Shown in pieces: positions 1-64,000 of a stretch of DNA of 64,000 nucleotides (position 1 is the first letter of the stretch; every line of letters begins with the position of its first letter). Made by a program: the position numbers and the translations under genes. The DNA is from Actinoplanes sp. TBRC 11911 (GTDB taxonomy: Bacteria > Actinomycetota > Actinomycetes > Mycobacteriales > Micromonosporaceae): positions 186,001 to 250,000 of the forward strand of contig NZ_JABBNC010000002.1 in assembly GCF_012933445.1 (NCBI RefSeq), given 5' to 3'. Below the pieces are notes generated by a model that was given only the letters and a program-made list of their open reading frames with translations, ran no database searches and was not told where the DNA came from.

Positions 1-726
1 GTCCTCGGCGGGGTGCTGATCGCCGCCCTGCTCGCCGTGCTGGCCATCCGCTTCCTGGTCGACCAGGTCGTCGTCGGCATCGTGCTGAACCTGCTGGCGC
101 TGGGCATCACCGGCTTCCTGTACGAGCGGCTCATGCAGCCCGACTCGGCGAAGTACAACCAGCCGCCGCACATGCCGACGTGGAGCATCCCCGGCCTGTC
201 GAACATCCCGGTGATCGGGCCGGTGCTGTTCCGCGCCACGCTGCTGCTGTGGATCGCGTTGATCCTGGTCTTCGTCATCCACTTCGCGTTGCGGCGCACC
301 CGCTGGGGCCTGCGCACCCGCGCGGTGGGTGAGCACCCGACCGCGGCCGACACGGTCGGTGTGCGGGTCCGCGGGCTGCGCTACACGAACGTGCTGATCG
401 GCGGCGCCATCGCGGGCGCCGGCGGCGCGTACTTCACGCTGATGGCGACCAGCGCGTTCAACAAGAACATGACCGGCGGCGCGGGCTTCATCGCGCTGGC
501 CGCGCTGATCTTCGGCCGGTGGACGCCGTTCGGGGCGCTGGGCGCGGCGCTGTTCTTCGGGTTCACCCAGCAGCTCGCGTACTACCTGAGCGCGGGCGTG
601 GGCTCCTCGGTGCCGAACCAGTTCCTGAACATGCTGCCGTACCTGGCGACGATCGTGGCGGTGGCCGGTCTGGTGGGCCGCGTGCGCGCCCCGGCGGCCG
701 ACGGTGTCCCGTACACCAAGAGCTGA
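1..726 (+). CDS. Nucleoside/simple-sugar ABC transporter permease (5' end cut by window)
   Basis: The reading frame is open from base 1, so the N-terminus lies outside the window; about 241 residues remain. The protein is a string of hydrophobic helices. A cytoplasmic loop near residue 100 reads GLRTRAVGEHP and is followed by AADTVGVRV, the signature of the BPD_transp_2 permeases that work with BmpA-type nucleoside-binding lipoproteins (NupABC/NupQ type). It would form half of the membrane channel importing nucleosides. The next genes are cytidine deaminase (22 nt downstream) and thymidine phosphorylase, which supports nucleosides over sugars as substrate. The ATPase and the second permease would be expected upstream, outside the window. 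The family call is firm; the substrate is inferred from context. Confidence 0.88.
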   Translation, partial: VLGGVLIAALLAVLAIRFLVDQVVVGIVLNLLALGITGFLYERLMQPDSAKYNQPPHMPTWSIPGLSNIPVIGPVLFRATLLLWIALILVFVIHFALRRTRWGLRTRAVGEHPTAADTVGVRVRGLRYTNVLIGGAIAGAGGAYFTLMATSAFNKNMTGGAGFIALAALIFGRWTPFGALGAALFFGFTQQLAYYLSAGVGSSVPNQFLNMLPYLATIVAVAGLVGRVRAPAADGVPYTKS

Positions 727-748
727 CCAGTCAGGCAGAATCGGCGGC

Positions 749-1456
749 ATGGAGATCGACTGGAGTGGCTTGCGGGCCTCGGCGATCGAGGCCATGTCGC
801 ACGCCTACGCGCCGTACTCCGACTTTCCGGTCGGGGTCGCGGGGCTGGTGGACGACGGCCGGGTGATCGTCGGCTGCAATGTGGAGAACGCATCGTACGG
901 GGTCACGCTGTGCGCCGAGTGCGGGCTGGTCAGCTCGCTGCACGCGACCGGCGGCGGGCGGCTCGTGGCCGTCTCCTGTGTGGACGCCAACGGCAACCCG
1001 CTGATGCCGTGCGGGCGGTGCCGTCAGCTGCTCTGGGAGAACGGCGGGCCGGAATGCCTGGTCGAGGCGCTGCCCCGGCCGCTGAAGATGTCCGAGCTGC
1101 TGCCGCACGCGTTCGGGTTCGACGACCTGGAACGCGTCACCGGGTCGGCGGCCGGCCACGAGGTGCCCAGCGACCTGGCCAAATGGCGGGGGCGCGGCAC
1201 GGTCTTCGTGCACCCGGACCTGTCCGGCGGCGAGACGGTCTGGACGGCGTACTGGGAGCGCTCGGGCGGCGCGACCGACGACGCCGAGAAGGGCGTGCTC
1301 GAAGAGGGACCGAACTTCCCCACCACCGCGCAGGCGGTGTCCTGGGGCCTTGTCCGTACGCCACGGATCGTGGTGGTCGACGCCGACGGCGGCCTGAGCT
1401 GGGCCGGCGAGTCTGAGCCGCCGGACGGCATTCCCGAGAGGTGGCAAAATGAGTGA
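749..1456 (+). CDS. cdd: Cytidine deaminase with a C-terminal extension
   Basis: This enzyme hydrolyses cytidine and deoxycytidine to uridine and deoxyuridine. The N-terminal 130 residues are a complete tetrameric-type cytidine deaminase. They contain CNVENASYG, the zinc/catalytic CAE (C55, E57) and PCGRC (C88, C91). The ATG at 749 was chosen because it starts exactly at the family's N-terminus (MEIDWSGL); the open frame reaches back to 704 but that stretch looks non-coding. The protein is 235 residues, while single-domain family members have about 130. Residues 135-235 are an added segment with repeated Trp residues and no zinc ligands, which I do not recognise. The gene overlaps deoA by 8 nt, so the two are translationally coupled. 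Confidence 0.93.
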   Translation: MEIDWSGLRASAIEAMSHAYAPYSDFPVGVAGLVDDGRVIVGCNVENASYGVTLCAECGLVSSLHATGGGRLVAVSCVDANGNPLMPCGRCRQLLWENGGPECLVEALPRPLKMSELLPHAFGFDDLERVTGSAAGHEVPSDLAKWRGRGTVFVHPDLSGGETVWTAYWERSGGATDDAEKGVLEEGPNFPTTAQAVSWGLVRTPRIVVVDADGGLSWAGESEPPDGIPERWQNE

Positions 1457-2726
1457 GTTCGCGGCCGTGGACGTGATCCGGGCCAAGCGGGACGGGCGTC
1501 GGCTGAGTGACGCGCAGATCGACTGGGTGGTCGACGCGTACACCCGGGGGATGGTCGCCGACGAGCAGATGTCGGCGCTGGCCATGGCGATCCTGCTGCG
1601 CGGCATGGACCCCGGCGAGATCGCCCGGTGGACCGCCGCGATGATCGCCAGCGGGGAGCGGCTGGACCTGTCGTCGGTCACCCGGCCGACCGCGGACAAG
1701 CACTCCACCGGCGGCGTCGGCGACAAGATCACGCTGCCGCTGACCCCGCTCGTGGCCGCCTGCGGTGCCGCGGTGCCGCAGTTATCCGGCCGGGGGCTCG
1801 GCCACACCGGAGGCACGCTCGACAAGCTCGAATCCATTCCGGGCTGGCGGCCCACGCTGAGCAACGACGCCTTCCTGCGACAGTTGCAGGATGTAGGGGC
1901 GGTCATCTGCGCGGCCGGTGCGGGCCTGGCCCCGGCCGACCGCAAGTTATACGCCCTGCGCGACGTCACCGGCACGGTCGAGGCCATCCCGCTGATCGCC
2001 AGCTCGATCATGAGCAAGAAGATCGCCGAAGGCACCGGCGCGCTGGTCCTGGACGTGAAGGTGGGCGCCGGGGCGTTCATGAAGGAGCTGGACGCCGCGC
2101 GCGAACTTGCCTCGACGATGGTGCGGCTCGGCAAGGACAGCGGGGTCGAGACGGTCGCGCTGCTCACCGACATGAACACGCCGCTGGGGTTCGCGGTCGG
2201 GAACGCTGTCGAGGTGGCCGAGTCGCTGGAGGTGCTGGCCGGGGGCGGGCCCGCCGACGTGGTCGAGCTGACCCTGGCGTTAGCCCGGGAGATGCTGGCC
2301 GCGGCCCGGATCGATGCCGACCCGGCTCAGGTGCTGGCGTCCGGGGCCGCGATGGACTCGTGGCGGCGGATGATCCGGGCGCAGGGCGGCGATCCGGACG
2401 CGACGTTACCGGCGGCCGCGGAGACCGAGGTGCTGCGCGCTTCCGGCGCCGGCGTGGTGACGGAGGTCGAGGCGTACGGGATCGGGGTCGCGGCCTGGCG
2501 TCTCGGCGCCGGCCGGGCGCGCAAGGAAGATCCGGTGAGCTTCGGCGCCGGCGTGCAGTTGAAGGTCAAGCCGGGGGACCGGGTGAACGCCGGGGACGTG
2601 CTGCTTGAGCTGCGAACCGACGACGCGAGCCGGATTCCGGCGGCGCTGGCGGAGGCCTCGGCGGCCGTCGTCATTGGTGAGAAGGGTCCCACCCCTACAA
2701 AGCTTGTGCTGGACCGCATAGCCTGA
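1449..2726 (+). CDS. deoA: Thymidine phosphorylase
   Basis: This enzyme catalyses phosphorolysis of thymidine (and often other pyrimidine nucleosides) to the base and deoxyribose-1-phosphate. The length of 425 residues is normal for the family. The phosphate/nucleoside-binding motif KHSTGGVGDK lies near residue 84 and GRGLGHTGGTLDKLES near residue 114. A C-terminal PYNP-type domain follows (KVKPGDRVNAGDVLLEL). The ATG lies inside the end of cdd. The product deoxyribose-1-phosphate needs a pentomutase and then DeoC; candidates for both (24638-26287 and 16701-17651) are elsewhere in this window. Confidence 0.95.
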   Translation: MSEFAAVDVIRAKRDGRRLSDAQIDWVVDAYTRGMVADEQMSALAMAILLRGMDPGEIARWTAAMIASGERLDLSSVTRPTADKHSTGGVGDKITLPLTPLVAACGAAVPQLSGRGLGHTGGTLDKLESIPGWRPTLSNDAFLRQLQDVGAVICAAGAGLAPADRKLYALRDVTGTVEAIPLIASSIMSKKIAEGTGALVLDVKVGAGAFMKELDAARELASTMVRLGKDSGVETVALLTDMNTPLGFAVGNAVEVAESLEVLAGGGPADVVELTLALAREMLAAARIDADPAQVLASGAAMDSWRRMIRAQGGDPDATLPAAAETEVLRASGAGVVTEVEAYGIGVAAWRLGAGRARKEDPVSFGAGVQLKVKPGDRVNAGDVLLELRTDDASRIPAALAEASAAVVIGEKGPTPTKLVLDRIA

Positions 2727-2732
2727 CGCACC

Positions 2733-3413
2733 ATGACGAAGGCCGCACCCGACCCGCGCGCGGTCCGCGAGGCAAGTCTCGACGAGCTGGAGCGGCTCGG
2801 CCTGCCCGTGCCGCCGCCCGCGTTCCCGCTGATCTGGGAGCCCGGCGACACGATCGACCTGCGGACCACCGCGGAGATCGAGGCGCGGGCCGCGGTGCTG
2901 CACGTCGTGGTGGCGCGATGCTTCGGCATGCCCACCGAGGTCGCGATGAGCTGGCTACTGGGGTCTCATCTGGTGGAATTCGTCACACCGCCGGAGTGGC
3001 AGTTCGTGATCGGGGCGAAGGGCGATCACCGATCGTTCGTGCTGCACCATGACGCGGTGTTCGCACTCGCCTGGCTGCTCGGGCTGGCGCGGCATCTGGA
3101 TCCGACCGCGCCGCCCGAGGAACGCCTGATGTCGCAGATGCCGGATCTGCCGTCGGGGGAGTCGTTCAACAGTTGGCGGTCGCGGTCGCTGATGTCACCG
3201 CGGGATCCGATCGAGGCGGCCGTCCTGCTTGATCTCTACTACTGCCTGGACTGGGCGTTCCAGGAGCTGGAGCAGAACGGGATGCCGTTACCCGGGGAGA
3301 TCGACGGGAACGCGATCGGGCAGCGGCGGTGGGCGCTGGAGTGGGCGGTGATCTTCCAGGGGCCGTTCCACGAGAAGCCGGCCGAGTGGGAAGAGGTCGA
3401 TCTCTCGATCTAG
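2733..3413 (+). CDS. DUF4272 family protein
   Basis: This is a 226-residue soluble protein starting 6 nt after deoA, so it probably belongs to the same transcript. The pattern matches DUF4272 as I know it. It opens with REASLDELERLGLPVPP, has a helical middle, then SWRSRSLMSPRDPIEAAVLLDLYYCLDWA, and ends with RRWALEWAVIF and EEVDLSI. No catalytic motif, signal peptide or membrane segment is visible. The biochemical role of the family is unknown. Its position at the end of the salvage operon is suggestive but proves nothing. Confidence 0.75.
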   Translation: MTKAAPDPRAVREASLDELERLGLPVPPPAFPLIWEPGDTIDLRTTAEIEARAAVLHVVVARCFGMPTEVAMSWLLGSHLVEFVTPPEWQFVIGAKGDHRSFVLHHDAVFALAWLLGLARHLDPTAPPEERLMSQMPDLPSGESFNSWRSRSLMSPRDPIEAAVLLDLYYCLDWAFQELEQNGMPLPGEIDGNAIGQRRWALEWAVIFQGPFHEKPAEWEEVDLSI

Positions 3414-3442
3414 CTGTGCGGCGGCGTTGCCGCGTTGCCGCA

Positions 3443-4234
3443 TCAGCGGTACAGCGTCAGCTCGACCGCCGCCGTCACCGTGACGTCCTTGTCCGGAAAT
3501 TTCGGCATATGTCGTGCGCTGGGAGTCATGCCGATCAGCGTGTGGGCCTCGGCGGCGGTGAGCTTGAGCTCGCGTCGCAGCGTGTGGGTGCTCCCGGCGG
3601 TGAAATGATCGCCGAGAGCCTGGGAGACTTTTCCCGATTTATCAGGATCCACCCCGATCATCCCGTACGCCTCCACGAGCTCGACGAGATGATCGGCAGC
3701 CGGCGTCACGACGAGCAGAATCCCGCCCGGCCGGAGCACGCGACGGAACTCCTCGCCGTTACGGGGCGCGAAGACGTTCAGGATCACCGAGGCCGCCCCG
3801 GAAGCCACCGGCAGCGGCCCCCACAGGTCCGCCAGCACCGCCGCGGCCCGCGGGTGGACCCGGGCCGCCCGCCGCAGCGCCGGCTTCGACACGTCCATTC
3901 CCAGGCCGGTCGTCGCGGGCAGCGCGTCCAGCACCCGGGCCAGATAGTCGCCGGTGCCGGTCCCGGCGTCGAGCACCAGGCCGTCGCCCGCGCTCGAGCG
4001 GGCCAGCGCCTCGGCGATGAAGTCGTAGTGGCCGGCGGCCAGAAATGCCGCGCGGTCCGCGACCATCTCGGCGGTGTCGCCCACGTGCGGCATCCGGCCG
4101 GCGGTCAGATCCGCGTACCCCTGCCTGGCCATGTCGAAGCTGTGGCCGCGCGGGCACCGCAGGCTCCGATCGGTGCGGGAAAGCGATTCACGGCACACCG
4201 GGCACCTCAGGTACGGCAATGCGCCGTCGATCAT
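3443..4234 (-). CDS. RlmA-type 23S rRNA guanine-N1 methyltransferase (TlrB-like)
   Basis: This is a 263-residue SAM-dependent methyltransferase with an N-terminal zinc-binding motif: C11, C14, C27 and H31 (LRCPVC then RCPRGH). The Rossmann SAM motif VLDAGTGTG is at 87-95. The RQGYADLT stretch after the zinc site is typical of RlmA(I)/RlmA(II), which methylate G745 or G748 in helix 35 of 23S rRNA. The RlmA(II)/TlrB branch of Gram-positives can confer tylosin resistance. I cannot tell the two target bases apart by eye. It lies head-to-head with adenosine deaminase (26 nt apart). Confidence 0.85.
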
Positions 4235-4260
4235 TCAACTCCTGCCTTTACCCTCGTTTG

Positions 4261-5346
4261 ATGGCCGCCATCGCACAATCCGACATCGTCCAGGCCCCGA
4301 AGGCGCTGCTCCACGACCACCTGGACGGTGGCCTGCGCCCCGCGACCATCATCGAGCTCGCCGACGCCGTCGGTCATCAGCTTCCCGCCGGTGAGCCGGC
4401 TGCGCTGGGTGACTGGTTCGTCGCGGCGGCCGATTCCGGCTCGCTGGAACGGTACCTGGAGACCTTCGCGCACACCGTCGCCGTCATGCAGACCGTCGAG
4501 GGCCTGCACCGGGTGGCCAGGGAGTGCGCGCTCGACCTGGCCGCCGACGGCGTCGTGTATGCCGAGGTGCGCTACGCCCCCGAGCAGCACCTGGAGCGCG
4601 GCCTCACCCTGGACCAGGTGGTCGACGCGGTGAACGCGGGCTTCGTCGAGGGCAGCGCCGAGGCGGCCGCCGCCGGCAACCCGATCCGGATCGGGGTGCT
4701 GCTGACCGCCATGCGGCACGCGGCCCGCTCGCAGGAGATCGCCGAGCTGTCCGTGCGCTACCGCGACGCGGGTGTGGTCGGCTTCGACATCGCCGGGGCG
4801 GAGGCGGGCTTCCCGCCCACCCGGCACCTGGACGCGTTCGAGTACCTGCAGCGTGAGAACTTCCACTTCACCATCCACGCCGGCGAGGCCTTCGGGCTGC
4901 CGTCGATCTGGCAGGCCATCCAGTGGTGCGGCGCGGACCGGCTGGGTCATGGCGTACGGCTGGTGGACGACATCACAGGTTCGCCCAGCGGCGGTGACAC
5001 GGTGCTGGGCCGGCTCGCCGCCTACGTACGCGACAAGCGGATCCCGCTCGAGCTCTGTCCATCGTCCAATGTGCAGACCGGCGCCGCGCGCTCGATCGCC
5101 GAGCACCCCATCGGACTGCTGCACGATCTTCGCTTCCGGGTGACGGTGAACACCGACAACCGCCTGATGAGCGGCACGTCCATGTCGCGGGAGATGGCTT
5201 TGCTGTCCGAAGCGTTCGGCTGGGGCTGGGCCGAGTTGCAGTGGTTGACGATCAATGCGATGAAGTCCGCGTTCATTCCTTATGACGAGCGGCTTGCGAT
5301 CATCACGGAAGTGATCAAACCGGCGTACGCAAAGTTGCTTGGTTGA
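4261..5346 (+). CDS. add: Adenosine deaminase
   Basis: This enzyme deaminates adenosine and deoxyadenosine to inosine and deoxyinosine. It has 361 residues. The zinc ligands H18 and H20 lie in LLHDHLDGG, the catalytic Glu in HAGEAFG near residue 206, LGHGVRL near 228, and the terminal zinc-Asp region TVNTDN near 295. The ATG at 4261 starts at the family N-terminus; an upstream open stretch back to 4045 runs across the start of the divergent methyltransferase and is not convincing. It completes the salvage block with cdd and deoA. Confidence 0.95.
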
Positions 5347-5757
5347 CCCTCCGGCGCGCACCAATGACGATTCGTCGGCGCCGATCGTCCTTTCGGTCAG
5401 AATGGTCACTACAAACAATGCAAAATCGGGCATCTCACGTTGCCGATGAACGAGGACCGCGCCATCGTCTGTCCTGCCGCGATCCATTACGATCGGGCGC
5501 GATCGGACGGCGTCACCCCCGCGCCGAGTCGATTGGCGTGAGTGACGCTGAGAGACGTAAAGCTATACAGGCAGTCAAAAAGAGCCGGTGATGTTCCACT
5601 TCGGCGGGCCAAAGTCCCGTCACACAACCGGTCCGTGTCAGCCTGGTCTTTCTCTTTGACACTCGTCGTGATGGAATCTCGGGGGCCCGACGCGGCAGTC
5701 GGTCGCGTGCGGGGCCCGGCGAGCCGAATGCCGGGCTCGAATCAGGAGGACGGTGAC
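5347..5757. other. 411-bp leader region upstream of the conservon
   Basis: This region holds no convincing gene. An open frame in phase with the downstream kinase runs from 5542, but its codon use is not actinobacterial and the kinase has its own strong ribosome-binding site. A TTGACA hexamer occurs at 5656-5661 without a clear -10 partner at normal spacing. GC content is visibly lower at 5400-5600 than in neighbouring genes. I recognise no known riboswitch. It presumably carries the conservon promoter. Confidence 0.5.
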
Positions 5758-8700
5758 GTGAGCAAGCGCCCCACGACGGCGACCGGCGTCATGTCGCGTC
5801 TCCGTCGGCCGGCCGATCGGCTGCGAGACCTGCCGATCTGGTCGAAGCTCGGCTTGATCATGTTGGTACCGACCCTGGCGACGATCATCGTCGGCGTCAG
5901 CGGTCTGGTGGACCACATCAACGAAGCCAGCAACGCGGAGCGCGCCCGCACCCTTTCGGTGCTGTCGCAAGCTGCCGGTGGTCTGGTCGACCACTTGCAG
6001 AACGAACGAGCCTACGGCGTCATGATCGTCACTAACGACGACGACAGCCACAAGCCGATTCACGACGCCGCATTGAAGGCGTACCAGGACGAGAACGTCC
6101 AGGTCGACGCCGCCAAGCTGGCGTACTCGCAGCAGAAATCGGGCCTGGAGAACGTGCCCGAGAAGGTCGGCACGCTGCTCCTGCGTCTCGACCGCAACCT
6201 CGAGGACCTACCGGCGAAACGCAGTCAGATCGCCAAGGGTGGGTTGGACGAGGCCACCGTCGACGACACGTACTCGAAGCTCATCGACGACCTCCTCGCG
6301 GTACGGGACGCGTCGGCGCAGCTGGCCGACGACCCGTCGCTGAGCGACCACATGCGGGCGGTCGCCGCGGTGGCCCAGGCGAAGGAGTACATCGCCGAGC
6401 AGCGCGACGTCGGTCACCTCATCCTCAAAGAGGGTGACTTCAACAACGACATGCGCCGTCGGTTCCTGGTCACCGAGACGGGCTTCGAGCTGGCGGGCAC
6501 CACACTGCACACGGTCGGTACGGATGCCGAGATCCGCCTCTTCGACGGGATCTCGCTCACCCCGGACGCCCGCGCGGCAACGAACCTGACCACCCCGCTG
6601 AAGAACCTGGCGGGTCCGAACACCCACAACATCCCGTTCAACACGCAGGCGTGGGAAACGGCGATGCGGGGCTACAACACGCAGTTCCGCTCGGTCGAGG
6701 TCAAGATGGACGCGGACGACGTGGCGCAGGCCACGCAGCTCCGCAACGACGTGAACCGGCGAGTCTTCATCGAGACCAGCGTGCTGCTCGGCATGCTCCT
6801 GCTGGCCATCCTGTTCGCCTGGTTGGTCGCCCGGTCGATGGCCCGCTCGCTGCGCGAACTGCGCCAGGGTGCGCTTTCGGTCGCCCAGTACGGCCTGCCG
6901 CACGCGGTGAGCCGGCTGCGTGACCCGGCCCTGTCCACGTCGCTCACCCCGGCCCAGGTCGCCGACCAGATCGCCGAACCCCTACCGGTGCGAAGCCGGG
7001 ACGAGTTCGGGCAGGTGACCGAGGCGTTCAACGCGGTTCACCTCGAGGCGGTCCGCACCGCGGCCGAACAGGCCGCACTCCGTGCCTCCGTCGCGACGAT
7101 GTTCGTCAACCTCGCCCGTCGTTCCCAGATCCTGGTCGACCGTCTCATCGGTCACCTGGACCGTCTGGAGCGCGGCGAGGAAGACCCGGACCGTCTGGCC
7201 GAGCTCTTCCAGCTCGACCACCTGGCCACCCGAATGCGGCGTAACGACGAGAACCTCCTGGTCCTCGCCGGTGCCGACTCGACCCGCGTGCAGCGCGAGC
7301 CGGCCGCCCTGATCGACGTGCTCCGCGCCGCGCAGTCCGAGGTCGAGCACTACACCCGCATCGAGTTCGGCACGATCGACCGGGAGATCGAGGTGGCGGC
7401 GCACGCCGTCAACGACATGGTCCACCTGGTCGCCGAGCTCTTCGACAACGCGACGGCGTTCTCCCCGCCGAACTCGACGGTCATCGTCGAGGCCCGGCGG
7501 ATGGGCGACAGCGCGGTGCTGTCGGTCGAGGACCGCGGTATCGGCATCAGCCGTGAGCAGTTGCGCGACCTCAACGAGCGACTGGCCAACCCGCCCATGG
7601 TGGACGTGGCCGTCTCCCGGATGATGGGCCTGGTCGTGGTCGCCCGGCTGGCGAACCGGCACGGCGTCAAGGTCGAGCTCCGCCCGGCCGACACCGAACG
7701 CGGTACCGTCGCCGAGGTGTCACTGCCGGTGTCCGTCCTGCTCACCGGCGCCCTCACGGGTCCGGGGCAGCCGGGCCTCAACGGCAACGGCATGCCCGCG
7801 ATGCAGGGCGGCCGGCCCGGGTTCCCCGAGCCGCTCGCCCTGGAAAGCGGCAACGGCGGTGGTGGCTACCCGGGTGGTCGCCCCTTCGACCCGAACCCGC
7901 CGATGCCGTCCGGTGGCATGCTCGGCACGAACGGCCGGTCGGTGCCCGCGTGGTCCGATCTCACCGGCGCGCCGTCGTCGAACGGTTTCGGTGGCTCGAA
8001 CGGTTTCGGCGGTTCGAACGGCAACGGCAATGGGAACGGCAACGGCAACGGCTTCTACGGCCCACGCAGCAACGAGGCGATCCCGCCGCTGCCGTCCGGC
8101 CCGATGTCGCCCGCGCCGCAGGGCTTCGCCGGCCCGGACGGGCTGCCGCATCGCAACGGCGGCGAGGAGAACAACGGGTTCGGTGCCACGATCCCGCGCC
8201 AGCTCCCGTCCAACCCGGAGAGCCAGGGCCGTGGCCCGGCGATCCCGCCGGTCTCGGCGCCGCCGGTCCCGTCCAGCCCGCCGTACAGCGGCCGCCCGAT
8301 CTCGACGCCGCCCGGCGCCGAGCCGCCGGCCGCCGCCACTCCGGCACCCCCGGCCTGGCCGCCGGTCGCCGCGGAACGCGACCAGAACGGGACGCCACAC
8401 GTCCCGGAGAGTCTCGCCGCAGCGCTGGACATGACGGCCGAGCTGCCGCGATACCGGCCCGAGCGCAACGACCAGCGTCCGCAGGTCGAGCGCCCGACCA
8501 ACCCGCAGACCGCGCCGATCCCGTCATCGGCACCGCCGGTGTCCGGGACGCCGATGTCCGGGATGCCCGCCTCGGTCAACCCGCAGGTGGAGGCCCAGCG
8601 GGCCGCTGCGGCGGCGCGGGCGGCACACGAGCTGGCCGCGCACCAGGCGGCCGAGGCGCAGGCCACCGCGGCGGCACAGATCGCCGCCGCTCAGGCCGCC

Positions 8701-9294
8701 GCCCGGCAGCGCGACAACCAGGGCCAGTTCGCGGACGAGACGATGGAGCTGCCGATCTTCCGGGAGCTCGAGTCGGCGTGGTTCACCACCGGCCACCCGG
8801 CTGACCAGAAGCCGTCGAACGGCACCGCCGAGGAAGGCGTGACCGCGCAGCGGATCCCCACCGGGGAACCGATCCGCTCGGTCGGCGTTCCGCAGCAGGC
8901 GGTCTCGCCCGAGTCGCGCGACCTGAATCCGGCTACAGTGGGTGCCGGCGTGTCGAACGGTGTAGCGGCGGCAAACGGCACCAATGGCTCGAGCCCGTGG
9001 CAGACGGCTGCGGATGAGGGCTGGCAGGCGGCCCAGGCGGCTGCCGACAAGCCGGTCGACACCACTACCACGGCGGGTCTGCCCAAGCGCACTCCGATGG
9101 CGCAGCTCGTCCCCGGTGGTGTTGACCGGGGCGGTAATTCCGTCCAGCGCCGTACCCCCGAGGGTGTTCGCGGTCTGTTGTCCGCATACCACCGGGGTGT
9201 GCAGCGCGGTCGCGGCTCGGATCAATCGACCAACCCGGAGGGCACTCCGGGAGGGCAGCAGTCCTCGCAGGCTGGCAAGGAGCATGAGGCATGA
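5758..9294 (+). CDS. cvnA: Conservon sensor histidine kinase-like protein (CvnA type)
   Basis: This 1178-residue membrane protein begins at GTG 5758, preceded by AGGAGGA at 5744-5750. Order of parts: a TM helix near residues 25-50; an extracytoplasmic helical NIT-type sensor domain (about 55-335); TM2 near 342-362; a HAMP-like linker; a DHp-like helix ([10 protein letters not shown]); an HATPase domain with the N-box [15 protein letters not shown] near 557-571 and VEDRGIGIS near 591-599. After that comes a very long Pro/Gly/Asn/Ala-rich disordered region with a run of Asn-Gly repeats. The conserved tail (about 997-1155) contains [28 protein letters not shown] and [17 protein letters not shown]. 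No response regulator is adjacent. In Streptomyces conservons this protein works with the Roadblock, DUF742 and GTPase partners that follow here. Confidence 0.9.
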
Positions 9295-9695
9295 CATCAA
9301 CGCAGGATCTTGGTTGGCTCTTGGCCAACTTCGCCGACCGCGTTCCCGGAGTCGCACATGCGATCGCGGTCTCCGCGGACGGTCTTCTCCTGGCAGCTTC
9401 GCGGGATCTGCCGCGTGACCGCGCCGACCAGCTGGCGGCTATCGCCTCCGGCCTGGTCAGCCTGACCCAGGGTGCCGCACGGTGCTTCGAGGGTGGCGCG
9501 GTGCTGCAGACGGTCGTCGAGATGGACAATGGATTCCTATTCCTGATGTCCATCTCGGACGGTTCGTCGTTCGCGGTCCTCGCCGCACGGAGCTGTGACG
9601 TCGGGCAGGTGGGCTACGAGATGGCTCTCCTGGTGGACCGTGTCGGTGAGGCGCTGACCCCCGCCCCGCGTTCCGCGGCCGGGGTCCTCGGCTGA
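9291..9695 (+). CDS. cvnB: Roadblock/LC7 domain protein (CvnB type)
   Basis: This is a 134-residue single-domain Roadblock/LC7 protein. Such proteins act as GTPase co-factors or GAP-like partners of small Ras-like GTPases; in conservons CvnB is thought to pair with the GTPase CvnD. The sequence is typical: [43 protein letters not shown], and a C-terminal helix [15 protein letters not shown]. The start ATG overlaps the kinase stop (ATGA), so translation is coupled. Confidence 0.93.
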
Positions 9696-9779
9696 ACGGG
9701 CAGTTAGCCGGCTCGACCGGCTGCTGTCCAACGCATTGACAAAACAGACACTTCTATGGGTTCGAGGAAGGGGTGAGCG

Positions 9780-10163
9780 GTGACGATGCCCGAACGCGAT
9801 GAGCCGACCGGCGCGCTGGTCAGGCCGTACGCCGTAACCCGCGGTCGGACCCGGCCGAAGCTTGAGATAGCGCTGGAAGCGCTGGTCGAGACAACTGTGC
9901 GCGGCCGATCGGGCATCCGCGGCGGACAGGGTGGAAGCGAGCATCAGTACATCGCGGCGATGTGTGACGGCGGCCGAGTGCAGTCGCTCGCGGAAATCGC
10001 CGCACGCATGCAACTGCCGCTCGGTGTGGCACGTGTGATCGTCGCCGACATGGCCTCCGATGGCCTTGTCGCGGTGTACGAGCCCACCTCGCTGGAAGAC
10101 GAGACCGACGCGGTAGGCACGGAACTGCTGGAAAGGGTGCTGAGTGGACTTCGCAGGCTCTGA
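9780..10163 (+). CDS. cvnC: DUF742 protein (CvnC type)
   Basis: This 127-residue protein is the third conservon component. RPYAVTRGRTRPKLEIALEALVETT is the conserved N-terminal block of DUF742 (shown here in one piece of the domain around residues 13-37). A winged-helix-like segment follows (VQSLAEIAARMQLPLGVARVIV and DMASDGLVAVY), consistent with a MarR-like fold. GTG 9780 is used, with an AAGGGG-type site just upstream; an in-frame ATG at 9786 is an alternative. The gene overlaps the following GTPase by 20 nt. Its molecular role is not established; a bridging or regulatory role toward the kinase and GTPase is assumed. Confidence 0.9.
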   Translation: MTMPERDEPTGALVRPYAVTRGRTRPKLEIALEALVETTVRGRSGIRGGQGGSEHQYIAAMCDGGRVQSLAEIAARMQLPLGVARVIVADMASDGLVAVYEPTSLEDETDAVGTELLERVLSGLRRL

Positions 10164-10752
10164 CATGTCGCAACGTCCCGCTGCGGGACGCGTGACATCG
10201 GCGAAGATTGTCATCGCCGGTGGGTTCGGCGTCGGTAAGACGACGCTGGTCGGATCGGTCTCGGAGATCACCCCGCTGACCACCGAGGCCATCATGACCT
10301 CGGCTGGTGTGGGTGTCGACGACAACCGTCAGGTGCCGGGGAAGATGACGACCACCGTCGCCATGGACTTCGGCCGGATCAGCATCGACCGTGATCTCAT
10401 CCTGTACCTGTTCGGTACCCCCGGCCAGACGCGTTTCTGGTTCATGTGGGACGAACTGGTGCGGGGCGCCATCGGCGCAGTGGTCATGGTCGACACGCGT
10501 CGCCTCGCCGATTGCTTCGCTGCCATTGACTTCTTTGAACATCGCCGCCTCCCATACCTGGTGGCGATCAACTGCTTCGACGGCATGCAGTATCACAATG
10601 TCCAGGACGTCCGGGACGCTCTCGCGATCTCGACCGACGTCCCGGTGGTGAGCTGCGACGCCCGCAACCGTGAGTCGACGAAAAACGTCCTCATCTCGCT
10701 TGTCGAGTATGTGCTGACGATGCGTCGCTCGCGTGCGGTAGCGCCCGCCTGA
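10144..10752 (+). CDS. cvnD: Conservon small GTPase (CvnD type)
   Basis: This is a 202-residue Ras-like P-loop protein. Walker A GGFGVGKTT lies near residues 26-34. The switch/DxxG-equivalent region is LYLFGTPGQTRFWFMW. The usual NKxD motif is replaced by INCFDG, as in other conservon GTPases. It would act as a molecular switch downstream of the kinase/Roadblock complex. GTG 10144 lies inside cvnC; an internal ATG at 10165 is a possible alternative start. A strong hairpin at 10764-10793 ends the operon. No cytochrome P450 gene (cvnE of some conservons) follows. Confidence 0.92.
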   Translation: MDFAGSDMSQRPAAGRVTSAKIVIAGGFGVGKTTLVGSVSEITPLTTEAIMTSAGVGVDDNRQVPGKMTTTVAMDFGRISIDRDLILYLFGTPGQTRFWFMWDELVRGAIGAVVMVDTRRLADCFAAIDFFEHRRLPYLVAINCFDGMQYHNVQDVRDALAISTDVPVVSCDARNRESTKNVLISLVEYVLTMRRSRAVAPA

Positions 10753-10763
10753 CGATCGGTTGA

Positions 10764-10793
10764 AGCCCCGCTCCGCCGTGCCGGAGCGGGGCT
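10764..10793 (+). terminator. Hairpin terminator of the conservon operon
   Basis: A perfect 12-bp inverted repeat (arms 10764-10775 and 10782-10793, AGCCCCGCTCCG and its complement) with a 6-nt loop starts 11 nt after the cvnD stop. There is no T-run, which is common for actinobacterial terminators. Confidence 0.75.
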
Positions 10794-10830
10794 GAGCTAG
10801 CCGCGCTCGATCGCGCGTGCGCCGCTGAAA

Positions 10831-10897
10831 GTTGATGAGTTCAGGCTGCGGCCGACGACGGCTTCGCCGGCGGCGCCCGCAGCCTGAACTCATCAAC
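10831..10897. repeat. 21-bp perfect inverted repeat between convergent genes
   Basis: The arms 10831-10851 and 10877-10897 are exact complements (GTTGATGAGTTCAGGCTGCGG), separated by 25 bp. They lie in the 251-bp gap between cvnD (+) and the 752-residue gene (-), between two separate terminator hairpins. The arms are much less GC-rich than the surroundings. This could be a REP/MITE-like element or an extra bidirectional terminator; I saw no second copy in the window. Confidence 0.7.
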
Positions 10898-10935
10898 GCG
10901 GCAACGCGCTCCTCGCTGAATTGTCGTTACGTGGA

Positions 10936-10964
10936 AACGGCCGGGAGCGTTGCTCCCGGCCGTT
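10936..10964 (-). terminator. Hairpin terminator of the 752-residue gene
   Basis: A perfect 13-bp stem (10936-10948 and 10952-10964) with a 3-nt loop lies about 40 bp beyond the stop of the minus-strand gene that ends at 11004. On the plus strand it is followed by CTTT, so it may terminate in both directions. Confidence 0.7.
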
Positions 10965-11003
10965 CTTTACATGGCCGCCCGTGTCACCCGGCGGCCGGTA
11001 GGC

Positions 11004-13262
11004 TCAGCGGCCCCCGCCGTAGCCGGCGCCGCTGTTGCGGAAGTCGTCGGCCGGCTGGCCGTCGCGCGTGAAGTCCCAGCCGCCCGCTGCCTCACGGCCC
11101 GGGCGGCCGCCCATCGCGAAGCCGCCGATCTCCTGACCCCGCCGCCAGCCGCGGAAGTAACCCGTGGTGTGGGCGGCGATGCTGGCGGCGTCACGAACGA
11201 TGCGTAGCGGCCGCTCGTCGCGCATCGGGGCGCCGGGCACCAGGTTGGCCTGGGGCACCCGCTTCGGCAGCCCTGCGGCCGTCTCAGACGCCACCTCGGG
11301 GGTGGACGCCTTCTCCGCCGCCCGCCAGCCGCTGTCGTTCGGGTTGGCCCACTCCAGGTTGGTCGGCGCGTCGTCGGTGTGGCCGGTGAACCAGGCCGAG
11401 CGGGCCGCCGCGAAGATGAGCAGGTCGCCGTCGCTGCTGTCGGCCGGGACCGGCGGCGTGACGCTGCGTTCCAGCGCGGTGATCGTGGTGCCGGTGGGGG
11501 CCGGGGCGCTACCGCCTCGCCGGGCGCCGTTGCGGCGGCCGCCGCGCTCCTCGCCCTCGATCAGACGCAGTGCCGGCGGGTCGCTCACCGGCGGCAGGTC
11601 GGTCACCGTGGCGTCGAGGTTGGCGGCCAGCTGCGACTCGACCAGGCGCAGCGCGGGCGGCTCCTTCGGCATGTCCTGCCACGGCGGCTTCACCCGGCCG
11701 TCGGTGGGCGGCGAGCTCGTCGACGCGGCGGGCAGGTCGTCGCCGGCGCTGTTGAGCAGCGGCCAGTTCGCCCGGGAGCCGGGCTCGGCGGTCTCCGCCG
11801 GGCGCTGGGCCGGCATCGGCAGCGAGAAGTCCGTGGGGCTGCTCGGGTCCCCGGTGGACGGCGGCCGGGCCGGGGTGGACGGCCGCGGCGGGATCACCGT
11901 GCGCTGGCGCTCGGCGCGAGCGTTGTTGATCGCCGCGTTGGTGAGCGTGGCGCGGAACGGCTGACCGCTGTCGGCCGGGGTGAGCGGGCCGGCCGGGGAC
12001 GCCGGCGCGGCGGGCGGGGCCGAGGTGGGCGTCATCCGCGCGGCCGGCGCCGACGTCGGCGCCGGGGCGGGCCGTGAACCGGGTGTGATCGGTGTCATGC
12101 CCGGCGGGGGCGGCGGCACCGACACCGGGCGGTTGCCCGGTGCGGGCGCGCGGTTCGGGAAGGCGGCCGCGGCGGCCGGGACCACCGGCGGCGGCGCGAC
12201 CGGACGCGGCGCCGTGGGCGGTGGCGCGATCGGGTCGGGCGCCGCGGGCGGCGTGTTGAGCGGGTGCGGCGTCACCGGGCCGGCACCGGCCGTGGACGGC
12301 TCGGTGCGGCCGCGGCGGCCGAACGACTGGATGGGGGTGGGCTCGGCGCTCTTGCGGGCGGCACGACGGCCCACACCGGACGTCGACGGCGTGCTGCGGC
12401 TCGCGATCGTGCTGATCAGCGACGCACAGGCCGCGTCGCTGGCGCGGACCGCGGCGATCGCCTGCCGGACCGTCTCGGCCGCGGCCGGAGCCAGCGACTT
12501 GTTGACGCCGCCGCGGCGCGGCGACTCGCTGATCGCGACGTGCAGCGCGGTGACCGCGGCGATCAACTCGTCCTCGGTGCCGGCGCCGGCCCGGATCAGC
12601 TCGGTCGCCACGTCCTCGGCGACGCGCTCGGACGAGCCGCCGTGCGAGGTCAGCCGGCCCGGTTCGGGCAGCGCGTCCAGCACGGCCAGCGCCAGCGGGT
12701 GCGCGGGGTCGGGATAGGCCCGCAGGGCGGCGGGGTAGAGCTCGCGCAGCGTCTCGCGCAGCGCGGTGGCGGCCGCGTGCCGGCCACTGAGCAGGGCCAC
12801 GTGCGCGGCCAGGACCGGCTTGTAGCTCACCAGCTCACGCGGGACCGGCAGGTTGACCGCGCCGAGGGCGCCGGCCTGCAACGCGCGAGCCAGGCCGACC
12901 GCGCGACGGGCGGCCGGCGGGGCCTGCATCTCTTCGACGGAGTCGTCGTCGGCGAAGCGCTCGGCGAAGTCGTCGGTGGTGTCGTCGTCGGCCACCACCA
13001 GCGGGCGGCCGGCGGCGGTGAGCAACGAGGTGACTAGGTGGTCGTCGCTGTCGGCGGCCACCGCGGCGTCAGTGAACCCACTCGTCCGTTCCACGAGCAG
13101 CGAGCCGAACGCGGCATAACCAGCCGGATCGTCGCTGATCTCATGGACGCCGAGCAGCCGGCCTGCGTCGTCCACCACGGCGATGGTCAGTTGGGCGGCC
13201 GAGGCCGCACGCACCGATTCATCAGCCGACGCCAGACCGCAGTACACGCGCACGAGCGCCAC
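11004..13262 (-). CDS. Uncharacterised 752-residue protein: IS110-like N-terminus, conservon-kinase-like tail
   Basis: I do not recognise this protein as a named family. GTG 13262 follows a GGAGGA site. Residues 1-95 resemble the RuvC-like N-terminal fold of IS110 transposases (VYCGLAS, LTIAVVDDAGRLLGVHEI, DPAGYAAFGSLL, AAGRPLVVAD), but the first catalytic Asp position is Ala. Residues 100-310 are helical. Residues 310-610 are Pro/Ala-rich and probably disordered. The last 140 residues copy the tail of the conservon kinase at 5758-9294: LLIFAAARSAWFTG, W..A...GWRAAEKA, AGLPKRVPQANLVPG and a final YFRGWRRG. It lies on the opposite strand from the conservon, converging on it. It is probably cytoplasmic, as no TM or signal is seen. 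The shared tail suggests a common binding partner. Confidence 0.8.
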   Translation of the reverse strand: MALVRVYCGLASADESVRAASAAQLTIAVVDDAGRLLGVHEISDDPAGYAAFGSLLVERTSGFTDAAVAADSDDHLVTSLLTAAGRPLVVADDDTTDDFAERFADDDSVEEMQAPPAARRAVGLARALQAGALGAVNLPVPRELVSYKPVLAAHVALLSGRHAAATALRETLRELYPAALRAYPDPAHPLALAVLDALPEPGRLTSHGGSSERVAEDVATELIRAGAGTEDELIAAVTALHVAISESPRRGGVNKSLAPAAAETVRQAIAAVRASDAACASLISTIASRSTPSTSGVGRRAARKSAEPTPIQSFGRRGRTEPSTAGAGPVTPHPLNTPPAAPDPIAPPPTAPRPVAPPPVVPAAAAAFPNRAPAPGNRPVSVPPPPPGMTPITPGSRPAPAPTSAPAARMTPTSAPPAAPASPAGPLTPADSGQPFRATLTNAAINNARAERQRTVIPPRPSTPARPPSTGDPSSPTDFSLPMPAQRPAETAEPGSRANWPLLNSAGDDLPAASTSSPPTDGRVKPPWQDMPKEPPALRLVESQLAANLDATVTDLPPVSDPPALRLIEGEERGGRRNGARRGGSAPAPTGTTITALERSVTPPVPADSSDGDLLIFAAARSAWFTGHTDDAPTNLEWANPNDSGWRAAEKASTPEVASETAAGLPKRVPQANLVPGAPMRDERPLRIVRDAASIAAHTTGYFRGWRRGQEIGGFAMGGRPGREAAGGWDFTRDGQPADDFRNSGAGYGGGR

Positions 13263-13325
13263 GGCGTCGTCCTCCTCCCCGGGACTGCTGTATTAAGCCA
13301 AGCAATGATGGTCCCTGCTGAGGGG

Positions 13326-14198
13326 TCAGTCGCGCCAGTCCACAACGGCAGAGATCTTGCCAATTACCGAACGCCAGCCGAGGCTCGCCTGCTGTGCCCC
13401 GATCTTCTTCAACTTCCGGCGCCCGAAGAACCCGCCCATACCACCGCTTTCCGCGGACCTCAGGGACTCGTCCAGGTCATCGAGGGGCGAGCCCGCGTTC
13501 AGGGCCAGGATCACCGGCTTGAGCCGGAGTGCGTAACCCAGGTCCCGGGCGACCTCGCCCGCGGCGATGAGGAGCGGCAGGTCCCATGTGTCATGCCCGC
13601 CGCGCAGGTTCTCCACCACGAGGTCCAGCTCGTAGCGGTCGTCCGGCTGCGGGTCGATGTCGGTCGACTGTACCCGGTCGGCCACGGTGGCCCAGGAGTC
13701 GAGTTGTGCGAGGTCGTGCGGAGCACCCGAACGAATGAAGGAGACCAGCGACTCGGGTGTCTTGAACGCCAGCAGCTTGCCCTTGTGGCTGAGGAACATC
13801 GGCACCTCCTCGTCGGCCGCCGGATCTTCCTCCTCCTCGTCCTTTTCGTCCTCGAAGTCGGCCGGGTCGGGCTCGTCGGCGTCCGCCGTCTTCCCGTCCT
13901 TATCGGCCTCACCCTGCTCGAGCAGCGCCTGGAACTCCTCGTCGACGATGACCTCTTCCTCGTCGTCGTGGCGCGCGCCGCCCTTGCGGGCGTCGAACGG
14001 GTCTTCCTCCTCGGCCTCGATCTCCGTCGGCGTCAACTCGGAGGCCTTCCGATACGCACGCAGCGTCAGCCCGACGCCACCGGGGAGTGCGATCTCCACG
14101 GGCGCGATGCGAACCTCTTCCCACAGCGCGGGCCCGGAGAGCCCGGATGCGGACTGCTCGGGCGCGGACGCCTCGGGCTCGTCGGACTGGCTGGTCAC
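13326..14198 (-). CDS. Conserved hypothetical protein with acidic linker
   Basis: This 290-residue protein starts at GTG 14198, just after GGAGGTCACC. Residues 1-50 form a small beta-type segment (LWEEVRIAPVEIALPGGVGLTLRAY). Residues 55-130 are an extremely acidic low-complexity stretch with runs of Glu/Asp. Residues 130-290 are a folded region (MFLSHKGKLLAFKTPESLVSF, LAQLDSWATVADRV, YELDLVVENLRGG) ending in a basic helix and W-rich tail. No enzyme motif or TM is visible. Similar actinobacterial proteins are often mislabelled DNA primase; nothing here supports a primase. It is upstream of the 752-residue gene by 63 nt and may share its transcript. Confidence 0.75.
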   Translation of the reverse strand: MTSQSDEPEASAPEQSASGLSGPALWEEVRIAPVEIALPGGVGLTLRAYRKASELTPTEIEAEEEDPFDARKGGARHDDEEEVIVDEEFQALLEQGEADKDGKTADADEPDPADFEDEKDEEEEDPAADEEVPMFLSHKGKLLAFKTPESLVSFIRSGAPHDLAQLDSWATVADRVQSTDIDPQPDDRYELDLVVENLRGGHDTWDLPLLIAAGEVARDLGYALRLKPVILALNAGSPLDDLDESLRSAESGGMGGFFGRRKLKKIGAQQASLGWRSVIGKISAVVDWRD

Positions 14199-14268
14199 GG
14201 TGACCTCCGGGTTGATTCTGCCTGCGAAAACGATGAGTCTGACGACACACCCTAGTGGGCGAGCCTGG

Positions 14269-15271
14269 TCAGAAACCTTTCGGGTGCCAGACCGTCTTGG
14301 TCTCCAGAAGCGCGGTCATCGGCCGTACCCCGGGGTCGGCGGTGAAGTCCGGCACACCGGCCGCCGGGCGGATCACCCGCTTGAGTGTCCCCGAGGCGGA
14401 ACGCTCCAGGTCGGTGGCCAGATCGGTGTCGTCGAGGCCGGTCAGGTCGAGGGCGTTGACGTCGTCGTGCGAGGCCAGCCAGGGTGCGACCTCCGCGGAG
14501 TGTCCGGTCAGCACGTTCACCACGCCGGCCGGGACGTCGGAGGTGGCGAGGGCCTCGGCGAGCGTGATGGCGATCTGGGCGGCGGGTGTGATGACCACCA
14601 CGGTGTTGCCGGTGACGATCGCCGGCGCGATCACGCTGGCGAGGCCGAGCAGCGAGGCCGGCGCGGTCACCGCGACGACGCCGGTCGGCTCCGGCGCGGA
14701 GAGGTTGAAGAACGGCCCGGCCACCGGGTTCGCGTTGCCGGCGACCTGCGCGATCTTGTCGGACCAGCCCGCGTACCAGACCCAGCGGTCGATGGTGGCG
14801 TCCAGCTCGGCGGTGCTCACCCCGAGCGCTTCGAACTCGGCCCGGCGGGCCTCGATCATCTCGGCGATGCGATAGAGGACCTGACCCCGGTTGTACGCGG
14901 TGGCGCCCGCCCACTTGGACTGGGCCTTACGAGCCGCCACCACCGCGTCGCGGGCGTCTTTGCGGGACGCGAGGGCCGCGTTGTCGCCGTCCACCAGATA
15001 CGTCCGTCCTGATTCGCTGCGCGGGAACGCGCCGCCGATGTACAACTTGTACGTTTTGCGCACGGTCAGGCGTCCGGCCGGAACCGCGGCCGGCTCGTCC
15101 GGTTCCTGAGCCGGCTTCGCGGGCGGTGGCGGCGCCGGCACGTCGGCGGCCAGCACCGACCCCGGAGCGGCGGCGGCCCGGGCCCGCTTCGCGGCTTTCT
15201 TGGCAGGCCGGACTGACGCGTCCGCCTCCGGCTCGTCGGCCACGACCGAGGTGGCCACCGGCTTCGCTGAC

Positions 15272-15279
<8 letters not shown>
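14269..15279 (-). CDS. Truncated aldehyde dehydrogenase paralogue without catalytic domain
   Basis: This 336-residue protein has an Ala/Pro/Lys-rich N-terminal segment (1-75). It then has an ALDH oligomerisation/NAD-binding-type region (KLYIGGAFPRSESGRTY, RIAEMIEARRAEFEAL, NLSAPEPTGVVAVTAP, GNTVVVITPA, VPAGVVNVLTG), and then the short C-terminal flap strand. The whole catalytic domain is missing: there is no ELGGK motif and no nucleophilic Cys. It starts with TTG inside the end of the full-length ALDH gene (8-nt overlap). This domain content matches the extra C-terminal domain of ALDH16 enzymes. I infer it binds the upstream ALDH as a structural partner. Confidence 0.85.
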
Positions 15280-16690
<1,411 letters not shown>

Positions 16691-16700
16691 GCGGCAGCCC

Positions 16701-17651
16701 TCAGTCCAAGGTGAAGTAGTCGGGGCCGGCGTAGTGGCCCGTGGTCAGCTTCGTGCGCTGCATCAGCAGGTCGTTGAGCAGCGAGGACGCGCCGAACCGG
16801 AACCAGGCCGGGTCGAGCCAGTCGTCGCCGACCGTCTCGTTGATCAGCACCAGGTACTTGATGGCGTCCTTCGTCGTCCGGATGCCGCCGGCCGGCTTGA
16901 CACCCACCTGCCGCCCGGTCGCGGCGCGGAAGTCGCGCACCGCCTCCAGCATCACCAGCGTCACCGGCAGCGTGGCGGCGACCGGCACCTTCCCGGTGGA
17001 GGTCTTGATGAAGTCGGCCCCGGCGAGCATCGCCAGCCAGGAGGCGCGGCGGACGTTGTCGTAGGTGGAAAGCTCGCCGGTCTCCAGGATGACCTTGAGA
17101 TGGGCGTCCCCGCAGGCACTCTTCACCGCGACGATCTCGTCGAAGACCTTCGGATAGTCGCCGGCCAGGAACGCGCCCCGGCTGATCACCATGTCGATCT
17201 CGTCGGCGCCGCCGGCCACCGCGTCGCGCGTGTCGGCGAGCTTGACCTCGAGCGGCGCCTGCCCGGACGGGAAGGCGGTGGCGACGCTGGCCAGGTGCAC
17301 ACCGCTGCCGGCCAGGACCTCGGCGGCGACCGGAACCATCGCCGGGTAGACGCAGACCGCGGCCACCGGCGGGCAGCTGGGGTCGGCCGGGTCGGGCCGC
17401 AGCGCCTTCGCCGACAGCGCACGCACCTTGCCCGGGGTGTCGGCGCCCTCGAGCGTGGTGAGGTCGACCATCCGGATGGCGAGGTCGATCGCCTGGGCCT
17501 TGGCGGTCGTCTTCACCGACCGGGTGCCGAGCGCCGCCGTCCTGGCCTCGACGCCGACCTTGTCGACCCCGGGCAGTCCGTGCAGGAATGTCCGGAGGCC
17601 GGCGGCGGAATCGGGCAGGCCGGACAGGCTGGGGGTCGCTGTCACAGTCAT
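16701..17651 (-). CDS. deoC: Deoxyribose-phosphate aldolase
   Basis: This enzyme cleaves 2-deoxyribose-5-phosphate to glyceraldehyde-3-phosphate and acetaldehyde. It has 316 residues. The Schiff-base lysine is in FIKTSTGK near residue 214, and the second active-site lysine is in VGVKPAGGIR. AVCVYPAMV and the Asp in DEIDMVI are also present. It heads a three-gene operon with the two ALDH genes. It is divergent from upp with 59 nt between start codons. With deoA and a pentomutase it would complete catabolism of the deoxyribose of nucleosides. Confidence 0.95.
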   Translation of the reverse strand: MTVTATPSLSGLPDSAAGLRTFLHGLPGVDKVGVEARTAALGTRSVKTTAKAQAIDLAIRMVDLTTLEGADTPGKVRALSAKALRPDPADPSCPPVAAVCVYPAMVPVAAEVLAGSGVHLASVATAFPSGQAPLEVKLADTRDAVAGGADEIDMVISRGAFLAGDYPKVFDEIVAVKSACGDAHLKVILETGELSTYDNVRRASWLAMLAGADFIKTSTGKVPVAATLPVTLVMLEAVRDFRAATGRQVGVKPAGGIRTTKDAIKYLVLINETVGDDWLDPAWFRFGASSLLNDLLMQRTKLTTGHYAGPDYFTLD

Positions 17652-17710
17652 GAAAACGATTCTACGCAGCCCCGGAGCAGGTGATCTTGAATGCCCGGTA
17701 GGTTGTCGGC

Positions 17711-18343
17711 GTGGACGTACTCGTCGTAGATCACCCGCTCGCCCAGACCCGGCTCACCGCGATGCGGAACGCGGAGACCGATTCGAGCGTCTTCCGTGCC
17801 GCCCTGGACGAGCTGACGACCATGATCGTGTATGAGGCTGCCCGCTCGTTCCCCACCGAGCAGTACGAGATCAGCACCCCGGTGGCGCCCACCCAGGGCA
17901 TCCGCCTGGCCAACCCGCCGCTGATCGTGCCGGTGCTGCGGGCCGGGCTGGGCATGGCCAACGCCGCGCTGGGGCTGCTGCCCGAGTCGTCGATGGGCTT
18001 CGTGGGCCTGGCCCGCGACGAGGAAACCTTCGAGCCTCGGGCGTACATGGAGTCGCTGCCCGGCGACCTCGCCGGCCAGGCGGTGCTGGTGCTCGACCCG
18101 ATGCTGGCCACCGGCGGTTCGCTGATGCACTGCGTGCAGCTGCTGGTCGACCGTGGCTGCACCGACGTGACCGTCTGCTGCGTGCTGGCCGCGCCCGAGG
18201 GCATCGACCGGCTGGACCGGTCCGGGTTGCCGTTGCGCCTGGTCACCGCCGCCATCGACCAGGGCCTCAACGACAAGGCGTACATCGTGCCCGGCCTCGG
18301 CGACGCCGGCGACCGCCAGTTCGGCGGCATGCGGCGGTTCTGA
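17711..18343 (+). CDS. upp: Uracil phosphoribosyltransferase
   Basis: This enzyme converts uracil and PRPP to UMP. The 210-residue length is standard. The PRPP loop [12 protein letters not shown] is near residue 128, the N-terminal [15 protein letters not shown] and [11 protein letters not shown]-like blocks are present ([11 protein letters not shown]), and the uracil-binding C-terminus [16 protein letters not shown] is intact. The GTG start is used. It fits with the pyrimidine salvage genes at the start of the window. Confidence 0.97.
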
Positions 18344-18402
18344 CCACGGACGAGTGGAGTTCATTTCCCGTTTACCGCCTCTGCTAGTTTCGGCCCCTTG
18401 CC

Positions 18403-18418
18403 GGTGCCTCCAGGCACC
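18403..18418 (+). terminator. Short hairpin after upp
   Basis: A 7-bp inverted repeat (GGTGCCT and AGGCACC) with a 2-nt loop lies 60 nt after upp and 27 nt before the next start codon. It may be the upp terminator or part of the leader of the glycosyltransferase gene. Confidence 0.35.
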
Positions 18419-18444
18419 AAGGTCGATCCGGGAGGGCGTGGGGA

Positions 18445-21400
18445 ATGGGCTCCGTGCTGAGCGTCGTCGTGCCGATCTACAACGTCGCTCCGTACCTGGA
18501 GGAATGTCTCGCCTCGGTCGCGGCGCAGTACCACCGGCACCTAGAAGTGATCATGGTGGACGACGGCTCGACGGATGACAGCGGTGCGATCGCTGCCGCG
18601 TTCGCCGAACGGGACCGGCGGTTCATCCTGGTCACCCAGGCGAACGCCGGGCTGGGCGCGGCCCGTAACACCGGGACCAGGCACGCGACCGGTGACTATC
18701 TGATGTTCGTGGACAGCGACGACGTCCTGCCCCCGTACGCGGCGGAGTTGTTGATCTCCTCGATCGAGGCCACCGGGTCGGATTTCGCCTGCGGCAACGT
18801 GCTGCGGCTGACCAGCCGGGGCCTGCATCAGTCCGGGCTGCACAAGACGCCGTTCGCCACGACCAGGCTCGGCACGCACGTGAGCCGGCACTCCTCGCTG
18901 ATGGACGACCGCACCGCGTGGAACAAGGTGTTCCGGCGCTCCTTCTGGGACGCGCACGAGCTGGCCTTCCCCGAAGGGGTGCTCTACGAGGACATTCCGG
19001 TGACCGTCCCGGCGCACGTGCTGGCCAAGTCGGTGGATGTGCTGGACGTGCCGGTCTACTACTGGCGCGAGCGCGAGGGCGCGGAAAAGTCGATCACGCA
19101 GCGCCGCGGCGAGGTGCGTGGCTTCCTCGACCGTCTGGCCGGCGTCCGCGAGGTCAGCCGGTTCCTGGGCGAGCAACGCCAGCGTAAGCTCAAGCGGATC
19201 TACGACGGGTCCGTCCTCACCGGCGACCTGATGATCTTCATGCGCGAGCTGCCGCGAGCCGGCGACGACTTCCGGGAGGCGTTCCTCGACGGCTGCCACG
19301 AGTTCCTGGACACCGTCGACGCCAGGGTGTTCGACGAGTTGCCCGCCCAGCAGCGCGTGCTGTGGCAGCTGGTCCGCAAGCGGATGCTCGCCGAACTGCT
19401 GGAGATCGTTCCGACGATCCGGGCCCGGCACGGCATCGTCCGCAAGGGCCTGTCCCGCTACCACAACCTGATGTATCTCGACGACGACCTGCCGGAGCTG
19501 CCGAGGTCGCTGTTCGCCGCCGGCACCCCGCACCCGCGTACCAAGCTGCACGAGGCGTACTGGCGGCGTGGGAAGCTGCACCTGCGCGGCCACGCCTTCA
19601 TCCCGTCGCAGCCGGCCACGCACGCCTGGTCGACCACCCGGCTGATCTGGCTCAAGAGCGACGCGGGCGATCGCACCAAGCGCATCCCGCTGACCGCGCG
19701 AAAGTGCACCGACGCCACCGCCGAGCACGGCACCGCGTCCGTGTCGTACGACTGGTCCGGCTTCGCGGCCGAGATCGCCGCCGATCAGCTCCGCGGCCCG
19801 GACGGCACGTGGCGGGACGAGGTGTGGACGGTCCACATCGGCGTGCTCGGTCTCGGTCAGAAGAGCCGCGGGCCGTTCGAGGTGGGCGAGCACGCGAATC
19901 CGATCAAGCTGACCAGCCTCTATGTCGACCGGGACGTTCGCATCACCCCGGTGGTCTCGGACGGCCGTCTCCGGCTGCACGTGGAGCATGTCGGCGCCCG
20001 GGTCACCGGCGGCGGCGTGGACGGCGACTCGCTGGAGATCCACGGTCAGGTCACCCGTGCCGACCCGCGGCCCGAGACGGCCCGGCTGTCGCGTACGTCG
20101 GGGGTGGTCTGGGGCAGTTATCCGGTGCACCTGGACGGCGACCGCTTCTCCTTCCGGGTGCCGCTGGCCGACCTGCAGGCCCACGAGTATCACCGGCCGC
20201 TGCTGGTCGGCGAGCCGGGCGATCGCTGGGACGTCGAGCTGGCCCCGGGCGACGAGCACGCCACGCCGGTCCGGCTGGCCGTGGCCGGCGACTTCGCCTG
20301 GTCGCCGATCTACCTCGGCGGGCGCATGATCGGCATGCACGCGGACGGCAAGGGCCACCCGGTGCTCAGCGCGCAGCCGCCGGTTCCGGCGGTCACGTCG
20401 GTGACCGCCGACGGGACAACCTTCCGGGTGTCCGGCACGCTGCCGCCCGGCGGCTGGGCGCGCATGCGGACCGTGCTGCGGCTGGCCAACGGCCGGGAGC
20501 CGCGGGAGTTCCCGACCACTGTCGACGGCGACACCTGGACGGCGGTCGTCGATCCGCTGTCGGTGGAGTCGTTCGGCGACCGGATCCGGCTGCGGACCGG
20601 GACGTACAACCTGTTGTGCCGGGACGGCGACGGTCCGATCGGGCCGTTGCCGGCGTTCGAGGGCGGCCTGGGCGCCCTGCCGATGGATCTGCCCGCCGAC
20701 CCGGGACGCGTCACGCTGGAGTGGCTCTTCGACGACCGGGTGGTGCTGCGCGTGCGCTCGGCGCTGAAGAACAACGAGCGCGGCAAGTACTTCGGCGCCC
20801 GCAACCGCGAGGAGCTCTACCCCGCACTGCGGCGGGAGCCGCTGCGCGATGCCGTCCTGTACAACAGCTTCACCGGCCGCCAATACTCGGACAGCCCGCG
20901 CGCCGTGCATCGGGAACTGGTCGCCCGGGGCGTGCCGCTCGAGCACATCTGGGCGGTCGTCGACGGTCAGGCGGCGATCCCGCCGACCGCCCGGTCCGTG
21001 GGGCTGTGGCAGCGCGACTGGTACGAAGCGCTCGCCACCAGCCGTTACATCGTGACCAACCAGCACCTGCCGGCGTGGTTCCGGCCCCGCGACGGCCAGG
21101 TGGTGGTGCAGACCTGGCACGGCACCCCGCTCAAGCGCATCGGTTTCGACATCGAGAACCTTCAGTTCGCCGACAAGAAGTACTTCGAAAAACTCGAGGT
21201 CGAGGCCAAGACCTGGACGCATCTGGTGTCGCCGAACCGCTTCAGCACGCCGATCCTCCAGCGCGCGTTCCGCTACGAGGGACGGATGCTGGAGACCGGT
21301 TACCCGCGCAACGACATCCTGTTCGCCGGCGGCGACCGGCGCGAGGCCATCGTTGCCGACGTCCGCCGGCGCCTCGCGCTGCCGGCGGGCAAGAAGGTGA

Positions 21401-21957
21401 TCCTGTACGCCCCGACCTGGCGCGACGACGACTACTACCGGGGCGGCGCCTACAAGATCGCGATGATGCTCGACCTGGAGGCGGCCCGCGAGCGCTTGGG
21501 AAGCGACCACGTGCTGCTGGTGCGCCGCCACCCCAACGTGGTCGACGACATCCCCGGTGCGGGCAACGGCTTCGTGTACGACGTCGGGGCCTACCCGGAC
21601 ATGGCCGACCTGCTGGCGATCGCCGACGTGCTGATCACCGACTACTCCTCGGTGATGTTCGACTTCGCCGTCACCGGCCGCCCGATGCTGTTCTTCACCT
21701 ACGACCTGGCCCACTACCGGGACAAGCTGCGCGGCTTCTACTTCGACTTCGAGGCCGAGGCGCCCGGGCCGCTGCTGAGCACCTCGGATCAGGTGATCGA
21801 CGCGATCGGCGACCTGGAGCCGGTGGCCGAGGCGTACGCGGACCGGTACAAGGCGTTCGCCGAGCGGGCCGGCGACCTCGACGACGGTCATGCCGCCGAC
21901 CGGGTCATCGAGGCCATGCTGGAGGCGGGCACGAAAGGGACGACCGGTGCTGCGTAA
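18445..21957 (+). CDS. Bifunctional GT2 glycosyltransferase / TagF-type glycerophosphotransferase
   Basis: This 1170-residue fusion likely builds a teichoic-acid-like wall polymer. Residues 1-270 are a GT2 (GT-A) domain: SVVVPIYNVAPYLEECLASV at the start, VDDGSTDDS, and the metal-binding DSDD. Residues 300-770 are a long, beta-rich linker I do not recognise. Residues 780-1160 are a CDP-glycerol:glycerophosphotransferase domain: QTWHGTPLKRIG near 889, YAPTWRDD near 989, TDYSSVMFDFA near 1065. ATG 18445 follows a GGGAGGG site. It is the first of a run of wall/glycan genes and overlaps the next gene by 11 nt. Confidence 0.9.
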   Translation: MGSVLSVVVPIYNVAPYLEECLASVAAQYHRHLEVIMVDDGSTDDSGAIAAAFAERDRRFILVTQANAGLGAARNTGTRHATGDYLMFVDSDDVLPPYAAELLISSIEATGSDFACGNVLRLTSRGLHQSGLHKTPFATTRLGTHVSRHSSLMDDRTAWNKVFRRSFWDAHELAFPEGVLYEDIPVTVPAHVLAKSVDVLDVPVYYWREREGAEKSITQRRGEVRGFLDRLAGVREVSRFLGEQRQRKLKRIYDGSVLTGDLMIFMRELPRAGDDFREAFLDGCHEFLDTVDARVFDELPAQQRVLWQLVRKRMLAELLEIVPTIRARHGIVRKGLSRYHNLMYLDDDLPELPRSLFAAGTPHPRTKLHEAYWRRGKLHLRGHAFIPSQPATHAWSTTRLIWLKSDAGDRTKRIPLTARKCTDATAEHGTASVSYDWSGFAAEIAADQLRGPDGTWRDEVWTVHIGVLGLGQKSRGPFEVGEHANPIKLTSLYVDRDVRITPVVSDGRLRLHVEHVGARVTGGGVDGDSLEIHGQVTRADPRPETARLSRTSGVVWGSYPVHLDGDRFSFRVPLADLQAHEYHRPLLVGEPGDRWDVELAPGDEHATPVRLAVAGDFAWSPIYLGGRMIGMHADGKGHPVLSAQPPVPAVTSVTADGTTFRVSGTLPPGGWARMRTVLRLANGREPREFPTTVDGDTWTAVVDPLSVESFGDRIRLRTGTYNLLCRDGDGPIGPLPAFEGGLGALPMDLPADPGRVTLEWLFDDRVVLRVRSALKNNERGKYFGARNREELYPALRREPLRDAVLYNSFTGRQYSDSPRAVHRELVARGVPLEHIWAVVDGQAAIPPTARSVGLWQRDWYEALATSRYIVTNQHLPAWFRPRDGQVVVQTWHGTPLKRIGFDIENLQFADKKYFEKLEVEAKTWTHLVSPNRFSTPILQRAFRYEGRMLETGYPRNDILFAGGDRREAIVADVRRRLALPAGKKVILYAPTWRDDDYYRGGAYKIAMMLDLEAARERLGSDHVLLVRRHPNVVDDIPGAGNGFVYDVGAYPDMADLLAIADVLITDYSSVMFDFAVTGRPMLFFTYDLAHYRDKLRGFYFDFEAEAPGPLLSTSDQVIDAIGDLEPVAEAYADRYKAFAERAGDLDDGHAADRVIEAMLEAGTKGTTGAA

Positions 21958-22813
21958 AGAGAAGCCCGACGAGGAGCGGAAGCTGGCGGCGGACGACCGC
22001 AAGATCCTCACCGACATCCGCTGGGAGCTGCAGGAACAGCGTAAATACCTGGAGATCTTCCGGCACGCCGTGGCGAGCGACGTGCTGGACCAGGTCGGCG
22101 CGTTCACCCTCCAGCGGCAGTACACGTTCGAGAAGACGGTGGAACAGATCGTCAGCCGCCGGCTGAGCTTCGCCCGGTTCGGCGACGGTGAGCTGCGCAC
22201 GATGCTGCGCTCCGAGTTCAACCTGAGGTTCCAGCCGTGGTCCGCCGATCTGGCCGCGGACCTGCGCGAGGTGCTGCTCTTCGACGGCTACGACGCGGAC
22301 CGGTTGCTGCTGGGCTTCCCGTACCCGTACCGGAGTCTGCACTGGTCTGGGGTGTGGCTGGACATCTGGTCCGAGGTGCGTCCGCTGCTGCGCACCGACC
22401 TGATGTACGGCAACAGCCACCTGTCCCGGCCGATCTTCTTCCAGCAGTTGGGTCAGCGTGGCGTCGACATGTGGCGCACCGTCTGGCAGGACCGCGAGAT
22501 CTGCATCGTCACCGGCGAGAACTCCCGCTTCACCCTGGTTCCGCAGCTGTTCGACAACGTCAAGGACAGCAAGGTCGTGCACTCGACTCCGGTCAACGCG
22601 TACGCCGATCTGCCGCGGCTCATGAAGGTGCTCGAGGATGAGGACCCGGAGCAGCTGTTCCTGTTGTCGCTCGGCCCCTCCGGCACGCTGGTGGCCGCCT
22701 GGCTCGCCCGGATGGGCCGCTGGGCCATCGACATCGGTCACATCAGCGACAGCTGGGCGAACGTCTTCTCGGGCGGCAAGTGGCCGGAGTCCCTCGCGGT
22801 GCGGCGAAAGTAG
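21947..22813 (+). CDS. GT-D fold glycosyltransferase (DUF1792/SP_1767 type)
   Basis: This 288-residue protein begins at GTG 21947, inside the preceding gene, after GAAAGGGA. The N-terminal 50 residues are a charged helix. The GT-D metal-binding motif with DxE is in ARFGDGELRTML. Other family landmarks are GFPYPY, the YGNSHLSRP region, a Rossmann-like VTGENSRF, and the C-terminal GHISDSW. GT-D enzymes add glucose to glycoprotein or polymer acceptors in streptococci. The acceptor here is unknown; linkage to the TagF-type fusion suggests sugar decoration of a wall polymer. Confidence 0.83.
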   Translation: MLRKEKPDEERKLAADDRKILTDIRWELQEQRKYLEIFRHAVASDVLDQVGAFTLQRQYTFEKTVEQIVSRRLSFARFGDGELRTMLRSEFNLRFQPWSADLAADLREVLLFDGYDADRLLLGFPYPYRSLHWSGVWLDIWSEVRPLLRTDLMYGNSHLSRPIFFQQLGQRGVDMWRTVWQDREICIVTGENSRFTLVPQLFDNVKDSKVVHSTPVNAYADLPRLMKVLEDEDPEQLFLLSLGPSGTLVAAWLARMGRWAIDIGHISDSWANVFSGGKWPESLAVRRK

Positions 22814-22871
22814 GCCGTCCACGAAAGTGTCCGGGCGCTGTCTGAATCCGGTCCGCGTCGTTGTAGACGGG

Positions 22872-23882
22872 GTGAAGACGCTCATCGCGGGTGGTGCCGG
22901 GTTCATCGGAAGCACGATCGCGTCGTGTCTGGTCGATGCGGGGCACGAACCGGTCATTCTGGACAATCTGGTGACCGGGCGGCGGGAGTTCTGCGCGGGT
23001 AAGCCCTTTTACGAAGGGGACATCGCCGATCGGACGGTGCTCGACCGGATCTTCGCCGAGCACCCGGACATCGCCGCGGTCGTCCACTGTGCGGCGCTCA
23101 TCGTGGTGCCCGAGTCGGTCCGGCACCCGATTCACTACTACCGCGAGAACGTCGCGAAGACGCTGGAGTTCGTCGACCACCTGGTCGCCAACGGCGTCAC
23201 CCGGCTGCTGTTCAGCTCGTCGGCCTCGATCTACCGCCCCAACGGCGATTTCACCGTCGACGAGGACTCGGCCATCGCCGGCATGAGCCCGTACGCCCGT
23301 ACCAAGCAGATCGTCGAGGAGATGCTCGCGGACATCGCCGTGGCAACCCCGATGCGGGTGCTCTCGTTACGGTATTTCAACCCGATCGGCGCCGACCCCA
23401 AGATGCGCACCGGCCTGCAGGTCCCCTCGCCGAGCCATGCGCTGGGTAAGTTGATCGAGGCGCACCGTGCCGGCCGGCCCTTCCCGGTCACCGGCGTGGA
23501 CTACCCCACCCGCGACGGCTCGGGCATCCGCGACTACGTGCACGTCTGGGACCTGGCCGACGCCCACCTGCGCGCGCTGGAGACCTTCGACACCGTGCTC
23601 GCCGGTGAGTCTCGCAGCACGGCCATCAATCTGGGCACCGGGACCGGCACCACCGTGCTGGAGTTCGTCGAGGCCTTCAATCGGGTGGCCGGCACCCCGG
23701 TCGCGGTCCTGCCGTCGCCGCGGCGGCCGGGCGACCAGGCCGGCGCCTATACCCGCAGCCACCGGGCGGCGCGGCTGCTGGGCTGGCGGGCGGAACACTC
23801 GGTGACCGACGGCATCCGCGACACCCTGGCCTGGTTCGAGCGGCGCGACGAGATCCTGCCCGATCTGGCCGGTCGGCGATGA
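22872..23882 (+). CDS. galE: UDP-glucose 4-epimerase family protein
   Basis: This 336-residue extended short-chain dehydrogenase interconverts UDP-glucose and UDP-galactose or related sugars. NAD-binding GGAGFIGS is near residue 7. The catalytic SSSAS and YARTK (YxxxK) are present, followed by LRYFNPIGADP. GTG 22872 places the Rossmann motif at the expected distance from the N-terminus. It lies 58 nt after the GT-D gene and probably supplies an activated sugar to these transferases. The exact sugar specificity cannot be read from the sequence. Confidence 0.9.
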   Translation: MKTLIAGGAGFIGSTIASCLVDAGHEPVILDNLVTGRREFCAGKPFYEGDIADRTVLDRIFAEHPDIAAVVHCAALIVVPESVRHPIHYYRENVAKTLEFVDHLVANGVTRLLFSSSASIYRPNGDFTVDEDSAIAGMSPYARTKQIVEEMLADIAVATPMRVLSLRYFNPIGADPKMRTGLQVPSPSHALGKLIEAHRAGRPFPVTGVDYPTRDGSGIRDYVHVWDLADAHLRALETFDTVLAGESRSTAINLGTGTGTTVLEFVEAFNRVAGTPVAVLPSPRRPGDQAGAYTRSHRAARLLGWRAEHSVTDGIRDTLAWFERRDEILPDLAGRR

Positions 23883-23957
23883 GGTGAACCGTTGGGTACG
23901 AAACGCGGAGCGGCCGGGGGACGCCGAGCGTGAACCGGGCCACTATTGTTGCGAGCC

Positions 23958-24641
23958 ATGAGCACCATTCCGCTCGCCGAGGAACTGCTCCTCCTCGCAT
24001 ATGACGACCAGACCGGCAAGGCGACCGGCTCCCGGATCGGGCTCGACCTCGGCATGTCCGCGGCCGTGCTGATCGATCTGGCACTGGCGGGGCGGATCGC
24101 CTACGTCGACGGCTACCTCAAGGTGGTCGATCCGAGCCCGATCGGTGACCCGATCGCGGACGCCGTGCTGGCTCGGGCGGCCGAGGACGAACCGCACACC
24201 CCGTCGCAGTGGCTGCAGCGCCTGCGTCACCGCCTGCGCACCCGCGTCCTGGAGGACCTGGTGTCCCGCGGTGTGGTCAGCGACGTGGACGAGACCCAGA
24301 TGGGCGTCATCCACCTCCATCGCTATCCGACGACCGACCCGCAGTACGAGGCGGAGATCCGCCGCCGGCTCGCCGAGGCATTGATGACCGAGACGATCTG
24401 CGACGAGCGCACCGCCGCGCTCGCCACGCTGCTCTCGGCCTGCCGGATGGAACCGGCGCTGCGGCTGCCGTCCGACGAGTCGGCCCGCGCCCACCAGCGC
24501 ATCGAGGAGATCGCGGCGGGCGCCGGGTTCTCCGGCAGCGCCAACCTCGAGGACTCGATCGTCCGGCCGAGCGTCGCGCTGGTGGTGGCCACCCTGGGCA
24601 AGGCCATCTCGGCCGCCCTGGGCGCCCCCAAACCGGCCTAG
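23958..24641 (+). CDS. GPP34 (GOLPH3-like) family protein
   Basis: This 227-residue helical protein belongs to the GPP34 family: LAEELLLLAYDD, LGMSAAVLIDLALAGRI, WLQRLRHRLRTRVLEDLVSRG, and a C-terminal hydrophobic helix SVALVVATLGKAI. Eukaryotic GOLPH3 binds PI4P and retains glycosyltransferases in the Golgi. Actinobacterial members are common, but their function is not established. Its location after a glycosyltransferase cluster is suggestive of a membrane/glycan role. ATG 23958 was preferred over an upstream near-start at 23946. Confidence 0.88.
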   Translation: MSTIPLAEELLLLAYDDQTGKATGSRIGLDLGMSAAVLIDLALAGRIAYVDGYLKVVDPSPIGDPIADAVLARAAEDEPHTPSQWLQRLRHRLRTRVLEDLVSRGVVSDVDETQMGVIHLHRYPTTDPQYEAEIRRRLAEALMTETICDERTAALATLLSACRMEPALRLPSDESARAHQRIEEIAAGAGFSGSANLEDSIVRPSVALVVATLGKAISAALGAPKPA

Positions 24642-26287
24642 ACCCCGAGCGCGGCCGCGACCTCGGTGCGGAGAGTGCGCAGCGAGGCGGCGGCGCGCTC
24701 GCGGGCCCCGCGCACGTCGCCCTGGCCGACCGGTTCTACCACTTCCAGGTACGCCTTGAGCTTGGGCTCGGTGCCGGACGGCCGGATCACCACGCGGGCC
24801 GCCGCGGTGCGGAACGTGAGCACGTCGTTGTCCGGTAACAGGTCATCGATCGCGGTCAGCGGCGCGCCGAGCAGCGTGGCCGGCGGCTCGCGACGGGCCC
24901 GGCCCATCGCCACCCCGATCTCGGCCAGGTCGTCCACCCGCACCGACAGCTGGTCGGTGGCGTGCACGCCGAACTCGGCCGCCAGCTCGTCCAGCCGGTC
25001 GGCGAGCGTGCGGCCCTCGGCCTTGAGCCCGGCGGCCATCTCGGCCACGTTCAGCGCGGCGGTGATGCCGTCCTTGTCGCGGACCAGGGCCGGCGCCACG
25101 CAGTAGCCGAGGGCCTCCTCGTAGCCGTACGCGAGATCCTCGGCGGCCCGCACGATCCACTTGAAGCCGGTGAGCGTCTCGGCGTAGGGCACGCCGCGGG
25201 CGGTGCACAAGCGGCCCAGCAGCTGTGACGAGACGATCGTCGTGGCGTACGTGCCGGGAACGCCCCGCCGGATGAGGTGGTCGGCGAGCAGGACGCCCAG
25301 CTCGTCGCCGCGCAACGGCCGCCACCCGCCATCCGAGGGGATCGCGACCGCGCACCGGTCCGCGTCCGGGTCGTTCGCCACCGCCAGGTCGGCACCGCCG
25401 AGGCCGGCCAGCGCGAGCAGGTGGTCCATCGCGCCCGGCTCCTCCGGGTTCGGGAACGCCACCGTCGGGAACTCCGGGTCGGGGGTGAACTGGTCGGCCA
25501 CCACCGCGGGCTCGGCGAAGCCGGCGGCCACGAACGCGGCGGCCAGCGTCGAGCCACCGACACCGTGCATCGGCGTGTACGCCACCGCGAGGTCCCGCGG
25601 GCCGCCCTCGGTGAGCACGGCCGCGGCGCTTCGCACGTACCCCTGCGGGATCGCGTCGTCGAGCAGCTTGCCCGGCTCGCCCAGTGGCACGTCGGCGATC
25701 CGGCCGACCGCGCGGATGGCCGCCTCGATCCCGGCGTCCGCGGGCGGCACGATCTGCGCGCCGTCGCCGGCCGGGCCGCCCAGCGCGCGGCCGAGATAGA
25801 CCTTGTACCCGTTGTCCTGCGGCGGGTTGTGGCTGGCCGTCACCATGACCCCGGCGACCGCGTCCAACGCCCGTACGGCGTACGCGAGCACCGGCGTGGG
25901 TAACGTGCCCGGCATGACCAGGGCCTCGCGGCCGGCCCCGGTGGCGACCCGGGCGGTCTGCTCGGCGAACGCCTTCGACCCGTGCCGCGCGTCGTAGCCG
26001 ATGACCAGCGGGCCCGTCCCGCCGCGCGCGGCCAGCCAGGACACCAGGCCGGCGGCGGCGCGGGTGACCACCGCGAGGTTCATCCCGTTGGGCCCGGGGC
26101 GCAGCCGGCCGCGCAGCCCCGCGGTGCCGAAGGTGAGTGGTCCGGCGAACGAATCCCGCAGCTCGCCGGCCGTGCCGGGGAGTCCGTCGATCAGCGCGCG
26201 AAGCTCGGCCCTGCTGCGCGGATCGGGATCGTCGGCCAGCCAGGCCTCGGCCTCGGCCCGCAGCGCGGCGTCATCGTTGGTGGTCAC
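24638..26287 (-). CDS. Alpha-D-phosphohexomutase (PGM2-like phosphoglucomutase/phosphopentomutase)
   Basis: This 549-residue mutase contains all four family signatures: FGTAGLRGRL, the phosphoserine loop MVTASHNPPQDNGYKVY, the metal loop NDPDADR, the sugar loop GYEEALGYCVAP and the phosphate-binding RPSGTEPKLKAYLEV. The FGTAGLRG form is that of the PGM2/PgcA branch, whose eukaryotic member is mainly a phosphopentomutase. No deoB-type gene is seen in the window, so this could link deoA (deoxyribose-1-P) to deoC (deoxyribose-5-P). The start is GTG 26287; a longer frame to 26344 runs through the terminator hairpin. It overlaps GPP34 by 4 nt tail-to-tail. Confidence 0.9.
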   Translation of the reverse strand: MTTNDDAALRAEAEAWLADDPDPRSRAELRALIDGLPGTAGELRDSFAGPLTFGTAGLRGRLRPGPNGMNLAVVTRAAAGLVSWLAARGGTGPLVIGYDARHGSKAFAEQTARVATGAGREALVMPGTLPTPVLAYAVRALDAVAGVMVTASHNPPQDNGYKVYLGRALGGPAGDGAQIVPPADAGIEAAIRAVGRIADVPLGEPGKLLDDAIPQGYVRSAAAVLTEGGPRDLAVAYTPMHGVGGSTLAAAFVAAGFAEPAVVADQFTPDPEFPTVAFPNPEEPGAMDHLLALAGLGGADLAVANDPDADRCAVAIPSDGGWRPLRGDELGVLLADHLIRRGVPGTYATTIVSSQLLGRLCTARGVPYAETLTGFKWIVRAAEDLAYGYEEALGYCVAPALVRDKDGITAALNVAEMAAGLKAEGRTLADRLDELAAEFGVHATDQLSVRVDDLAEIGVAMGRARREPPATLLGAPLTAIDDLLPDNDVLTFRTAAARVVIRPSGTEPKLKAYLEVVEPVGQGDVRGARERAAASLRTLRTEVAAALGV

Positions 26288-26302
26288 TTGCGATTGATAG
26301 CA

Positions 26303-26332
26303 CAGGGCCGGCGCGAGCTCGCGCCGGCCCTG
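26303..26332 (-). terminator. Terminator after the receptor Ser/Thr kinase
   Basis: A perfect 30-bp palindrome (two 15-bp arms, CAGGGCCGGCGCGAG and its complement) lies just beyond the stop of the minus-strand kinase at 26341 and before the mutase start at 26287. It would separate the two transcription units. Confidence 0.75.
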
Positions 26333-26340
26333 CGTCGTCG

Positions 26341-28254
26341 TCACCCGAGCTTGTACGTCTCGACCATCTTGTCGTAGTACTTCTTGTTGGCCGCGAAGTT
26401 GACTTCCTCGGTGGTGAGGTAGAAGGAGTACATCTTCCCGTTCACCGTGGTCATCCGCCAGATGCCGTGGCGCTCACCGTCACCGGTGCCGCACTGGTAC
26501 TGGAACTCGGCGCCCGCGTGGCCGGAGATGTCGACGTCCTTGGTGCCGAGGTGTTTGAACGGCTTCGGGCAGCTCGTACCGTTCTTCAGCCCGGTCGGTG
26601 CGGTCGTGTTGGCGAACTTGTCCGGCGAAATCGACCCCTTCTCGACCAGGACCCGCACCTTCGTGTCCTTGTCGTTCGGGTCGACGTAGTCGACGTAGGA
26701 GCCGCCCGCCGCCCGCGTCCAGCCCTTCGGCACCTGCACCGAAACGGTACTGTCGCCCTTGTACGCCTGGGTCTCGACGCCGGACTGGTCCGGTTGCGCG
26801 TTGCCGGCCGGCAGCGCGTCCGGCGGCGGTGTGTCGCCGCCGCCACCGCCCAGCGAGAAGACCAGGATCAGCACCAGCACCAGGGCGAGCGCGCCACCAC
26901 CGGCGATCATCTGCTGCTTGCGCGACCAGCCCTTCACCGTGTCGGCGACCCGGCCCGCGGTGTCTCGGGCGCCGGTCATCGCCTTGTCCATCGTGGCCTT
27001 GCGCTTGGCGCCCGGGCTCATCACCACCGTGCCGGGCCGGCCGCTCTGCCACGCGTCGCGCGGCGGGATCACGCTGGTCGGGCCGGTGCCGCCGGGCATC
27101 TGCGCGGCCGGCATCATGCCGGTCGGCGCGACGGCGGCCTGCGGCTCGACGCGGCGCCGGCGTCCGGCCCCGCCCCCGGCGTTCTCCTGCTGCAGCTTCT
27201 GCAGGTGGTCGGTGAGCGAGTCGCCGGCCGCGAGCATGGCCCGGCCGCCGATCTGGCCGGACGGCGGCGGCGCGATCGGCTGCGTCTCGGCCGGAGCCGC
27301 GACGGGCGGACGCTGCGACGGGACCACCGAGTACGGGTCGGTCATCATGTTCGGCGGTGCCTGGCTGGCCAGCGGGCCGGCCAGTTGCTGGCGCAGGATG
27401 GTCCGGGCGGTGATCACGTCCATCCGGCGGTCCGGGTCCTTCTCCAGCAGACCCATCAGCACCGGCGTGAGCGACCCGGCCCGCACGGCCGGGGCCGGCG
27501 GGTCCTCGACCACCGCGTGCATGGTCTCGATCGGGTCGCCCTTGTCGAATGGGGGCCGGCCCTCGACCGCGGTGTAGAGCGTGACGCCCAGCGAGAACAG
27601 ATCGCTGGGCGGCCCGAACTCGCTGCCCATGGCCCGCTCGGGCGAGATGAAATGCGGTGAGCCGAGCACCATGCCGGGCGTGGTCAGCTGCACGTCGGTG
27701 GGCATCCGCGCCACGCCGAAGTCGGTCAGCACGCACCGGCCGTCCGAACAGATGAGCACGTTCGCCGGTTTCACGTCGCGGTGCAGCACGCCGTGCGCGT
27801 GTGCCACCTCGAGCGCGCCGAGCAGCGCGATGCCGATCTTGGCGACCACGCGGCCCGAGATAGGTCCGTCCTCGATCACCATGTCGGCGAGCGAACGGGC
27901 GTCGAGCAGTTCCATCACGATCCACGGCCGGCCGTTCTCATGAACGACGTCGTAGACCTGCACCACGGCGGGGTGTTGCAGCGCGGCGGCGGCGCGGGCC
28001 TCGCGCATGGTCCGCTCGTACATCGCGTCGCGGTCGCTCGGCGCCAGGCCCGGCGGGAGCACGACCTCCTTGATCGCGACGTCGCGGCGCAGCAGCGTGT
28101 CCGCCGCTCGCCAGACCGTGCCCATGCCGCCGTGGCCGACCGCGGCGCGGAGTGTGTACCGCCCGCCGATGAGCGTGCCCGGAGCTGCGCGTCCGCTGGT
28201 GGGAGCCGTATTACCACCGCTCCACGTCGGAATCTGAGTCACTGAGGATGCCAC
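26341..28254 (-). CDS. Receptor-type Ser/Thr protein kinase
   Basis: This 637-residue Hanks-type kinase has the Gly loop VGHGGMGTVW, VAIKE lysine, HRDVKPAN, DFG and a GSPHFISPE activation segment in residues 30-290. A Pro/Ala-rich cytoplasmic linker follows to about 440, then one TM helix (AGGGALALVLVLILVFSLGG, near 448-468). The extracytoplasmic domain of about 150 residues has no PASTA repeats. It resembles the C-terminal sensor domain of the second kinase in this window only in overall plan. The signal is unknown. A GTG at 28242 is an alternative start. It is divergent from the mutase gene at 28439. Confidence 0.92.
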   Translation of the reverse strand: MASSVTQIPTWSGGNTAPTSGRAAPGTLIGGRYTLRAAVGHGGMGTVWRAADTLLRRDVAIKEVVLPPGLAPSDRDAMYERTMREARAAAALQHPAVVQVYDVVHENGRPWIVMELLDARSLADMVIEDGPISGRVVAKIGIALLGALEVAHAHGVLHRDVKPANVLICSDGRCVLTDFGVARMPTDVQLTTPGMVLGSPHFISPERAMGSEFGPPSDLFSLGVTLYTAVEGRPPFDKGDPIETMHAVVEDPPAPAVRAGSLTPVLMGLLEKDPDRRMDVITARTILRQQLAGPLASQAPPNMMTDPYSVVPSQRPPVAAPAETQPIAPPPSGQIGGRAMLAAGDSLTDHLQKLQQENAGGGAGRRRRVEPQAAVAPTGMMPAAQMPGGTGPTSVIPPRDAWQSGRPGTVVMSPGAKRKATMDKAMTGARDTAGRVADTVKGWSRKQQMIAGGGALALVLVLILVFSLGGGGGDTPPPDALPAGNAQPDQSGVETQAYKGDSTVSVQVPKGWTRAAGGSYVDYVDPNDKDTKVRVLVEKGSISPDKFANTTAPTGLKNGTSCPKPFKHLGTKDVDISGHAGAEFQYQCGTGDGERHGIWRMTTVNGKMYSFYLTTEEVNFAANKKYYDKMVETYKLG

Positions 28255-28438
28255 CGAGGGGGTATAGGGGGCTTTCGACCAACCAGGCTATCTTGCCGGT
28301 TGCTCCCCATGATTTGAAAGTCGCGACGCCGGTGTTTACCAGAACTCGACCCTAGGTGAGCGGCGCATCGCATTCGGTGGCATTTTTCGGACGCTGAGTA
28401 CGAAACCGGTAACTCGGTCCACCCTTTAGGATCGGGAC

Positions 28439-30004
28439 GTGAACGCGGAGTCGGGTTTCGAGATCAAGCCGGTCTATCACAGCGAGGATGTCCCGCCCGA
28501 CGTCCCGATCGGGGAGCCCGGCGAATTCCCGTACACGCGTGGTGTCTATTCGACGATGTACACCAAGCGGCCCTGGACGATGCGGCAGTACGCCGGTTTC
28601 GGCACCGCTGCCGAGTCCAACGCGCGCTATCACCAGCTGCTCGCGGCCGGCACGATGGGCTTGTCGGTCGCTTTCGACCTCCCCACCCAGATGGGGTACG
28701 ACTCGGACGACCCGATCGCGCACGGCGAGGTCGGCAAGGTGGGCGTGGCGATCGACTCGATCGACGACATGCGGCGGCTCTTCCACGACATCCCACTGGA
28801 CCAGGTGTCCACCTCGATGACGATCAACGCGCCCGGTTCCGTCCTGCTGCTGCTCTACCAGCTCGTCGCCGAGGAGCAGGGGGTGCCGGGCAGCGCGCTG
28901 CAGGGCACCATCCAGAACGACATCCTGAAGGAGTACATCGCCCGCGGGACGTACATCTTCCCGCCGAAGCCGTCGCTGCGGCTGGTGGCGGACACGTTCG
29001 CCTACTGCCGGGCCGAGATCCCGAAGTGGAACACGATCTCCATCTCCGGCTACCACATGGCCGAGGCCGGTGCCTCGCCCGCGCAGGAGATCGCGTTCAC
29101 CCTGGCCAACGGCATCGAGTACGTCCGTGCCGCGCTCGCCGCCGGCCTGGCCGTGGACGACTTCGCACCGCGGCTGAGCTTCTTCTTCGTGGCGCGTACG
29201 ACACTGCTCGAGGAGATCGCCAAGTTCCGCGCCGCCCGCCGGATGTGGGCCCGGATCATGCGCGAGGAGTTCGGCGCGACCAACCCCAAGTCGCTCATGC
29301 TGCGGTTCCACACCCAGACCGCGGGCGTGCAGCTCACCGCCCAGCAGCCCGAGGTCAATCTGGTACGCGTCGCGATCCAGGCCCTGGGCGCGGTGGCCGG
29401 CGGCACGCAGTCGCTGCACACGAACGCCTACGACGAGGCGATCGCACTGCCGACCGAGAAGTCGGCCCGGCTCGCGCTGCGCACCCAGCAGGTCCTCGCC
29501 TACGAGAGCGGCCTCACCGGCACGGTCGACCCGTTCGCCGGCTCGTACGCGATCGAGGCCCTGACCGACGAGGTCGAGCGGCAGGCCACGGCGCTGATCG
29601 AGCGGGTCTTCGAGTACGGCTCCGCGGTCGACGCGATCGAGGCGGGCTTCCAGAAGCAGGAGATCGAGACCTCGGCGTACCGGATCGCGAACGAGATCGA
29701 CGACGGCGAGCGGGTCGTGGTCGGTGTGAATCGCTTCACGGTCGACGAGGAGGAGCACTACGAGCCGCTGCGCGTGGACCCGGCTATCGAGGCCGCTCAG
29801 CGCGCTCGTCTGGCCGATTTACGGGCGAATCGGTCGGCCGCCGCGGTCGAGTCGGCACTGGCTGATCTCGCGAAGGCCGCCGAAGGAAGCGCGAACGTCC
29901 TACCGTTGATGAAAGAGGCGTTGCGACTGCGCGCGACCGTGGGCGAGGTATGCCACACGTTGCGCGGCGTATGGGGCGTGTACCACCCCGTCGAACACTT
30001 CTGA
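28439..30004 (+). CDS. Adenosylcobalamin-dependent acyl-CoA mutase, large subunit (methylmalonyl-CoA mutase family)
   Basis: This 521-residue protein contains the complete TIM-barrel acyl-CoA-binding domain: [75 protein letters not shown]. The B12-binding domain with DxHxxG is absent, so a separate small subunit must be encoded elsewhere. The Tyr in QYAGF and the Arg in ARGTYI are the forms I remember for methylmalonyl-CoA mutase rather than isobutyryl-CoA mutase (Phe and Gln), but this is weak evidence. With the acyl-CoA carboxylase genes here it would fit propionyl-CoA metabolism. Confidence 0.88.
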
Positions 30005-30006
30005 AA

Positions 30007-30020
30007 CCGTTTTGAAACGG
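30007..30020 (+). terminator. Small hairpin after the mutase gene
   Basis: CCGTTT and AAACGG form a 6-bp stem with a 2-nt loop immediately after the stop codon. It is weak as a terminator. Confidence 0.3.
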
Positions 30021-30069
30021 ACTCGTGGTGTGCTGGAAGTGCGGTTGATCGGTCGATCCTGAAACCGCG

Positions 30070-30105
30070 TCACCTCCACGATTCGTTACCCGTTGTAGGA
30101 GGTGA
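30070..30105 (+). promoter_or_regulatory. Hairpin that could hide a perfect Shine-Dalgarno sequence
   Basis: TCACCTCC (30070-30077) is the exact complement of GGAGGTGA (30098-30105), with a 20-nt loop. The second arm contains a perfect ribosome-binding site placed 9-11 nt before ATG 30114, which is in frame with the amidohydrolase. This is the layout of a translational switch, but it is only useful if 30114 is a real start. Confidence 0.4.
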
Positions 30106-30305
30106 GAGGCGCGATGCTCAGCAGGGACGACACCCCGAGCAACCCTCTCCCCACGCCGAGCCGCTCTAATCAGGGCATTCGTCACCCTGCGCAATCCGAC
30201 GGGTACGGGAATGGCGTTGCACAGCGTCACCAAAAACGGTCTAAGCTGTCGCGCGTCGCGGAAACCCGACAAAGAAACATCTCTGCCCAAGAACTGGAAG
30301 CCGAC

Positions 30306-31562
30306 GTGACTACTGCTCTGACGGAGCCCGAAGGGGCCCAGACGGAGTGGCCCGGGCCGCTGCCCGGCGCCGAACCCCTGCCCGGCCAGCTCGACCGCTG
30401 GCTCGCCTCCCGAGGCGCGGAGCTGGTAGCGATTCGGCGGCATATTCACGCGCATCCGGAACGCTCGAACCATGAGTTCGAGACCGCCGCACTGGTCGCC
30501 CGCGAGCTCGCGGTCGCCGGCCTCACGCCGCAGATGCTGCCCAAGGGCAACGGTCTGATCTGCGACATCGGCGAGGGGGACCGGGTGATCGCCTTCCGCG
30601 CCGACCTCGACGCCCTGCCGCTGGCCGACCTCAAGGACGTGCCGTACCGCTCGACGGTGGAGAACGTGGCGCACGCCTGCGGCCACGACGTGCACACCAC
30701 GATCATGCTCGGCCTCGGTCTCGCGCTGGCCCAGCTCGCCGAGCGCGGTGAGCTGCCCGGCCGGGTCCGGCTGATCTTCCAGCCCGCCGAGGAGACGTTC
30801 CCGTCCGGCGCGCCCCAGGTGGTCGCGTCCGGTGCGCTGAAGGACGTCGCCGCGATCTTCGCGCTGCACTGCTACCCGCAGCTGCCGGCCGGCCTGGTCG
30901 GGGTCCGGTCCGGACCGTTCACCGCGGCCGCCGACACGGTCGAGGTCAAGCTGACCGGCCCGGGCGGCCACACCGCCCGCCCGCACCTGACCGCCGACCT
31001 GGTGAACGCGCTGGCGCGGGTCATCGTCGACGTGCCCGCGCTGCTCGACCGGCGGATCGACCCGCGCGCCGGCGTCTCCATGGTGTGGGGCTCGGTGCAC
31101 GCGGGGCAGGCGTTCAACGCCATCCCCGGCGAGGGCGAGGCCCGGGGCACGGTCCGGATCCTCAACCGGGAGGCCTGGCGGCAGGCGCCCGAGCTGGTCA
31201 CCCAGCTGATCAAGGACGTGGTCGCGCCGACCGGCGCCCAGGTCGAGGTGGGCTACGCCCGCGGCGTGCCGCCGGTGATCAACGACCGGATGGCGTCCGC
31301 GGTGGTCGCCGCCGCCGCCGGTGCCGCGCTCGGCTCCGACCGGGTGGTCGAGGCCGAGATCAGCATGGGCGGCGAGGACTTCGCGTTCTACCTCGACCAC
31401 GTGCCCGGCGCGATGATCCGGCTCGGCACCGCCACGCCGGGCTCGGACGAGAAGCGTGACCTGCACCAGGGCGACTTCGACGTGGACGAGAACTGCATCG
31501 GCTACGGCCTGCGCGTCATGGTGCACACCGCGCTGGCCGCGCTGTCGACCGCGGCGTTCTAG
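30306..31562 (+). CDS. M20 family amidohydrolase
   Basis: This metal-dependent amidohydrolase of the IAA-amino acid/hippurate hydrolase type has 418 residues from GTG 30306. Metal-ligand motifs are FRADLDALPL, HACGHDVH and QPAEET. GGHTARPH lies in the dimerisation domain and MGGEDFAFYL near the C-terminus. The frame is open upstream to ATG 30114, which has a perfect ribosome-binding site. The extra 64 residues are Ser/Gln/Arg-rich, and most of the corresponding codons lack the usual G/C third base. TTGCAC (30217) and TAAGCT (30242) could be promoter boxes inside that stretch. I therefore prefer 30306, with the long form as an alternative. The substrate is unknown. Confidence 0.82.
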   Translation: MTTALTEPEGAQTEWPGPLPGAEPLPGQLDRWLASRGAELVAIRRHIHAHPERSNHEFETAALVARELAVAGLTPQMLPKGNGLICDIGEGDRVIAFRADLDALPLADLKDVPYRSTVENVAHACGHDVHTTIMLGLGLALAQLAERGELPGRVRLIFQPAEETFPSGAPQVVASGALKDVAAIFALHCYPQLPAGLVGVRSGPFTAAADTVEVKLTGPGGHTARPHLTADLVNALARVIVDVPALLDRRIDPRAGVSMVWGSVHAGQAFNAIPGEGEARGTVRILNREAWRQAPELVTQLIKDVVAPTGAQVEVGYARGVPPVINDRMASAVVAAAAGAALGSDRVVEAEISMGGEDFAFYLDHVPGAMIRLGTATPGSDEKRDLHQGDFDVDENCIGYGLRVMVHTALAALSTAAF

Positions 31563-32512
31563 CCCTGATCCGGCCCGTCCGCCTTCTGAACGGTGGCCGG
31601 CGGGCCGGCCGGGACCAATGCCGGCTTTCCCGGCCGGGCCCGGCGGATCAGCCACCACACGAGCAACGCCGGCACCCCGATCGCGAGCACCCACGGCAGC
31701 ACGGCGCCCAGCACGGTCAGCACCACCGCCAGCGAGCTGACCAGCGCCTTCCATCCGCCGGCGAGCCCGCCCAGGAAACCCGCCGGTCCGTCGTCCGCCT
31801 TGAGCACGGCGGCCTGCGGCCCGAGCAGCGTCACCGTGATCGTGGACAGCGCCGTCAGGTCGGCCAGGTGGCGCTTCTTGGCCTGCAGCGACGCCAGATC
31901 CGACTCGCGGGTCGCCACCTCTTTCTCCAGCATCACCAGGTCGTTCAGCGACTTCGCCTGGGCCAGCAGCCGGCGCCCGCTGTCCACCCGGGCCTGCTGC
32001 ACCGTGATCCGGGCGTCCAGGTCGACGGTCTGCTCGGTGACGTCCTCGGTGCTGATCTGGCGCTGCTCCTCGGTGCCGCTGAGCTGCTTGGCCAGCTGGT
32101 CGACGAAGGCGGTGAACTTGGCGGCCGGCACCCGCAGCTCCATGGTCGCGGTGTCCGCGCCGCTGCCGCCGCTGCTGCGGTTGTCCCCGCCGACGTAGCC
32201 GCCGGCCGTCTGGACGATCCCGCTGGTCTGGCTCGCCGCGGCGTTGACGTCCTGCACGCGTACCGAAAGGGAGCCGCGATAGATGATGGAGCGCTGGTCG
32301 ACGCTGAGATCCGGCGCCTGCGCCGGGGTGTCCTTGCCCTCGGCGGCACCCTGCGCCGTATCGACGCCGGCGGCCGGCGCCTCCGGCATGGCGTTCGAGA
32401 CACCGGCCCCGGAGGAGGCGGCCTGATCGGTCTGGCCGTTGCCGGTGCAACCGCCGACGAGCAATCCCACGATCAGAGCGGTACTCACTAATAGGATTCG
32501 GTGTGCACGCAT
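31559..32512 (-). CDS. DUF4349 lipoprotein
   Basis: This 317-residue predicted lipoprotein has a signal peptide (LLVSTALIVGLLVGGC, lipobox Cys near 22), an N-terminal disordered segment, and a DUF4349 domain with RSIIYRGSLSVRV, GGYVGGDN, MELRVPAAKF. A coiled coil follows (DARITVQQARVDSGRRLLAQ to EKEVATRESDLASLQAKK), then one C-terminal TM helix (AVLPWVLAIGVPALLVWWLI) and a short basic tail. ATG 32512 has GGGAG just upstream; ATG 32524 is possible. A longer open frame back to 33151 is a shadow of the MBL gene. It is probably an envelope protein; function unknown. It overlaps the amidohydrolase by 4 nt, tail-to-tail. Confidence 0.85.
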   Translation of the reverse strand: MRAHRILLVSTALIVGLLVGGCTGNGQTDQAASSGAGVSNAMPEAPAAGVDTAQGAAEGKDTPAQAPDLSVDQRSIIYRGSLSVRVQDVNAAASQTSGIVQTAGGYVGGDNRSSGGSGADTATMELRVPAAKFTAFVDQLAKQLSGTEEQRQISTEDVTEQTVDLDARITVQQARVDSGRRLLAQAKSLNDLVMLEKEVATRESDLASLQAKKRHLADLTALSTITVTLLGPQAAVLKADDGPAGFLGGLAGGWKALVSSLAVVLTVLGAVLPWVLAIGVPALLVWWLIRRARPGKPALVPAGPPATVQKADGPDQG

Positions 32513-32620
32513 GGTTTCTCCCATCCCCGTGAAGGCGTGCCGGTGGGACGTGCGCCGGAACCGGATCGGTTCCGGCCGAACGTGGGAGAAGTGGTCACGA
32601 ATTGGCAGCGGAGGGGTCCC

Positions 32621-33256
32621 GTGCAGATCACGAAGTTCTCGCATTCCTGTGTACGCGTCGAGGGAGCCGGCGTGCTCGTCCTCGATCCCGGCGTGTGGAG
32701 CGAACAGTCCGCACTGGACGGAGCGGACGCCGTACTGATCACCCACCAGCACGCCGACCACGTGAACGTGGACGCGGTCACCGAGGCGGCCGCCCGGCAG
32801 CCCGGCCTGCGGGTCTACGCGCACGCCGACGTCCTGGCGACGCTGCCCGCGATCGGCAGCGCCGGCACGGCGATCGATCCCGGCCAGGAACTGGAGGTGG
32901 CCGGCTACCGGGTACGCACCTCGGGCGGCGAGCACGCGGTGATCCATCCGGACATCCCGGTCATCCCGAACGTGGCAGTGCTGGTCAGCGACGACTCCGG
33001 TAACTTCTTCCATCCCGGTGACTCGTTCACCGTTCCGGAGGACACCGAGGTGGACACGCTCTTCGTTCCGTTGAACGCTCCGTGGATGAAGGTGTCCGAA
33101 GCGATCGACTTCGTCCGGGCGATCCACCCCCGCCGCGCCTACGCCCTGCACGACGGGCTGCTCAACGACACCGGCGCGGGCCTGTACGGCTCGTTGCTGG
33201 AGCGTCTCGGCGGCACGACGTACAAGCGGCTCGCGCCCGGCACCACGATCGACTGA
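32621..33256 (+). CDS. MBL-fold metal-dependent hydrolase
   Basis: This 211-residue metallo-beta-lactamase-fold protein has the metal motif THQHADHV near residue 47-54, a later Asp in HPGDSF and a final His in YALHDG. This is the UlaG-like subgroup, acting on an unknown substrate. GTG 32621 is preceded by GGAGGGG at 32610-32616 and is preferred over an upstream open stretch to 32501 that overlaps the divergent lipoprotein start. The next gene begins 2 nt after the stop. Confidence 0.85.
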   Translation: MQITKFSHSCVRVEGAGVLVLDPGVWSEQSALDGADAVLITHQHADHVNVDAVTEAAARQPGLRVYAHADVLATLPAIGSAGTAIDPGQELEVAGYRVRTSGGEHAVIHPDIPVIPNVAVLVSDDSGNFFHPGDSFTVPEDTEVDTLFVPLNAPWMKVSEAIDFVRAIHPRRAYALHDGLLNDTGAGLYGSLLERLGGTTYKRLAPGTTID

Positions 33257-33258
33257 CC

Positions 33259-34149
33259 GTGCCCAGCGCGACCGACCAGATCATCCAGCGGCTGTACGAG
33301 GCGCCGCCGGACGGCTTCGTCGCGGCCCGCACCGCCGCGATCGACGACGCCCGCAAGTCCGGCGACAAGGCCACCGCGAAACGGCTCGCCGCGCTCAAGA
33401 AGCCCACGGTGGCCGCCTGGGTCGTCAATCTGCTGGCACTGCGCCGGCCCGAGATGATCGACCAGCTCGTCGAGCTCTCCGCGTCGCTGCGCCAGGCTCA
33501 GCGCGGTCTGCAGGGCTCCGCGCTGCGCGAGCTCACCGCGCAGCGCCGCCAGGTGGTGTCCGCCCTGGTCGCGGCCGCCCGCGAGCTGGCCCAGGCGGAG
33601 GAGCCGGCGACCAAGCTGCCGCTGGGCGAGGTGGAGGCGACGCTGACCGCGGCCCTGGCCGAACCGGACATCGCCGCGCAGGTGCGCACCGGCCGGCTGA
33701 TCCGGGCCGCGAACTACGCCGGTTTCGGTGAGGTGCCGAAGCCCCGGTTGCGGCTGGTGACGGATGAGGCCGCCGAGGAGGCCGAGGTCGTCGCTTTCCC
33801 CCAGCAGCCAGCCCGGGAACCGGCCGCCGCCGACCGCCGCCGCCGGGAACGGGAGAAGCGCGAGCGTGAACTGCGCCGGGAGCTGAGTGCCGCGCAGTCC
33901 GCCGAACGCCGCGCCGACGAGCAGCTGGAACGCGCCGAGACCGCCGAGCGCGACGCCGGGCACCTGGTCGAGGACCTCGACAACGAGCTCGCCGAGCTGG
34001 AGCGCCGCCGCACCGAGGCACAGGCCGACGTGGCCCGCCGCAAGCAGGCGCGGCGCACGGCGGAACGGGAGGCCGCGGCGGCCCGGCGCCGGGTCGGCGA
34101 TGTCCAGGCCGCGCTCGAGGACCTCGAGCCCGCGGACGAGTCGGATTGA
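33259..34149 (+). CDS. Coiled-coil hypothetical protein
   Basis: This is a 296-residue protein of unknown function starting 2 nt after the MBL gene, so likely co-transcribed. Residues 1-170 are helical (QIIQRLYEAPPDGFVAARTA, KKPTVAAWVVNLLA, ELAQAEEPATKLPLGEVEATL). Residues 195-285 form a very charged Arg/Glu coiled coil. No TM or signal is seen. Proteins of this shape are widespread in actinobacteria without assigned function. The GTG at 33259 is the first start after the MBL stop in this frame. Confidence 0.78.
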   Translation: MPSATDQIIQRLYEAPPDGFVAARTAAIDDARKSGDKATAKRLAALKKPTVAAWVVNLLALRRPEMIDQLVELSASLRQAQRGLQGSALRELTAQRRQVVSALVAAARELAQAEEPATKLPLGEVEATLTAALAEPDIAAQVRTGRLIRAANYAGFGEVPKPRLRLVTDEAAEEAEVVAFPQQPAREPAAADRRRREREKRERELRRELSAAQSAERRADEQLERAETAERDAGHLVEDLDNELAELERRRTEAQADVARRKQARRTAEREAAAARRRVGDVQAALEDLEPADESD

Positions 34150-34215
34150 CCGGAATAGTCTTCCTCCTCGGGAAGAAAATTTTCCAGAACCCGTCTGCGG
34201 GAGCAGAATCGGCGC

Positions 34216-34953
34216 GTGACCCCCGAACAGGCTGCCGCCAACGCCAGGACGGGACTCGCCACGATCATTGGTGCCTTCGCCGAGTCGCCGCAGACGTTGC
34301 GCCGTGCGCGCCTGCTCGGGCTCTCCGGCTGGGCGTACCACGTGTCGGCGCGGGCCGGAGCCCTGGGCGATGTCCGCCCCGAGACGGTGGCCGCGGCCAT
34401 CGGTTTCATCGCGCCGGAGGCCGTTGTGGACGGCTGGGAGGCGACCGCCAAGAGCTCCGCACCCATGGAGGTCGCCACCTGGCACCTGCATGAGCTCTGC
34501 ACGTGGGGGGCCGACCAGATCGGCGGCTTCCCCCGGCTCACCCGGCTGCTCGAGCTGGCCCGCCGGGTCGTGGACGCGGTCGACTGCGCCGGGCTGCCGT
34601 TGTTTGCCGCGTGGCGGGCCATGCCGGTGCCCGACCAGGCGCCCGGCGCGCAGGCCGCGGTGCTGCTGCACCTGCTGCACGAGCAGCGGCTCGGCGTGCA
34701 CGTGGTCGCGGTCCGGGCCAGCGGGCTGTCCCCGCTGCAGGCGATCATCGCGGGTCCGGAGGGGGAGACCGGCGCTGTCGCATTCGGCTGGCAGCCGCCC
34801 TACCCGGCGGCCGGCCCGATCGTCCGGCGGCTCATGTGGGCCGACTCGGTGGCCGACGCGCTGGCCGGGCAGGCGTACGGGACGCTGGACACGGCCGAGC
34901 GGGTGGAGCTGGCCGGGCTGCTGGAGTCGCTGACCCACCGGCTCACCCGGTGA
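34216..34953 (+). CDS. SCO6745-like protein
   Basis: This 245-residue helical protein resembles the actinobacterial SCO6745 family, as I recall it: a repeated N-terminal helical half (LLGLSGWAYHVSARAGALGDV, AAAIGFIAPEAVVDGW) and a C-terminal half (WHLHELCTWGADQIGGFPRL, DALAGQAYGTLDTAERVELAGLL). Conserved His/Trp residues sit in WHLHE. The family's activity is not known to me. It stands alone, with a 10-bp palindrome (GAAAATTTTC, 34173-34182) in the 66-nt leader that could be an operator. Confidence 0.65.
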   Translation: MTPEQAAANARTGLATIIGAFAESPQTLRRARLLGLSGWAYHVSARAGALGDVRPETVAAAIGFIAPEAVVDGWEATAKSSAPMEVATWHLHELCTWGADQIGGFPRLTRLLELARRVVDAVDCAGLPLFAAWRAMPVPDQAPGAQAAVLLHLLHEQRLGVHVVAVRASGLSPLQAIIAGPEGETGAVAFGWQPPYPAAGPIVRRLMWADSVADALAGQAYGTLDTAERVELAGLLESLTHRLTR

Positions 34954-34957
34954 CCCG

Positions 34958-35419
34958 TCAGACCTCCGGCGAGGACGTACGCGTCGGGCGGTGACGAAGG
35001 TCGTCGACGTAGTCGTCCGGGGCGCCCGCCTTCTCCGCGGCGTTCGCGATCTCGGACAGATACCACGCCGTGGGCAGCCCACCCTCGTAGCCGTCGTAGA
35101 CGTACACCCACGCGCTGAACTCGCCCTCGAGGGTCAGCACACGCACGGTGAGCTTCTGATACGCGCCCGCGGACACGCCCTCGACCTCGTCGAGCTGGGC
35201 GGCGTCCCACGGGTGCACGTCGTACAGCGAGACGAACACCCGGTCACCGGGCGACTCGACGATCGTGGTGACCGCCCCCTCCCAGCCCATCTCGGCGTCA
35301 CCGGCGAAGGTCAGGCGCCAGCCTTCTATCCAGCCCACCCCCACCATCGGGGAGTGCGGGCAGTAGGCCCGCATGCGGGCCGGGTCGAGGTTTGAGCCGT
35401 ACGCGGCGTAATGACGCAC
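34958..35419 (-). CDS. Gamma-glutamylcyclotransferase-fold protein
   Basis: This 153-residue protein has the N-terminal HYAAYGSNLDPARM that defines the gamma-glutamylcyclotransferase (AIG2-like) fold. FAGDAEMGWEGAVTTIV, VFVSLYDV and a conserved Glu in LDEVEG follow, and the Glu is the usual general base position. It would release 5-oxoproline from gamma-glutamyl compounds, though many members of this fold have other substrates. GTG 35419 places the YGSN motif near residue 7, as in relatives. The open frame back to 36505 is a shadow of the flavoprotein gene. Confidence 0.85.
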   Translation of the reverse strand: MRHYAAYGSNLDPARMRAYCPHSPMVGVGWIEGWRLTFAGDAEMGWEGAVTTIVESPGDRVFVSLYDVHPWDAAQLDEVEGVSAGAYQKLTVRVLTLEGEFSAWVYVYDGYEGGLPTAWYLSEIANAAEKAGAPDDYVDDLRHRPTRTSSPEV

Positions 35420-35503
35420 GGCGATGACGATAGCCGGATAACGCGGTGGTGGAGAATACAAGAAGTGCGTGTCGGCACAGTTCGACTTAGAGGTGGGAGC
35501 GTC

Positions 35504-36904
35504 GTGAGCCGGATCGTGATCATTGGTGGTGGGCCGGGCGGCTACGAGGCGGCCCTGGTCGCCGCGCAACTCGACGCCGACGTGACGCTGATCGAGGAGG
35601 CCGGTCCCGGCGGGGCGTGCGTGCTGACCGACTGCGTGCCGTCGAAGACCTTCATCGCCAGCTCCGACGTGATGACCGGGTACCGGCACAACGACCACTT
35701 CGGCATCCGCTCGGCCGGCCTCGGCGGGGTCACCGTCGACGCGGTGGCCGTCAACGAGCGGGTCAAGAAGCTGGCGCTGGCGCAGTCCGCGGACATCCAC
35801 GCGAAGCTCGTCAAGGTCGGCGTCGACGTGGTGGCCGGGCGGGCACGGCTCGGCGAGGACACGCTCGGGCACACCCACCAGGTCCTCATCACCCCGGAGG
35901 GCGGCGAGACGTACGCGGTGGACGCCGACACCGTGCTGATCGCCACCGGTGCCACTCCGCGGGTGCTGCCGACCGCGCGACCGGACGGTGTCCGCATCCT
36001 GGACTGGCGGCAGCTCTACGACCTGACCGAGCTCCCGTCCCATCTCGTGGTGATCGGCTCGGGGGTGACCGGCGCCGAGTTCGCGAGCGCCTACCTGGCG
36101 ATGGGCATCAAGGTCACCCTGGTCTCCAGCCGTGAGCGGGTGATGCCGCACGAGGACGCGGACGCCGCGATGGCGATCGAGCGGGTGTTCCGCGACCGCG
36201 GCATGACGATCCTGAGCCAGGCGCGCGGCCGGTCGGTCGTCAACACCGGCGACGGCGTCCTGGTCACGCTCGCCGACGGCCGCGAGATCGAGGCGTCGCA
36301 CGCGCTGATCGCGGTCGGCGCGGTGCCGAACACGGCGTCGCTGGGGCTGAGCGAGTACGGCGTGCAGGTCGGCGACGGCGGCCACGTGACCGTCGACCGG
36401 GTGTCGCGCACGAACGTGCCGGGAATCTACGCGGCCGGCGACTGCACCGGTGTGCTCGCGCTGGCCAGCGTCGCCGCCATGCAGGGCCGGATCGCGATCT
36501 GGCACGCGATGGGCGAGGCGGTGTCACCGCTCCGGCTGCGCACGGTCGCGTCGAACGCGTTCACCGACCCCGAGCTCGCCAACGTCGGGGTCTCGCAGAA
36601 CGACGTCGACAGCGGCCGGGTGCCGGCCCGGCAGGTGATGCTGCCGCTGAGCGGGAACGCGCGCGCCAAGATGTCGGACGTGCACGACGGCTTCGTGAAG
36701 CTGTTCTGCCGCCCGGCGACCGGTCAGATCGTGGGCGGCGTGGTGGTGGCGCCGAAGGCGAGCGAGCTGGTCCTGCCGATCACGATGGCGGTGGAGAACA
36801 ACCTGACCGTGGACCAGCTGGCCCACACGATCACTATCTACCCGTCATTGTCGGGGTCGATCGCGGAAGCGGCGCGTCAGCTGATGCAGCACGAGCTTCA
36901 GTGA
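35504..36904 (+). CDS. LpdA-like NAD(P)H-quinone dehydrogenase (flavoprotein disulfide reductase family)
   Basis: This 466-residue FAD enzyme has GGGPGGYEAAL at the N-terminus, the redox pair in GACVLTDCVPSK (CxxxxC near residues 41-46), a second nucleotide-binding GSGVTGAEFA, and the FAD motif IYAAGDCTG. The C-terminal His-Glu pair of true lipoamide dehydrogenases is absent: the region reads HTITIYPSLSGSIAEAA, as in mycobacterial LpdA (Rv3303c), which reduces quinones. Unlike that protein as I remember it, both redox cysteines are kept here. GTG 35504 has GGGAGC upstream. Confidence 0.87.
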   Translation: MSRIVIIGGGPGGYEAALVAAQLDADVTLIEEAGPGGACVLTDCVPSKTFIASSDVMTGYRHNDHFGIRSAGLGGVTVDAVAVNERVKKLALAQSADIHAKLVKVGVDVVAGRARLGEDTLGHTHQVLITPEGGETYAVDADTVLIATGATPRVLPTARPDGVRILDWRQLYDLTELPSHLVVIGSGVTGAEFASAYLAMGIKVTLVSSRERVMPHEDADAAMAIERVFRDRGMTILSQARGRSVVNTGDGVLVTLADGREIEASHALIAVGAVPNTASLGLSEYGVQVGDGGHVTVDRVSRTNVPGIYAAGDCTGVLALASVAAMQGRIAIWHAMGEAVSPLRLRTVASNAFTDPELANVGVSQNDVDSGRVPARQVMLPLSGNARAKMSDVHDGFVKLFCRPATGQIVGGVVVAPKASELVLPITMAVENNLTVDQLAHTITIYPSLSGSIAEAARQLMQHELQ

Positions 36905-37610
36905 AGTCGTCGCCGCCCGCCGCGAAGGCCTCCATGACCTCGTCCTCGATCTCCTCGACCGCTTCCTTGGTCTTGCGGCCCCCGAAGATCGCCAGGATCC
37001 AGCCGGCCGTACCGAACACGACAGCGGCGGTGGCGGCGATGACGAACAGGCGCCACGCCGACTGGGTCACCGCGGTGCCGCCCACGTGGCCGACCAGGCC
37101 GCCGTACGTCGCCCAGGCGAGCGCGGCCAACCCGTCGTACAGGATGAACTTCTTGACCGGGTAGCCGGTGCGGCCCGCGTGGAAGCCGGCCGCCATCCGG
37201 CCGCCCGGGACGAACCGGCACAGCAGCAGCACGAGCGGGCCGGGCTGGCGCAGGCCGCGGGTGAAACGCTCGGCGGCGCGCTTGGCACGCGACTCGGTGC
37301 GGGGCTGGTCGTCCTTGGGCCCGAACCGGGCGCGAAGCGAACCGAACCTCGTGCTGAACCAGCCGCGGCCGATCCGCCCGGCCGAGGAACGGCCCAGCAG
37401 CAGAGCGATCGCGTCGCCGGTGAACATGCCGAGCGCGCCGATCAGAATCACGAGCGGAAGATTGAGGTTGCCGTAGATCGTCAGGGCACCTGAGGTGATC
37501 ATGATGGCCTGGATCGGCACCACCGGGAACATGGCATCGACGGCTAAGAACCCGAAAAGCGCGAGGTAGGCCCAGGCCGGTGCTGCCATCATGGTCAACA
37601 GTTCGGTCAT
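36834..37610 (-). CDS. DedA family membrane protein
   Basis: This 258-residue membrane protein has the DedA/SNARE-associated pattern: an N-terminal amphipathic segment, the GDAIALLLGR block, and FTRGLRQPGPLVLLLCRFVPGGRMAAGFHAG (spread over about residues 120-150) with the conserved Arg/Pro/Gly residues. Several TM helices and a charged C-terminal tail (EEIEDEVMEAF) follow. Family members act as lipid scramblases/undecaprenyl-phosphate or lipid carriers. ATG 37610 has GAGGTGG upstream. The tail overlaps the convergent flavoprotein gene by 71 nt, which is unusually long. Confidence 0.87.
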   Translation of the reverse strand: MTELLTMMAAPAWAYLALFGFLAVDAMFPVVPIQAIMITSGALTIYGNLNLPLVILIGALGMFTGDAIALLLGRSSAGRIGRGWFSTRFGSLRARFGPKDDQPRTESRAKRAAERFTRGLRQPGPLVLLLCRFVPGGRMAAGFHAGRTGYPVKKFILYDGLAALAWATYGGLVGHVGGTAVTQSAWRLFVIAATAAVVFGTAGWILAIFGGRKTKEAVEEIEDEVMEAFAAGGDDFTEARAASADAPLPRSTPTMTGR

Positions 37611-37828
37611 CGGTAAGGCCACCTCATACGACGTCGGGGCTCCCGACATCATCGGTCAACCCACCTGAGAAAGTGCTGTGTTCAGCATGCGCCCTGATCG
37701 CGCCCTGTAGTGGGTGACAACTGACACGGTACGGACTCGAACCTGGCCGGTTTTGGACACTCAGGCCTCGGGCGTACCGTGAGACTCGCCGGAGACGCCG
37801 GGTCCCCCGTTCTCGGTGTCCCGGTGGC

Positions 37829-37859
37829 GGGCCGTCGGTAGGTCCCGTACCGACGGCCC
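37829..37859. other. Strong hairpin in a divergent intergenic region
   Basis: A perfect 12-bp stem (GGGCCGTCGGTA and complement, 37829-37840 and 37848-37859) with a 7-nt loop lies between the divergent DedA and GNAT genes, 38-68 nt before the GNAT start codon. It cannot terminate either gene, so it may be an attenuator or a leader structure of the GNAT mRNA. Confidence 0.5.
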
Positions 37860-37896
37860 GGCCTGACTCCTCCGAGCGGGCGTAGTCTGCTGGGCC

Positions 37897-38451
37897 GTGC
37901 CCGCTTCGCTGATCCTGCCGGTGCCCCGGATCCAACCGTCCTTCCTCGCGGCGATGGACGAGTACGTCGCCGAAGGTCGTGGCGCGCCCTCCGATCAGAC
38001 CAACGTGGGGCGCGACATCCGGATTTTCGGCGATAAATGGGCAGACGCCGCTGAATTCAGGCACTTTGTGGATTCCGTACGCCTGCAGGCGTTCGAGGAC
38101 ACGCCACGGCCCTCGACGTTCGTGCCGACGACGACGCTGTGGTGGGTGGACGGCGACGAGTATCTGGGCCGGGTGACGATTCGGCACCGGCTCGCGCCCC
38201 GGGGGATCGGCGAACGAAACGGCCACATCGGATACGACGTACGCCCGTCGGCCCGCCGAAAGGGACACGCCACCGCGATGCTCGCCGCGGCCCGTCCGTG
38301 GGCCGCGGAGGTGGGGCTGTTCCGGGCGTTGATCACGTGCGACGTGCTCAATGAGCCGTCCCGCCGGGTCATCGAGACGAACGGCGGAGTCTTTATCGAC
38401 CGCTTGGACGAGAAGCTGCGCTACTGGCTGCCGGTGTCCGCTACTGGATAG
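37897..38451 (+). CDS. GNAT family N-acetyltransferase
   Basis: This 184-residue protein has a GNAT C-terminal half with GHIGYDVRPSARRKGHATAML, in which the acetyl-CoA loop is RRKGHA near residue 125, followed by ITCDVLNEPSRRVIETNGG. The N-terminal half (AAMDEYVAEGRGAP, FVPTTTLWWVDGDEYLGRVTIRH) matches the YedL/uncharacterised predicted acetyltransferase group. The substrate is unknown. GTG 37897 is the only suitable start. Confidence 0.87.
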   Translation: MPASLILPVPRIQPSFLAAMDEYVAEGRGAPSDQTNVGRDIRIFGDKWADAAEFRHFVDSVRLQAFEDTPRPSTFVPTTTLWWVDGDEYLGRVTIRHRLAPRGIGERNGHIGYDVRPSARRKGHATAMLAAARPWAAEVGLFRALITCDVLNEPSRRVIETNGGVFIDRLDEKLRYWLPVSATG

Positions 38452-38473
38452 CGTCGGCGGCTGAGTCTCCGGT

Positions 38474-38572
38474 CGGCTTCCCGGCCGGCCGGACAGCGCC
38501 GCCGACCGGCTTCTCGGCCGGCCGGACGGCGCCGCCGACCGGCTTCTCGGCCGGCGGGACGGCGCCGCCCGG
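38474..38572. repeat. Three 33-bp tandem repeats after accA
   Basis: A 33-bp unit beginning CGGCTTC occurs at 38474, 38507 and 38540 with few differences. It lies in the 138-bp gap between the accA stop and the convergent GNAT gene. The length is a multiple of three, and one minus-strand frame (38441-38589 region, not the accA frame) would read an 11-residue repeat rich in Gly, Ala, Val, Pro, Glu and Lys. It may be a former C-terminal extension of a protein or a simple minisatellite. Confidence 0.75.
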
Positions 38573-38589
38573 TGCCTGAACGGCCGGCG

Positions 38590-40344
38590 TCAGTCGATCG
38601 TGCAGATCGCCGCGCCCGCGGTCACCGTGCCGCCGACCTCGACGGACAGGCCGGACACCACGCCCGATTTGTGTGCCTGCAGGGGCTGCTCCATCTTCAT
38701 CGCCTCGATCACGACGATCACGTCGCCTTCCTGCACCGAATCGCCGTCGGCCACCGCGACCTTCACGATCGTCCCCTGCATCGGGGCGGTCAGGGCGGCC
38801 GCGCTCCCGGCCCCGGTCGCGGCCGACGCCGCACCACCGGACCGGCGAGCTGACGGGCGGGGGGTGCCGGGCACCGGCGTACCGGCAAGCAGGGTTTTGG
38901 GGAGGCTCACCTCCAGGCGCTTGCCGCCCACCTCGACCACGACGGTCTCTCGTTCCGGCTGGTCGGCGGGCGCGGCCGCGGGCGCCGTGAAGGGCGGCAC
39001 CCCGCCCGCCCACTCCGTCTCGATCCAGCGGGTGTGCACCGCGAACGGCGCGGCCGTGAACGCCGGATCGCGCACCACCGCACGATGGAACGGCAGCACC
39101 GTCGCGATGCCCTCGATCGTCGTCTCGTCGAGCACCCGCCGCGCCCGTTCCAGCGCCTCGTCCCGGGACTCGCCGGTCACGATGATCTTCGCGAGCAGGG
39201 AGTCGAAGTTGCCGCCGATCACGCTGCCCTGCTCGACGCCGGCGTCCACCCGCACGCCCGGGCCCATCGGCCAGCTCACCGCGGTCACCGCACCCGGCGC
39301 GGGCAGGAAGTTGCGGCCAGGGTCCTCGCCGTTGAGACGGAACTCGATCGCGTGGCCCCGGGGTGCCGGGTCCTCGGTGATCGCCAGCGGAGAACCGGCC
39401 GCGATGCGGAACTGCTCGCGCACCAGATCGATGCCCGCCGTCTCCTCGCTCACCGGGTGCTCGACCTGCAGACGGGTGTTGACCTCGAGGAACGAGATCG
39501 TGCCGTCCTGGCCGACCAGGTATTCGACGGTGCCCGCGCCGTGGTAGCCCGCTTCGCGGCAGATCGCCTTCGCGCTTTCGTGGATGGACGCGCGCTGCTC
39601 GTCGCTGAGGAACGGCGCCGGCGCCTCCTCGACCAGCTTCTGGTGGCGGCGCTGCAATGAACAGTCACGGGTGCCCACCACAAGCACGTTGCCGTGGGTG
39701 TCGGCCAGGACCTGGGCCTCGACGTGGCGGGGACGGTCGAGATAGCGCTCGACGAAGCACTCGCCCCGCCCGAACGCGGCCACCGCCTCCCGGGTCGCGC
39801 TCTCGAACAGCGCCGGGATCTCCTCGAGCGTGCGCGCCACCTTGAGCCCGCGGCCGCCACCCCCGAACGCCGCCTTGATGGCCACCGGCAGGCCGTGCTC
39901 CCGGGCGAACGCGATGATCTCGCCGGCCTCCGCGACCGGCTCGGCCGTGCCCGGGACCAGCGGTGCGCCGACCCGCTGGGCGATGTGCCGCGCGGTCACC
40001 TTGTCGCCCAGGTCGCGGATCGCCTGCGGGGTGGGGCCGATCCAGGTCAGGCCGGCGTCGAGCACCGCCTGCGCGAAGTCGGCGTTCTCGGAGAGGAAGC
40101 CGTAGCCGGGGTGCACGGCGTCGGCGCCGCTGCGGGCGGCGACGTCCAAGAGCTTGTCGATGCGCAGATATGTCTCGGCCGCGGTCTCCCCACCCAGCGC
40201 GTACGCCTCGCCGGCCAGCCGGGCGTGCGGGGTGTCCCGGTCGCTGTCGGCATAGACGGCGACGCTGGCCAGGCCGGCGTCCTGGCAGGCCCGGATGACC
40301 CGGACGGCGATCTCACCACGGTTCGCGATCAATATCTTGCGCAC
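38590..40344 (-). CDS. accA: Acyl-CoA carboxylase alpha subunit (biotin carboxylase + biotin carrier)
   Basis: This 584-residue subunit carboxylates biotin and carries it to the beta subunit. Residues 1-450 are the biotin carboxylase: [17 protein letters not shown] at the N-terminus, [14 protein letters not shown], the glycine-rich ATP-grasp loop [13 protein letters not shown], and [14 protein letters not shown]. The C-terminal 75 residues are the carrier domain, with biotinylation site EAMKMEQ (Lys near 548). The partners accE (46460) and accD (52341) lie on the same strand farther along. BirA at 54880 would attach the biotin. Confidence 0.95.
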
Positions 40345-40445
40345 CGGCTGAGCCTATCCTCCGCTTCCGGCGGTCTCACGCTGGCTGCGGATCGGGCCGA
40401 TCGTGCGGCACTTCTGTCTCTGCTGCGCAACGTAGTCTTCGCTGC

Positions 40446-41390
40446 ATGATAGAGACTCGCGGGTTACGCAAGTCGTTCATGTCGCGCCAGGGGCGCGAGA
40501 AAAAGACCGTCGAGGCCGTACGCGGTGTCGACCTGGACGTCGCCGCGGGCGAGATCTTCGGATTCCTGGGCCCGAACGGCGCCGGCAAGACCACCACGCT
40601 GCGGATGCTGGCCACGCTCATCGAGCCGGACGACGGCACCGCCACCATCGCGGGCGTCGACCTGCGTCGCAACCCCGGCGAGGTGCGGCGCCGCATCGGC
40701 TACGTCGCGCAGGGCGGCAGCACCTGGGACGACTCCACCGCGCGGGAAGAGCTCGTGCTGCAGGCCCGGCTCTATGGCCGGTCGAAAGCCGCGGCGCTGG
40801 TGCGCGCCCAGGAGGTGCTCGACGGATTCCAGCTCAGTGAGTACGCGGACCGCAAGTGCAAGACGTACTCCGGTGGACAACGCCGCCGTGTGGATATCGC
40901 GCTCGGCATCATCCACGAGCCTAAGGTGGTGTTCCTGGACGAGCCGACCACCGGCCTCGATCCGCAGAGCCGGGCACACATGTGGGACGAGATTCGCCGG
41001 CTGCGCGCGGAGGGCATGACCGTCTTCATCACGACCCACTACCTGGACGAGGCCGACGCTTTGTGCGACCGCATCTCCATCATGGACCACGGGGAGATCG
41101 TCGCCTCCGGTACGCCCGCCTCGCTGAAACGCGAAATTTCCGGCGATGTCGTACGCGTCGGACTGCCCGTCGACGCGGTCGCCGCGGCTTTCGAAGCGTT
41201 GAACGGCTACAAGATCGAGGCGTTCGAGGACGGTGTGCGGCTCAACGTGGACGACGGCGCCACCGCGATTCCGCAGATCCTGCGCGCCCTGGACGCCGCC
41301 GGGGTGCCACTCGGCACCATCGAACTGCACCGCCCGAGTCTCGACGACGTGTTCCTGACCAAGACCGGCCGATCGTTGCGGGAGAGCTGA
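40446..41390 (+). CDS. ABC exporter ATP-binding protein (DrrA type)
   Basis: This is a 314-residue ABC ATPase with Walker A GPNGAGKTTT near residue 39, signature YSGGQRRRVDIA, and Walker B VVFLDEPTTGLDP. The DrrA-type C-terminal extension after the switch His region (TTHYLDEADALCDR) includes GEIVASGTP and the ending LDDVFLTKTGR. It pairs with the permease that follows 2 nt later. Such pairs export antibiotics or lipids; the cargo cannot be told. It interrupts the accA-maf spacing on the opposite strand. Confidence 0.92.
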   Translation: MIETRGLRKSFMSRQGREKKTVEAVRGVDLDVAAGEIFGFLGPNGAGKTTTLRMLATLIEPDDGTATIAGVDLRRNPGEVRRRIGYVAQGGSTWDDSTAREELVLQARLYGRSKAAALVRAQEVLDGFQLSEYADRKCKTYSGGQRRRVDIALGIIHEPKVVFLDEPTTGLDPQSRAHMWDEIRRLRAEGMTVFITTHYLDEADALCDRISIMDHGEIVASGTPASLKREISGDVVRVGLPVDAVAAAFEALNGYKIEAFEDGVRLNVDDGATAIPQILRALDAAGVPLGTIELHRPSLDDVFLTKTGRSLRES

Positions 41391-41392
41391 CC

Positions 41393-42148
41393 ATGAAGCT
41401 GGCACGCGACACCTCACTGATCTTCCAGCGGCAGATGATGCTGCTGTTGCGCAACCCGGTCTGGATCCTCGTCGGGGTCTTCCAGCCGGTCATGTACCTG
41501 CTGCTCTTCGCACCCCTGCTCAAGCCGGCCCTGCAGGTGAATTCCAACGCCGAGGCGTACCAGATCTTCGTCCCCGGCCTGCTGGTCCTGCTCGCCATCT
41601 TCGGCGGCCTGTTCCAGGGCTTCGGCCTGATCGCGGAGCTGCGTGCCGGGGTCATCGAGCGCTCCCGGGTCACCCCGGTGAGCCGCCTGGCCCTGCTGCT
41701 CGGTCGCTCCCTGCGGGACGTGGTCTCGCTGATCGCCCAAGCCGTGATCATCACGCTGCTGGCGTTGCTGTTCGGCCTGAGCGTCTACCTCGGCAACCTG
41801 CTACTGGCGTACCTGATGCTCGCCCTGATCTCGCTGATGACCTCGGCGCTCAGCTACGGGGTGGCGCTGGTGGTCAAGAGCGAGGACGCGCTGGCGCCAC
41901 TAATGAACACGGTGGCCCAGCCGGTGCTGCTGCTGTCCGGGATCCTGCTGCCGCTCACGTTCGCCCCCGGGTGGCTGCAGGGAGTGGCGAACTGGAACCC
42001 GTTCTCCTGGGCGGTGAACGGGACGCGCGCGTTGTTCCGCGGTGACCTGGGCTCGCCGGACGTCTGGCAGGGCCTACTGATCATGGCCGTGCTGGCCGTG
42101 CTGGCGGTCCTGTGGGCGGCGCGTGAGTTCGCGCGGAGCGTCCGGTAG
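41393..42148 (+). CDS. ABC-2 type exporter permease (DrrB type)
   Basis: This 251-residue membrane protein has six predicted helices and the ABC-2 layout: the amphipathic FQRQMMLLLRNPVWILVGVF start, PGLLVLLAIFGGLFQGFGLI, the coupling segment GVIERSRVTPVSRLALLLGR, and NPFSWAVNGTRALF near the end. ATG 41393 follows GGGAGAG in the end of the ATPase gene. It forms the channel of the exporter. Confidence 0.92.
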   Translation: MKLARDTSLIFQRQMMLLLRNPVWILVGVFQPVMYLLLFAPLLKPALQVNSNAEAYQIFVPGLLVLLAIFGGLFQGFGLIAELRAGVIERSRVTPVSRLALLLGRSLRDVVSLIAQAVIITLLALLFGLSVYLGNLLLAYLMLALISLMTSALSYGVALVVKSEDALAPLMNTVAQPVLLLSGILLPLTFAPGWLQGVANWNPFSWAVNGTRALFRGDLGSPDVWQGLLIMAVLAVLAVLWAAREFARSVR

Positions 42149-42281
42149 GCGGCACGCCCAAGCCGATTTCGTCGATCGAGAGCTGCCCGACCGCAACGGG
42201 TTGGCCCGTTCGTCGTGTGCGCGCGGGCAACGCCGTGCGCCCCCAAGTCGGGGTCGAGGGTGTGCTGCAGCGGCCCGATCA

Positions 42282-42385
42282 TTGGTGCCTTGGTGCCTTG
42301 GTGCCTTGGTGCCTTGGTGCCTTGGTGCCTTGGTGCCTTGGTGCCTTGGTGCCTTGGTGCCGTGTTGCCTTGGTGCCTTGGTGCC
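42282..42385. repeat. Octanucleotide tandem repeat, 13 units of TTGGTGCC
   Basis: Thirteen consecutive 8-bp units, TTGGTGCC, run from 42282 to 42385. Twelve are exact and the eleventh (42362-42369) reads GTGTTGCC. All three plus-strand frames give an 8-residue repeat, but no gene surrounds it. Perfect short arrays like this usually vary in copy number between strains. Confidence 0.95.
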
Positions 42386-42389
42386 GTGC

Positions 42390-42650
42390 TGGCGGCGGCG
42401 GCCGGGTTGTCTCGCTATCTGAGATTGGGCGTGCGAATCGTGGGATTTCGGCGACCTTGGAGAGTTACGCCCATATTTCGACCCTAAGTCGCCAAGATCT
42501 GACTCGCGGGCGGAAAGCGCCAGGGATAAAAGCCGTATATCAGGATGAAAACATGGTCCACAATGGAGCACGGTCCCACATTGCGAGCTTGTGCCCACGA
42601 TGTGGACGCCAGTCCCGCTCAACGGGCGGGAGTCCCACATTCTGGGAGTC
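42390..42650. repeat. Intergenic repeat family, copy A
   Basis: This copy aligns with copy B (51911-52150) without net gaps over at least 140 bp. Shared blocks include TCTCGCTAT, ATCGTGG, ACCTTGGAGAGTT.CGCCCA, CCAAG, AAAGCCG, ACAATGGA and TC.CACATTGCG. The spacing from ACCTTGG to ACAATGGA is 106 bp in both. The central stem of copy B is eroded here (11 of 14 positions pair, 42454-42467 with 42485-42498). It is non-coding as far as I can see. Confidence 0.75.
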
Positions 42651-42730
42651 AACCCGCGCGTGCGGCCGTGGTCGTGTTCTGATCAAGCTTCGGATTCTCC
42701 GGGGCAGAGGGTGTGCTCCGGCGCTTTTCG

Positions 42731-43345
42731 TTACTTTCGCCAGAGCGCCGTGATCGGAATGTCCATCTCCGCGAGCAGCTTCCGCAGCAGCGGCAGCGAC
42801 AGCCCGATGACGTTGCCGGGGTCGCCTTCGATCCGATCGACGAAGGCGGCCCCGCGCCCGTCCAGCGTGAACGCCCCCGCCACGTTGAGCGGCTCATCGG
42901 TAGCGACGTAGGCCTCGATCTCCTCATCGCTGATGTCCGCGAAGTGCACCACGGTCGCGCCGACCCCTTCGGCCTGCCGCCCGGTGGTGAGGCTGGTGAC
43001 GTGGTGACCGGTGTGCAGCACGCCGGAACGCCCCCGCATCCGCGCCCACCGCTTCGTGGCCTCCTCGGCATTCGCCGGCTTCCCGAACACCTCACCCTCG
43101 AACGCCAGCACCGAGTCACACCCCAGAACCACCACGCCAGGATCGGCGTTCAGTTGGGCGGCGATGGTGCGAGCTTTCATGCGGGCCAGGGCAAGACACA
43201 GCGTGTACGCGTCCTCAGCGTCGACGACGGACTCATCCACCCCACTGACCATGACCTCAGCGTCAATGCCGGCCGCTTCGAGCAGCCCCCGGCGGGCCGG
43301 GCTGGCCGAGGCAAGGATCAACCGGTACGCGATGTCGTTCTGCAC
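42731..43345 (-). CDS. maf: Maf family nucleotide pyrophosphatase
   Basis: This 204-residue protein opens with LILASASPARRGLLEAAGI, the Maf signature. VLGCDSVLAFEGEVFGKP and the Maf C-terminal GDPGNVIGLSLPLLRKLL follow. Maf proteins hydrolyse non-canonical or excess nucleoside triphosphates (dTTP/UTP or m7GTP, CTP). In actinobacteria maf is commonly found between accE and accA, as here. Start is GTG 43345. Confidence 0.93.
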   Translation of the reverse strand: MQNDIAYRLILASASPARRGLLEAAGIDAEVMVSGVDESVVDAEDAYTLCLALARMKARTIAAQLNADPGVVVLGCDSVLAFEGEVFGKPANAEEATKRWARMRGRSGVLHTGHHVTSLTTGRQAEGVGATVVHFADISDEEIEAYVATDEPLNVAGAFTLDGRGAAFVDRIEGDPGNVIGLSLPLLRKLLAEMDIPITALWRK

Positions 43346-43411
43346 GCTGTTGAGGCTACAAGCCGCGGGGGTGCCGAAGGCCCAGACAAGCCCGTTTGGC
43401 CGCCTTCGTGC

Positions 43412-44548
43412 CTAGAAGTTCCGCCGCCGGCGCAGCGAGAAAAACGCGAGCGCCCCAAGCGCGAGCCCGACCCCACCAAGCCCCCCAAGCAGAACGGCCG
43501 TGCTGTCGTCGTCAGCCTCGCCCTGCGGGGTGAACGCCGTGATCGGAGAGGTAGTTGCAGCTCCAGACGAACTTTTGGCTGGCACGACGGCGGGGCTGGC
43601 GGCAGAGCCGGCCAATGGCGGAACGTCTGTGGTGAGGGCTTTCATGACGTTGACCACCCCAAATCCGCATTCATCGTCACGGCCGGGTGGTCCAACATCG
43701 TCAGCCGTCGCTACCAGGCGATGAACGATCTCGTTGGCTGGAAGGTCAGGAAATCTGGCACGCAAAAGCGCGGCGGCTCCAGAAACGACTGCGGTAGATG
43801 CCGACGTACCATCTATGTCGACGTATTCTCCGGTCTTGTCAGCAGTTGTGATATCGACTCCGGGTGCACATATTTGCACCTTTGGGCTGTGGATCGAGAA
43901 TGATGCACTTTCGTCAGCCCGATTTACGGAACCTACTACCAGGACTCCATCGATCGCCGCCGGATACGCAATAATTGCTTGCTTGCTAGTGTTCCCGACT
44001 CCAGCAACCACGACGATGTTACCAGTAACGGCGGCTTGGATAGCATCGGCGAGCTCGAATGCCGGACCCGTTTCAGCCGATACGTTAATTACTGTCGCAC
44101 CATGCTCAGAAGCCCACCGCACGCCGGCGGCCATCGTCTTTGCTGGCATGCTGTTCCCGCGGTTTGTGATTTTGACCGGGAGGATCCTGGCCGATGGAGC
44201 GATCCCAAGAACGCCGTCGCTTCTGCCCCTGCCATGGGCCGCGATGATACTTGCCATGTTGGTTCCATGGCCGTCGTCGTCTATGCGGCCATCCCGGTTA
44301 TTCCCAGACACAAGGTCGGTGCCGGCGAGAAGGTTTCGCCTAACGTCTGGATGAGGATAAACGCCAGTATCGATGACGGCAACCTTAACGCCAGCACCTT
44401 TGGTAATTGTGTGGGCCTGGGTGATTCTTAGAGTTTTGAGGTACCACTGATCGGCTCGAAAGCTATCTGCATGGGCCGTTTTCGCTGGAATGACTAGGGA
44501 GGCTGCAATTGCAATCACGCTTACAGCCGCGCTAAATCGCGAAACCAT
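43412..44548 (-). CDS. mycP: Mycosin-type subtilisin protease of type VII secretion
   Basis: This 378-residue S8 protease has a signal peptide (residues 1-27, ending near AHA), a catalytic domain with triad D60 (AVIDTGV), H94 (GHGTNMAS) and Ser near 247 (GTSASTAVVSG), a Pro/Ser/Ala linker, and a C-terminal TM helix (VLLGGLGGVGLALGALAFF) with a basic cytoplasmic end. This is the mycosin architecture of ESX systems. No EccB/C/D/E genes are present in the window. GC content and third-position bias are visibly lower than in neighbouring genes, especially 43900-44500, which suggests transfer. It lies 2 nt after the next gene upstream. Confidence 0.9.
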   Translation of the reverse strand: MVSRFSAAVSVIAIAASLVIPAKTAHADSFRADQWYLKTLRITQAHTITKGAGVKVAVIDTGVYPHPDVRRNLLAGTDLVSGNNRDGRIDDDGHGTNMASIIAAHGRGRSDGVLGIAPSARILPVKITNRGNSMPAKTMAAGVRWASEHGATVINVSAETGPAFELADAIQAAVTGNIVVVAGVGNTSKQAIIAYPAAIDGVLVVGSVNRADESASFSIHSPKVQICAPGVDITTADKTGEYVDIDGTSASTAVVSGAAALLRARFPDLPANEIVHRLVATADDVGPPGRDDECGFGVVNVMKALTTDVPPLAGSAASPAVVPAKSSSGAATTSPITAFTPQGEADDDSTAVLLGGLGGVGLALGALAFFSLRRRRNF

Positions 44549-44550
44549 GG

Positions 44551-45912
44551 TTAGCTGAGCCCGATAGCTGGGCCTGGGTCGACTCTCTGTTCCCGCGCCG
44601 GTAGGACAACAGGATCAACGCCTTCGGCAGTTTGCCATGGGTTATTTGGATCCCAATGGGTATCCATGACCTCGCCGGCGCGACTAGAGAGAGGTCTCCC
44701 AGGTTGCCCATACGCCGCCGTAAAACCGCCCGAACTATGGGCGGCAGTAGTGCGGCTGCCCGTGGAGCCTTGCCAAGGCTCGCCGATAACGCCGCCTGTG
44801 GGATTCACGCGGCGAAGGCCGGGGCGAGCGCCTCCCGGCTGGCTTAGCCCTATGCCAGGGGCTGCACCGATGATGCCCCCTGGCGGCATAGGGGACGGTC
44901 GGACGGCGCTGTCGCCGGGCAGCGCGCCTTCACTGGGCGGGACGGTGCCGGGACCGGGTGGTGTAGTGCCCCTCCCGGGTCGGGTTGCGCCCGGTCCAGT
45001 GATGGGATTTATGACTCCCGGGGGCAGGACGCTTGGTGTCGTTGACGAAACCGGGGGAATGGCCGTCAGCGGAGGAATGACTGCCGGGGCGTTTGCCCCG
45101 CCTAGGACAAGTCCGGGCTGCGAGCTATTAGCGGGGGAAGGTGCTGCGACGCCCGGCACGGTCTCGGACTGTTGCAAACCGCCGGACGTTGGAAATGTGG
45201 GTGACGCCTTGGTGGATTGTGGTGTCGAACTGTGTTCGCCTTCAGCTGTCGACGTGAACGGGGGAATCAGCGGCGCGATAAACGTGGAACCGTCGTTTGG
45301 CCTCCGTTCTTCCTCGATCTTGTTGGCTGGCTCGTATGGCCTTGGGCGGACCAGGCTCATCTGGGCCTGGGCCAGATCCGTGCTCACACCGCCCAGCAGC
45401 GCCGCCGCCCTCTGCCTCAGCTGCTCCTGCCGGCCCGGCGCCACCGGTGGCTGCTCGCCGCTTGGGCTTGGGGTGGGGTGCGGGGTTGGGGAGGCGGCCG
45501 CCTCCTGCTTCCTGGTCTCGAAAGCCTGCAGCAGCCCCTGGTTCGCCTGGTACTCGTCGTACAGCTTCTGGACGTCGTGCTGGGCCAGGCTCAGCGAGAG
45601 GGTCGCCGCGGCCAGGGCGTCGTGGTTGGCCAAAGCCGCGTTGTACGTCTCCGTGAGATGCCCGATCAGCTCGTCCAGGCGGGTCAGATACGCCTCGGAC
45701 GCCGGGCTCTGCTTCGGTGGCCACACCGCGGCGAGGTTGTCCCGATAGCTCTGGACCTGGAAGAGGTGCGAGTTCACCAGCTCGGCCGACTTCTGCCAGC
45801 CACCGACCAGGTCGTAGTGCTTCTCGATGTCGGGGTTCTGGATCAGGCGCTGCATGTCGTCCATCGACATCGCGCTCCACGCCGTGCCGCCACCGCCGTC
45901 CGCGATCAGCAT
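44551..45912 (-). CDS. Putative ESX-associated protein with Pro-rich C-terminal region
   Basis: This is a 453-residue protein. Residues 1-140 are helical and look like a long WXG100/PPE-type helical hairpin (HYDLVGGWQKSAELVNSHLFQ, then DNLAAVWPPKQSPASEAYLTRLDELIGH). Residues 140-420 are Pro/Gly/Ser/Thr-rich. The end carries NNPWQTAEGVDPVVLP and DPGPAIGLS, a terminal block I associate with ESX-linked proteins in this family of organisms. It has no signal peptide, consistent with a type VII substrate. Its start overlaps the stop of the upstream gene by 1 nt. The C-terminal half has weaker codon bias. The family assignment is an inference. Confidence 0.7.
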   Translation of the reverse strand: MLIADGGGGTAWSAMSMDDMQRLIQNPDIEKHYDLVGGWQKSAELVNSHLFQVQSYRDNLAAVWPPKQSPASEAYLTRLDELIGHLTETYNAALANHDALAAATLSLSLAQHDVQKLYDEYQANQGLLQAFETRKQEAAASPTPHPTPSPSGEQPPVAPGRQEQLRQRAAALLGGVSTDLAQAQMSLVRPRPYEPANKIEEERRPNDGSTFIAPLIPPFTSTAEGEHSSTPQSTKASPTFPTSGGLQQSETVPGVAAPSPANSSQPGLVLGGANAPAVIPPLTAIPPVSSTTPSVLPPGVINPITGPGATRPGRGTTPPGPGTVPPSEGALPGDSAVRPSPMPPGGIIGAAPGIGLSQPGGARPGLRRVNPTGGVIGEPWQGSTGSRTTAAHSSGGFTAAYGQPGRPLSSRAGEVMDTHWDPNNPWQTAEGVDPVVLPAREQRVDPGPAIGLS

Positions 45913-46340
45913 CAGAAATCGACCCCCGTGGGGGTGGAGGCCGGAATGCCGACCCGGTCCAGCGCCGAGTCCACGTCGCGTACCCGCGCATGGGCGAGCG
46001 CATCGGAACCCTCGTACTGCCGGCTGATGTCCGAGGCTGCGGTCGCGAACCCCTGTGTCCCGTTCGCGAAGTTATAGACGTTCTGGTGGGACACGTTCTG
46101 GATCTCGTTGTGGGCGACGAGGAACGACCGGAGCTCGACGAACGCGAGGGGCGGCTCGGGGATGCGGGTCGACATCGCGGTCGTCACCGTCTGGAGGTGC
46201 GGGGCGTAGTTGTCGTGGACGCTCGCCGCCAGCTTCCGGGCGAAGTTTTCCATCGCCTGGATGTCCGCCTCGATCTGGCTGAAATCCGTGAAGCCGTAGT
46301 CGTGCAGCCACGCCGGGCCGCGATCGTCCTCCGGAATCAT
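45912..46340 (-). CDS. Small ESX-like helical protein
   Basis: This is a 142-residue protein from ATG 46340, chosen because GAGGGGGCGAG lies directly upstream; the frame is open back to 46526 but those codons look non-coding. The content is mainly helical (FSQIEADIQAMENFARKLAAS, HLQTVTTAM, FVELRSFLVAHNEIQNVSHQNVYNF, SDISRQYEGSD). It has the size and shape of an ESX-type partner protein but lacks a clear WxG motif. It is the first gene of a three-gene unit with the Pro-rich protein and mycosin. Function unknown. Confidence 0.7.
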   Translation of the reverse strand: MIPEDDRGPAWLHDYGFTDFSQIEADIQAMENFARKLAASVHDNYAPHLQTVTTAMSTRIPEPPLAFVELRSFLVAHNEIQNVSHQNVYNFANGTQGFATAASDISRQYEGSDALAHARVRDVDSALDRVGIPASTPTGVDF

Positions 46341-46459
46341 CTCGCCCCCTCGGCAAGCACGAGCCGACCGAAGGATTGACACGGGCCGGCTGAAGCATTG
46401 ACGAGCGTAGTCGTTCCGTGCCAGCCGCGCGGGCCGTGCGAGCCGCCTGTGGACAGTCG

Positions 46460-46657
46460 CTACCGGGGGAGCAAGGAAGTCCGCCACGAGGCTGGTGTCG
46501 TGGACGGCCGCGCGGATCGTGTCCAAGCTGAGACCTGCGTCCCGCTTGATTTTTCATCCACCCTGGCCGATCGTGCCGCAACCACCGCGACCAAGGCAGC
46601 CAGCTCGTCAATAGCCGGGTTGCCCTGTACTACTCTGACCAGCGGTTCCGTATTCAT
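46460..46657 (-). CDS. accE: Acyl-CoA carboxylase epsilon subunit
   Basis: This small gene of 65 residues starts at ATG 46657. PLVRVVQGNPAIDELAALVA is the conserved N-terminal block of AccE, and SAWTRSARPSTT followed by SWRTSLLPR is its usual C-terminus. AccE stabilises the actinobacterial AccA/AccD complex for short acyl-CoAs. Its normal neighbour is accD, directly upstream on the same strand. Here accD lies 5.7 kb away at 52341-53939, beyond a kinase and two proteases on the other strand. It is easy to miss because of size, but the match is strong. Confidence 0.88.
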   Translation of the reverse strand: MNTEPLVRVVQGNPAIDELAALVAVVAARSARVDEKSSGTQVSAWTRSARPSTTPASWRTSLLPR

Positions 46658-46756
46658 TGACCGAGCGTACGACAGGGGTATGCAAGATCCGGTGACACGC
46701 ATCCCACACTCGGCTGATCGATTCGCTGTGGCTCGACAAGCTCGGGTATTTTCTCC

Positions 46757-49700
46757 GTGATGTCATCTTCTCCCCCGCTCGTCGTCGCTGATCGGTACCG
46801 GCTCGTTGCGCCGCTCGGTCAGGGCGGGATGGGTCGTGTCTGGCGGGCGACGGACGTCGTGCTTCATCGCGAAGTCGCCATCAAAGAGCTCGTTCCGCCG
46901 CCGGGGCTCACGCCCGCCGAGCGGCAGGAGATGCGCGAGCGGTCGCTGCGCGAGGCGCGCGCGATCGCCCGGCTCAACAACGTCAACGTGGTTCGCGTCT
47001 TCGACGTCCTGCGGACGGATGCCGACCCGTGGATCGTCATGGAGTACGTGCCGTCCCGCTCCCTGCAGGACACCCTCGCCGCCGACGGCCCGTTCAACCC
47101 GGTCCGGACCGCCGAGATCGGCCTGGGGGTGCTGGGCGCGCTGCGTGCGGCGCACCGGGCCGGCGTGGTGCACCGCGACGTGAAGCCGGGCAACGTGCTG
47201 ATCGGCGCCGACGGCCGGGTCGTGCTCACCGACTTCGGCCTGGCCACCGTGCCCGGCGACCCGAACGTGACGCGCACCGGCCTGGTGCTGGGCTCTCCCG
47301 CGTACATCGCTCCGGAGCGCGCCCGCGACGGCACCGCCGGTCCGGCCGCCGACCTCTGGTCGCTCGGCGCCACGCTGTACGCCGCGGTCGAGGGCGCCTC
47401 GCCGTTCGCCCGGCCGTCGGCGATCGCCACGCTGGCCGCCTTGGCCACCGAGAACCCGCCGCCCGCGCGCAACGCCGGCTCGCTCAAGCCGGTGCTCAAC
47501 GGCCTGCTCCGCAAGGACCCGGCGCACCGCATCAGCGCCGAGGAGGCCGAGCGCCTGCTGCTCCGCGCCTCCGGGCGTCGGTCCAAGCTGGCCTTCCCGA
47601 TGAGCCCGACCATGCGCCGGCCGGGTGTCGGGCGCGAGCGGCCCGCTCTGCCGGGTGTGACTTCGCCCACAGGCTCCTCGCCGGTGGTGCCCGGTCCCCG
47701 TCCGCCGGTTGCTCCGGCGCGCCCGGCCAGCCCGCCCGGTTCCACGGCTGTTCCTGGGGGCCGTCCGGCGGTCGGCCAGAGCCGGCCGCCGGTCTATGTC
47801 CCGGGCAAGGCTCCGGTCGGCAGCGACAAGCCGACCCGCGTCGACGGCCCGAAGGTCGAACCGCCACGCCTCGATGCCACCCGCGTCGACGGCCCACCAA
47901 TCCGAGACGATCAAAACCCGAGATTTGGTACGCGACGGGGCAGCGCCACACCCGCACCAGCCCAGTCCCCGGCCCCGGAGCAGGGACGGACCGATCCCGC
48001 CCCGAGCACCGGTCTCGCCCGCACGCGTCGAGGCGAGGTGGGTTCCTTCACCGCGGCCGACGTCGCCGCCGCGCGCCGCAAGCAGGCCGCCCCCGAGCAC
48101 GAACGGTCCCTTGCCGAGGCGACCGCCCTGATCCGCAAGCCGGAGCCCGAGCCGCAAGCGCCGAAGCCCCCCGCCGACGCGACCACCGTCCTGCAGCCGA
48201 AGGCGAAGCCGGCCGACGCCACGTCGGTGCTCCCGCCGTCCAGGCCCAAGCAGGCGCCCGCCGACGCCACCTCGGTGCTCCCGCCGGCGCAGGCGAGGCC
48301 GGCCGACGCCACGTCCGTGCTCCCGCCGACAAAACCGAGGCAGCGCCCCGCCGAGCCCCGCCCCACAGCGACAGAGCCCGCCCAGTCAAAGCCCGCCCAG
48401 TCAAAGCCCGCCGAGGCGAAGCCCGCAAAGGCTCAGCCCGCCGAGCCGAAGCTCCCGGAGACGAAGCCCGCGGAGACGAAGCTCGCGGAGACGAAGCTCG
48501 CGGAGACGACGCCAACCCAGACGACACCCGCCGCGACCAAGCCGACCGCGCTAAAGCCCGCCGAGACAGCGTCGTCCGAGACGGCACCGGCTGAGTCAAA
48601 GCCCACCGCGCCCAAGTCCGCAGAGTCGAAGCTCGCTGAGACCACAGCGGCCGACTCAGAGCGCGCCGAGACTGCGGCCGGGTCGGATTCCGTCAACGCC
48701 ACGTCGGCGGGCTCAAAGCTGACCGAGACCGAAGCAGCAGCCTCGAAGGTCGCCGAGACCGACGCGTCCGGGTCAGAGCTCGCTGCGACTGCGGCGGCTG
48801 AGTCGGCGCCCGTCAAGGCCACGTCGGCGGACTCCAAGCTGGCCGAGGCAACTGCGGCCGAGTCGAAGTTGGCCGAGGCAACAGCGGCCGAGTCGAAGTT
48901 GGCCGAGGCAACAGCGGCCGAGTCGAAGCTCGCTGAGACCACAGCAGCGGAGTCGAAGCCAGCCGCCGAGTCGAAACTCGCTGACACCACAGCGGCCGAG
49001 TCGGAGCCTGCCACGGCCACGTCGCCAGACAAGCTCACCGAGACCACAGCGCCCGATTCGAAGCTCGCCGCCGTGACCGAGTCCAAGACGACGCCGGCAG
49101 AGACCACGGCCGCCGAGTCAACGCCCGCCGAGACCACGTCGCCAGAGTCGGCCGCCGGTGCCAAGACCGAGCCGAAGCCCGCCGACACGAAACCGGCCGC
49201 ATCAAAGGTCGCCAACGCCGACGCGACCTCGGTCCTCCCGCCGTCTCAGGCGAAACCGGCCGACGCCACGTCCGTGCTCCCGCCCACCAAAGCGAAGCCA
49301 ACGACCCCGGCCAAGAACGACACGCCCGCGGCGAAGACGAAGCCCGCCGACGCGACGACCGTCCTCCCGCCGTCCAAGAAGACCGCCCGCAACGAACCAG
49401 CGGCCGAGGGCGGCGACGACCAGAGCCCTCAACTGGCCTTCCCCCTCGCGCGCCCGGCCCCGAAGGCGAAGCCCGCCCGCCAAAAGGCGAAGGCCTATGC
49501 CCCGGCCCCCCAGCCGGAACCCGACGAACTGGTCTCGGCCGGCTCGATGCCCGGCCGCCCGGCGGCCCGCCCGGCGTGGCGTCCGATGGAGGTCCGCTCC
49601 TCCCCGGGCATCACGGTCTTCGGCACCCGGCTCACGTACCGCCAGGCCGCCATCGGCGCCGGCGTCCTCCTCGTGGTGCTGATCCTGCTGATCACCCTGA

Positions 49701-50323
49701 TCGTGCAGGCGGTCGGCGGCGACGACAAGAAGGCCGCCCTAACGCCCGCCCCGGCCACGACGGGCCAGAACCAGAACAAGACGCCGAACGGCCAGTCCAG
49801 CCAGGCCTCCGAGCCGAACCCGCCGTCCGCCCAGCCCAGCAAGCCTGCCGCCACCACCGCCCCGGTCCTGCCCGCCGGTTGGTCGGTGCGCACCATCGGG
49901 CCGAGCGACGGCACCCCCGGCCTGCTCCTCCCGCTGCCGAATAACGCCACCCAGCAAAACGGCGAGAGCCCCGGCGAGCTGCGGTTCCGGTGGGACAACC
50001 GGCTGCTGATCGTCGGCCGGAGCGGCAAACCCGCGCCGGACGCGCTGAAAGACTCGCAGCAGCAGGAGGCCTCGCGCCGCGGCGACTACGCCAACTACAC
50101 CAATCTCGGCATCAAGCCGGTCACCTGGCGCACCTACGACTCGGTTGCCGACTGGGAGTTCCTCTACACCACGGGCACCGGTAACCCGCAGCACGTCGTC
50201 GCCCGCAACATCCGGGTGGACAGCAAGAGGGCGTACACCCTGAAGTGGTACACCTCGCCCGACGACTGGAACGCCGCGAACGCCGACCTCCAGGCCATAT
50301 ATCAGGGTTTCCAGCCCAAATAG
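46757..50323 (+). CDS. Giant Ser/Thr protein kinase with low-complexity linker and sensor domain
   Basis: This is a 1188-residue receptor kinase. Residues 13-270 are a complete Hanks-type kinase (LGQGGMGRVW, VAIKE, HRDVKPGN, DFG, GSPAYIAPE). Residues 270-930 are a disordered Ala/Pro/Lys/Glu/Thr linker. Seven DAT[ST]VL motifs occur in two clusters near 474-520 and 821-880, mostly followed by PP, on either side of a long block of about 10-residue repeats (ESKLAEATAA type). One TM helix is near 965-986, then a 200-residue extracytoplasmic domain without PASTA repeats. GTG 46757 or ATG 46760 is the start. It is divergent from accE and is followed after 36 nt by an M50 protease gene. Confidence 0.9.
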   Translation: MMSSSPPLVVADRYRLVAPLGQGGMGRVWRATDVVLHREVAIKELVPPPGLTPAERQEMRERSLREARAIARLNNVNVVRVFDVLRTDADPWIVMEYVPSRSLQDTLAADGPFNPVRTAEIGLGVLGALRAAHRAGVVHRDVKPGNVLIGADGRVVLTDFGLATVPGDPNVTRTGLVLGSPAYIAPERARDGTAGPAADLWSLGATLYAAVEGASPFARPSAIATLAALATENPPPARNAGSLKPVLNGLLRKDPAHRISAEEAERLLLRASGRRSKLAFPMSPTMRRPGVGRERPALPGVTSPTGSSPVVPGPRPPVAPARPASPPGSTAVPGGRPAVGQSRPPVYVPGKAPVGSDKPTRVDGPKVEPPRLDATRVDGPPIRDDQNPRFGTRRGSATPAPAQSPAPEQGRTDPAPSTGLARTRRGEVGSFTAADVAAARRKQAAPEHERSLAEATALIRKPEPEPQAPKPPADATTVLQPKAKPADATSVLPPSRPKQAPADATSVLPPAQARPADATSVLPPTKPRQRPAEPRPTATEPAQSKPAQSKPAEAKPAKAQPAEPKLPETKPAETKLAETKLAETTPTQTTPAATKPTALKPAETASSETAPAESKPTAPKSAESKLAETTAADSERAETAAGSDSVNATSAGSKLTETEAAASKVAETDASGSELAATAAAESAPVKATSADSKLAEATAAESKLAEATAAESKLAEATAAESKLAETTAAESKPAAESKLADTTAAESEPATATSPDKLTETTAPDSKLAAVTESKTTPAETTAAESTPAETTSPESAAGAKTEPKPADTKPAASKVANADATSVLPPSQAKPADATSVLPPTKAKPTTPAKNDTPAAKTKPADATTVLPPSKKTARNEPAAEGGDDQSPQLAFPLARPAPKAKPARQKAKAYAPAPQPEPDELVSAGSMPGRPAARPAWRPMEVRSSPGITVFGTRLTYRQAAIGAGVLLVVLILLITLIVQAVGGDDKKAALTPAPATTGQNQNKTPNGQSSQASEPNPPSAQPSKPAATTAPVLPAGWSVRTIGPSDGTPGLLLPLPNNATQQNGESPGELRFRWDNRLLIVGRSGKPAPDALKDSQQQEASRRGDYANYTNLGIKPVTWRTYDSVADWEFLYTTGTGNPQHVVARNIRVDSKRAYTLKWYTSPDDWNAANADLQAIYQGFQPK
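48841..48930 (+). repeat. Three nearly identical 30-bp repeats inside the kinase linker
   Basis: Units begin at 48841, 48871 and 48901, each starting GGCCGAGGCAAC and differing at only one or two positions. More diverged units continue on both sides. They encode the 10-residue repeat SKLAEATAAE. The near identity indicates recent expansion within the gene. Confidence 0.9.
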
Positions 50324-50359
50324 GGCTGCGCACAGGGTGATCGGATACAGTTCCGCGCT

Positions 50360-51091
50360 GTGTCGATCGACGGTGTGACGGACCTCTGGGACAAACTGTT
50401 CGGCGCCCAGCCGGACCCGCCCGGCCTGCTGGTGCTGCTCACCGCGCTCGCCGGTCTGCTCGCGGTGGCGTTCCGTCCGGTGTGGCGGGTCGCGCGCAAC
50501 GCGGTGACCATCGCGCACGAGGGCGGCCACGCGTTCTTCGCCCTGATCACCGGCCGCCGGTTGCGCGGCATCCGGCTGGAGTTCGACACGTCCGGCCTCA
50601 CGCTCTCGTCCGGCAAGCCGACCGGCATCGGCATGATGCTCACGCTGCTCGGCGGCTACATCGCCCCGTCCCTGGTCGGCGTGCTCGGCGCCTGGCTGCT
50701 CGGCGGCAACCGGATCACCCTGCTGCTGTGGCTGGCCGTACTCCTGCTGCTGGTCATGCTGATCAACATCCGGAACCTGTTCGGCGTGCTCTCCATCCTG
50801 GTCACCGGCGCGGTCGTGGTGATCATTTCCCTGTACGCCTCCCCGCACGTCCAATCCGTCTTCGCGTACGCCGGTGTCTGGTTCCTGTTGTTCGGCGGTG
50901 TCCGGCCCGTCTTCGAGCTGCAGAGCCTGCGCAATCGCGGCCGTCTGCCCGGCTCCGACGCCGACCAGCTCGCCGGCGTCACCCACGTACCGGCGATCTT
51001 CTGGGTCGGCGTCTTCCTGGTCGTCAACCTGGCCGCCCTGGTCGTCGGCGGCTTCCTGCTGGCCGGCCAGTGGCTACCGTCGACCAGCTGA
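50360..51091 (+). CDS. M50-like membrane metalloprotease
   Basis: This 243-residue membrane protein has about seven hydrophobic segments and a zinc-binding HEGGH at residues 53-57, at the start of a helix (VTIAHEGGHAFFALI). This matches the M50B-like family related to site-2 proteases. The second conserved region GGYIAPSLVGVLGAWLL and the late NIRNLFGVLSIL are also shared with the next gene. GTG 50360 is 36 nt after the kinase stop, so the two may be co-transcribed. The substrate is unknown; a role in cleaving a membrane regulator is only a family-based guess. Confidence 0.82.
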   Translation: MSIDGVTDLWDKLFGAQPDPPGLLVLLTALAGLLAVAFRPVWRVARNAVTIAHEGGHAFFALITGRRLRGIRLEFDTSGLTLSSGKPTGIGMMLTLLGGYIAPSLVGVLGAWLLGGNRITLLLWLAVLLLLVMLINIRNLFGVLSILVTGAVVVIISLYASPHVQSVFAYAGVWFLLFGGVRPVFELQSLRNRGRLPGSDADQLAGVTHVPAIFWVGVFLVVNLAALVVGGFLLAGQWLPSTS

Positions 51092-51154
51092 CAAGCGCAT
51101 ATATCGGAACGTCGGCGGATGTGATCTAGGACACGATCCAATTAGGTTCAGGTC

Positions 51155-51817
51155 ATGGCCAATGTCGGCATGGCGTGGACCACCGGAGTCGTGGCGTTCG
51201 TGGCCGCTGTGCCGTTGTGGCGTTTCACAACGCACGCCATCACGATCGCGCATGAGGGCGGCCACGCGATGTTCGGGTCGCTGGTCGGCCTGTTCGTCAA
51301 GAAGGTCACCATCGACCGGGGCGGGGGTGGAACCTCGTTCACTAAGGAGCCGAAGGATCTGAGCCTGCTGCAAATCCTCGCCGTTGGCTTGACCGGCTAT
51401 CTCGGTCCGTCGATCTTCGGCTTCGCTGGTGCATGGATGCTTGTGCACGACATTTCGCCGCGTTCCGTGCTGCTCATGACGCTCGTTCTGATGGCCATGC
51501 TGCTGGTCATGGTGCGCAGCTTGTTCGGCTTCTTGGCCGTGCCGTTAACCGGCGCCCTGATCTGGGTTGTCGCGATGCGGTCGACCGAACAAGTCCAGCT
51601 GGTCTTCGCGTATATCTGGATATGGTTCCTACTAATGGGCGGTACCCGTCAGATCCCCGAGCTGTTCTCCGTCTGGAAGCAGGGCGGCGAACCGGACACG
51701 GGCAACCTCGCTGTGAGGACCGGGCTGTCGACGGCGTTTTTCGTGGCCCTCTTCTGGCTTCTTTCGGTGGCTGCCCTGGTCTACGGCGGCGTGTTGTTAC
51801 TCCGCCACACGCCCTAG
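51155..51817 (+). CDS. M50-like membrane metalloprotease, second paralogue
   Basis: This 220-residue paralogue of the preceding protein retains HEGGH (33-37, ITIAHEGGHAMFG), LTGYLGPSIFGFAGAW, MVRSLFGFLAVPLTGAL and the WFLLMGGTRQIPELF block. It lacks the N-terminal 20 residues of its neighbour. Third-base GC is lower than in 50360-51091, so the pair is not a recent duplication made in place, or the second copy arrived separately. An 18-bp repeat arm begins 2 nt after its stop codon. Confidence 0.82.
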   Translation: MANVGMAWTTGVVAFVAAVPLWRFTTHAITIAHEGGHAMFGSLVGLFVKKVTIDRGGGGTSFTKEPKDLSLLQILAVGLTGYLGPSIFGFAGAWMLVHDISPRSVLLMTLVLMAMLLVMVRSLFGFLAVPLTGALIWVVAMRSTEQVQLVFAYIWIWFLLMGGTRQIPELFSVWKQGGEPDTGNLAVRTGLSTAFFVALFWLLSVAALVYGGVLLLRHTP

Positions 51818-51818
51818 C

Positions 51819-51836
51819 CTAGACGAGTAGGTCCTA
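51819..51836. repeat. Left arm of the 18-bp inverted repeat
   Basis: CTAGACGAGTAGGTCCTA matches the complement of 52327-52344 at 17 of 18 positions. It begins 2 nt after the stop of the M50 paralogue. Confidence 0.9.
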
Positions 51837-51910
51837 ACCGTGGTGGTAGGCGGTGAGTGATCTGGCCACGGTGTAGCTCCGGTGGTGAGGCGTTGTGGCG
51901 ATTCGTTAGC

Positions 51911-52150
51911 GGCTGGGCGGTCTCGCTATGTGGACACTGCGGTCACATCGTGGATTTTTTGTGAACCTTGGAGAGTTGCGCCCACATAGGAGCCATAACT
52001 CTCCAAGGTTCACATTCGGCCGGAACAATCTGCCGGGCGAAAGCCGCGTTACGTGACAAAGGTATTCTCTACAATGGACGCGGGTCTCACATTGCGGACG
52101 GTGGGTCCATGATGTGGGCGCGGGTCTCAGTAGGCGGTCGCCCGTCTCAC
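51911..52150. repeat. Intergenic repeat family, copy B, with a 17-bp stem-loop
   Basis: This copy is homologous to 42390-42650 (see copy A). Its centre is a perfect inverted repeat: GTGAACCTTGGAGAGTT at 51961-51977 and its complement at 51997-52013, with a 19-nt loop. The right half repeats variants of a CACATTGCG/ACAATGGA motif. Confidence 0.8.
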
Positions 52151-52326
52151 GGAATGGACGCGCCGCACGGCCGCGCGCCGAGCCCGCCTGTCCAGCTGCC
52201 CAGCCATCCGACAAATCTCGGGAAATATCGGATATACGAGACGGGTGGCGGGGCTGGTGGTTGCACGGTGATCAGATCACTGGCTCGCCTGCGGTCACCG
52301 GCTCGCCTACGGCCACCGACTCGGCC

Positions 52327-52344
52327 TAGGACTTACTCGTCTAG
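52327..52344. repeat. Right arm of the 18-bp inverted repeat
   Basis: TAGGACTTACTCGTCTAG is the inverted counterpart of 51819-51836. It includes the accD stop codon (52341-52343), so the element reaches the very end of the gene. Confidence 0.9.
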
Positions 52345-53939
52345 AGCGGAATGTTCCCGTGCTTCTTCGGCGGCAGCGTCTCCCTCTTCGTACGCAGCGT
52401 CCGTAACGCCCGCGTCACCTGCGCCCGCGTCTGCGACGGCTGAATCACCGCGTCCACGTACCCGCGCTCGGCAGCGATATACGGGTTGGCCAGCGCATCC
52501 TCATACTCCTGTACGAGTTCGGCCCGCTTCTCCACCGGATCGTCCGCCCCGGCCAGCTCCCCGCGATACAGAATGTTCACCGCGCCCTGCGCACCCATCA
52601 CGGCGATTTGCGCGGTGGGCCACGCGAAGTTCATGTCCGCGCCCAGGTGCTTCGACCCCATCACGTCGTACGCCCCGCCGTACGCCTTGCGCGTGATCAC
52701 CGTGACCTTCGGGACCGTGGCCTCGGCGTACGCGTAAATGAGTTTGGCGCCGCGCCGGATGATGCCGTCCCACTCCTGGGAGGTGCCGGGCAGGAAGCCG
52801 GGCACGTCCACGAACGTGACCACCGGGATGTTGAAGGCGTCGCACGTGCGGACGAAACGCGCGGCCTTCTCGCTGGCCACGATGTCGAGCGTGCCGGCCA
52901 GGTGCATCGGCTGGTTGGCGACCACGCCGACCGGGCGGCCCTCGACACGCCCGAAGCCGACCACGATGTTCTGCGCGTAGAGCGGCTGCACCTCGAGGAA
53001 GTCGTCGACGACCGTTTCGACAACCTTTTTGATGTCGTACGGCTGGTTCGCGGAGTCCGGGATCAGCGTGTCGAGCGCGAGATCAACGTCGGACGGCGCC
53101 AAATCCGAAACCGTGTCGAAAACGGTCGGTTCGTCCAAATTGTTCGAAGGCAGGTACGTCAGCAACGCGCGTACGTAATCAATCGCGTCGTCCTCGTCGG
53201 ACGCCAGGTAGTGCGCGTTGCCGCTGCGGGTGTTGTGGGTGCGTGCGCCGCCCAGCTCCTCGAAGCCGACCTCCTCGCCGGTCACCGTCTTGATCACGTC
53301 CGGGCCGGTGATGAACATGTGCGAGGTCTGATCGACCATCACGGTGAAGTCGGTGAGCGCCGGCGAGTACACGGCACCGCCCGCGCTCGGGCCCATGATC
53401 AGCGAGATCTGCGGGATGACGCCGCTGGCCCGCACGTTGCGGAAGAAGATGTCGGCGTACAGGCCGAGCGCGACCACGCCCTCCTGGATGCGGGCGCCGC
53501 CCGAGTCGTTGATGCCGATGACCGGGCAGCCGATCTTCATGGCCAGGTCGAGCACCTTGACGATCTTTTCGCCGAAGACCTCGCCGAGCGATCCGCCGAA
53601 CACCGTGAAGTCCTGGGAGAACACGCAGACCTGACGGCCGTCGACGGTTCCGTGGCCGGTGACCACGCCGTCGCCGTACGGGCGGTTCTTCTCCAGTCCG
53701 AAGCTGGTCGAGCGGTGCCGGGCGAGCTCGTCCAGCTCGACGAAGGACCCCTCGTCGAGCAGCATCGCGATGCGTTCCCGGGCGGTCTTCTTGCCGCGCG
53801 AGTGCTGCTTCTCGACGGCTCGCTCGGACCCGGCGTGCACCGCCTCGTCGGTGCGCCGGGCCAGGTCGGCCAGCTTGCCGGCGGTGGTGTGGATATCGGC
53901 CTCGGCCTGGTCCTGCTGCGCTGTCACGGTGTCCCTCAC
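52341..53939 (-). CDS. accD: Acyl-CoA carboxylase beta subunit (propionyl/acetyl-CoA carboxyltransferase)
   Basis: This 532-residue carboxyltransferase transfers CO2 from biotin to acyl-CoA. It has both crotonase-like halves: [21 protein letters not shown] near the N-terminus, [13 protein letters not shown] and [16 protein letters not shown] in the acyl-CoA-binding half, and [19 protein letters not shown] and the oxyanion-hole [12 protein letters not shown] in the second half. The length and motifs fit the AccD5/PccB group, so propionyl-CoA is a likely substrate. AccE and AccA are on the same strand farther along; birA is divergent. Confidence 0.95.
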
Positions 53940-54036
53940 GCTCTCCGGCGACGTCAGCGATGATCGTAGTGCGAAGCATCCTCAGGCGTCGCTACGGGTG
54001 CGTTTCGCACCCAATGCCCCATTCGTTACGGAAGGC

Positions 54037-54861
54037 GTGACGAACTGGTTGACCGCGGCCGGGCTCGCCCTTTTCGCCGGTGGGCTGGCCACATTGATCT
54101 GCTTCCGCGCGGTGCTCTTCGGCGGCGGCACCCGGCGTGGGCGGCGCGGTCGGCGGCCGAACGACCGGCTGCCGGATGACCGGCGGACGGCCGCCCGGCA
54201 GCCCGCCGGCACGCCGCGACGCAGGCAGAATGCCGTCAAACCCCCCACAGTAGAGCCACGCCGGCGTCGCTCGGAGCCCCCGATCCCGGACGATCGCGGC
54301 GGCTTGGCGTCCATCGGGTTCGCCGAATACGAAATCTCGGCCGCCGAATACGAAATCTCAGCCGCCGAGTACGAAATGCCGCCCACCGCCGACGAAATCC
54401 CGGTCGGCGAGGACGCCATGCCGATCGACTTCCTGGACGACGACCCCGACCCGCCCACGGTGCTGGACCGCTCACCCCGCCGCGTCGGTCACCGCGCCGA
54501 AGGATGGATCCGCCCCCAATACAGCGACGACCAACCCCCCAGCGCCGCCGGCGACTACTGGACGCCGCCACCGAGCGACCCGGACCCGGCGGGCTGGGAA
54601 CCGTCGGCGCGCGGCTACGGCTGGCCGGTCCAGGTGGAGCGGCTGCCACCGGTACCGGCGTACGAACCCTCGACCGGTTTCGATCTGCACCCCGAGCCGA
54701 CGGAGGTGGTGCCGGCCGCGGACCGCCCCCACCTGCCCCGATCATGGTCGAGCCGGGACGACAAGCCGCGTCGCCGGCCCCGCCCACGACCGCGTCCGGC
54801 CGCCTCGGTCGACGGCAACGGCGTCTATGTGAGCAGGCACGCAGCCGATCCGCCACGATGA
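54037..54861 (+). CDS. Single-pass membrane protein of unknown function
   Basis: This is a 274-residue protein starting at GTG 54037. The N-terminus is one hydrophobic helix (WLTAAGLALFAGGLATLICF). The remainder is Arg/Pro/Asp-rich and likely disordered. A 21-bp repeat at 54322-54378 gives three copies of a short EYEISAA motif. No domain is recognised. It lies between accD (divergent) and birA, 18 nt before the latter, and may be co-transcribed with birA. The start could differ, because the GGAAGG site is very close to the GTG. Confidence 0.7.
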   Translation: MTNWLTAAGLALFAGGLATLICFRAVLFGGGTRRGRRGRRPNDRLPDDRRTAARQPAGTPRRRQNAVKPPTVEPRRRRSEPPIPDDRGGLASIGFAEYEISAAEYEISAAEYEMPPTADEIPVGEDAMPIDFLDDDPDPPTVLDRSPRRVGHRAEGWIRPQYSDDQPPSAAGDYWTPPPSDPDPAGWEPSARGYGWPVQVERLPPVPAYEPSTGFDLHPEPTEVVPAADRPHLPRSWSSRDDKPRRRPRPRPRPAASVDGNGVYVSRHAADPPR

Positions 54862-54879
54862 TCCGACTAGGCTCCTAGG

Positions 54880-55734
54880 GTGAGTTCGCCGTTTTCCGAC
54901 CTTGATCGCCCGCCGCTCTCCGCGCGGGCGCTCGATCACGCGCTGGTCACCCCGGACGGGTTCTGGACCAGCATCGCCGTGCGCGCGCAGACCGGCTCGA
55001 CAAACGCCGACGCCGCCGCCGAGGCCCGCGCCGGTGCGCCCGAGGGCCTCGTCGTGGTCGCCGAGGAACAGGTCGCCGGGCGCGGCCGCCGGGACCGCCA
55101 GTGGGTGTCGCCGCCCCGGGCCGGGCTGGCCGTCAGCGTTCTGCTGCGCCCGGGCCGCGCGAACGAGGAACGCGGCTGGCGTGCGGTGCCCGCCGGGGCG
55201 TACGGCTGGCTGCCCTTGCTGGCCGGGGTGGCCCTGCTGGAGGCGGTGGACCGGGTGGCCGAGGTGGACGACGCCGCCCTGAAATGGCCGAACGACCTGC
55301 TGGTGGGCGGCCGCAAATGCGCCGGGATCCTGGCCGAGGCGGTCGGTGACGCGGTGGTGATCGGCTTGGGCGTGAACGTGTCGACCCGGGCCGAGGAACT
55401 GCCCGAGACGACCGGCGTGCCGGCCACCTCGCTGCGGGTCGCCGGCGCGAAGACGACCGATCGTGACCCGCTGCTGCGGGCTCTGCTGCGCGGCGTCGCC
55501 TCCTGGTACGCGGGCTGGCGGGACGCGGACGCCGACGCGGAGATGTCCGGCCTGCTCGCGGCGTACCGGCGGCGTTGCTCGACGATCGGCCGCCCGGTGC
55601 GCGTGCTGCTGCCCGGCGGCGGCGCGCTGGAGGGCGAGGCGACCGAGGTGGACGGTCAAGGTCAGTTGGTCGTCCGGACGGCTGACGGCCTCACGCATCG
55701 TGTCTCGGCGGGTGACGTGCTGCACGTACGCTGA
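54880..55734 (+). CDS. birA: Biotin--[acetyl-CoA-carboxylase] ligase
   Basis: This 284-residue enzyme activates biotin with ATP and attaches it to the AccA carrier domain. The biotin-binding GSTNADAAAEARAG, the adenylate loop AGRGRRDRQW, and KWPNDLLVGGRKCAGIL are all present, with a C-terminal SH3-like domain. There is no N-terminal DNA-binding domain, so it is a monofunctional ligase. GTG 54880 starts near the first conserved block. Its place beside accD is typical of actinobacteria. Confidence 0.95.
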   Translation: MSSPFSDLDRPPLSARALDHALVTPDGFWTSIAVRAQTGSTNADAAAEARAGAPEGLVVVAEEQVAGRGRRDRQWVSPPRAGLAVSVLLRPGRANEERGWRAVPAGAYGWLPLLAGVALLEAVDRVAEVDDAALKWPNDLLVGGRKCAGILAEAVGDAVVIGLGVNVSTRAEELPETTGVPATSLRVAGAKTTDRDPLLRALLRGVASWYAGWRDADADAEMSGLLAAYRRRCSTIGRPVRVLLPGGGALEGEATEVDGQGQLVVRTADGLTHRVSAGDVLHVR

Positions 55735-55738
55735 CCGC

Positions 55739-56326
55739 GTGGCGTTTCCGGACGAGATTCTCGCGGACGAGGAAGAGGTCGTCCTCCACCTGCGTCCGCA
55801 CTGGAAGACGGTGCTGCGGCCGGGTCTGCTCGTGCTGCTGGCGGTGGTCGTGACGGCGGTGGCCTGGGTGATGCTGCCGGGCAATCAGGGCGGCCGGATC
55901 GGGTTCGCGGTGGTCGCGCTGATCATGCTCTACCAGGGCATCCGGTACGGCGCCGTGCCGCTCGCGATCTGGCGGTCCACCCACTACGTGCTCACCGACG
56001 AGCGGATCCTGCTGCAGGACGGCGTGATCGCCCGTGAGCGCCGGGACCTTCCGCTGAACCGGGTGAACGATCACGTGGTCAGCCAGTCGCCGCTCGACCG
56101 GATCTTCGGGAGCGGGACGCTGACCATCGACTCGATCGGGGACCAGGCCGCCGTGCTCGTCTCGGTGCCCCGGGCCCAGCAGGTGCAGTCACTGCTCTAC
56201 GAGCTGATCGAGGAGGACCGCCTGCGGCACCCCGAGGAGGACGAGGAGGAAGAAGAGGAGCCGGAGGTGCCGCAGCAGCGGCGCGGCATCTTCCGGCGGA
56301 AGGCGAAGCGACCCGCTAGCGGGTGA
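55739..56326 (+). CDS. PH-domain (bPH2) membrane protein
   Basis: This 195-residue protein has two TM helices (LRPGLLVLLAVVVTAVAWVML and IGFAVVALIMLYQGI). A bacterial PH domain follows (STHYVLTDERILLQDGVIARERRDLPLNRVND, read in pieces over residues 80-112, then GSGTLTIDSIGDQAAVLVSV). It ends with a long acidic Glu run and a basic tail. GTG 55739 follows birA by 4 nt. Function is unknown, though membrane association is clear. It overlaps the convergent GtrA gene by 11 nt. Confidence 0.85.
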   Translation: MAFPDEILADEEEVVLHLRPHWKTVLRPGLLVLLAVVVTAVAWVMLPGNQGGRIGFAVVALIMLYQGIRYGAVPLAIWRSTHYVLTDERILLQDGVIARERRDLPLNRVNDHVVSQSPLDRIFGSGTLTIDSIGDQAAVLVSVPRAQQVQSLLYELIEEDRLRHPEEDEEEEEEPEVPQQRRGIFRRKAKRPASG

Positions 56327-56846
56327 CGCCCAGCTGCGCCTCTTCCTCGGCGCTCAGCTCGGCGAAGCCGGCCGCCGGGTCCAGGTCGGCGAGGTCGGCC
56401 TCGTGGCCGTCGACGGCGGGCTTGAGGAAGACGAACGTGCGGTACGCCCAGAAGCGGAACAACGTGGCGACGAGGATGCCGACCACGGTCACGCCCATGA
56501 AGGCGATCCCGTCGCGATCCTCGGTCAGGCCGAAGCCGTACTTTCCGACGGCGATGGCGCCCGACTGGATCAGCATGCCGATCAGGTTGAAGGTGAAGAA
56601 CAGAACGTACTCACGACGCAACGCGGTGCGCGTGTGATTACGGTAAGTCCAATAGCGGTTCGCGAAATACGCCAGGGTGGTCGTGATGACCGTGGCGATG
56701 ACGCTCGCCTTGACCGCGCCGATCGGCAGGGCAACCCAGGTGATCGCCATGTAGAGCAGCGTGTTTCCGGCGCCGATGATGCCGAACGCGATGGCTTCGG
56801 GGGCGACACGGCGCAGCCGTGCGGTCAGCGGAGTAGCTGAGGACAT
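56316..56846 (-). CDS. GtrA family membrane protein
   Basis: This 176-residue protein has four TM helices in the GtrA pattern: IAFGIIGAGNTLLYMAITW, ASVIATVITTTLAYFANRYWTYRN, then two more helices ending VATLFRFWAYRTFVF. GtrA proteins are thought to help flip polyprenyl-phosphate sugars across the membrane. A second GtrA gene lies directly upstream on the same strand. Confidence 0.9.
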   Translation of the reverse strand: MSSATPLTARLRRVAPEAIAFGIIGAGNTLLYMAITWVALPIGAVKASVIATVITTTLAYFANRYWTYRNHTRTALRREYVLFFTFNLIGMLIQSGAIAVGKYGFGLTEDRDGIAFMGVTVVGILVATLFRFWAYRTFVFLKPAVDGHEADLADLDPAAGFAELSAEEEAQLGVTR

Positions 56847-56873
56847 TGGGCTACCTTACGAGAGGATGGGCGA

Positions 56874-57434
56874 TCACGCCGAGTCGCGTACGGGAGAGGA
56901 CGGGGACGTCACACTGGCCGTCCGAAGCTCGGTGGGTTGACTCGCCGTTGCGGCGGGAAAAACGAATCGCCGGTATGACCAGAAGCGGAACAACGTGCCG
57001 AAGGCGGTGCCGATCAGCAGGCCCGAGATGTTGTCGGCGAGTGCGCTGGTGAACGCCGGCGAGATCCGGCCCAGGCCGTAGTGGCTGATCGCCAGGCAGG
57101 CCAGGCCGATACCGAGTCCGATCGCGTTCAGGACGAAGAACACCGTGTACTGCCGGGCCATGTTGCTGTGTTCCCGGTCCCGCCACGTCCAGAACCTGTT
57201 TCCGGCGAACGCGATCGTGGTGGCGATCACCGTGGAGATCGTCTTGGCGAACAGCGACTCCATGCCGGAGTGCAACAGAACGTTGAAGATCACAAAGTCG
57301 ATCGCGAACGAGATGCCGCCGACCGTGCCGAACTTGCCGAGCTCCCGCACCAGCGCGCCGAGCCTGGTCCGCAGGCGGGAGCGCGGCTGCGTCGAGATCT
57401 CGGGCACGGTCCCGAGAGTACCGGGGGCAGTCAC
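56874..57434 (-). CDS. GtrA family membrane protein, second copy
   Basis: This 186-residue paralogue has the same four-helix plan (LGKFGTVGGISFAIDFVIFN, TISTVIATTIAFAGNRFWTWRD, FVLNAIGLGIGLACLAIS, GTLFRFWSYRRFVF). GTG 57434 was chosen; the frame is open to 57674 but that part runs through the sigma-factor gene. It lies 27 nt from the next GtrA gene. It may act with the wall-polymer genes or with the prenyl-chain genes nearby. Confidence 0.87.
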   Translation of the reverse strand: MTAPGTLGTVPEISTQPRSRLRTRLGALVRELGKFGTVGGISFAIDFVIFNVLLHSGMESLFAKTISTVIATTIAFAGNRFWTWRDREHSNMARQYTVFFVLNAIGLGIGLACLAISHYGLGRISPAFTSALADNISGLLIGTAFGTLFRFWSYRRFVFPAATASQPTELRTASVTSPSSPVRDSA

Positions 57435-57459
57435 GTTCCGCTGTTTTCGTGCGCGAGTC

Positions 57460-58209
57460 TTAACCGGTGGTCCCGGCGTGGTGACGTTGGCGGTGCGGAC
57501 GGTGACGAATGCCGTCAATCTCGCTGATTTCATCGAGTCTCGCCCGGCACTCGCCGCACCAGCCCAGGTGCAGGCGCATGCGGTTGGCGTCGCGCGGGGC
57601 CAGGCGCCCGCGCAGGTGCCCGCCCAGGCGATCCCCGGCCCAGCGGCACTCCGGATGATCCGCGACCGCGACATGCTGCTGGAGATACAGGCTGCGCAGG
57701 CCTTCGCGAGCCCGGTGCGCCAGGACGGCGACCGCGTTCGGCGTCATGCCGAGCATCCCGGCCACCTCGCTGGGTGAGTTGCCCTCGATCTCGGTGTGCC
57801 ACAGCACGTCCCGCCAGCGCGCCGGGAGCTGCCGGAACGCGGCCGCGGCGTACGTGCGTTCCAGCCGGTCGAGCGCCGGATCGCTGTACGGCACACCCTC
57901 GTCGTACCGGGTCAGGTCGTCGGTGAACTCGAGCCTGCGGTCCCGCCGGGCGCCGTGGTAGCAGACGTGCCGCATGGTCGTGTGCAGGTACGCCCGGAAG
58001 GCGACCAGGGGACCGCGGCCGGCTCGTAGCGAGGCGAAAACCTTGGCGAACGTCTCGGCGACCAGGTCGTCGACGTCGGCCGGATCGCGCACCAGCCCCC
58101 AGGCGAGCCGGCGCGCGGCCGCCCGGTGGCGTTCGTACAACGTGCCGTACGCCGCCGAGTCGCCCGCTCGCACTGCGGTCAGCAGAGCGGTGTCCGAATC
58201 GGTCGTCAT
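57460..58209 (-). CDS. ECF sigma factor with C-terminal zinc-finger segment
   Basis: This is a 249-residue protein. Region 2 (LYERHRAAARRLAWGLVRDPADVDDLV, in pieces; then ETFAKVFASL and FRAYLHTTMRHVCY) and region 4 (LPARWRDVLWHTEIEGNSPSEVAGML, read over residues 128-153) are clear. The last 65 residues are a ZAS-like finger (HPECRW, HLGWCGECRARLDEI), the type normally found at the start of a separate anti-sigma factor. ATG 58209 has GGAGGCAGGA upstream. No separate anti-sigma gene follows, so the finger may regulate the sigma factor in cis. Confidence 0.88.
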   Translation of the reverse strand: MTTDSDTALLTAVRAGDSAAYGTLYERHRAAARRLAWGLVRDPADVDDLVAETFAKVFASLRAGRGPLVAFRAYLHTTMRHVCYHGARRDRRLEFTDDLTRYDEGVPYSDPALDRLERTYAAAAFRQLPARWRDVLWHTEIEGNSPSEVAGMLGMTPNAVAVLAHRAREGLRSLYLQQHVAVADHPECRWAGDRLGGHLRGRLAPRDANRMRLHLGWCGECRARLDEISEIDGIRHRPHRQRHHAGTTG

Positions 58210-58505
58210 TCCTGCCTCCTGTGGCCGGGAGTAGAAGGAAGGCCCGATTCACTCAGTTTAGGGCTTTAAGTCCGTTTTGCGAAAGGTGTCGTAAGGGGGC
58301 CGTTCGGCCGATGTTGCGCGGAACTGCGAGGTAGGGCGAAGGATCGAACGTCTATGAGCACCAGCGCCGAGGATTGTGCGGTTCTCCACAGGAAAGGCCG
58401 ATGAACTCACCGTGTCCGGGGCTTAGCCTGATGTGACTCCCGTGACCAAGGGCCGTGACCGACGGCCTGATGCGTCATTGGTCAGCGCCGACCGAAGGAG
58501 ATCAC

Positions 58506-60305
58506 ATGACCCCATCCCCGACCTCCCACGCTCGACTGCTCCACTGGATCGACGAAGTAGCCGCCCTGACCACCCCCGACCGCATCGTCTGGTGCGACGG
58601 TTCCGAGACCGAGTGGGCCGGCATGACCGACGCCCTCGTCGAGTCCGGTGCCCTCGTCCGGCTCGATCCCGCCAAGAAGCCCAACTCGTTCTGGGCGCAC
58701 ACCGACCCGGGCGACGTGGCCCGCGTCGAGGAACGCACCTTCATCTGCTCGGTCGACGAGTCCGACGCCGGACCCACCAACAACTGGATGGCGCCGGCCG
58801 AGATGAAGGCGACCATGACCGAGCTCTACCGCGGCTGCATGCGCGGCCGGACCATGTACGTCGTCCCGTTCTGCATGGGCCCGCTGGACGCCCCGCAGCC
58901 CATGTTCGGCGTCGAGCTGACCGACAGCCCGTACGTGGTGGCCAGCATGCGCATCATGACCCGGATGGGCAGCGAGGTGCTGCGGGCGATGGGCGCCGAC
59001 GCGGACTTCGTCCCGGCCCTGCACTCGGTCGGCGCGCCGCTGGACCCGGGCCAGGCCGACGTCGCCTGGCCGTGCAACGAGACGAAGTACATCTCGCACT
59101 TCCCGGAGACCCGCGAGATCTGGTCGTTCGGGTCCGGGTACGGCGGAAACTCGCTGCTCGGCAAGAAGTGCTACGCGCTGCGGATCGCCAGCGTGGCCGC
59201 CCGCGACGAGGGCTGGCTCGCCGAGCACATGCTGATCATGAAGCTGACCTCACCGGCGGGCGAGGTCCGCTACATCGCCGGGGCGTTCCCGTCGGCGTGC
59301 GGCAAGACCAACCTCGCGATGCTCGAACCGACCCTGCCCGGCTGGAAGGTCGAGACGATCGGCGACGACATCGCGTGGATGCGGTTCGGCGAGGACGGCC
59401 GGCTCTGGGCCACGAACCCGGAGTTCGGGCTGTTCGGCGTCGCCCCCGGCACCGATTACCACACCAACCCGAACGCGATGCGCACGCTGGCCCGGGGCAA
59501 CTCGGTCTTCACGAACGTCGCCCGCACCGACGACGGCGACATCTGGTGGGAGGGCATGGGCGAGCCGCCGGCGCATCTGACGAGCTGGCGGAACGAAGAC
59601 TGGACCCCGGCGGAGACGTCGCCGTCGAGCCACCCGAACAGCCGGTTCTGCACGCCGATCGAGCAGTGCCCGATCCTCGCCGACGAGTACCACGACCCGC
59701 GCGGCGTCCCGATCGACGCGATCCTGTTCGGCGGCCGCCGCAAGACGACGGTTCCGCTGGTCACCGAGGCACGCGACTGGGTGCACGGCGTCTACATGGG
59801 CGCCACGCTCTCGTCCGAGACCACTGCGGCGGCGGTCGGCCAGGTCGGTGTGGTGCGCCGCGACCCGATGGCGATGCTGCCGTTCATCGGCTACCACGCC
59901 GGCGACTACTTCCAGCACTGGATCGACATGGCCAAGGGTGCGTCCGGCGACGCCGCCAAACTGCCGAAGATCTACTACGTGAACTGGTTCCGGCGCGGCG
60001 ACGACGGCCGTTTCCTCTGGCCCGGCTTCGGCGAGAACAGCCGCGTGCTCAAGTGGATCATCGAGCGCCTGGACGGCAAGGGCGAGGCGGTCGAGACCCC
60101 GATCGGCCACGTGCCGACACCGGGAGCGATCGACCTGACCGGCCTGGACATCAGCGCCGCCGACATCGAGTCCGTGCTCCGCGTCGACAACGGCGAGTGG
60201 CTGGCCGAGTTACCCCAGGTCACCGAGTGGTTCAGCAAGTTCGGCGACAAGCTCCCGGCGGTGCTCTGGGCCGAGCTGGACGCGCTCAAAGCACGCCTGG
60301 CGTAG
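58506..60305 (+). CDS. pckG: GTP-dependent phosphoenolpyruvate carboxykinase
   Basis: This 599-residue enzyme converts oxaloacetate and GTP to PEP, for gluconeogenesis. The GTP P-loop [11 protein letters not shown] is near residue 263. [12 protein letters not shown] near 407 contains the active-site Arg/Lys residues, and [15 protein letters not shown] holds substrate-binding residues. ATG 58506 has AAGGAG at 58495-58500. The 296-bp region upstream, shared with the divergent sigma factor, has no other gene I can support. A stem-loop at 60312-60354 follows. Confidence 0.96.
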
Positions 60306-60311
60306 TCATTT

Positions 60312-60354
60312 CGCCTCGCTTCGCCTCGGCTCATACCCGTGGTGAAGCGAGGCG
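60312..60354 (+). terminator. Hairpin after pckG
   Basis: Perfect 11-bp arms CGCCTCGCTTC (60312-60322) and GAAGCGAGGCG (60344-60354) with a 21-nt loop start 6 nt after the stop codon. This is a likely terminator. Confidence 0.65.
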
Positions 60355-60445
60355 GCTCTCTCCCGCGCCTCCAGATGTACGCCTCGCCGTCAACCCGCCG
60401 TAGCAGGATCGGCTCGGACCGGTCTGTCGAGCTACGGTTCGCTCC

Positions 60446-61576
60446 GTGACGCTCGAACGTTACGACGTCGTTGTCGTCGGCGCGGGCCCGGCCGGTTCGG
60501 CGGCGGCGATCGCCGCGCGCCTGTCCGGTGCGCGTGTCCTGCTGCTCGACCGCGCCGATTTCCCCCGCGACAAGGCCTGCGGCGACGGCATCGCGGCCGA
60601 CGCGATCGACGTCCTCACCCGGATGGGCGTGCACGGCATCACCGAGGGATATCCCGCGATCGAGCGACTCCGGCTCGTCGGCCCCGGCGGCGCGCAGGTC
60701 TCCCGGCGGCTGCCGCGAGTCGCGTACACGATCCCGCGCCGCGTTTTCGACGCGCGACTGGTCGAGGCGGCCGTCGCCGAGGGCGCGGACCTCAAACGGC
60801 ACACGGTCCGCCGCCTGTTCGACCCCGGTGGCGGCGTCGAGATCGACGGGCGGTTCCACGCGGGTGTCCTGATCGGTGCGGACGGCGCCGGTTCGGTGGT
60901 GCGCCGCGCCCTCGGCATCGCGCCCAACCCGCCCGGTCACCTCGCTGTCGCGATCCGTGGCTACGTCCCGACGAGCAACACCGGCGAGCAGATCATCGTC
61001 ACCACGAGACGGCGCTGGCCCGCGTACGCCTGGGAGTTCCCGATCGGCGACGGCACCGCGAACGTCGGTTACGGCGAGGTGTTGCGTGGTGTCCCGCTGT
61101 CCCGGGCGTACCTGCTGGAGCGCCTGAAGACCCTGCTGCCCGGCGCCGAACCGCAAAGCCTGCGCGGGCACCACCTGCCGTTGTCCACCCGGCGCCCGCC
61201 GCCGGCCCAGGGCCGGGTGTTGCTGGCCGGTGACGCTCTGTCGCTGATCAACCCGTTCACCGGCGAGGGCATCTTCTACGCCGTGCTCTCCGGTGCGCTC
61301 GCCGGCACCGCGGCCGCGCTGGGCCCGGAACGCGCCGCCCCGAGCTATCGAGCCGCGCTCACCCGTCGGCTGGGCCGCCATCTGCGGCACTCCGGCGTCG
61401 CCGCGCTGCTGTCCCGGCAGCCCAGGGTCGTGGATGCCGCGGTGGAGGCGGCCGCGCGCGATGCCACGGTGTTCGACCGGATGGTGGACCTCGGCCTCGG
61501 CGACGGGGTTTTTGATCTTCGCACGATCGGGCGCATCATCTCGCGGATAGGACACCGTGACCCGGCCGCAACCTGA
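60446..61576 (+). CDS. Geranylgeranyl-reductase-family FAD oxidoreductase
   Basis: This 376-residue flavoprotein has the FAD-binding VVVVGAGPAGSAAAIAARLS, then LLLDRADFPRDKACGDGI, the family motif with the substrate-proximal Cys/Gly. GADGAGSVVRRAL and VLLAGDALSLINPFTGEGI follow. Relatives saturate isoprenoid chains (for example menaquinone side chains) or archaeal-type lipids. The next gene is a cis-prenyltransferase, 32 nt downstream, which supports an isoprenoid substrate. GTG 60446 is used. Confidence 0.9.
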   Translation: MTLERYDVVVVGAGPAGSAAAIAARLSGARVLLLDRADFPRDKACGDGIAADAIDVLTRMGVHGITEGYPAIERLRLVGPGGAQVSRRLPRVAYTIPRRVFDARLVEAAVAEGADLKRHTVRRLFDPGGGVEIDGRFHAGVLIGADGAGSVVRRALGIAPNPPGHLAVAIRGYVPTSNTGEQIIVTTRRRWPAYAWEFPIGDGTANVGYGEVLRGVPLSRAYLLERLKTLLPGAEPQSLRGHHLPLSTRRPPPAQGRVLLAGDALSLINPFTGEGIFYAVLSGALAGTAAALGPERAAPSYRAALTRRLGRHLRHSGVAALLSRQPRVVDAAVEAAARDATVFDRMVDLGLGDGVFDLRTIGRIISRIGHRDPAAT

Positions 61577-61608
61577 CCGGCACCCGAAGAGGGCTACTGT
61601 TTGTCGCG

Positions 61609-62379
61609 ATGAGTCTGCGGTCCCTCGTGTATTCGGTGTATGAACGTCGGCTGGCCGGCAAGCTGGTCGGCAAGCCCGTACCCCAGCATGTCGGCGTCAT
61701 GTGCGACGGAAATCGGCGCTGGGCACGGGAAATGGGCTTCGTCGACCCCAACGACGGTCACCGTGTCGGTGCCGCCCGGGTCAAGGAGCTGCTCACCTGG
61801 TGTGACCAGGCGGGCATCAAACACGTGACGCTTTATCTTCTGGCGACCGACAACCTGCGTCGCCCGGCGGCCGAACTGGACCCGCTGCTGAGGATCATCG
61901 AAGACCTCGCCACCGAGCTCGCCGAGGACGCGAACCCCTGGCGGCTGCGCATGGTCGGCGCGCTCGACGTGCTTCCCACGGCCACCGCGACCGCGCTGAA
62001 GGCGGCCCGCGAGAAGACCCGTGGCCGCACCGGCGGCGTCGAGGTCAACATGGCCGTCGGGTACGGAGGCCGGCGCGAGATCACCGACGCGGTCCGTTCG
62101 CTGCTGCACGAGCACGCGGCGGCCGGCGGCACACTTGAGGAACTGGCCGAGGTTCTCGACGTCGACCACATCGCCGAGCACCTCTACACCGCCGGGCAGC
62201 CAGACCCCGACCTGGTCATCCGCACCAGCGGCGAGCAGCGTCTGTCCGGCTTCCTGCTCTGGCAGTCGGCGTTCTCGGAGTTCTACTTCCACGACGCCAA
62301 CTGGCCGGACTTCCGCCGCATCGACTTCCTGCGGGCGCTGCGCTCGTACGCCTCGAGGCAGCGCCGCTTCGGCGCTTAA
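61609..62379 (+). CDS. uppS: Cis-prenyltransferase (isoprenyl/polyprenyl diphosphate synthase)
   Basis: This 256-residue Z-prenyl synthase condenses isopentenyl diphosphate with an allylic diphosphate. The catalytic Asp is D33 in MCDGNRRWAREMG, and LYLLATDNLRRP and the C-terminal RTSGEQRLSGFLLWQSAFSE (in pieces) with the diphosphate-binding Arg/Ser are present. Short- and long-chain members cannot be separated with certainty by eye. The product would supply the lipid carrier for wall polymers. The gene overlaps otsB by 4 nt, tail-to-tail. Confidence 0.93.
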   Translation: MSLRSLVYSVYERRLAGKLVGKPVPQHVGVMCDGNRRWAREMGFVDPNDGHRVGAARVKELLTWCDQAGIKHVTLYLLATDNLRRPAAELDPLLRIIEDLATELAEDANPWRLRMVGALDVLPTATATALKAAREKTRGRTGGVEVNMAVGYGGRREITDAVRSLLHEHAAAGGTLEELAEVLDVDHIAEHLYTAGQPDPDLVIRTSGEQRLSGFLLWQSAFSEFYFHDANWPDFRRIDFLRALRSYASRQRRFGA

Positions 62380-63182
62380 AAGCGTTTCAGGCCCTCGGCG
62401 AGGAACTCGGCGACCGCGTCGGGGGAGGCCAGCGTCAGATCCGCGGCGCCGGCCACCTCGGCGCCGGTCTCCGGGTTGGCGACCGCGACGGCCATGCCGA
62501 AGAACTCCGGGTCGACGGCCTCGCGGGCGCGCAGCGCGTCGAACGCCTTGATGTCGGACATGTCGTCGCCGAAATACCACGCGCAGCCCGCGTTGCGGAC
62601 GCCCTCGGTGATGACCATGCCCTTGTCCTGATCGACCGGTGGCTTGAGCTCGACCACCATGCGGCCGCCCTGGATCCGTAGCCCGAGGCGTTCCGCCTGC
62701 TCGTGCGCCCAGCGCTCGACCGTGCCGGCCTGCTGCGGGTCGGTGCGGTAGTGCAGAGCCACGGACAGCCTCTTGTACTCCACCAGGATGGAGTCGGGCA
62801 GCTCGGTGCGTGCCCGTTCGGCCAGGCCGTCCATGGCCGGAACCCAGGGCAGCGCCGCCGGTTCGGTGACGACCTCGCCGTTGTGCCACACCTCCAGGCC
62901 GTACAGCCCGTACAGATCGACCCGTTCGAGCGAGGCGAACCGCGATCGCAGGAAGCTGACCGGCCGGGCGGACACGATGGCCACCCGGCGGACCGCGCTC
63001 GCGAGCTGCTCGAGAACGCCCGGGACGCCGGGCGCGGGCTGCGACGCGTCCGGGTCGTCGGTGACGGGCGAGAGCACGCCGTCGAAGTCGAAGAAGAAGG
63101 TGGTCTCGGCCGCCCGCGTGACCGTGAAGGCCCAGGCGTCGTCGATGCTCAGCGGATGGTGCGGACGCGGAGTCTGTGCCAC
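62376..63182 (-). CDS. otsB: Trehalose-6-phosphate phosphatase
   Basis: This 268-residue HAD-family phosphatase has the nucleophile motif FFFDFDGVLSPVTDDP near residue 29, the second motif AIVSARPVSFLRSRF, the KPPVDQDKGMVI lysine region, and the acidic metal motif YFGDDMSDIKAF. This is the OtsB pattern. No trehalose-phosphate synthase (otsA) is in the window. It is transcribed away from the PIN/PhoH gene with 254 bp between starts; that gap includes a CTACCGGTAG palindrome at 63251-63260. Confidence 0.92.
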   Translation of the reverse strand: MAQTPRPHHPLSIDDAWAFTVTRAAETTFFFDFDGVLSPVTDDPDASQPAPGVPGVLEQLASAVRRVAIVSARPVSFLRSRFASLERVDLYGLYGLEVWHNGEVVTEPAALPWVPAMDGLAERARTELPDSILVEYKRLSVALHYRTDPQQAGTVERWAHEQAERLGLRIQGGRMVVELKPPVDQDKGMVITEGVRNAGCAWYFGDDMSDIKAFDALRAREAVDPEFFGMAVAVANPETGAEVAGAADLTLASPDAVAEFLAEGLKRF

Positions 63183-63436
63183 AGCGTCAGATTACCCGGC
63201 AGCCAGAAGGTTGCGAGTTGCGGAATTCACTGCGCGCCCGTTTTTGCGTACTACCGGTAGCAGGTTTTGACCGCTAGCGTTCAAGTCATGGCGCGGGGTC
63301 ATCCCGGGCCAGCCGGCCGGCCCGGACCTGCGACAAGTGCGCCACAGGGCCCCGCAATCCGACCCTGTGCACGTGACGGGCGCCGGAGGAGGCGGACCGC
63401 GGGCGAACCGGGTTGCACGCCCGCTGGAGCAGGCCT

Positions 63437-64000
63437 GTGACATCTAGCCCATCTGACGCCGGCATCCCCCACGAGCCGGTCGCCAAAGTGTCCTCCACCA
63501 GCAGCCGTGCTACTTCCCGGCGCCGTACCCGGGATCGCCACGCGGACGCAGAACCGGCCCCTATGGGCCGGATTTTTGTTTTGGACACCTCGGTCCTGCT
63601 GTCCGACCCGGCGGCGTTCCGCCGGTTCACCGACCACGAGGTGGTGATCCCACTGGTGGTCATCTCCGAACTGGAGGGCAAGCGTCACCATCCCGAGCTG
63701 GGCTGGTTCGCGCGGCAGTCGCTGCGCATGCTCGACGAACTGCGGATCAAGCACGGCCGGCTGGACCAGCCGGTGCTGTGCAACGACGAGGGCGGCACCC
63801 TGCGGGTGGAGCTCAACCATGTCGACCAGAGCGTGCTGCCGGCCGGTTTCCGCAACGACGCCAACGACACCCGCATCCTCTCGGTAGCGCTCGGGCTCGC
63901 CGCCGAGGGGCGCGACGTCACGCTGGTCAGCAAGGACATGCCGCTGCGGGTCAAGGCGGCCTCGGTGGGGCTCGCGGCCGACGAGTACCGCCACGGCCAG
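63437..64000 (+). CDS. PIN/PhoH family protein, N-terminal part (cut by window end)
   Basis: The frame is open from GTG 63437 to the last base, giving 188 residues without a stop. After a 40-residue Ser/Arg-rich lead comes a PIN nuclease domain: [11 protein letters not shown] with the first acidic residue, [24 protein letters not shown] and [17 protein letters not shown] domains joined to a C-terminal PhoH ATPase (YlaK/PhoH2 type) have this order, so the PhoH part is expected beyond the window. ATG 63563 is an alternative start; GTG 63437 has GGAG at 63426-63429. Confidence 0.88.

Follow-up and report, generated by a model that had tools for sequence, protein, structure and literature searches.

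Conservons (actinobacterial G protein systems, AGPS) include a kinase, CvnA, whose gene normally precedes that of the Roadblock protein CvnB. The CvnB homologue MfpD is a GTPase-activating protein (PMC9769811), and a second study (PMC13343842) describes how signals enter these systems as a largely unexplored matter. The same study reports that the accessory proteins CvnE and CvnF are overwhelmingly paired with CvnA kinases lacking a sensory domain. A different family, the IS110 recombinases, includes IS621 and ISCro4. Piv of Moraxella is a domesticated IS110 relative, but one that is an active DNA invertase. Here we describe a protein, denoted F, that joins an inactive IS110 domain to a tail of the CvnA type. 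The open-access library that was searched yielded no account of F, of the tail of CvnA, or of any IS110 domain that has become a signalling protein.

Results

Architecture of F and the neighbouring conservon

The window, that is the whole stretch of 64,000 nucleotides analyzed, contains a conservon on the plus strand. The kinase CvnA (5758..9294) carries NIT, HAMP and HATPase_c domains; its start at 5758 is one choice, because the frame is open from 5542. It is followed by CvnB (9291..9695), a Roadblock/LC7 protein (Pfam, 8.8e-23) and the proposed docking partner, by CvnC (DUF742; 9780..10163) and by CvnD, a small GTPase of the Pfam ATP_bind_1 family (10144..10752). CvnB is the best-conserved conservon protein here, with a median best-segment identity of 100% (52 orthologues) versus 70% for CvnA, as would be expected of a shared hub.

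F is encoded on the minus strand at 11004..13262 by one open frame of 752 residues, exactly as given in a preliminary description of this DNA, and lies 63 bp from its upstream gene. Here F and the conservon are transcribed towards each other, and F is not part of the operon. The protein consists of a RuvC-like domain of RNase H fold that has lost its catalytic residues (residues 1-139; 12846..13262), as delineated by VIA, hhalign to IS110 and the catalytic columns; a coiled-coil region of long helices, as in IS110 and Nop proteins, seen in the AF2 model and by VIA (residues 140-290; 12393..12845); a variable, Pro-rich linker (residues 291-605; 11448..12392), the counterpart of which is unstructured and of low confidence in the model of a divergent F; and a CvnA-type tail with the blocks IF..SAWF, W..GW.AA, GLPKR.P.A.LVPG and GYFRGW.RG (residues 611-735; 11058..11432). 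The tail includes a C-terminal extension, EIGG..GGRPGRE..GGWDF.R (residues 711-733; 11064..11132). The window F has no match in Pfam or NCBIfam at E<=10. Relatives of F are encoded at 59 named loci, and 55 of 60 sequences were kept in the alignment; those dropped were cut by contig ends (L011, L012, L047) or had broken frames (L019, L027).

An inactive IS110 domain

The N-terminal domain of F matched IS110 by hhalign (98.4%, 6.7e-15), and the matches listed for F include a 413-aa transposase ORF (1.1e-17). Pfam detected PF01548 (DEDD_Tnp_IS110) in six of 18 divergent F proteins, with a best value of 9.1e-10. The preliminary description had recognized an IS110 RuvC-type N-terminus whose first catalytic Asp is replaced; this was right and, if anything, understated. 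Asp occupies the first catalytic position in none of 87 F proteins and in 10/10 IS110 proteins, so that no F has the DEDD tetrad; some F are still acidic at one of the other three catalytic positions. The Tnp domain with the catalytic Ser (PF02371) is present in 8/8 IS110 proteins versus 0/18 full-length divergent F, and none was found in the window F. F has lost both the first catalytic Asp and the Tnp domain. For the IS110 alignment eight ORFs were kept (L080 was not IS110-like, and others were truncated or copies); in the class searches 3, 8 or 22 candidates per genome were scored, and the loci listed from them are a lower bound. With respect to a bridge RNA beside the gene, as in IS110, the gap upstream of F is 63 bp and no Rfam model matched in 9000-15000, a result that counts only as far as Rfam models such RNAs.

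Comparison with the IS110 fold, proposed earlier as a check, yielded VIA Z scores of 11.5 to ISCro4 for the window F and 13.7 to ISCro4/IS621 for a divergent member. The coiled coils of Nop5/56/58 gave Z scores of about 10-12, which is weaker evidence because these regions are helical. Foldseek E-values were modest (best 1.4e-3); for the second model, that of a divergent F, the VIA list had IS110 chains on top, and no IS110 chain was among the 50 Foldseek matches listed. A search of PDB sequences with profile A1 returned only weak sigma-54 matches. Domestication from an element still residing in the same genome was rejected, since that genome has no PF01548 match.

A tail in common with CvnA kinases

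BLASTP aligned the window F with CvnA at an E-value of 2e-9 (38% identity across 73 residues), and hhalign of 26 F tails against 21 CvnA tails gave a probability of 99.2% (E 7.7e-20), confirming as homologous the common C-terminal tail noticed earlier. In CvnA the tail comprises a first block of 12 residues, the IF..SAWF block (8749..8784, plus strand), and a second, extending from W..GW.AA to RGVQRGR (8998..9213, plus strand), which is homologous to F residues 638-710 by BLASTP and hhalign. The order of the blocks is the same in both proteins, as had been claimed, and their spacing is kept only from the W..GW block onward: from the end of the IF..SAWF block to the Trp of the W..GW block there are 13 residues in F and 72 in CvnA. 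NIT, HAMP and HATPase domains are absent by Pfam from the window F and from 18 divergent F.

A profile of the tails of 55 other F proteins, searched against 6,749 ORFs from 40 neighbourhoods, matched 40 F and 31 CvnA and no further ORF. The CvnA-tail profile suggested in the preliminary description recovered the identical 71 ORFs; 20 of the CvnA tails that it matched were in its own alignment, which contained no F. At E<=0.01 neither profile had a match among 13,498 decoys made by reversing or shuffling ORFs, which rules out chance or low complexity as the source of the match. In a plasmid collection the sole record matched was a Nonomuraea CvnA tail (E 1e-6). These data establish the conserved C-terminal tail as a feature of CvnA kinases, for which we found no published criterion.

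In a tree of few columns, built from the 38 of 40 F tails and 24 of 31 neighbouring CvnA tails that matched the cutting pattern (five survey loci were omitted), the F tails formed one clade (support 100/99) outside the tails of the neighbouring kinase and, therefore, point to one old acquisition. Their mean identity was equal for neighbouring and other CvnA tails (0.358 and 0.354). Together, the separate clade and equal identities led us to reject the idea that the F tail was copied recently from the kinase next to it.

The earlier view of the tail as a portable module goes further than the loci inspected here allow. In a class survey, 42 loci (40 distinct places) were inspected: 29 encoded a kinase domain with the tail, two were F loci and 11 were neither. 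Six of these 11 were cut by the 3.2 kb stretch examined (L197, L198, L202, L206, L208, L211), and four lay at contig edges (L200 and L229, which are the same place, L220 and L223). The last, L224, is the only survey locus resembling a stand-alone tail; its short tail-only ORF precedes a Robl_LC7 gene, and the upstream ORFs scanned contain no kinase domain. A Roadblock gene was found in 39/42 survey loci, and two of the remaining three are F loci. L220, which begins at a contig end, has a tail ORF and no Roadblock gene within the 5 kb fetched. Adjacency of tail and Roadblock gene in kinases is not independent evidence of docking because CvnA normally precedes CvnB.

A Roadblock gene behind divergent F genes

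At 19 of 20 divergent loci, which were chosen by low profile scores and are mutually related, the gene next after F on the F strand encodes a Roadblock (Robl_LC7) protein. The distance from the F stop to the first matched Roadblock residue is -3 to +19 bp in 18 of these loci and 119 bp in one. Pfam confirmed Robl_LC7 in all three F-linked genes scanned, and in a FastTree phylogeny, which carries no support values, the F-linked Roadblock proteins cluster apart. Since divergent F comes with a Roadblock gene of its own, the Roadblock protein is the likely partner among the suggested set of Roadblock, DUF742 and GTPase proteins.

The Roadblock gene and the C-terminal extension are mutually exclusive: 19 loci have the gene without the extension and 88 the extension without the gene, among 107 loci of which some are possibly one species met twice. 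These 107 of 114 loci have a tail and room downstream; the others have no tail on the F frame (L011, L012, L019, L027, L047, L238) or less than 600 bp downstream (L040). The tree suggests that the Roadblock gene was lost once, and the exclusion therefore represents a few events rather than 107. The pairing of F with a Roadblock gene in divergent loci and its exclusion with the conserved extension are new here.

Distribution and selection

F is nearly universal among the Micromonosporaceae, where 197 of 200 genomes contain it, with one match per positive genome except in G366 and G368, which have two. In six pairs, dN/dS was 0.15-0.37 for the N-domain, 0.12-0.25 for the tail and 0.35-0.55 for the linker. 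F is under purifying selection, and its interpretation as a pseudogene was rejected on these values.

Co-occurrence with conservons, set earlier as a test, was observed as a CvnB gene nearby in 87/87 main-clade loci (those in which the sequence continues for 1.9 kb or more beyond F) and in 10/19 divergent loci; the other nine divergent loci have no conservon CvnB within the stretch fetched (about 20 kb). The neighbours of F are conserved. Co-localization alone is weak evidence because flanking housekeeping genes are conserved as well. Synteny of the flanking genes could explain the linkage of F and conservon.

Discussion

Taken together, these findings make a third kind of conservon accessory, not described before, the best reading of F: a dead IS110 platform would present a CvnA-type tail to a Roadblock protein. 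The IS110-type N-domain, its dead site and the homologous tail support the exaptation proposed earlier, namely that a domesticated recombinase fold has become regulatory. The data establish the architecture and ancestry of F. That this IS110-derived protein acts as a conservon accessory, with a tail docking on a Roadblock protein of the CvnB type, we regard as rather probable, and we hold the docking step with similarly moderate confidence.

The N-terminus of F has retained the RuvC-like fold and the coiled coil, whereas its active site, the entire Tnp domain and the nearly neutral charge of IS110 are lost; F most likely serves as a platform in dimeric form or senses some input. The long Pro-rich linker would present the tail, which probably docks on a Roadblock protein of the CvnB type. 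Such proteins act as GTPase-activating proteins of a conservon GTPase, which F may thereby affect as well. Divergent lineages would use the Roadblock partner encoded directly behind F, and in the window clade, where this gene is gone and the extension conserved, the CvnB on which F relies is probably that of the adjacent conservon, shared with CvnA. As a tentative extension, possible rather than likely, F and Roadblock together may form a kinase-free conservon front end, in which a dead bridge-recombinase dimer would replace the sensor kinase and feed a new input, possibly nucleic acid or a cell-cycle cue, into the Ras-like GTPase circuit; it would have been fixed once at the family root and later rewired to the neighbouring CvnB after loss of its own Roadblock gene.

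It seems somewhat unlikely that the tail is instead a module for the membrane surface or for another partner, such as CvnC, CvnD or the kinase itself. An Arg-rich segment ends both F and CvnA tails and is predicted to be helical, at low confidence and in the divergent F model only; however, several blocks besides this final segment are invariant. Gene order separates CvnB poorly from CvnC and CvnD because both accompany it, and at L227:241-2817 the gene directly behind a tail-bearing kinase encodes DUF742 and no intervening Roadblock gene was detected, an order that would also fit docking on CvnC. Against such partners, only a Roadblock gene adjoins divergent F on its own strand, where no DUF742 or GTPase homologue was found.

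Unlikely, too, is an antagonist whose decoy tail titrates CvnB off CvnA and whose dead IS110 domain is only a dimeric scaffold. The homology of the two tails and the near-invariance of CvnB would suit this role, as would the window clade, in which F would have to share CvnB because the F-specific Roadblock gene was lost. Competition with CvnA was nevertheless probably not the first role of F, because F has its own Roadblock gene in 19 divergent loci, and the F tails, as a separate clade, do not mimic the tail of the neighbouring kinase.

That F still binds nucleic acid, whether RNA or DNA, by means of its RuvC fold and IS110 coiled coil and couples this to G protein signalling appears improbable. 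Fold and Nop-type coiled coil are retained, and the corresponding regions of IS110, TIGR-Tas and box C/D proteins contact RNA or an RNA/DNA duplex according to PMC12045711; on the other hand, the Tnp part is absent, the N-domain carries a strong acidic charge (averaged over 240 residues, the net charge is -17.6 for 60 F, -11.6 for 25 divergent F and +1.0 for eight IS110), the gap to the upstream gene is only 63 bp, and Rfam has no match in 9000-15000. A decaying transposase remnant with a chance tail match, for which the Pro/Ala-rich linker and the empty Pfam and NCBIfam searches of the window F might speak, can be dismissed in view of the unmatched decoys, dN/dS well below 1 and presence in nearly all genomes of the family.

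In a single family of soil bacteria, the enzyme of a jumping gene, inactive for a long time, appears to have been turned into a lasting partner of a Ras-like signalling switch. Because the CvnA tail is grafted here on an unrelated domain, and in some lineages comes with a Roadblock gene of its own, F could serve as a natural tool for probing what this tail binds.

F resembles several known systems in part. It has in common with the IS110 recombinases IS621 and ISCro4 the RuvC-like RNase H fold, the coiled coil and sequence homology; unlike them, it has neither DEDD tetrad nor Tnp domain, is nearly always single-copy and acidic, and is joined to a CvnA-type tail. As in CvnA kinases, the tail comes after a long Pro-rich region, and a Roadblock gene follows divergent F just as CvnB follows CvnA, but F has a dead IS110 domain in place of NIT, HAMP and HATPase. 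Like CvnF (GAF) and CvnE (P450), as presented in PMC13343842, F is an extra protein linked to a conservon. In contrast to these accessories it has an unrelated fold (no GAF or cytochrome P450 match in the window F or divergent F), sits outside the operon here and bears a kinase tail, and the CvnA beside it has a NIT domain, unlike their usual CvnA partners. Finally, F parallels Nop5/Nop56/Nop58 of the box C/D RNP in its inactive RuvC-like domain and coiled coil, which in Nop proteins are a protein platform and in F would be one too; it differs from them in having no Nop domain in Pfam (window F and divergent F), in ending in a bacterial signalling tail and in having the IS110 proteins as its sequence relatives.

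A C-terminal tail common to F and the conservon kinase

The preliminary description proposed that the last ∼140 residues of F (11004-13262, minus strand) resemble the tail of the neighbouring conservon kinase CvnA (5758-9294, plus strand). This was borne out by BLASTP (E 2e-9, 73 residues aligned) and by comparison of F-tail with CvnA-tail profiles (probability 99.2%, E 7.7e-20). The claim that the blocks agree in order and spacing held for their order; spacing is common only from the W..GW block to the end, the distance from the end of IF..SAWF to the Trp of W..GW being 13 residues in F versus 72 in CvnA. In an alignment of 55 F, the conserved parts are the N-domain and residues 611-735, and the Pro-rich middle is variable.

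A profile built from the tails of 55 F was run against 6,749 ORFs from 40 other neighbourhoods and yielded 71 matches, 40 F and 31 CvnA, with no other ORF matched. The suggested reciprocal search gave the same picture: the CvnA-tail profile recovered the identical 71 ORFs, 40 F among them. With either profile, a decoy set of 13,498 reversed or shuffled ORFs gave no match. In the tail tree, F tails form a single clade (100/99) outside the tails of the neighbour kinase. The same CvnA tail occurs in a second conservon of the window's genome (G000:C32:25700-25936, locus L061), whose CvnB shares 78% identity with that of the window.

An F-linked Roadblock gene or a C-terminal extension

The key new fact is a gene pair. 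In 19 of 20 neighbourhoods selected for divergent F (L143-L161), a second Roadblock gene follows F on the same strand; the exception is L142, where no such gene was found. Relative to the F stop, the Roadblock match starts at -3 to +19 bp in 18 loci and at 119 bp in one, which is the arrangement of coupled genes. The encoded proteins are 38-44% identical to the window CvnB, matched Robl_LC7 in all three cases scanned with Pfam, and formed a group of their own in a FastTree tree (no support values). None of the eight Robl_LC7 matches in the window's genome (seven above cut-off) falls in this group.

Among 107 loci with a tail and room downstream, the gene and a C-terminal extension of F were mutually exclusive: 19 loci had the gene and none of these the extension, and the 88 lacking the gene all had it (87 by pattern, plus L242, which reads GGWEF). 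The extension, EIGG..GGRPGRE..GGWDF.R, is nearly invariant (L001-L059, L142, L162-L181, L232-L246). In a tree of F and IS110 proteins, a single group (98/92) unites the 37 sampled F that lack the linked gene, and the earliest branch is a locus that has it; the tree was midpoint-rooted on the IS110 branch, and the tool warned of long branches. This topology suggests that the pairing of F with a Roadblock gene is ancestral and that a single loss followed.

A proposed Roadblock-docking tail

The combined tail profile matched at least 111 of 246 class genomes. At 42 inspected loci, representing 40 distinct places, a Roadblock gene was present in 39; F loci account for two of the three exceptions, and the third is L220, an ORF at a contig edge. 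The tail ORF itself matched a kinase domain at 25 loci, a kinase ORF overlapped it in another frame at four, F accounted for two, and the remaining 11 were mostly cut. At one locus, a short tail-only ORF (L224:4440-4949) precedes a Robl_LC7 gene; the ORFs scanned upstream of it gave a squalene-hopene cyclase match and no kinase domain, so that L224 is possibly a kinase-free conservon. A strict Roadblock rule is countered by locus L227 (241-3191), where a NIT-HATPase kinase with the tail stands immediately ahead of a DUF742 gene and no intervening Roadblock gene was detected.

Because the tail precedes CvnB in CvnA, its own Roadblock gene in divergent F and a Roadblock gene in the short ORF, the best explanation is that it docks on a Roadblock protein. 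MfpD, a CvnB homologue, is reported to act as GAP on the GTPase of its conservon (PMC9769811; PMC13343842). On this reading, F would serve as a platform (probably a dimer) that carries input to a Roadblock GAP; we infer the docking of its tail, the dimer and the effect on the GTPase. In the window's clade, CvnB is the only Roadblock protein encoded near F.

Distribution of F and conservation of its neighbourhood

F homologues were sampled at 59 loci from named genomes, in genera including Actinoplanes, Paractinoplanes, Micromonospora, Plantactinospora, Hamadaea and Catellatospora, and in further genomes of the same family. Against six orthologues, dN/dS (Nei-Gojobori) was 0.15-0.37 for the N-domain, 0.12-0.25 for the tail and 0.35-0.55 for the linker. 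The N-domain was found at E≤1e-20 in 171 of 200 family genomes, as a single match in each except G366 and G368. Rechecking 20 of the 29 others gave 15 positives. The last 14 genomes (five of these 20 and nine not listed by the first search) comprised 11 with N-domain and tail, one (G406) with a fragment and two (G332, G456) in which F is missing. In total, 197 of 200 family genomes carry F, the tail having been examined in only part of the 171. Beyond the family, none of the matches listed spans N-domain and tail (394 class genomes, full-length divergent F queries, best three candidates scored per genome).

The proposed co-occurrence with conservons was supported: a CvnB gene lies nearby in all 87 main-clade loci with ≥1.9 kb downstream of F, and within the fetched stretch in 10 of 19 divergent loci. 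Wherever strands are shown, the conservon lies on the opposite strand from F. The window CvnB (9291-9695, plus strand) is extremely conserved, with a median best-segment identity of 100% (52 loci), versus 70% for CvnA (51 loci). Linkage to the conservon partly reflects conserved chromosome order, since housekeeping-type neighbours are also kept. Gene U, encoding an acidic protein (13326-14315, minus strand, 63 bp upstream of F), has a homologue in the stretch at 97 of 99 F loci; genes for aldehyde dehydrogenase and adenosine deaminase, like deoC, are likewise often retained nearby. The 13326-14198 frame of U had no Pfam match; U may be akin to the Rv3311-type gene near add. Elsewhere in the window, a large protein (18445-21957, plus strand) combines CDP-glycerol glycerophosphotransferase with family-2 glycosyltransferase domains and matches the TarS linker weakly, below cut-off; from these domains it is probably a wall teichoic acid type enzyme.

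An IS110-derived N-domain without the first catalytic Asp

The F N-terminus had been described as IS110-like with the catalytic Asp gone, and both points stood. Alignment of the N-domain with eight IS110 proteins by hhalign gave 98.4% and 6.7e-15. The four catalytic columns read D/E/D/D in 10 of 10 IS110 proteins; Asp occupies the first in none of 87 F, and some F retain an acidic residue at another. Pfam DEDD_Tnp_IS110 matched weakly in 12 of 60 F N-domains (best 0.004). Of 18 divergent full-length F, six matched it (best 9.1e-10) and none matched Transposase_20, which was found in all eight IS110 proteins. The N-domain profile matched at least 17 of 296 class genomes, three of them own-family genomes with F and at least 14 others, in which the matches were mostly transposase-sized IS110 ORFs (best listed 1.1e-17). 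In one of these genomes (G059), an IS110-type transposase is encoded in triplicate by identical copies (L074, L081, L082; E 8e-7 to the F N-domain).

Structure models had a mean pLDDT of 79 for the window N-domain and mostly >90 for residues 11-250 of a divergent F. As anticipated, ISCro4 and IS621 ranked top in VIA-align for the RuvC part (window F: Z 11.5, rmsd 2.8, 118 residues; divergent F: Z 13.7, rmsd 2.5, 109 residues). The helical part resembles the Nop5/56/58 coiled coil (Z about 10-12), which is weaker evidence because the region is helical. In IS621, residues 1-122 form the RuvC domain, dimerisation occurs through a coiled coil (123-188), and Ser241 lies in the Tnp domain (PMC11208158); F keeps the RuvC domain and coiled coil, whereas the Tnp domain has no counterpart in it. 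The acidity of the N-domain (mean net charge -17.6 in 60 F and -11.6 in 25 divergent F, versus +1.0 in eight IS110 proteins) counts against nucleic-acid binding.

Comparison with known systems

In open-access literature, judged mostly from listings, we found no description of an IS110 domain paired with a CvnA tail, and the main text of a review of recruited mobile elements contains no mention of IS110 (PMC8987985). Nop5 is described in PMC12045711 as an inactive RuvC that recruits a protein. The conservon accessories described in PMC13343842 are CvnE (P450) and CvnF (GAF), which overwhelmingly occur with a CvnA that lacks a sensory domain. F belongs to neither family, and the CvnA beside it, in contrast, bears a NIT domain.
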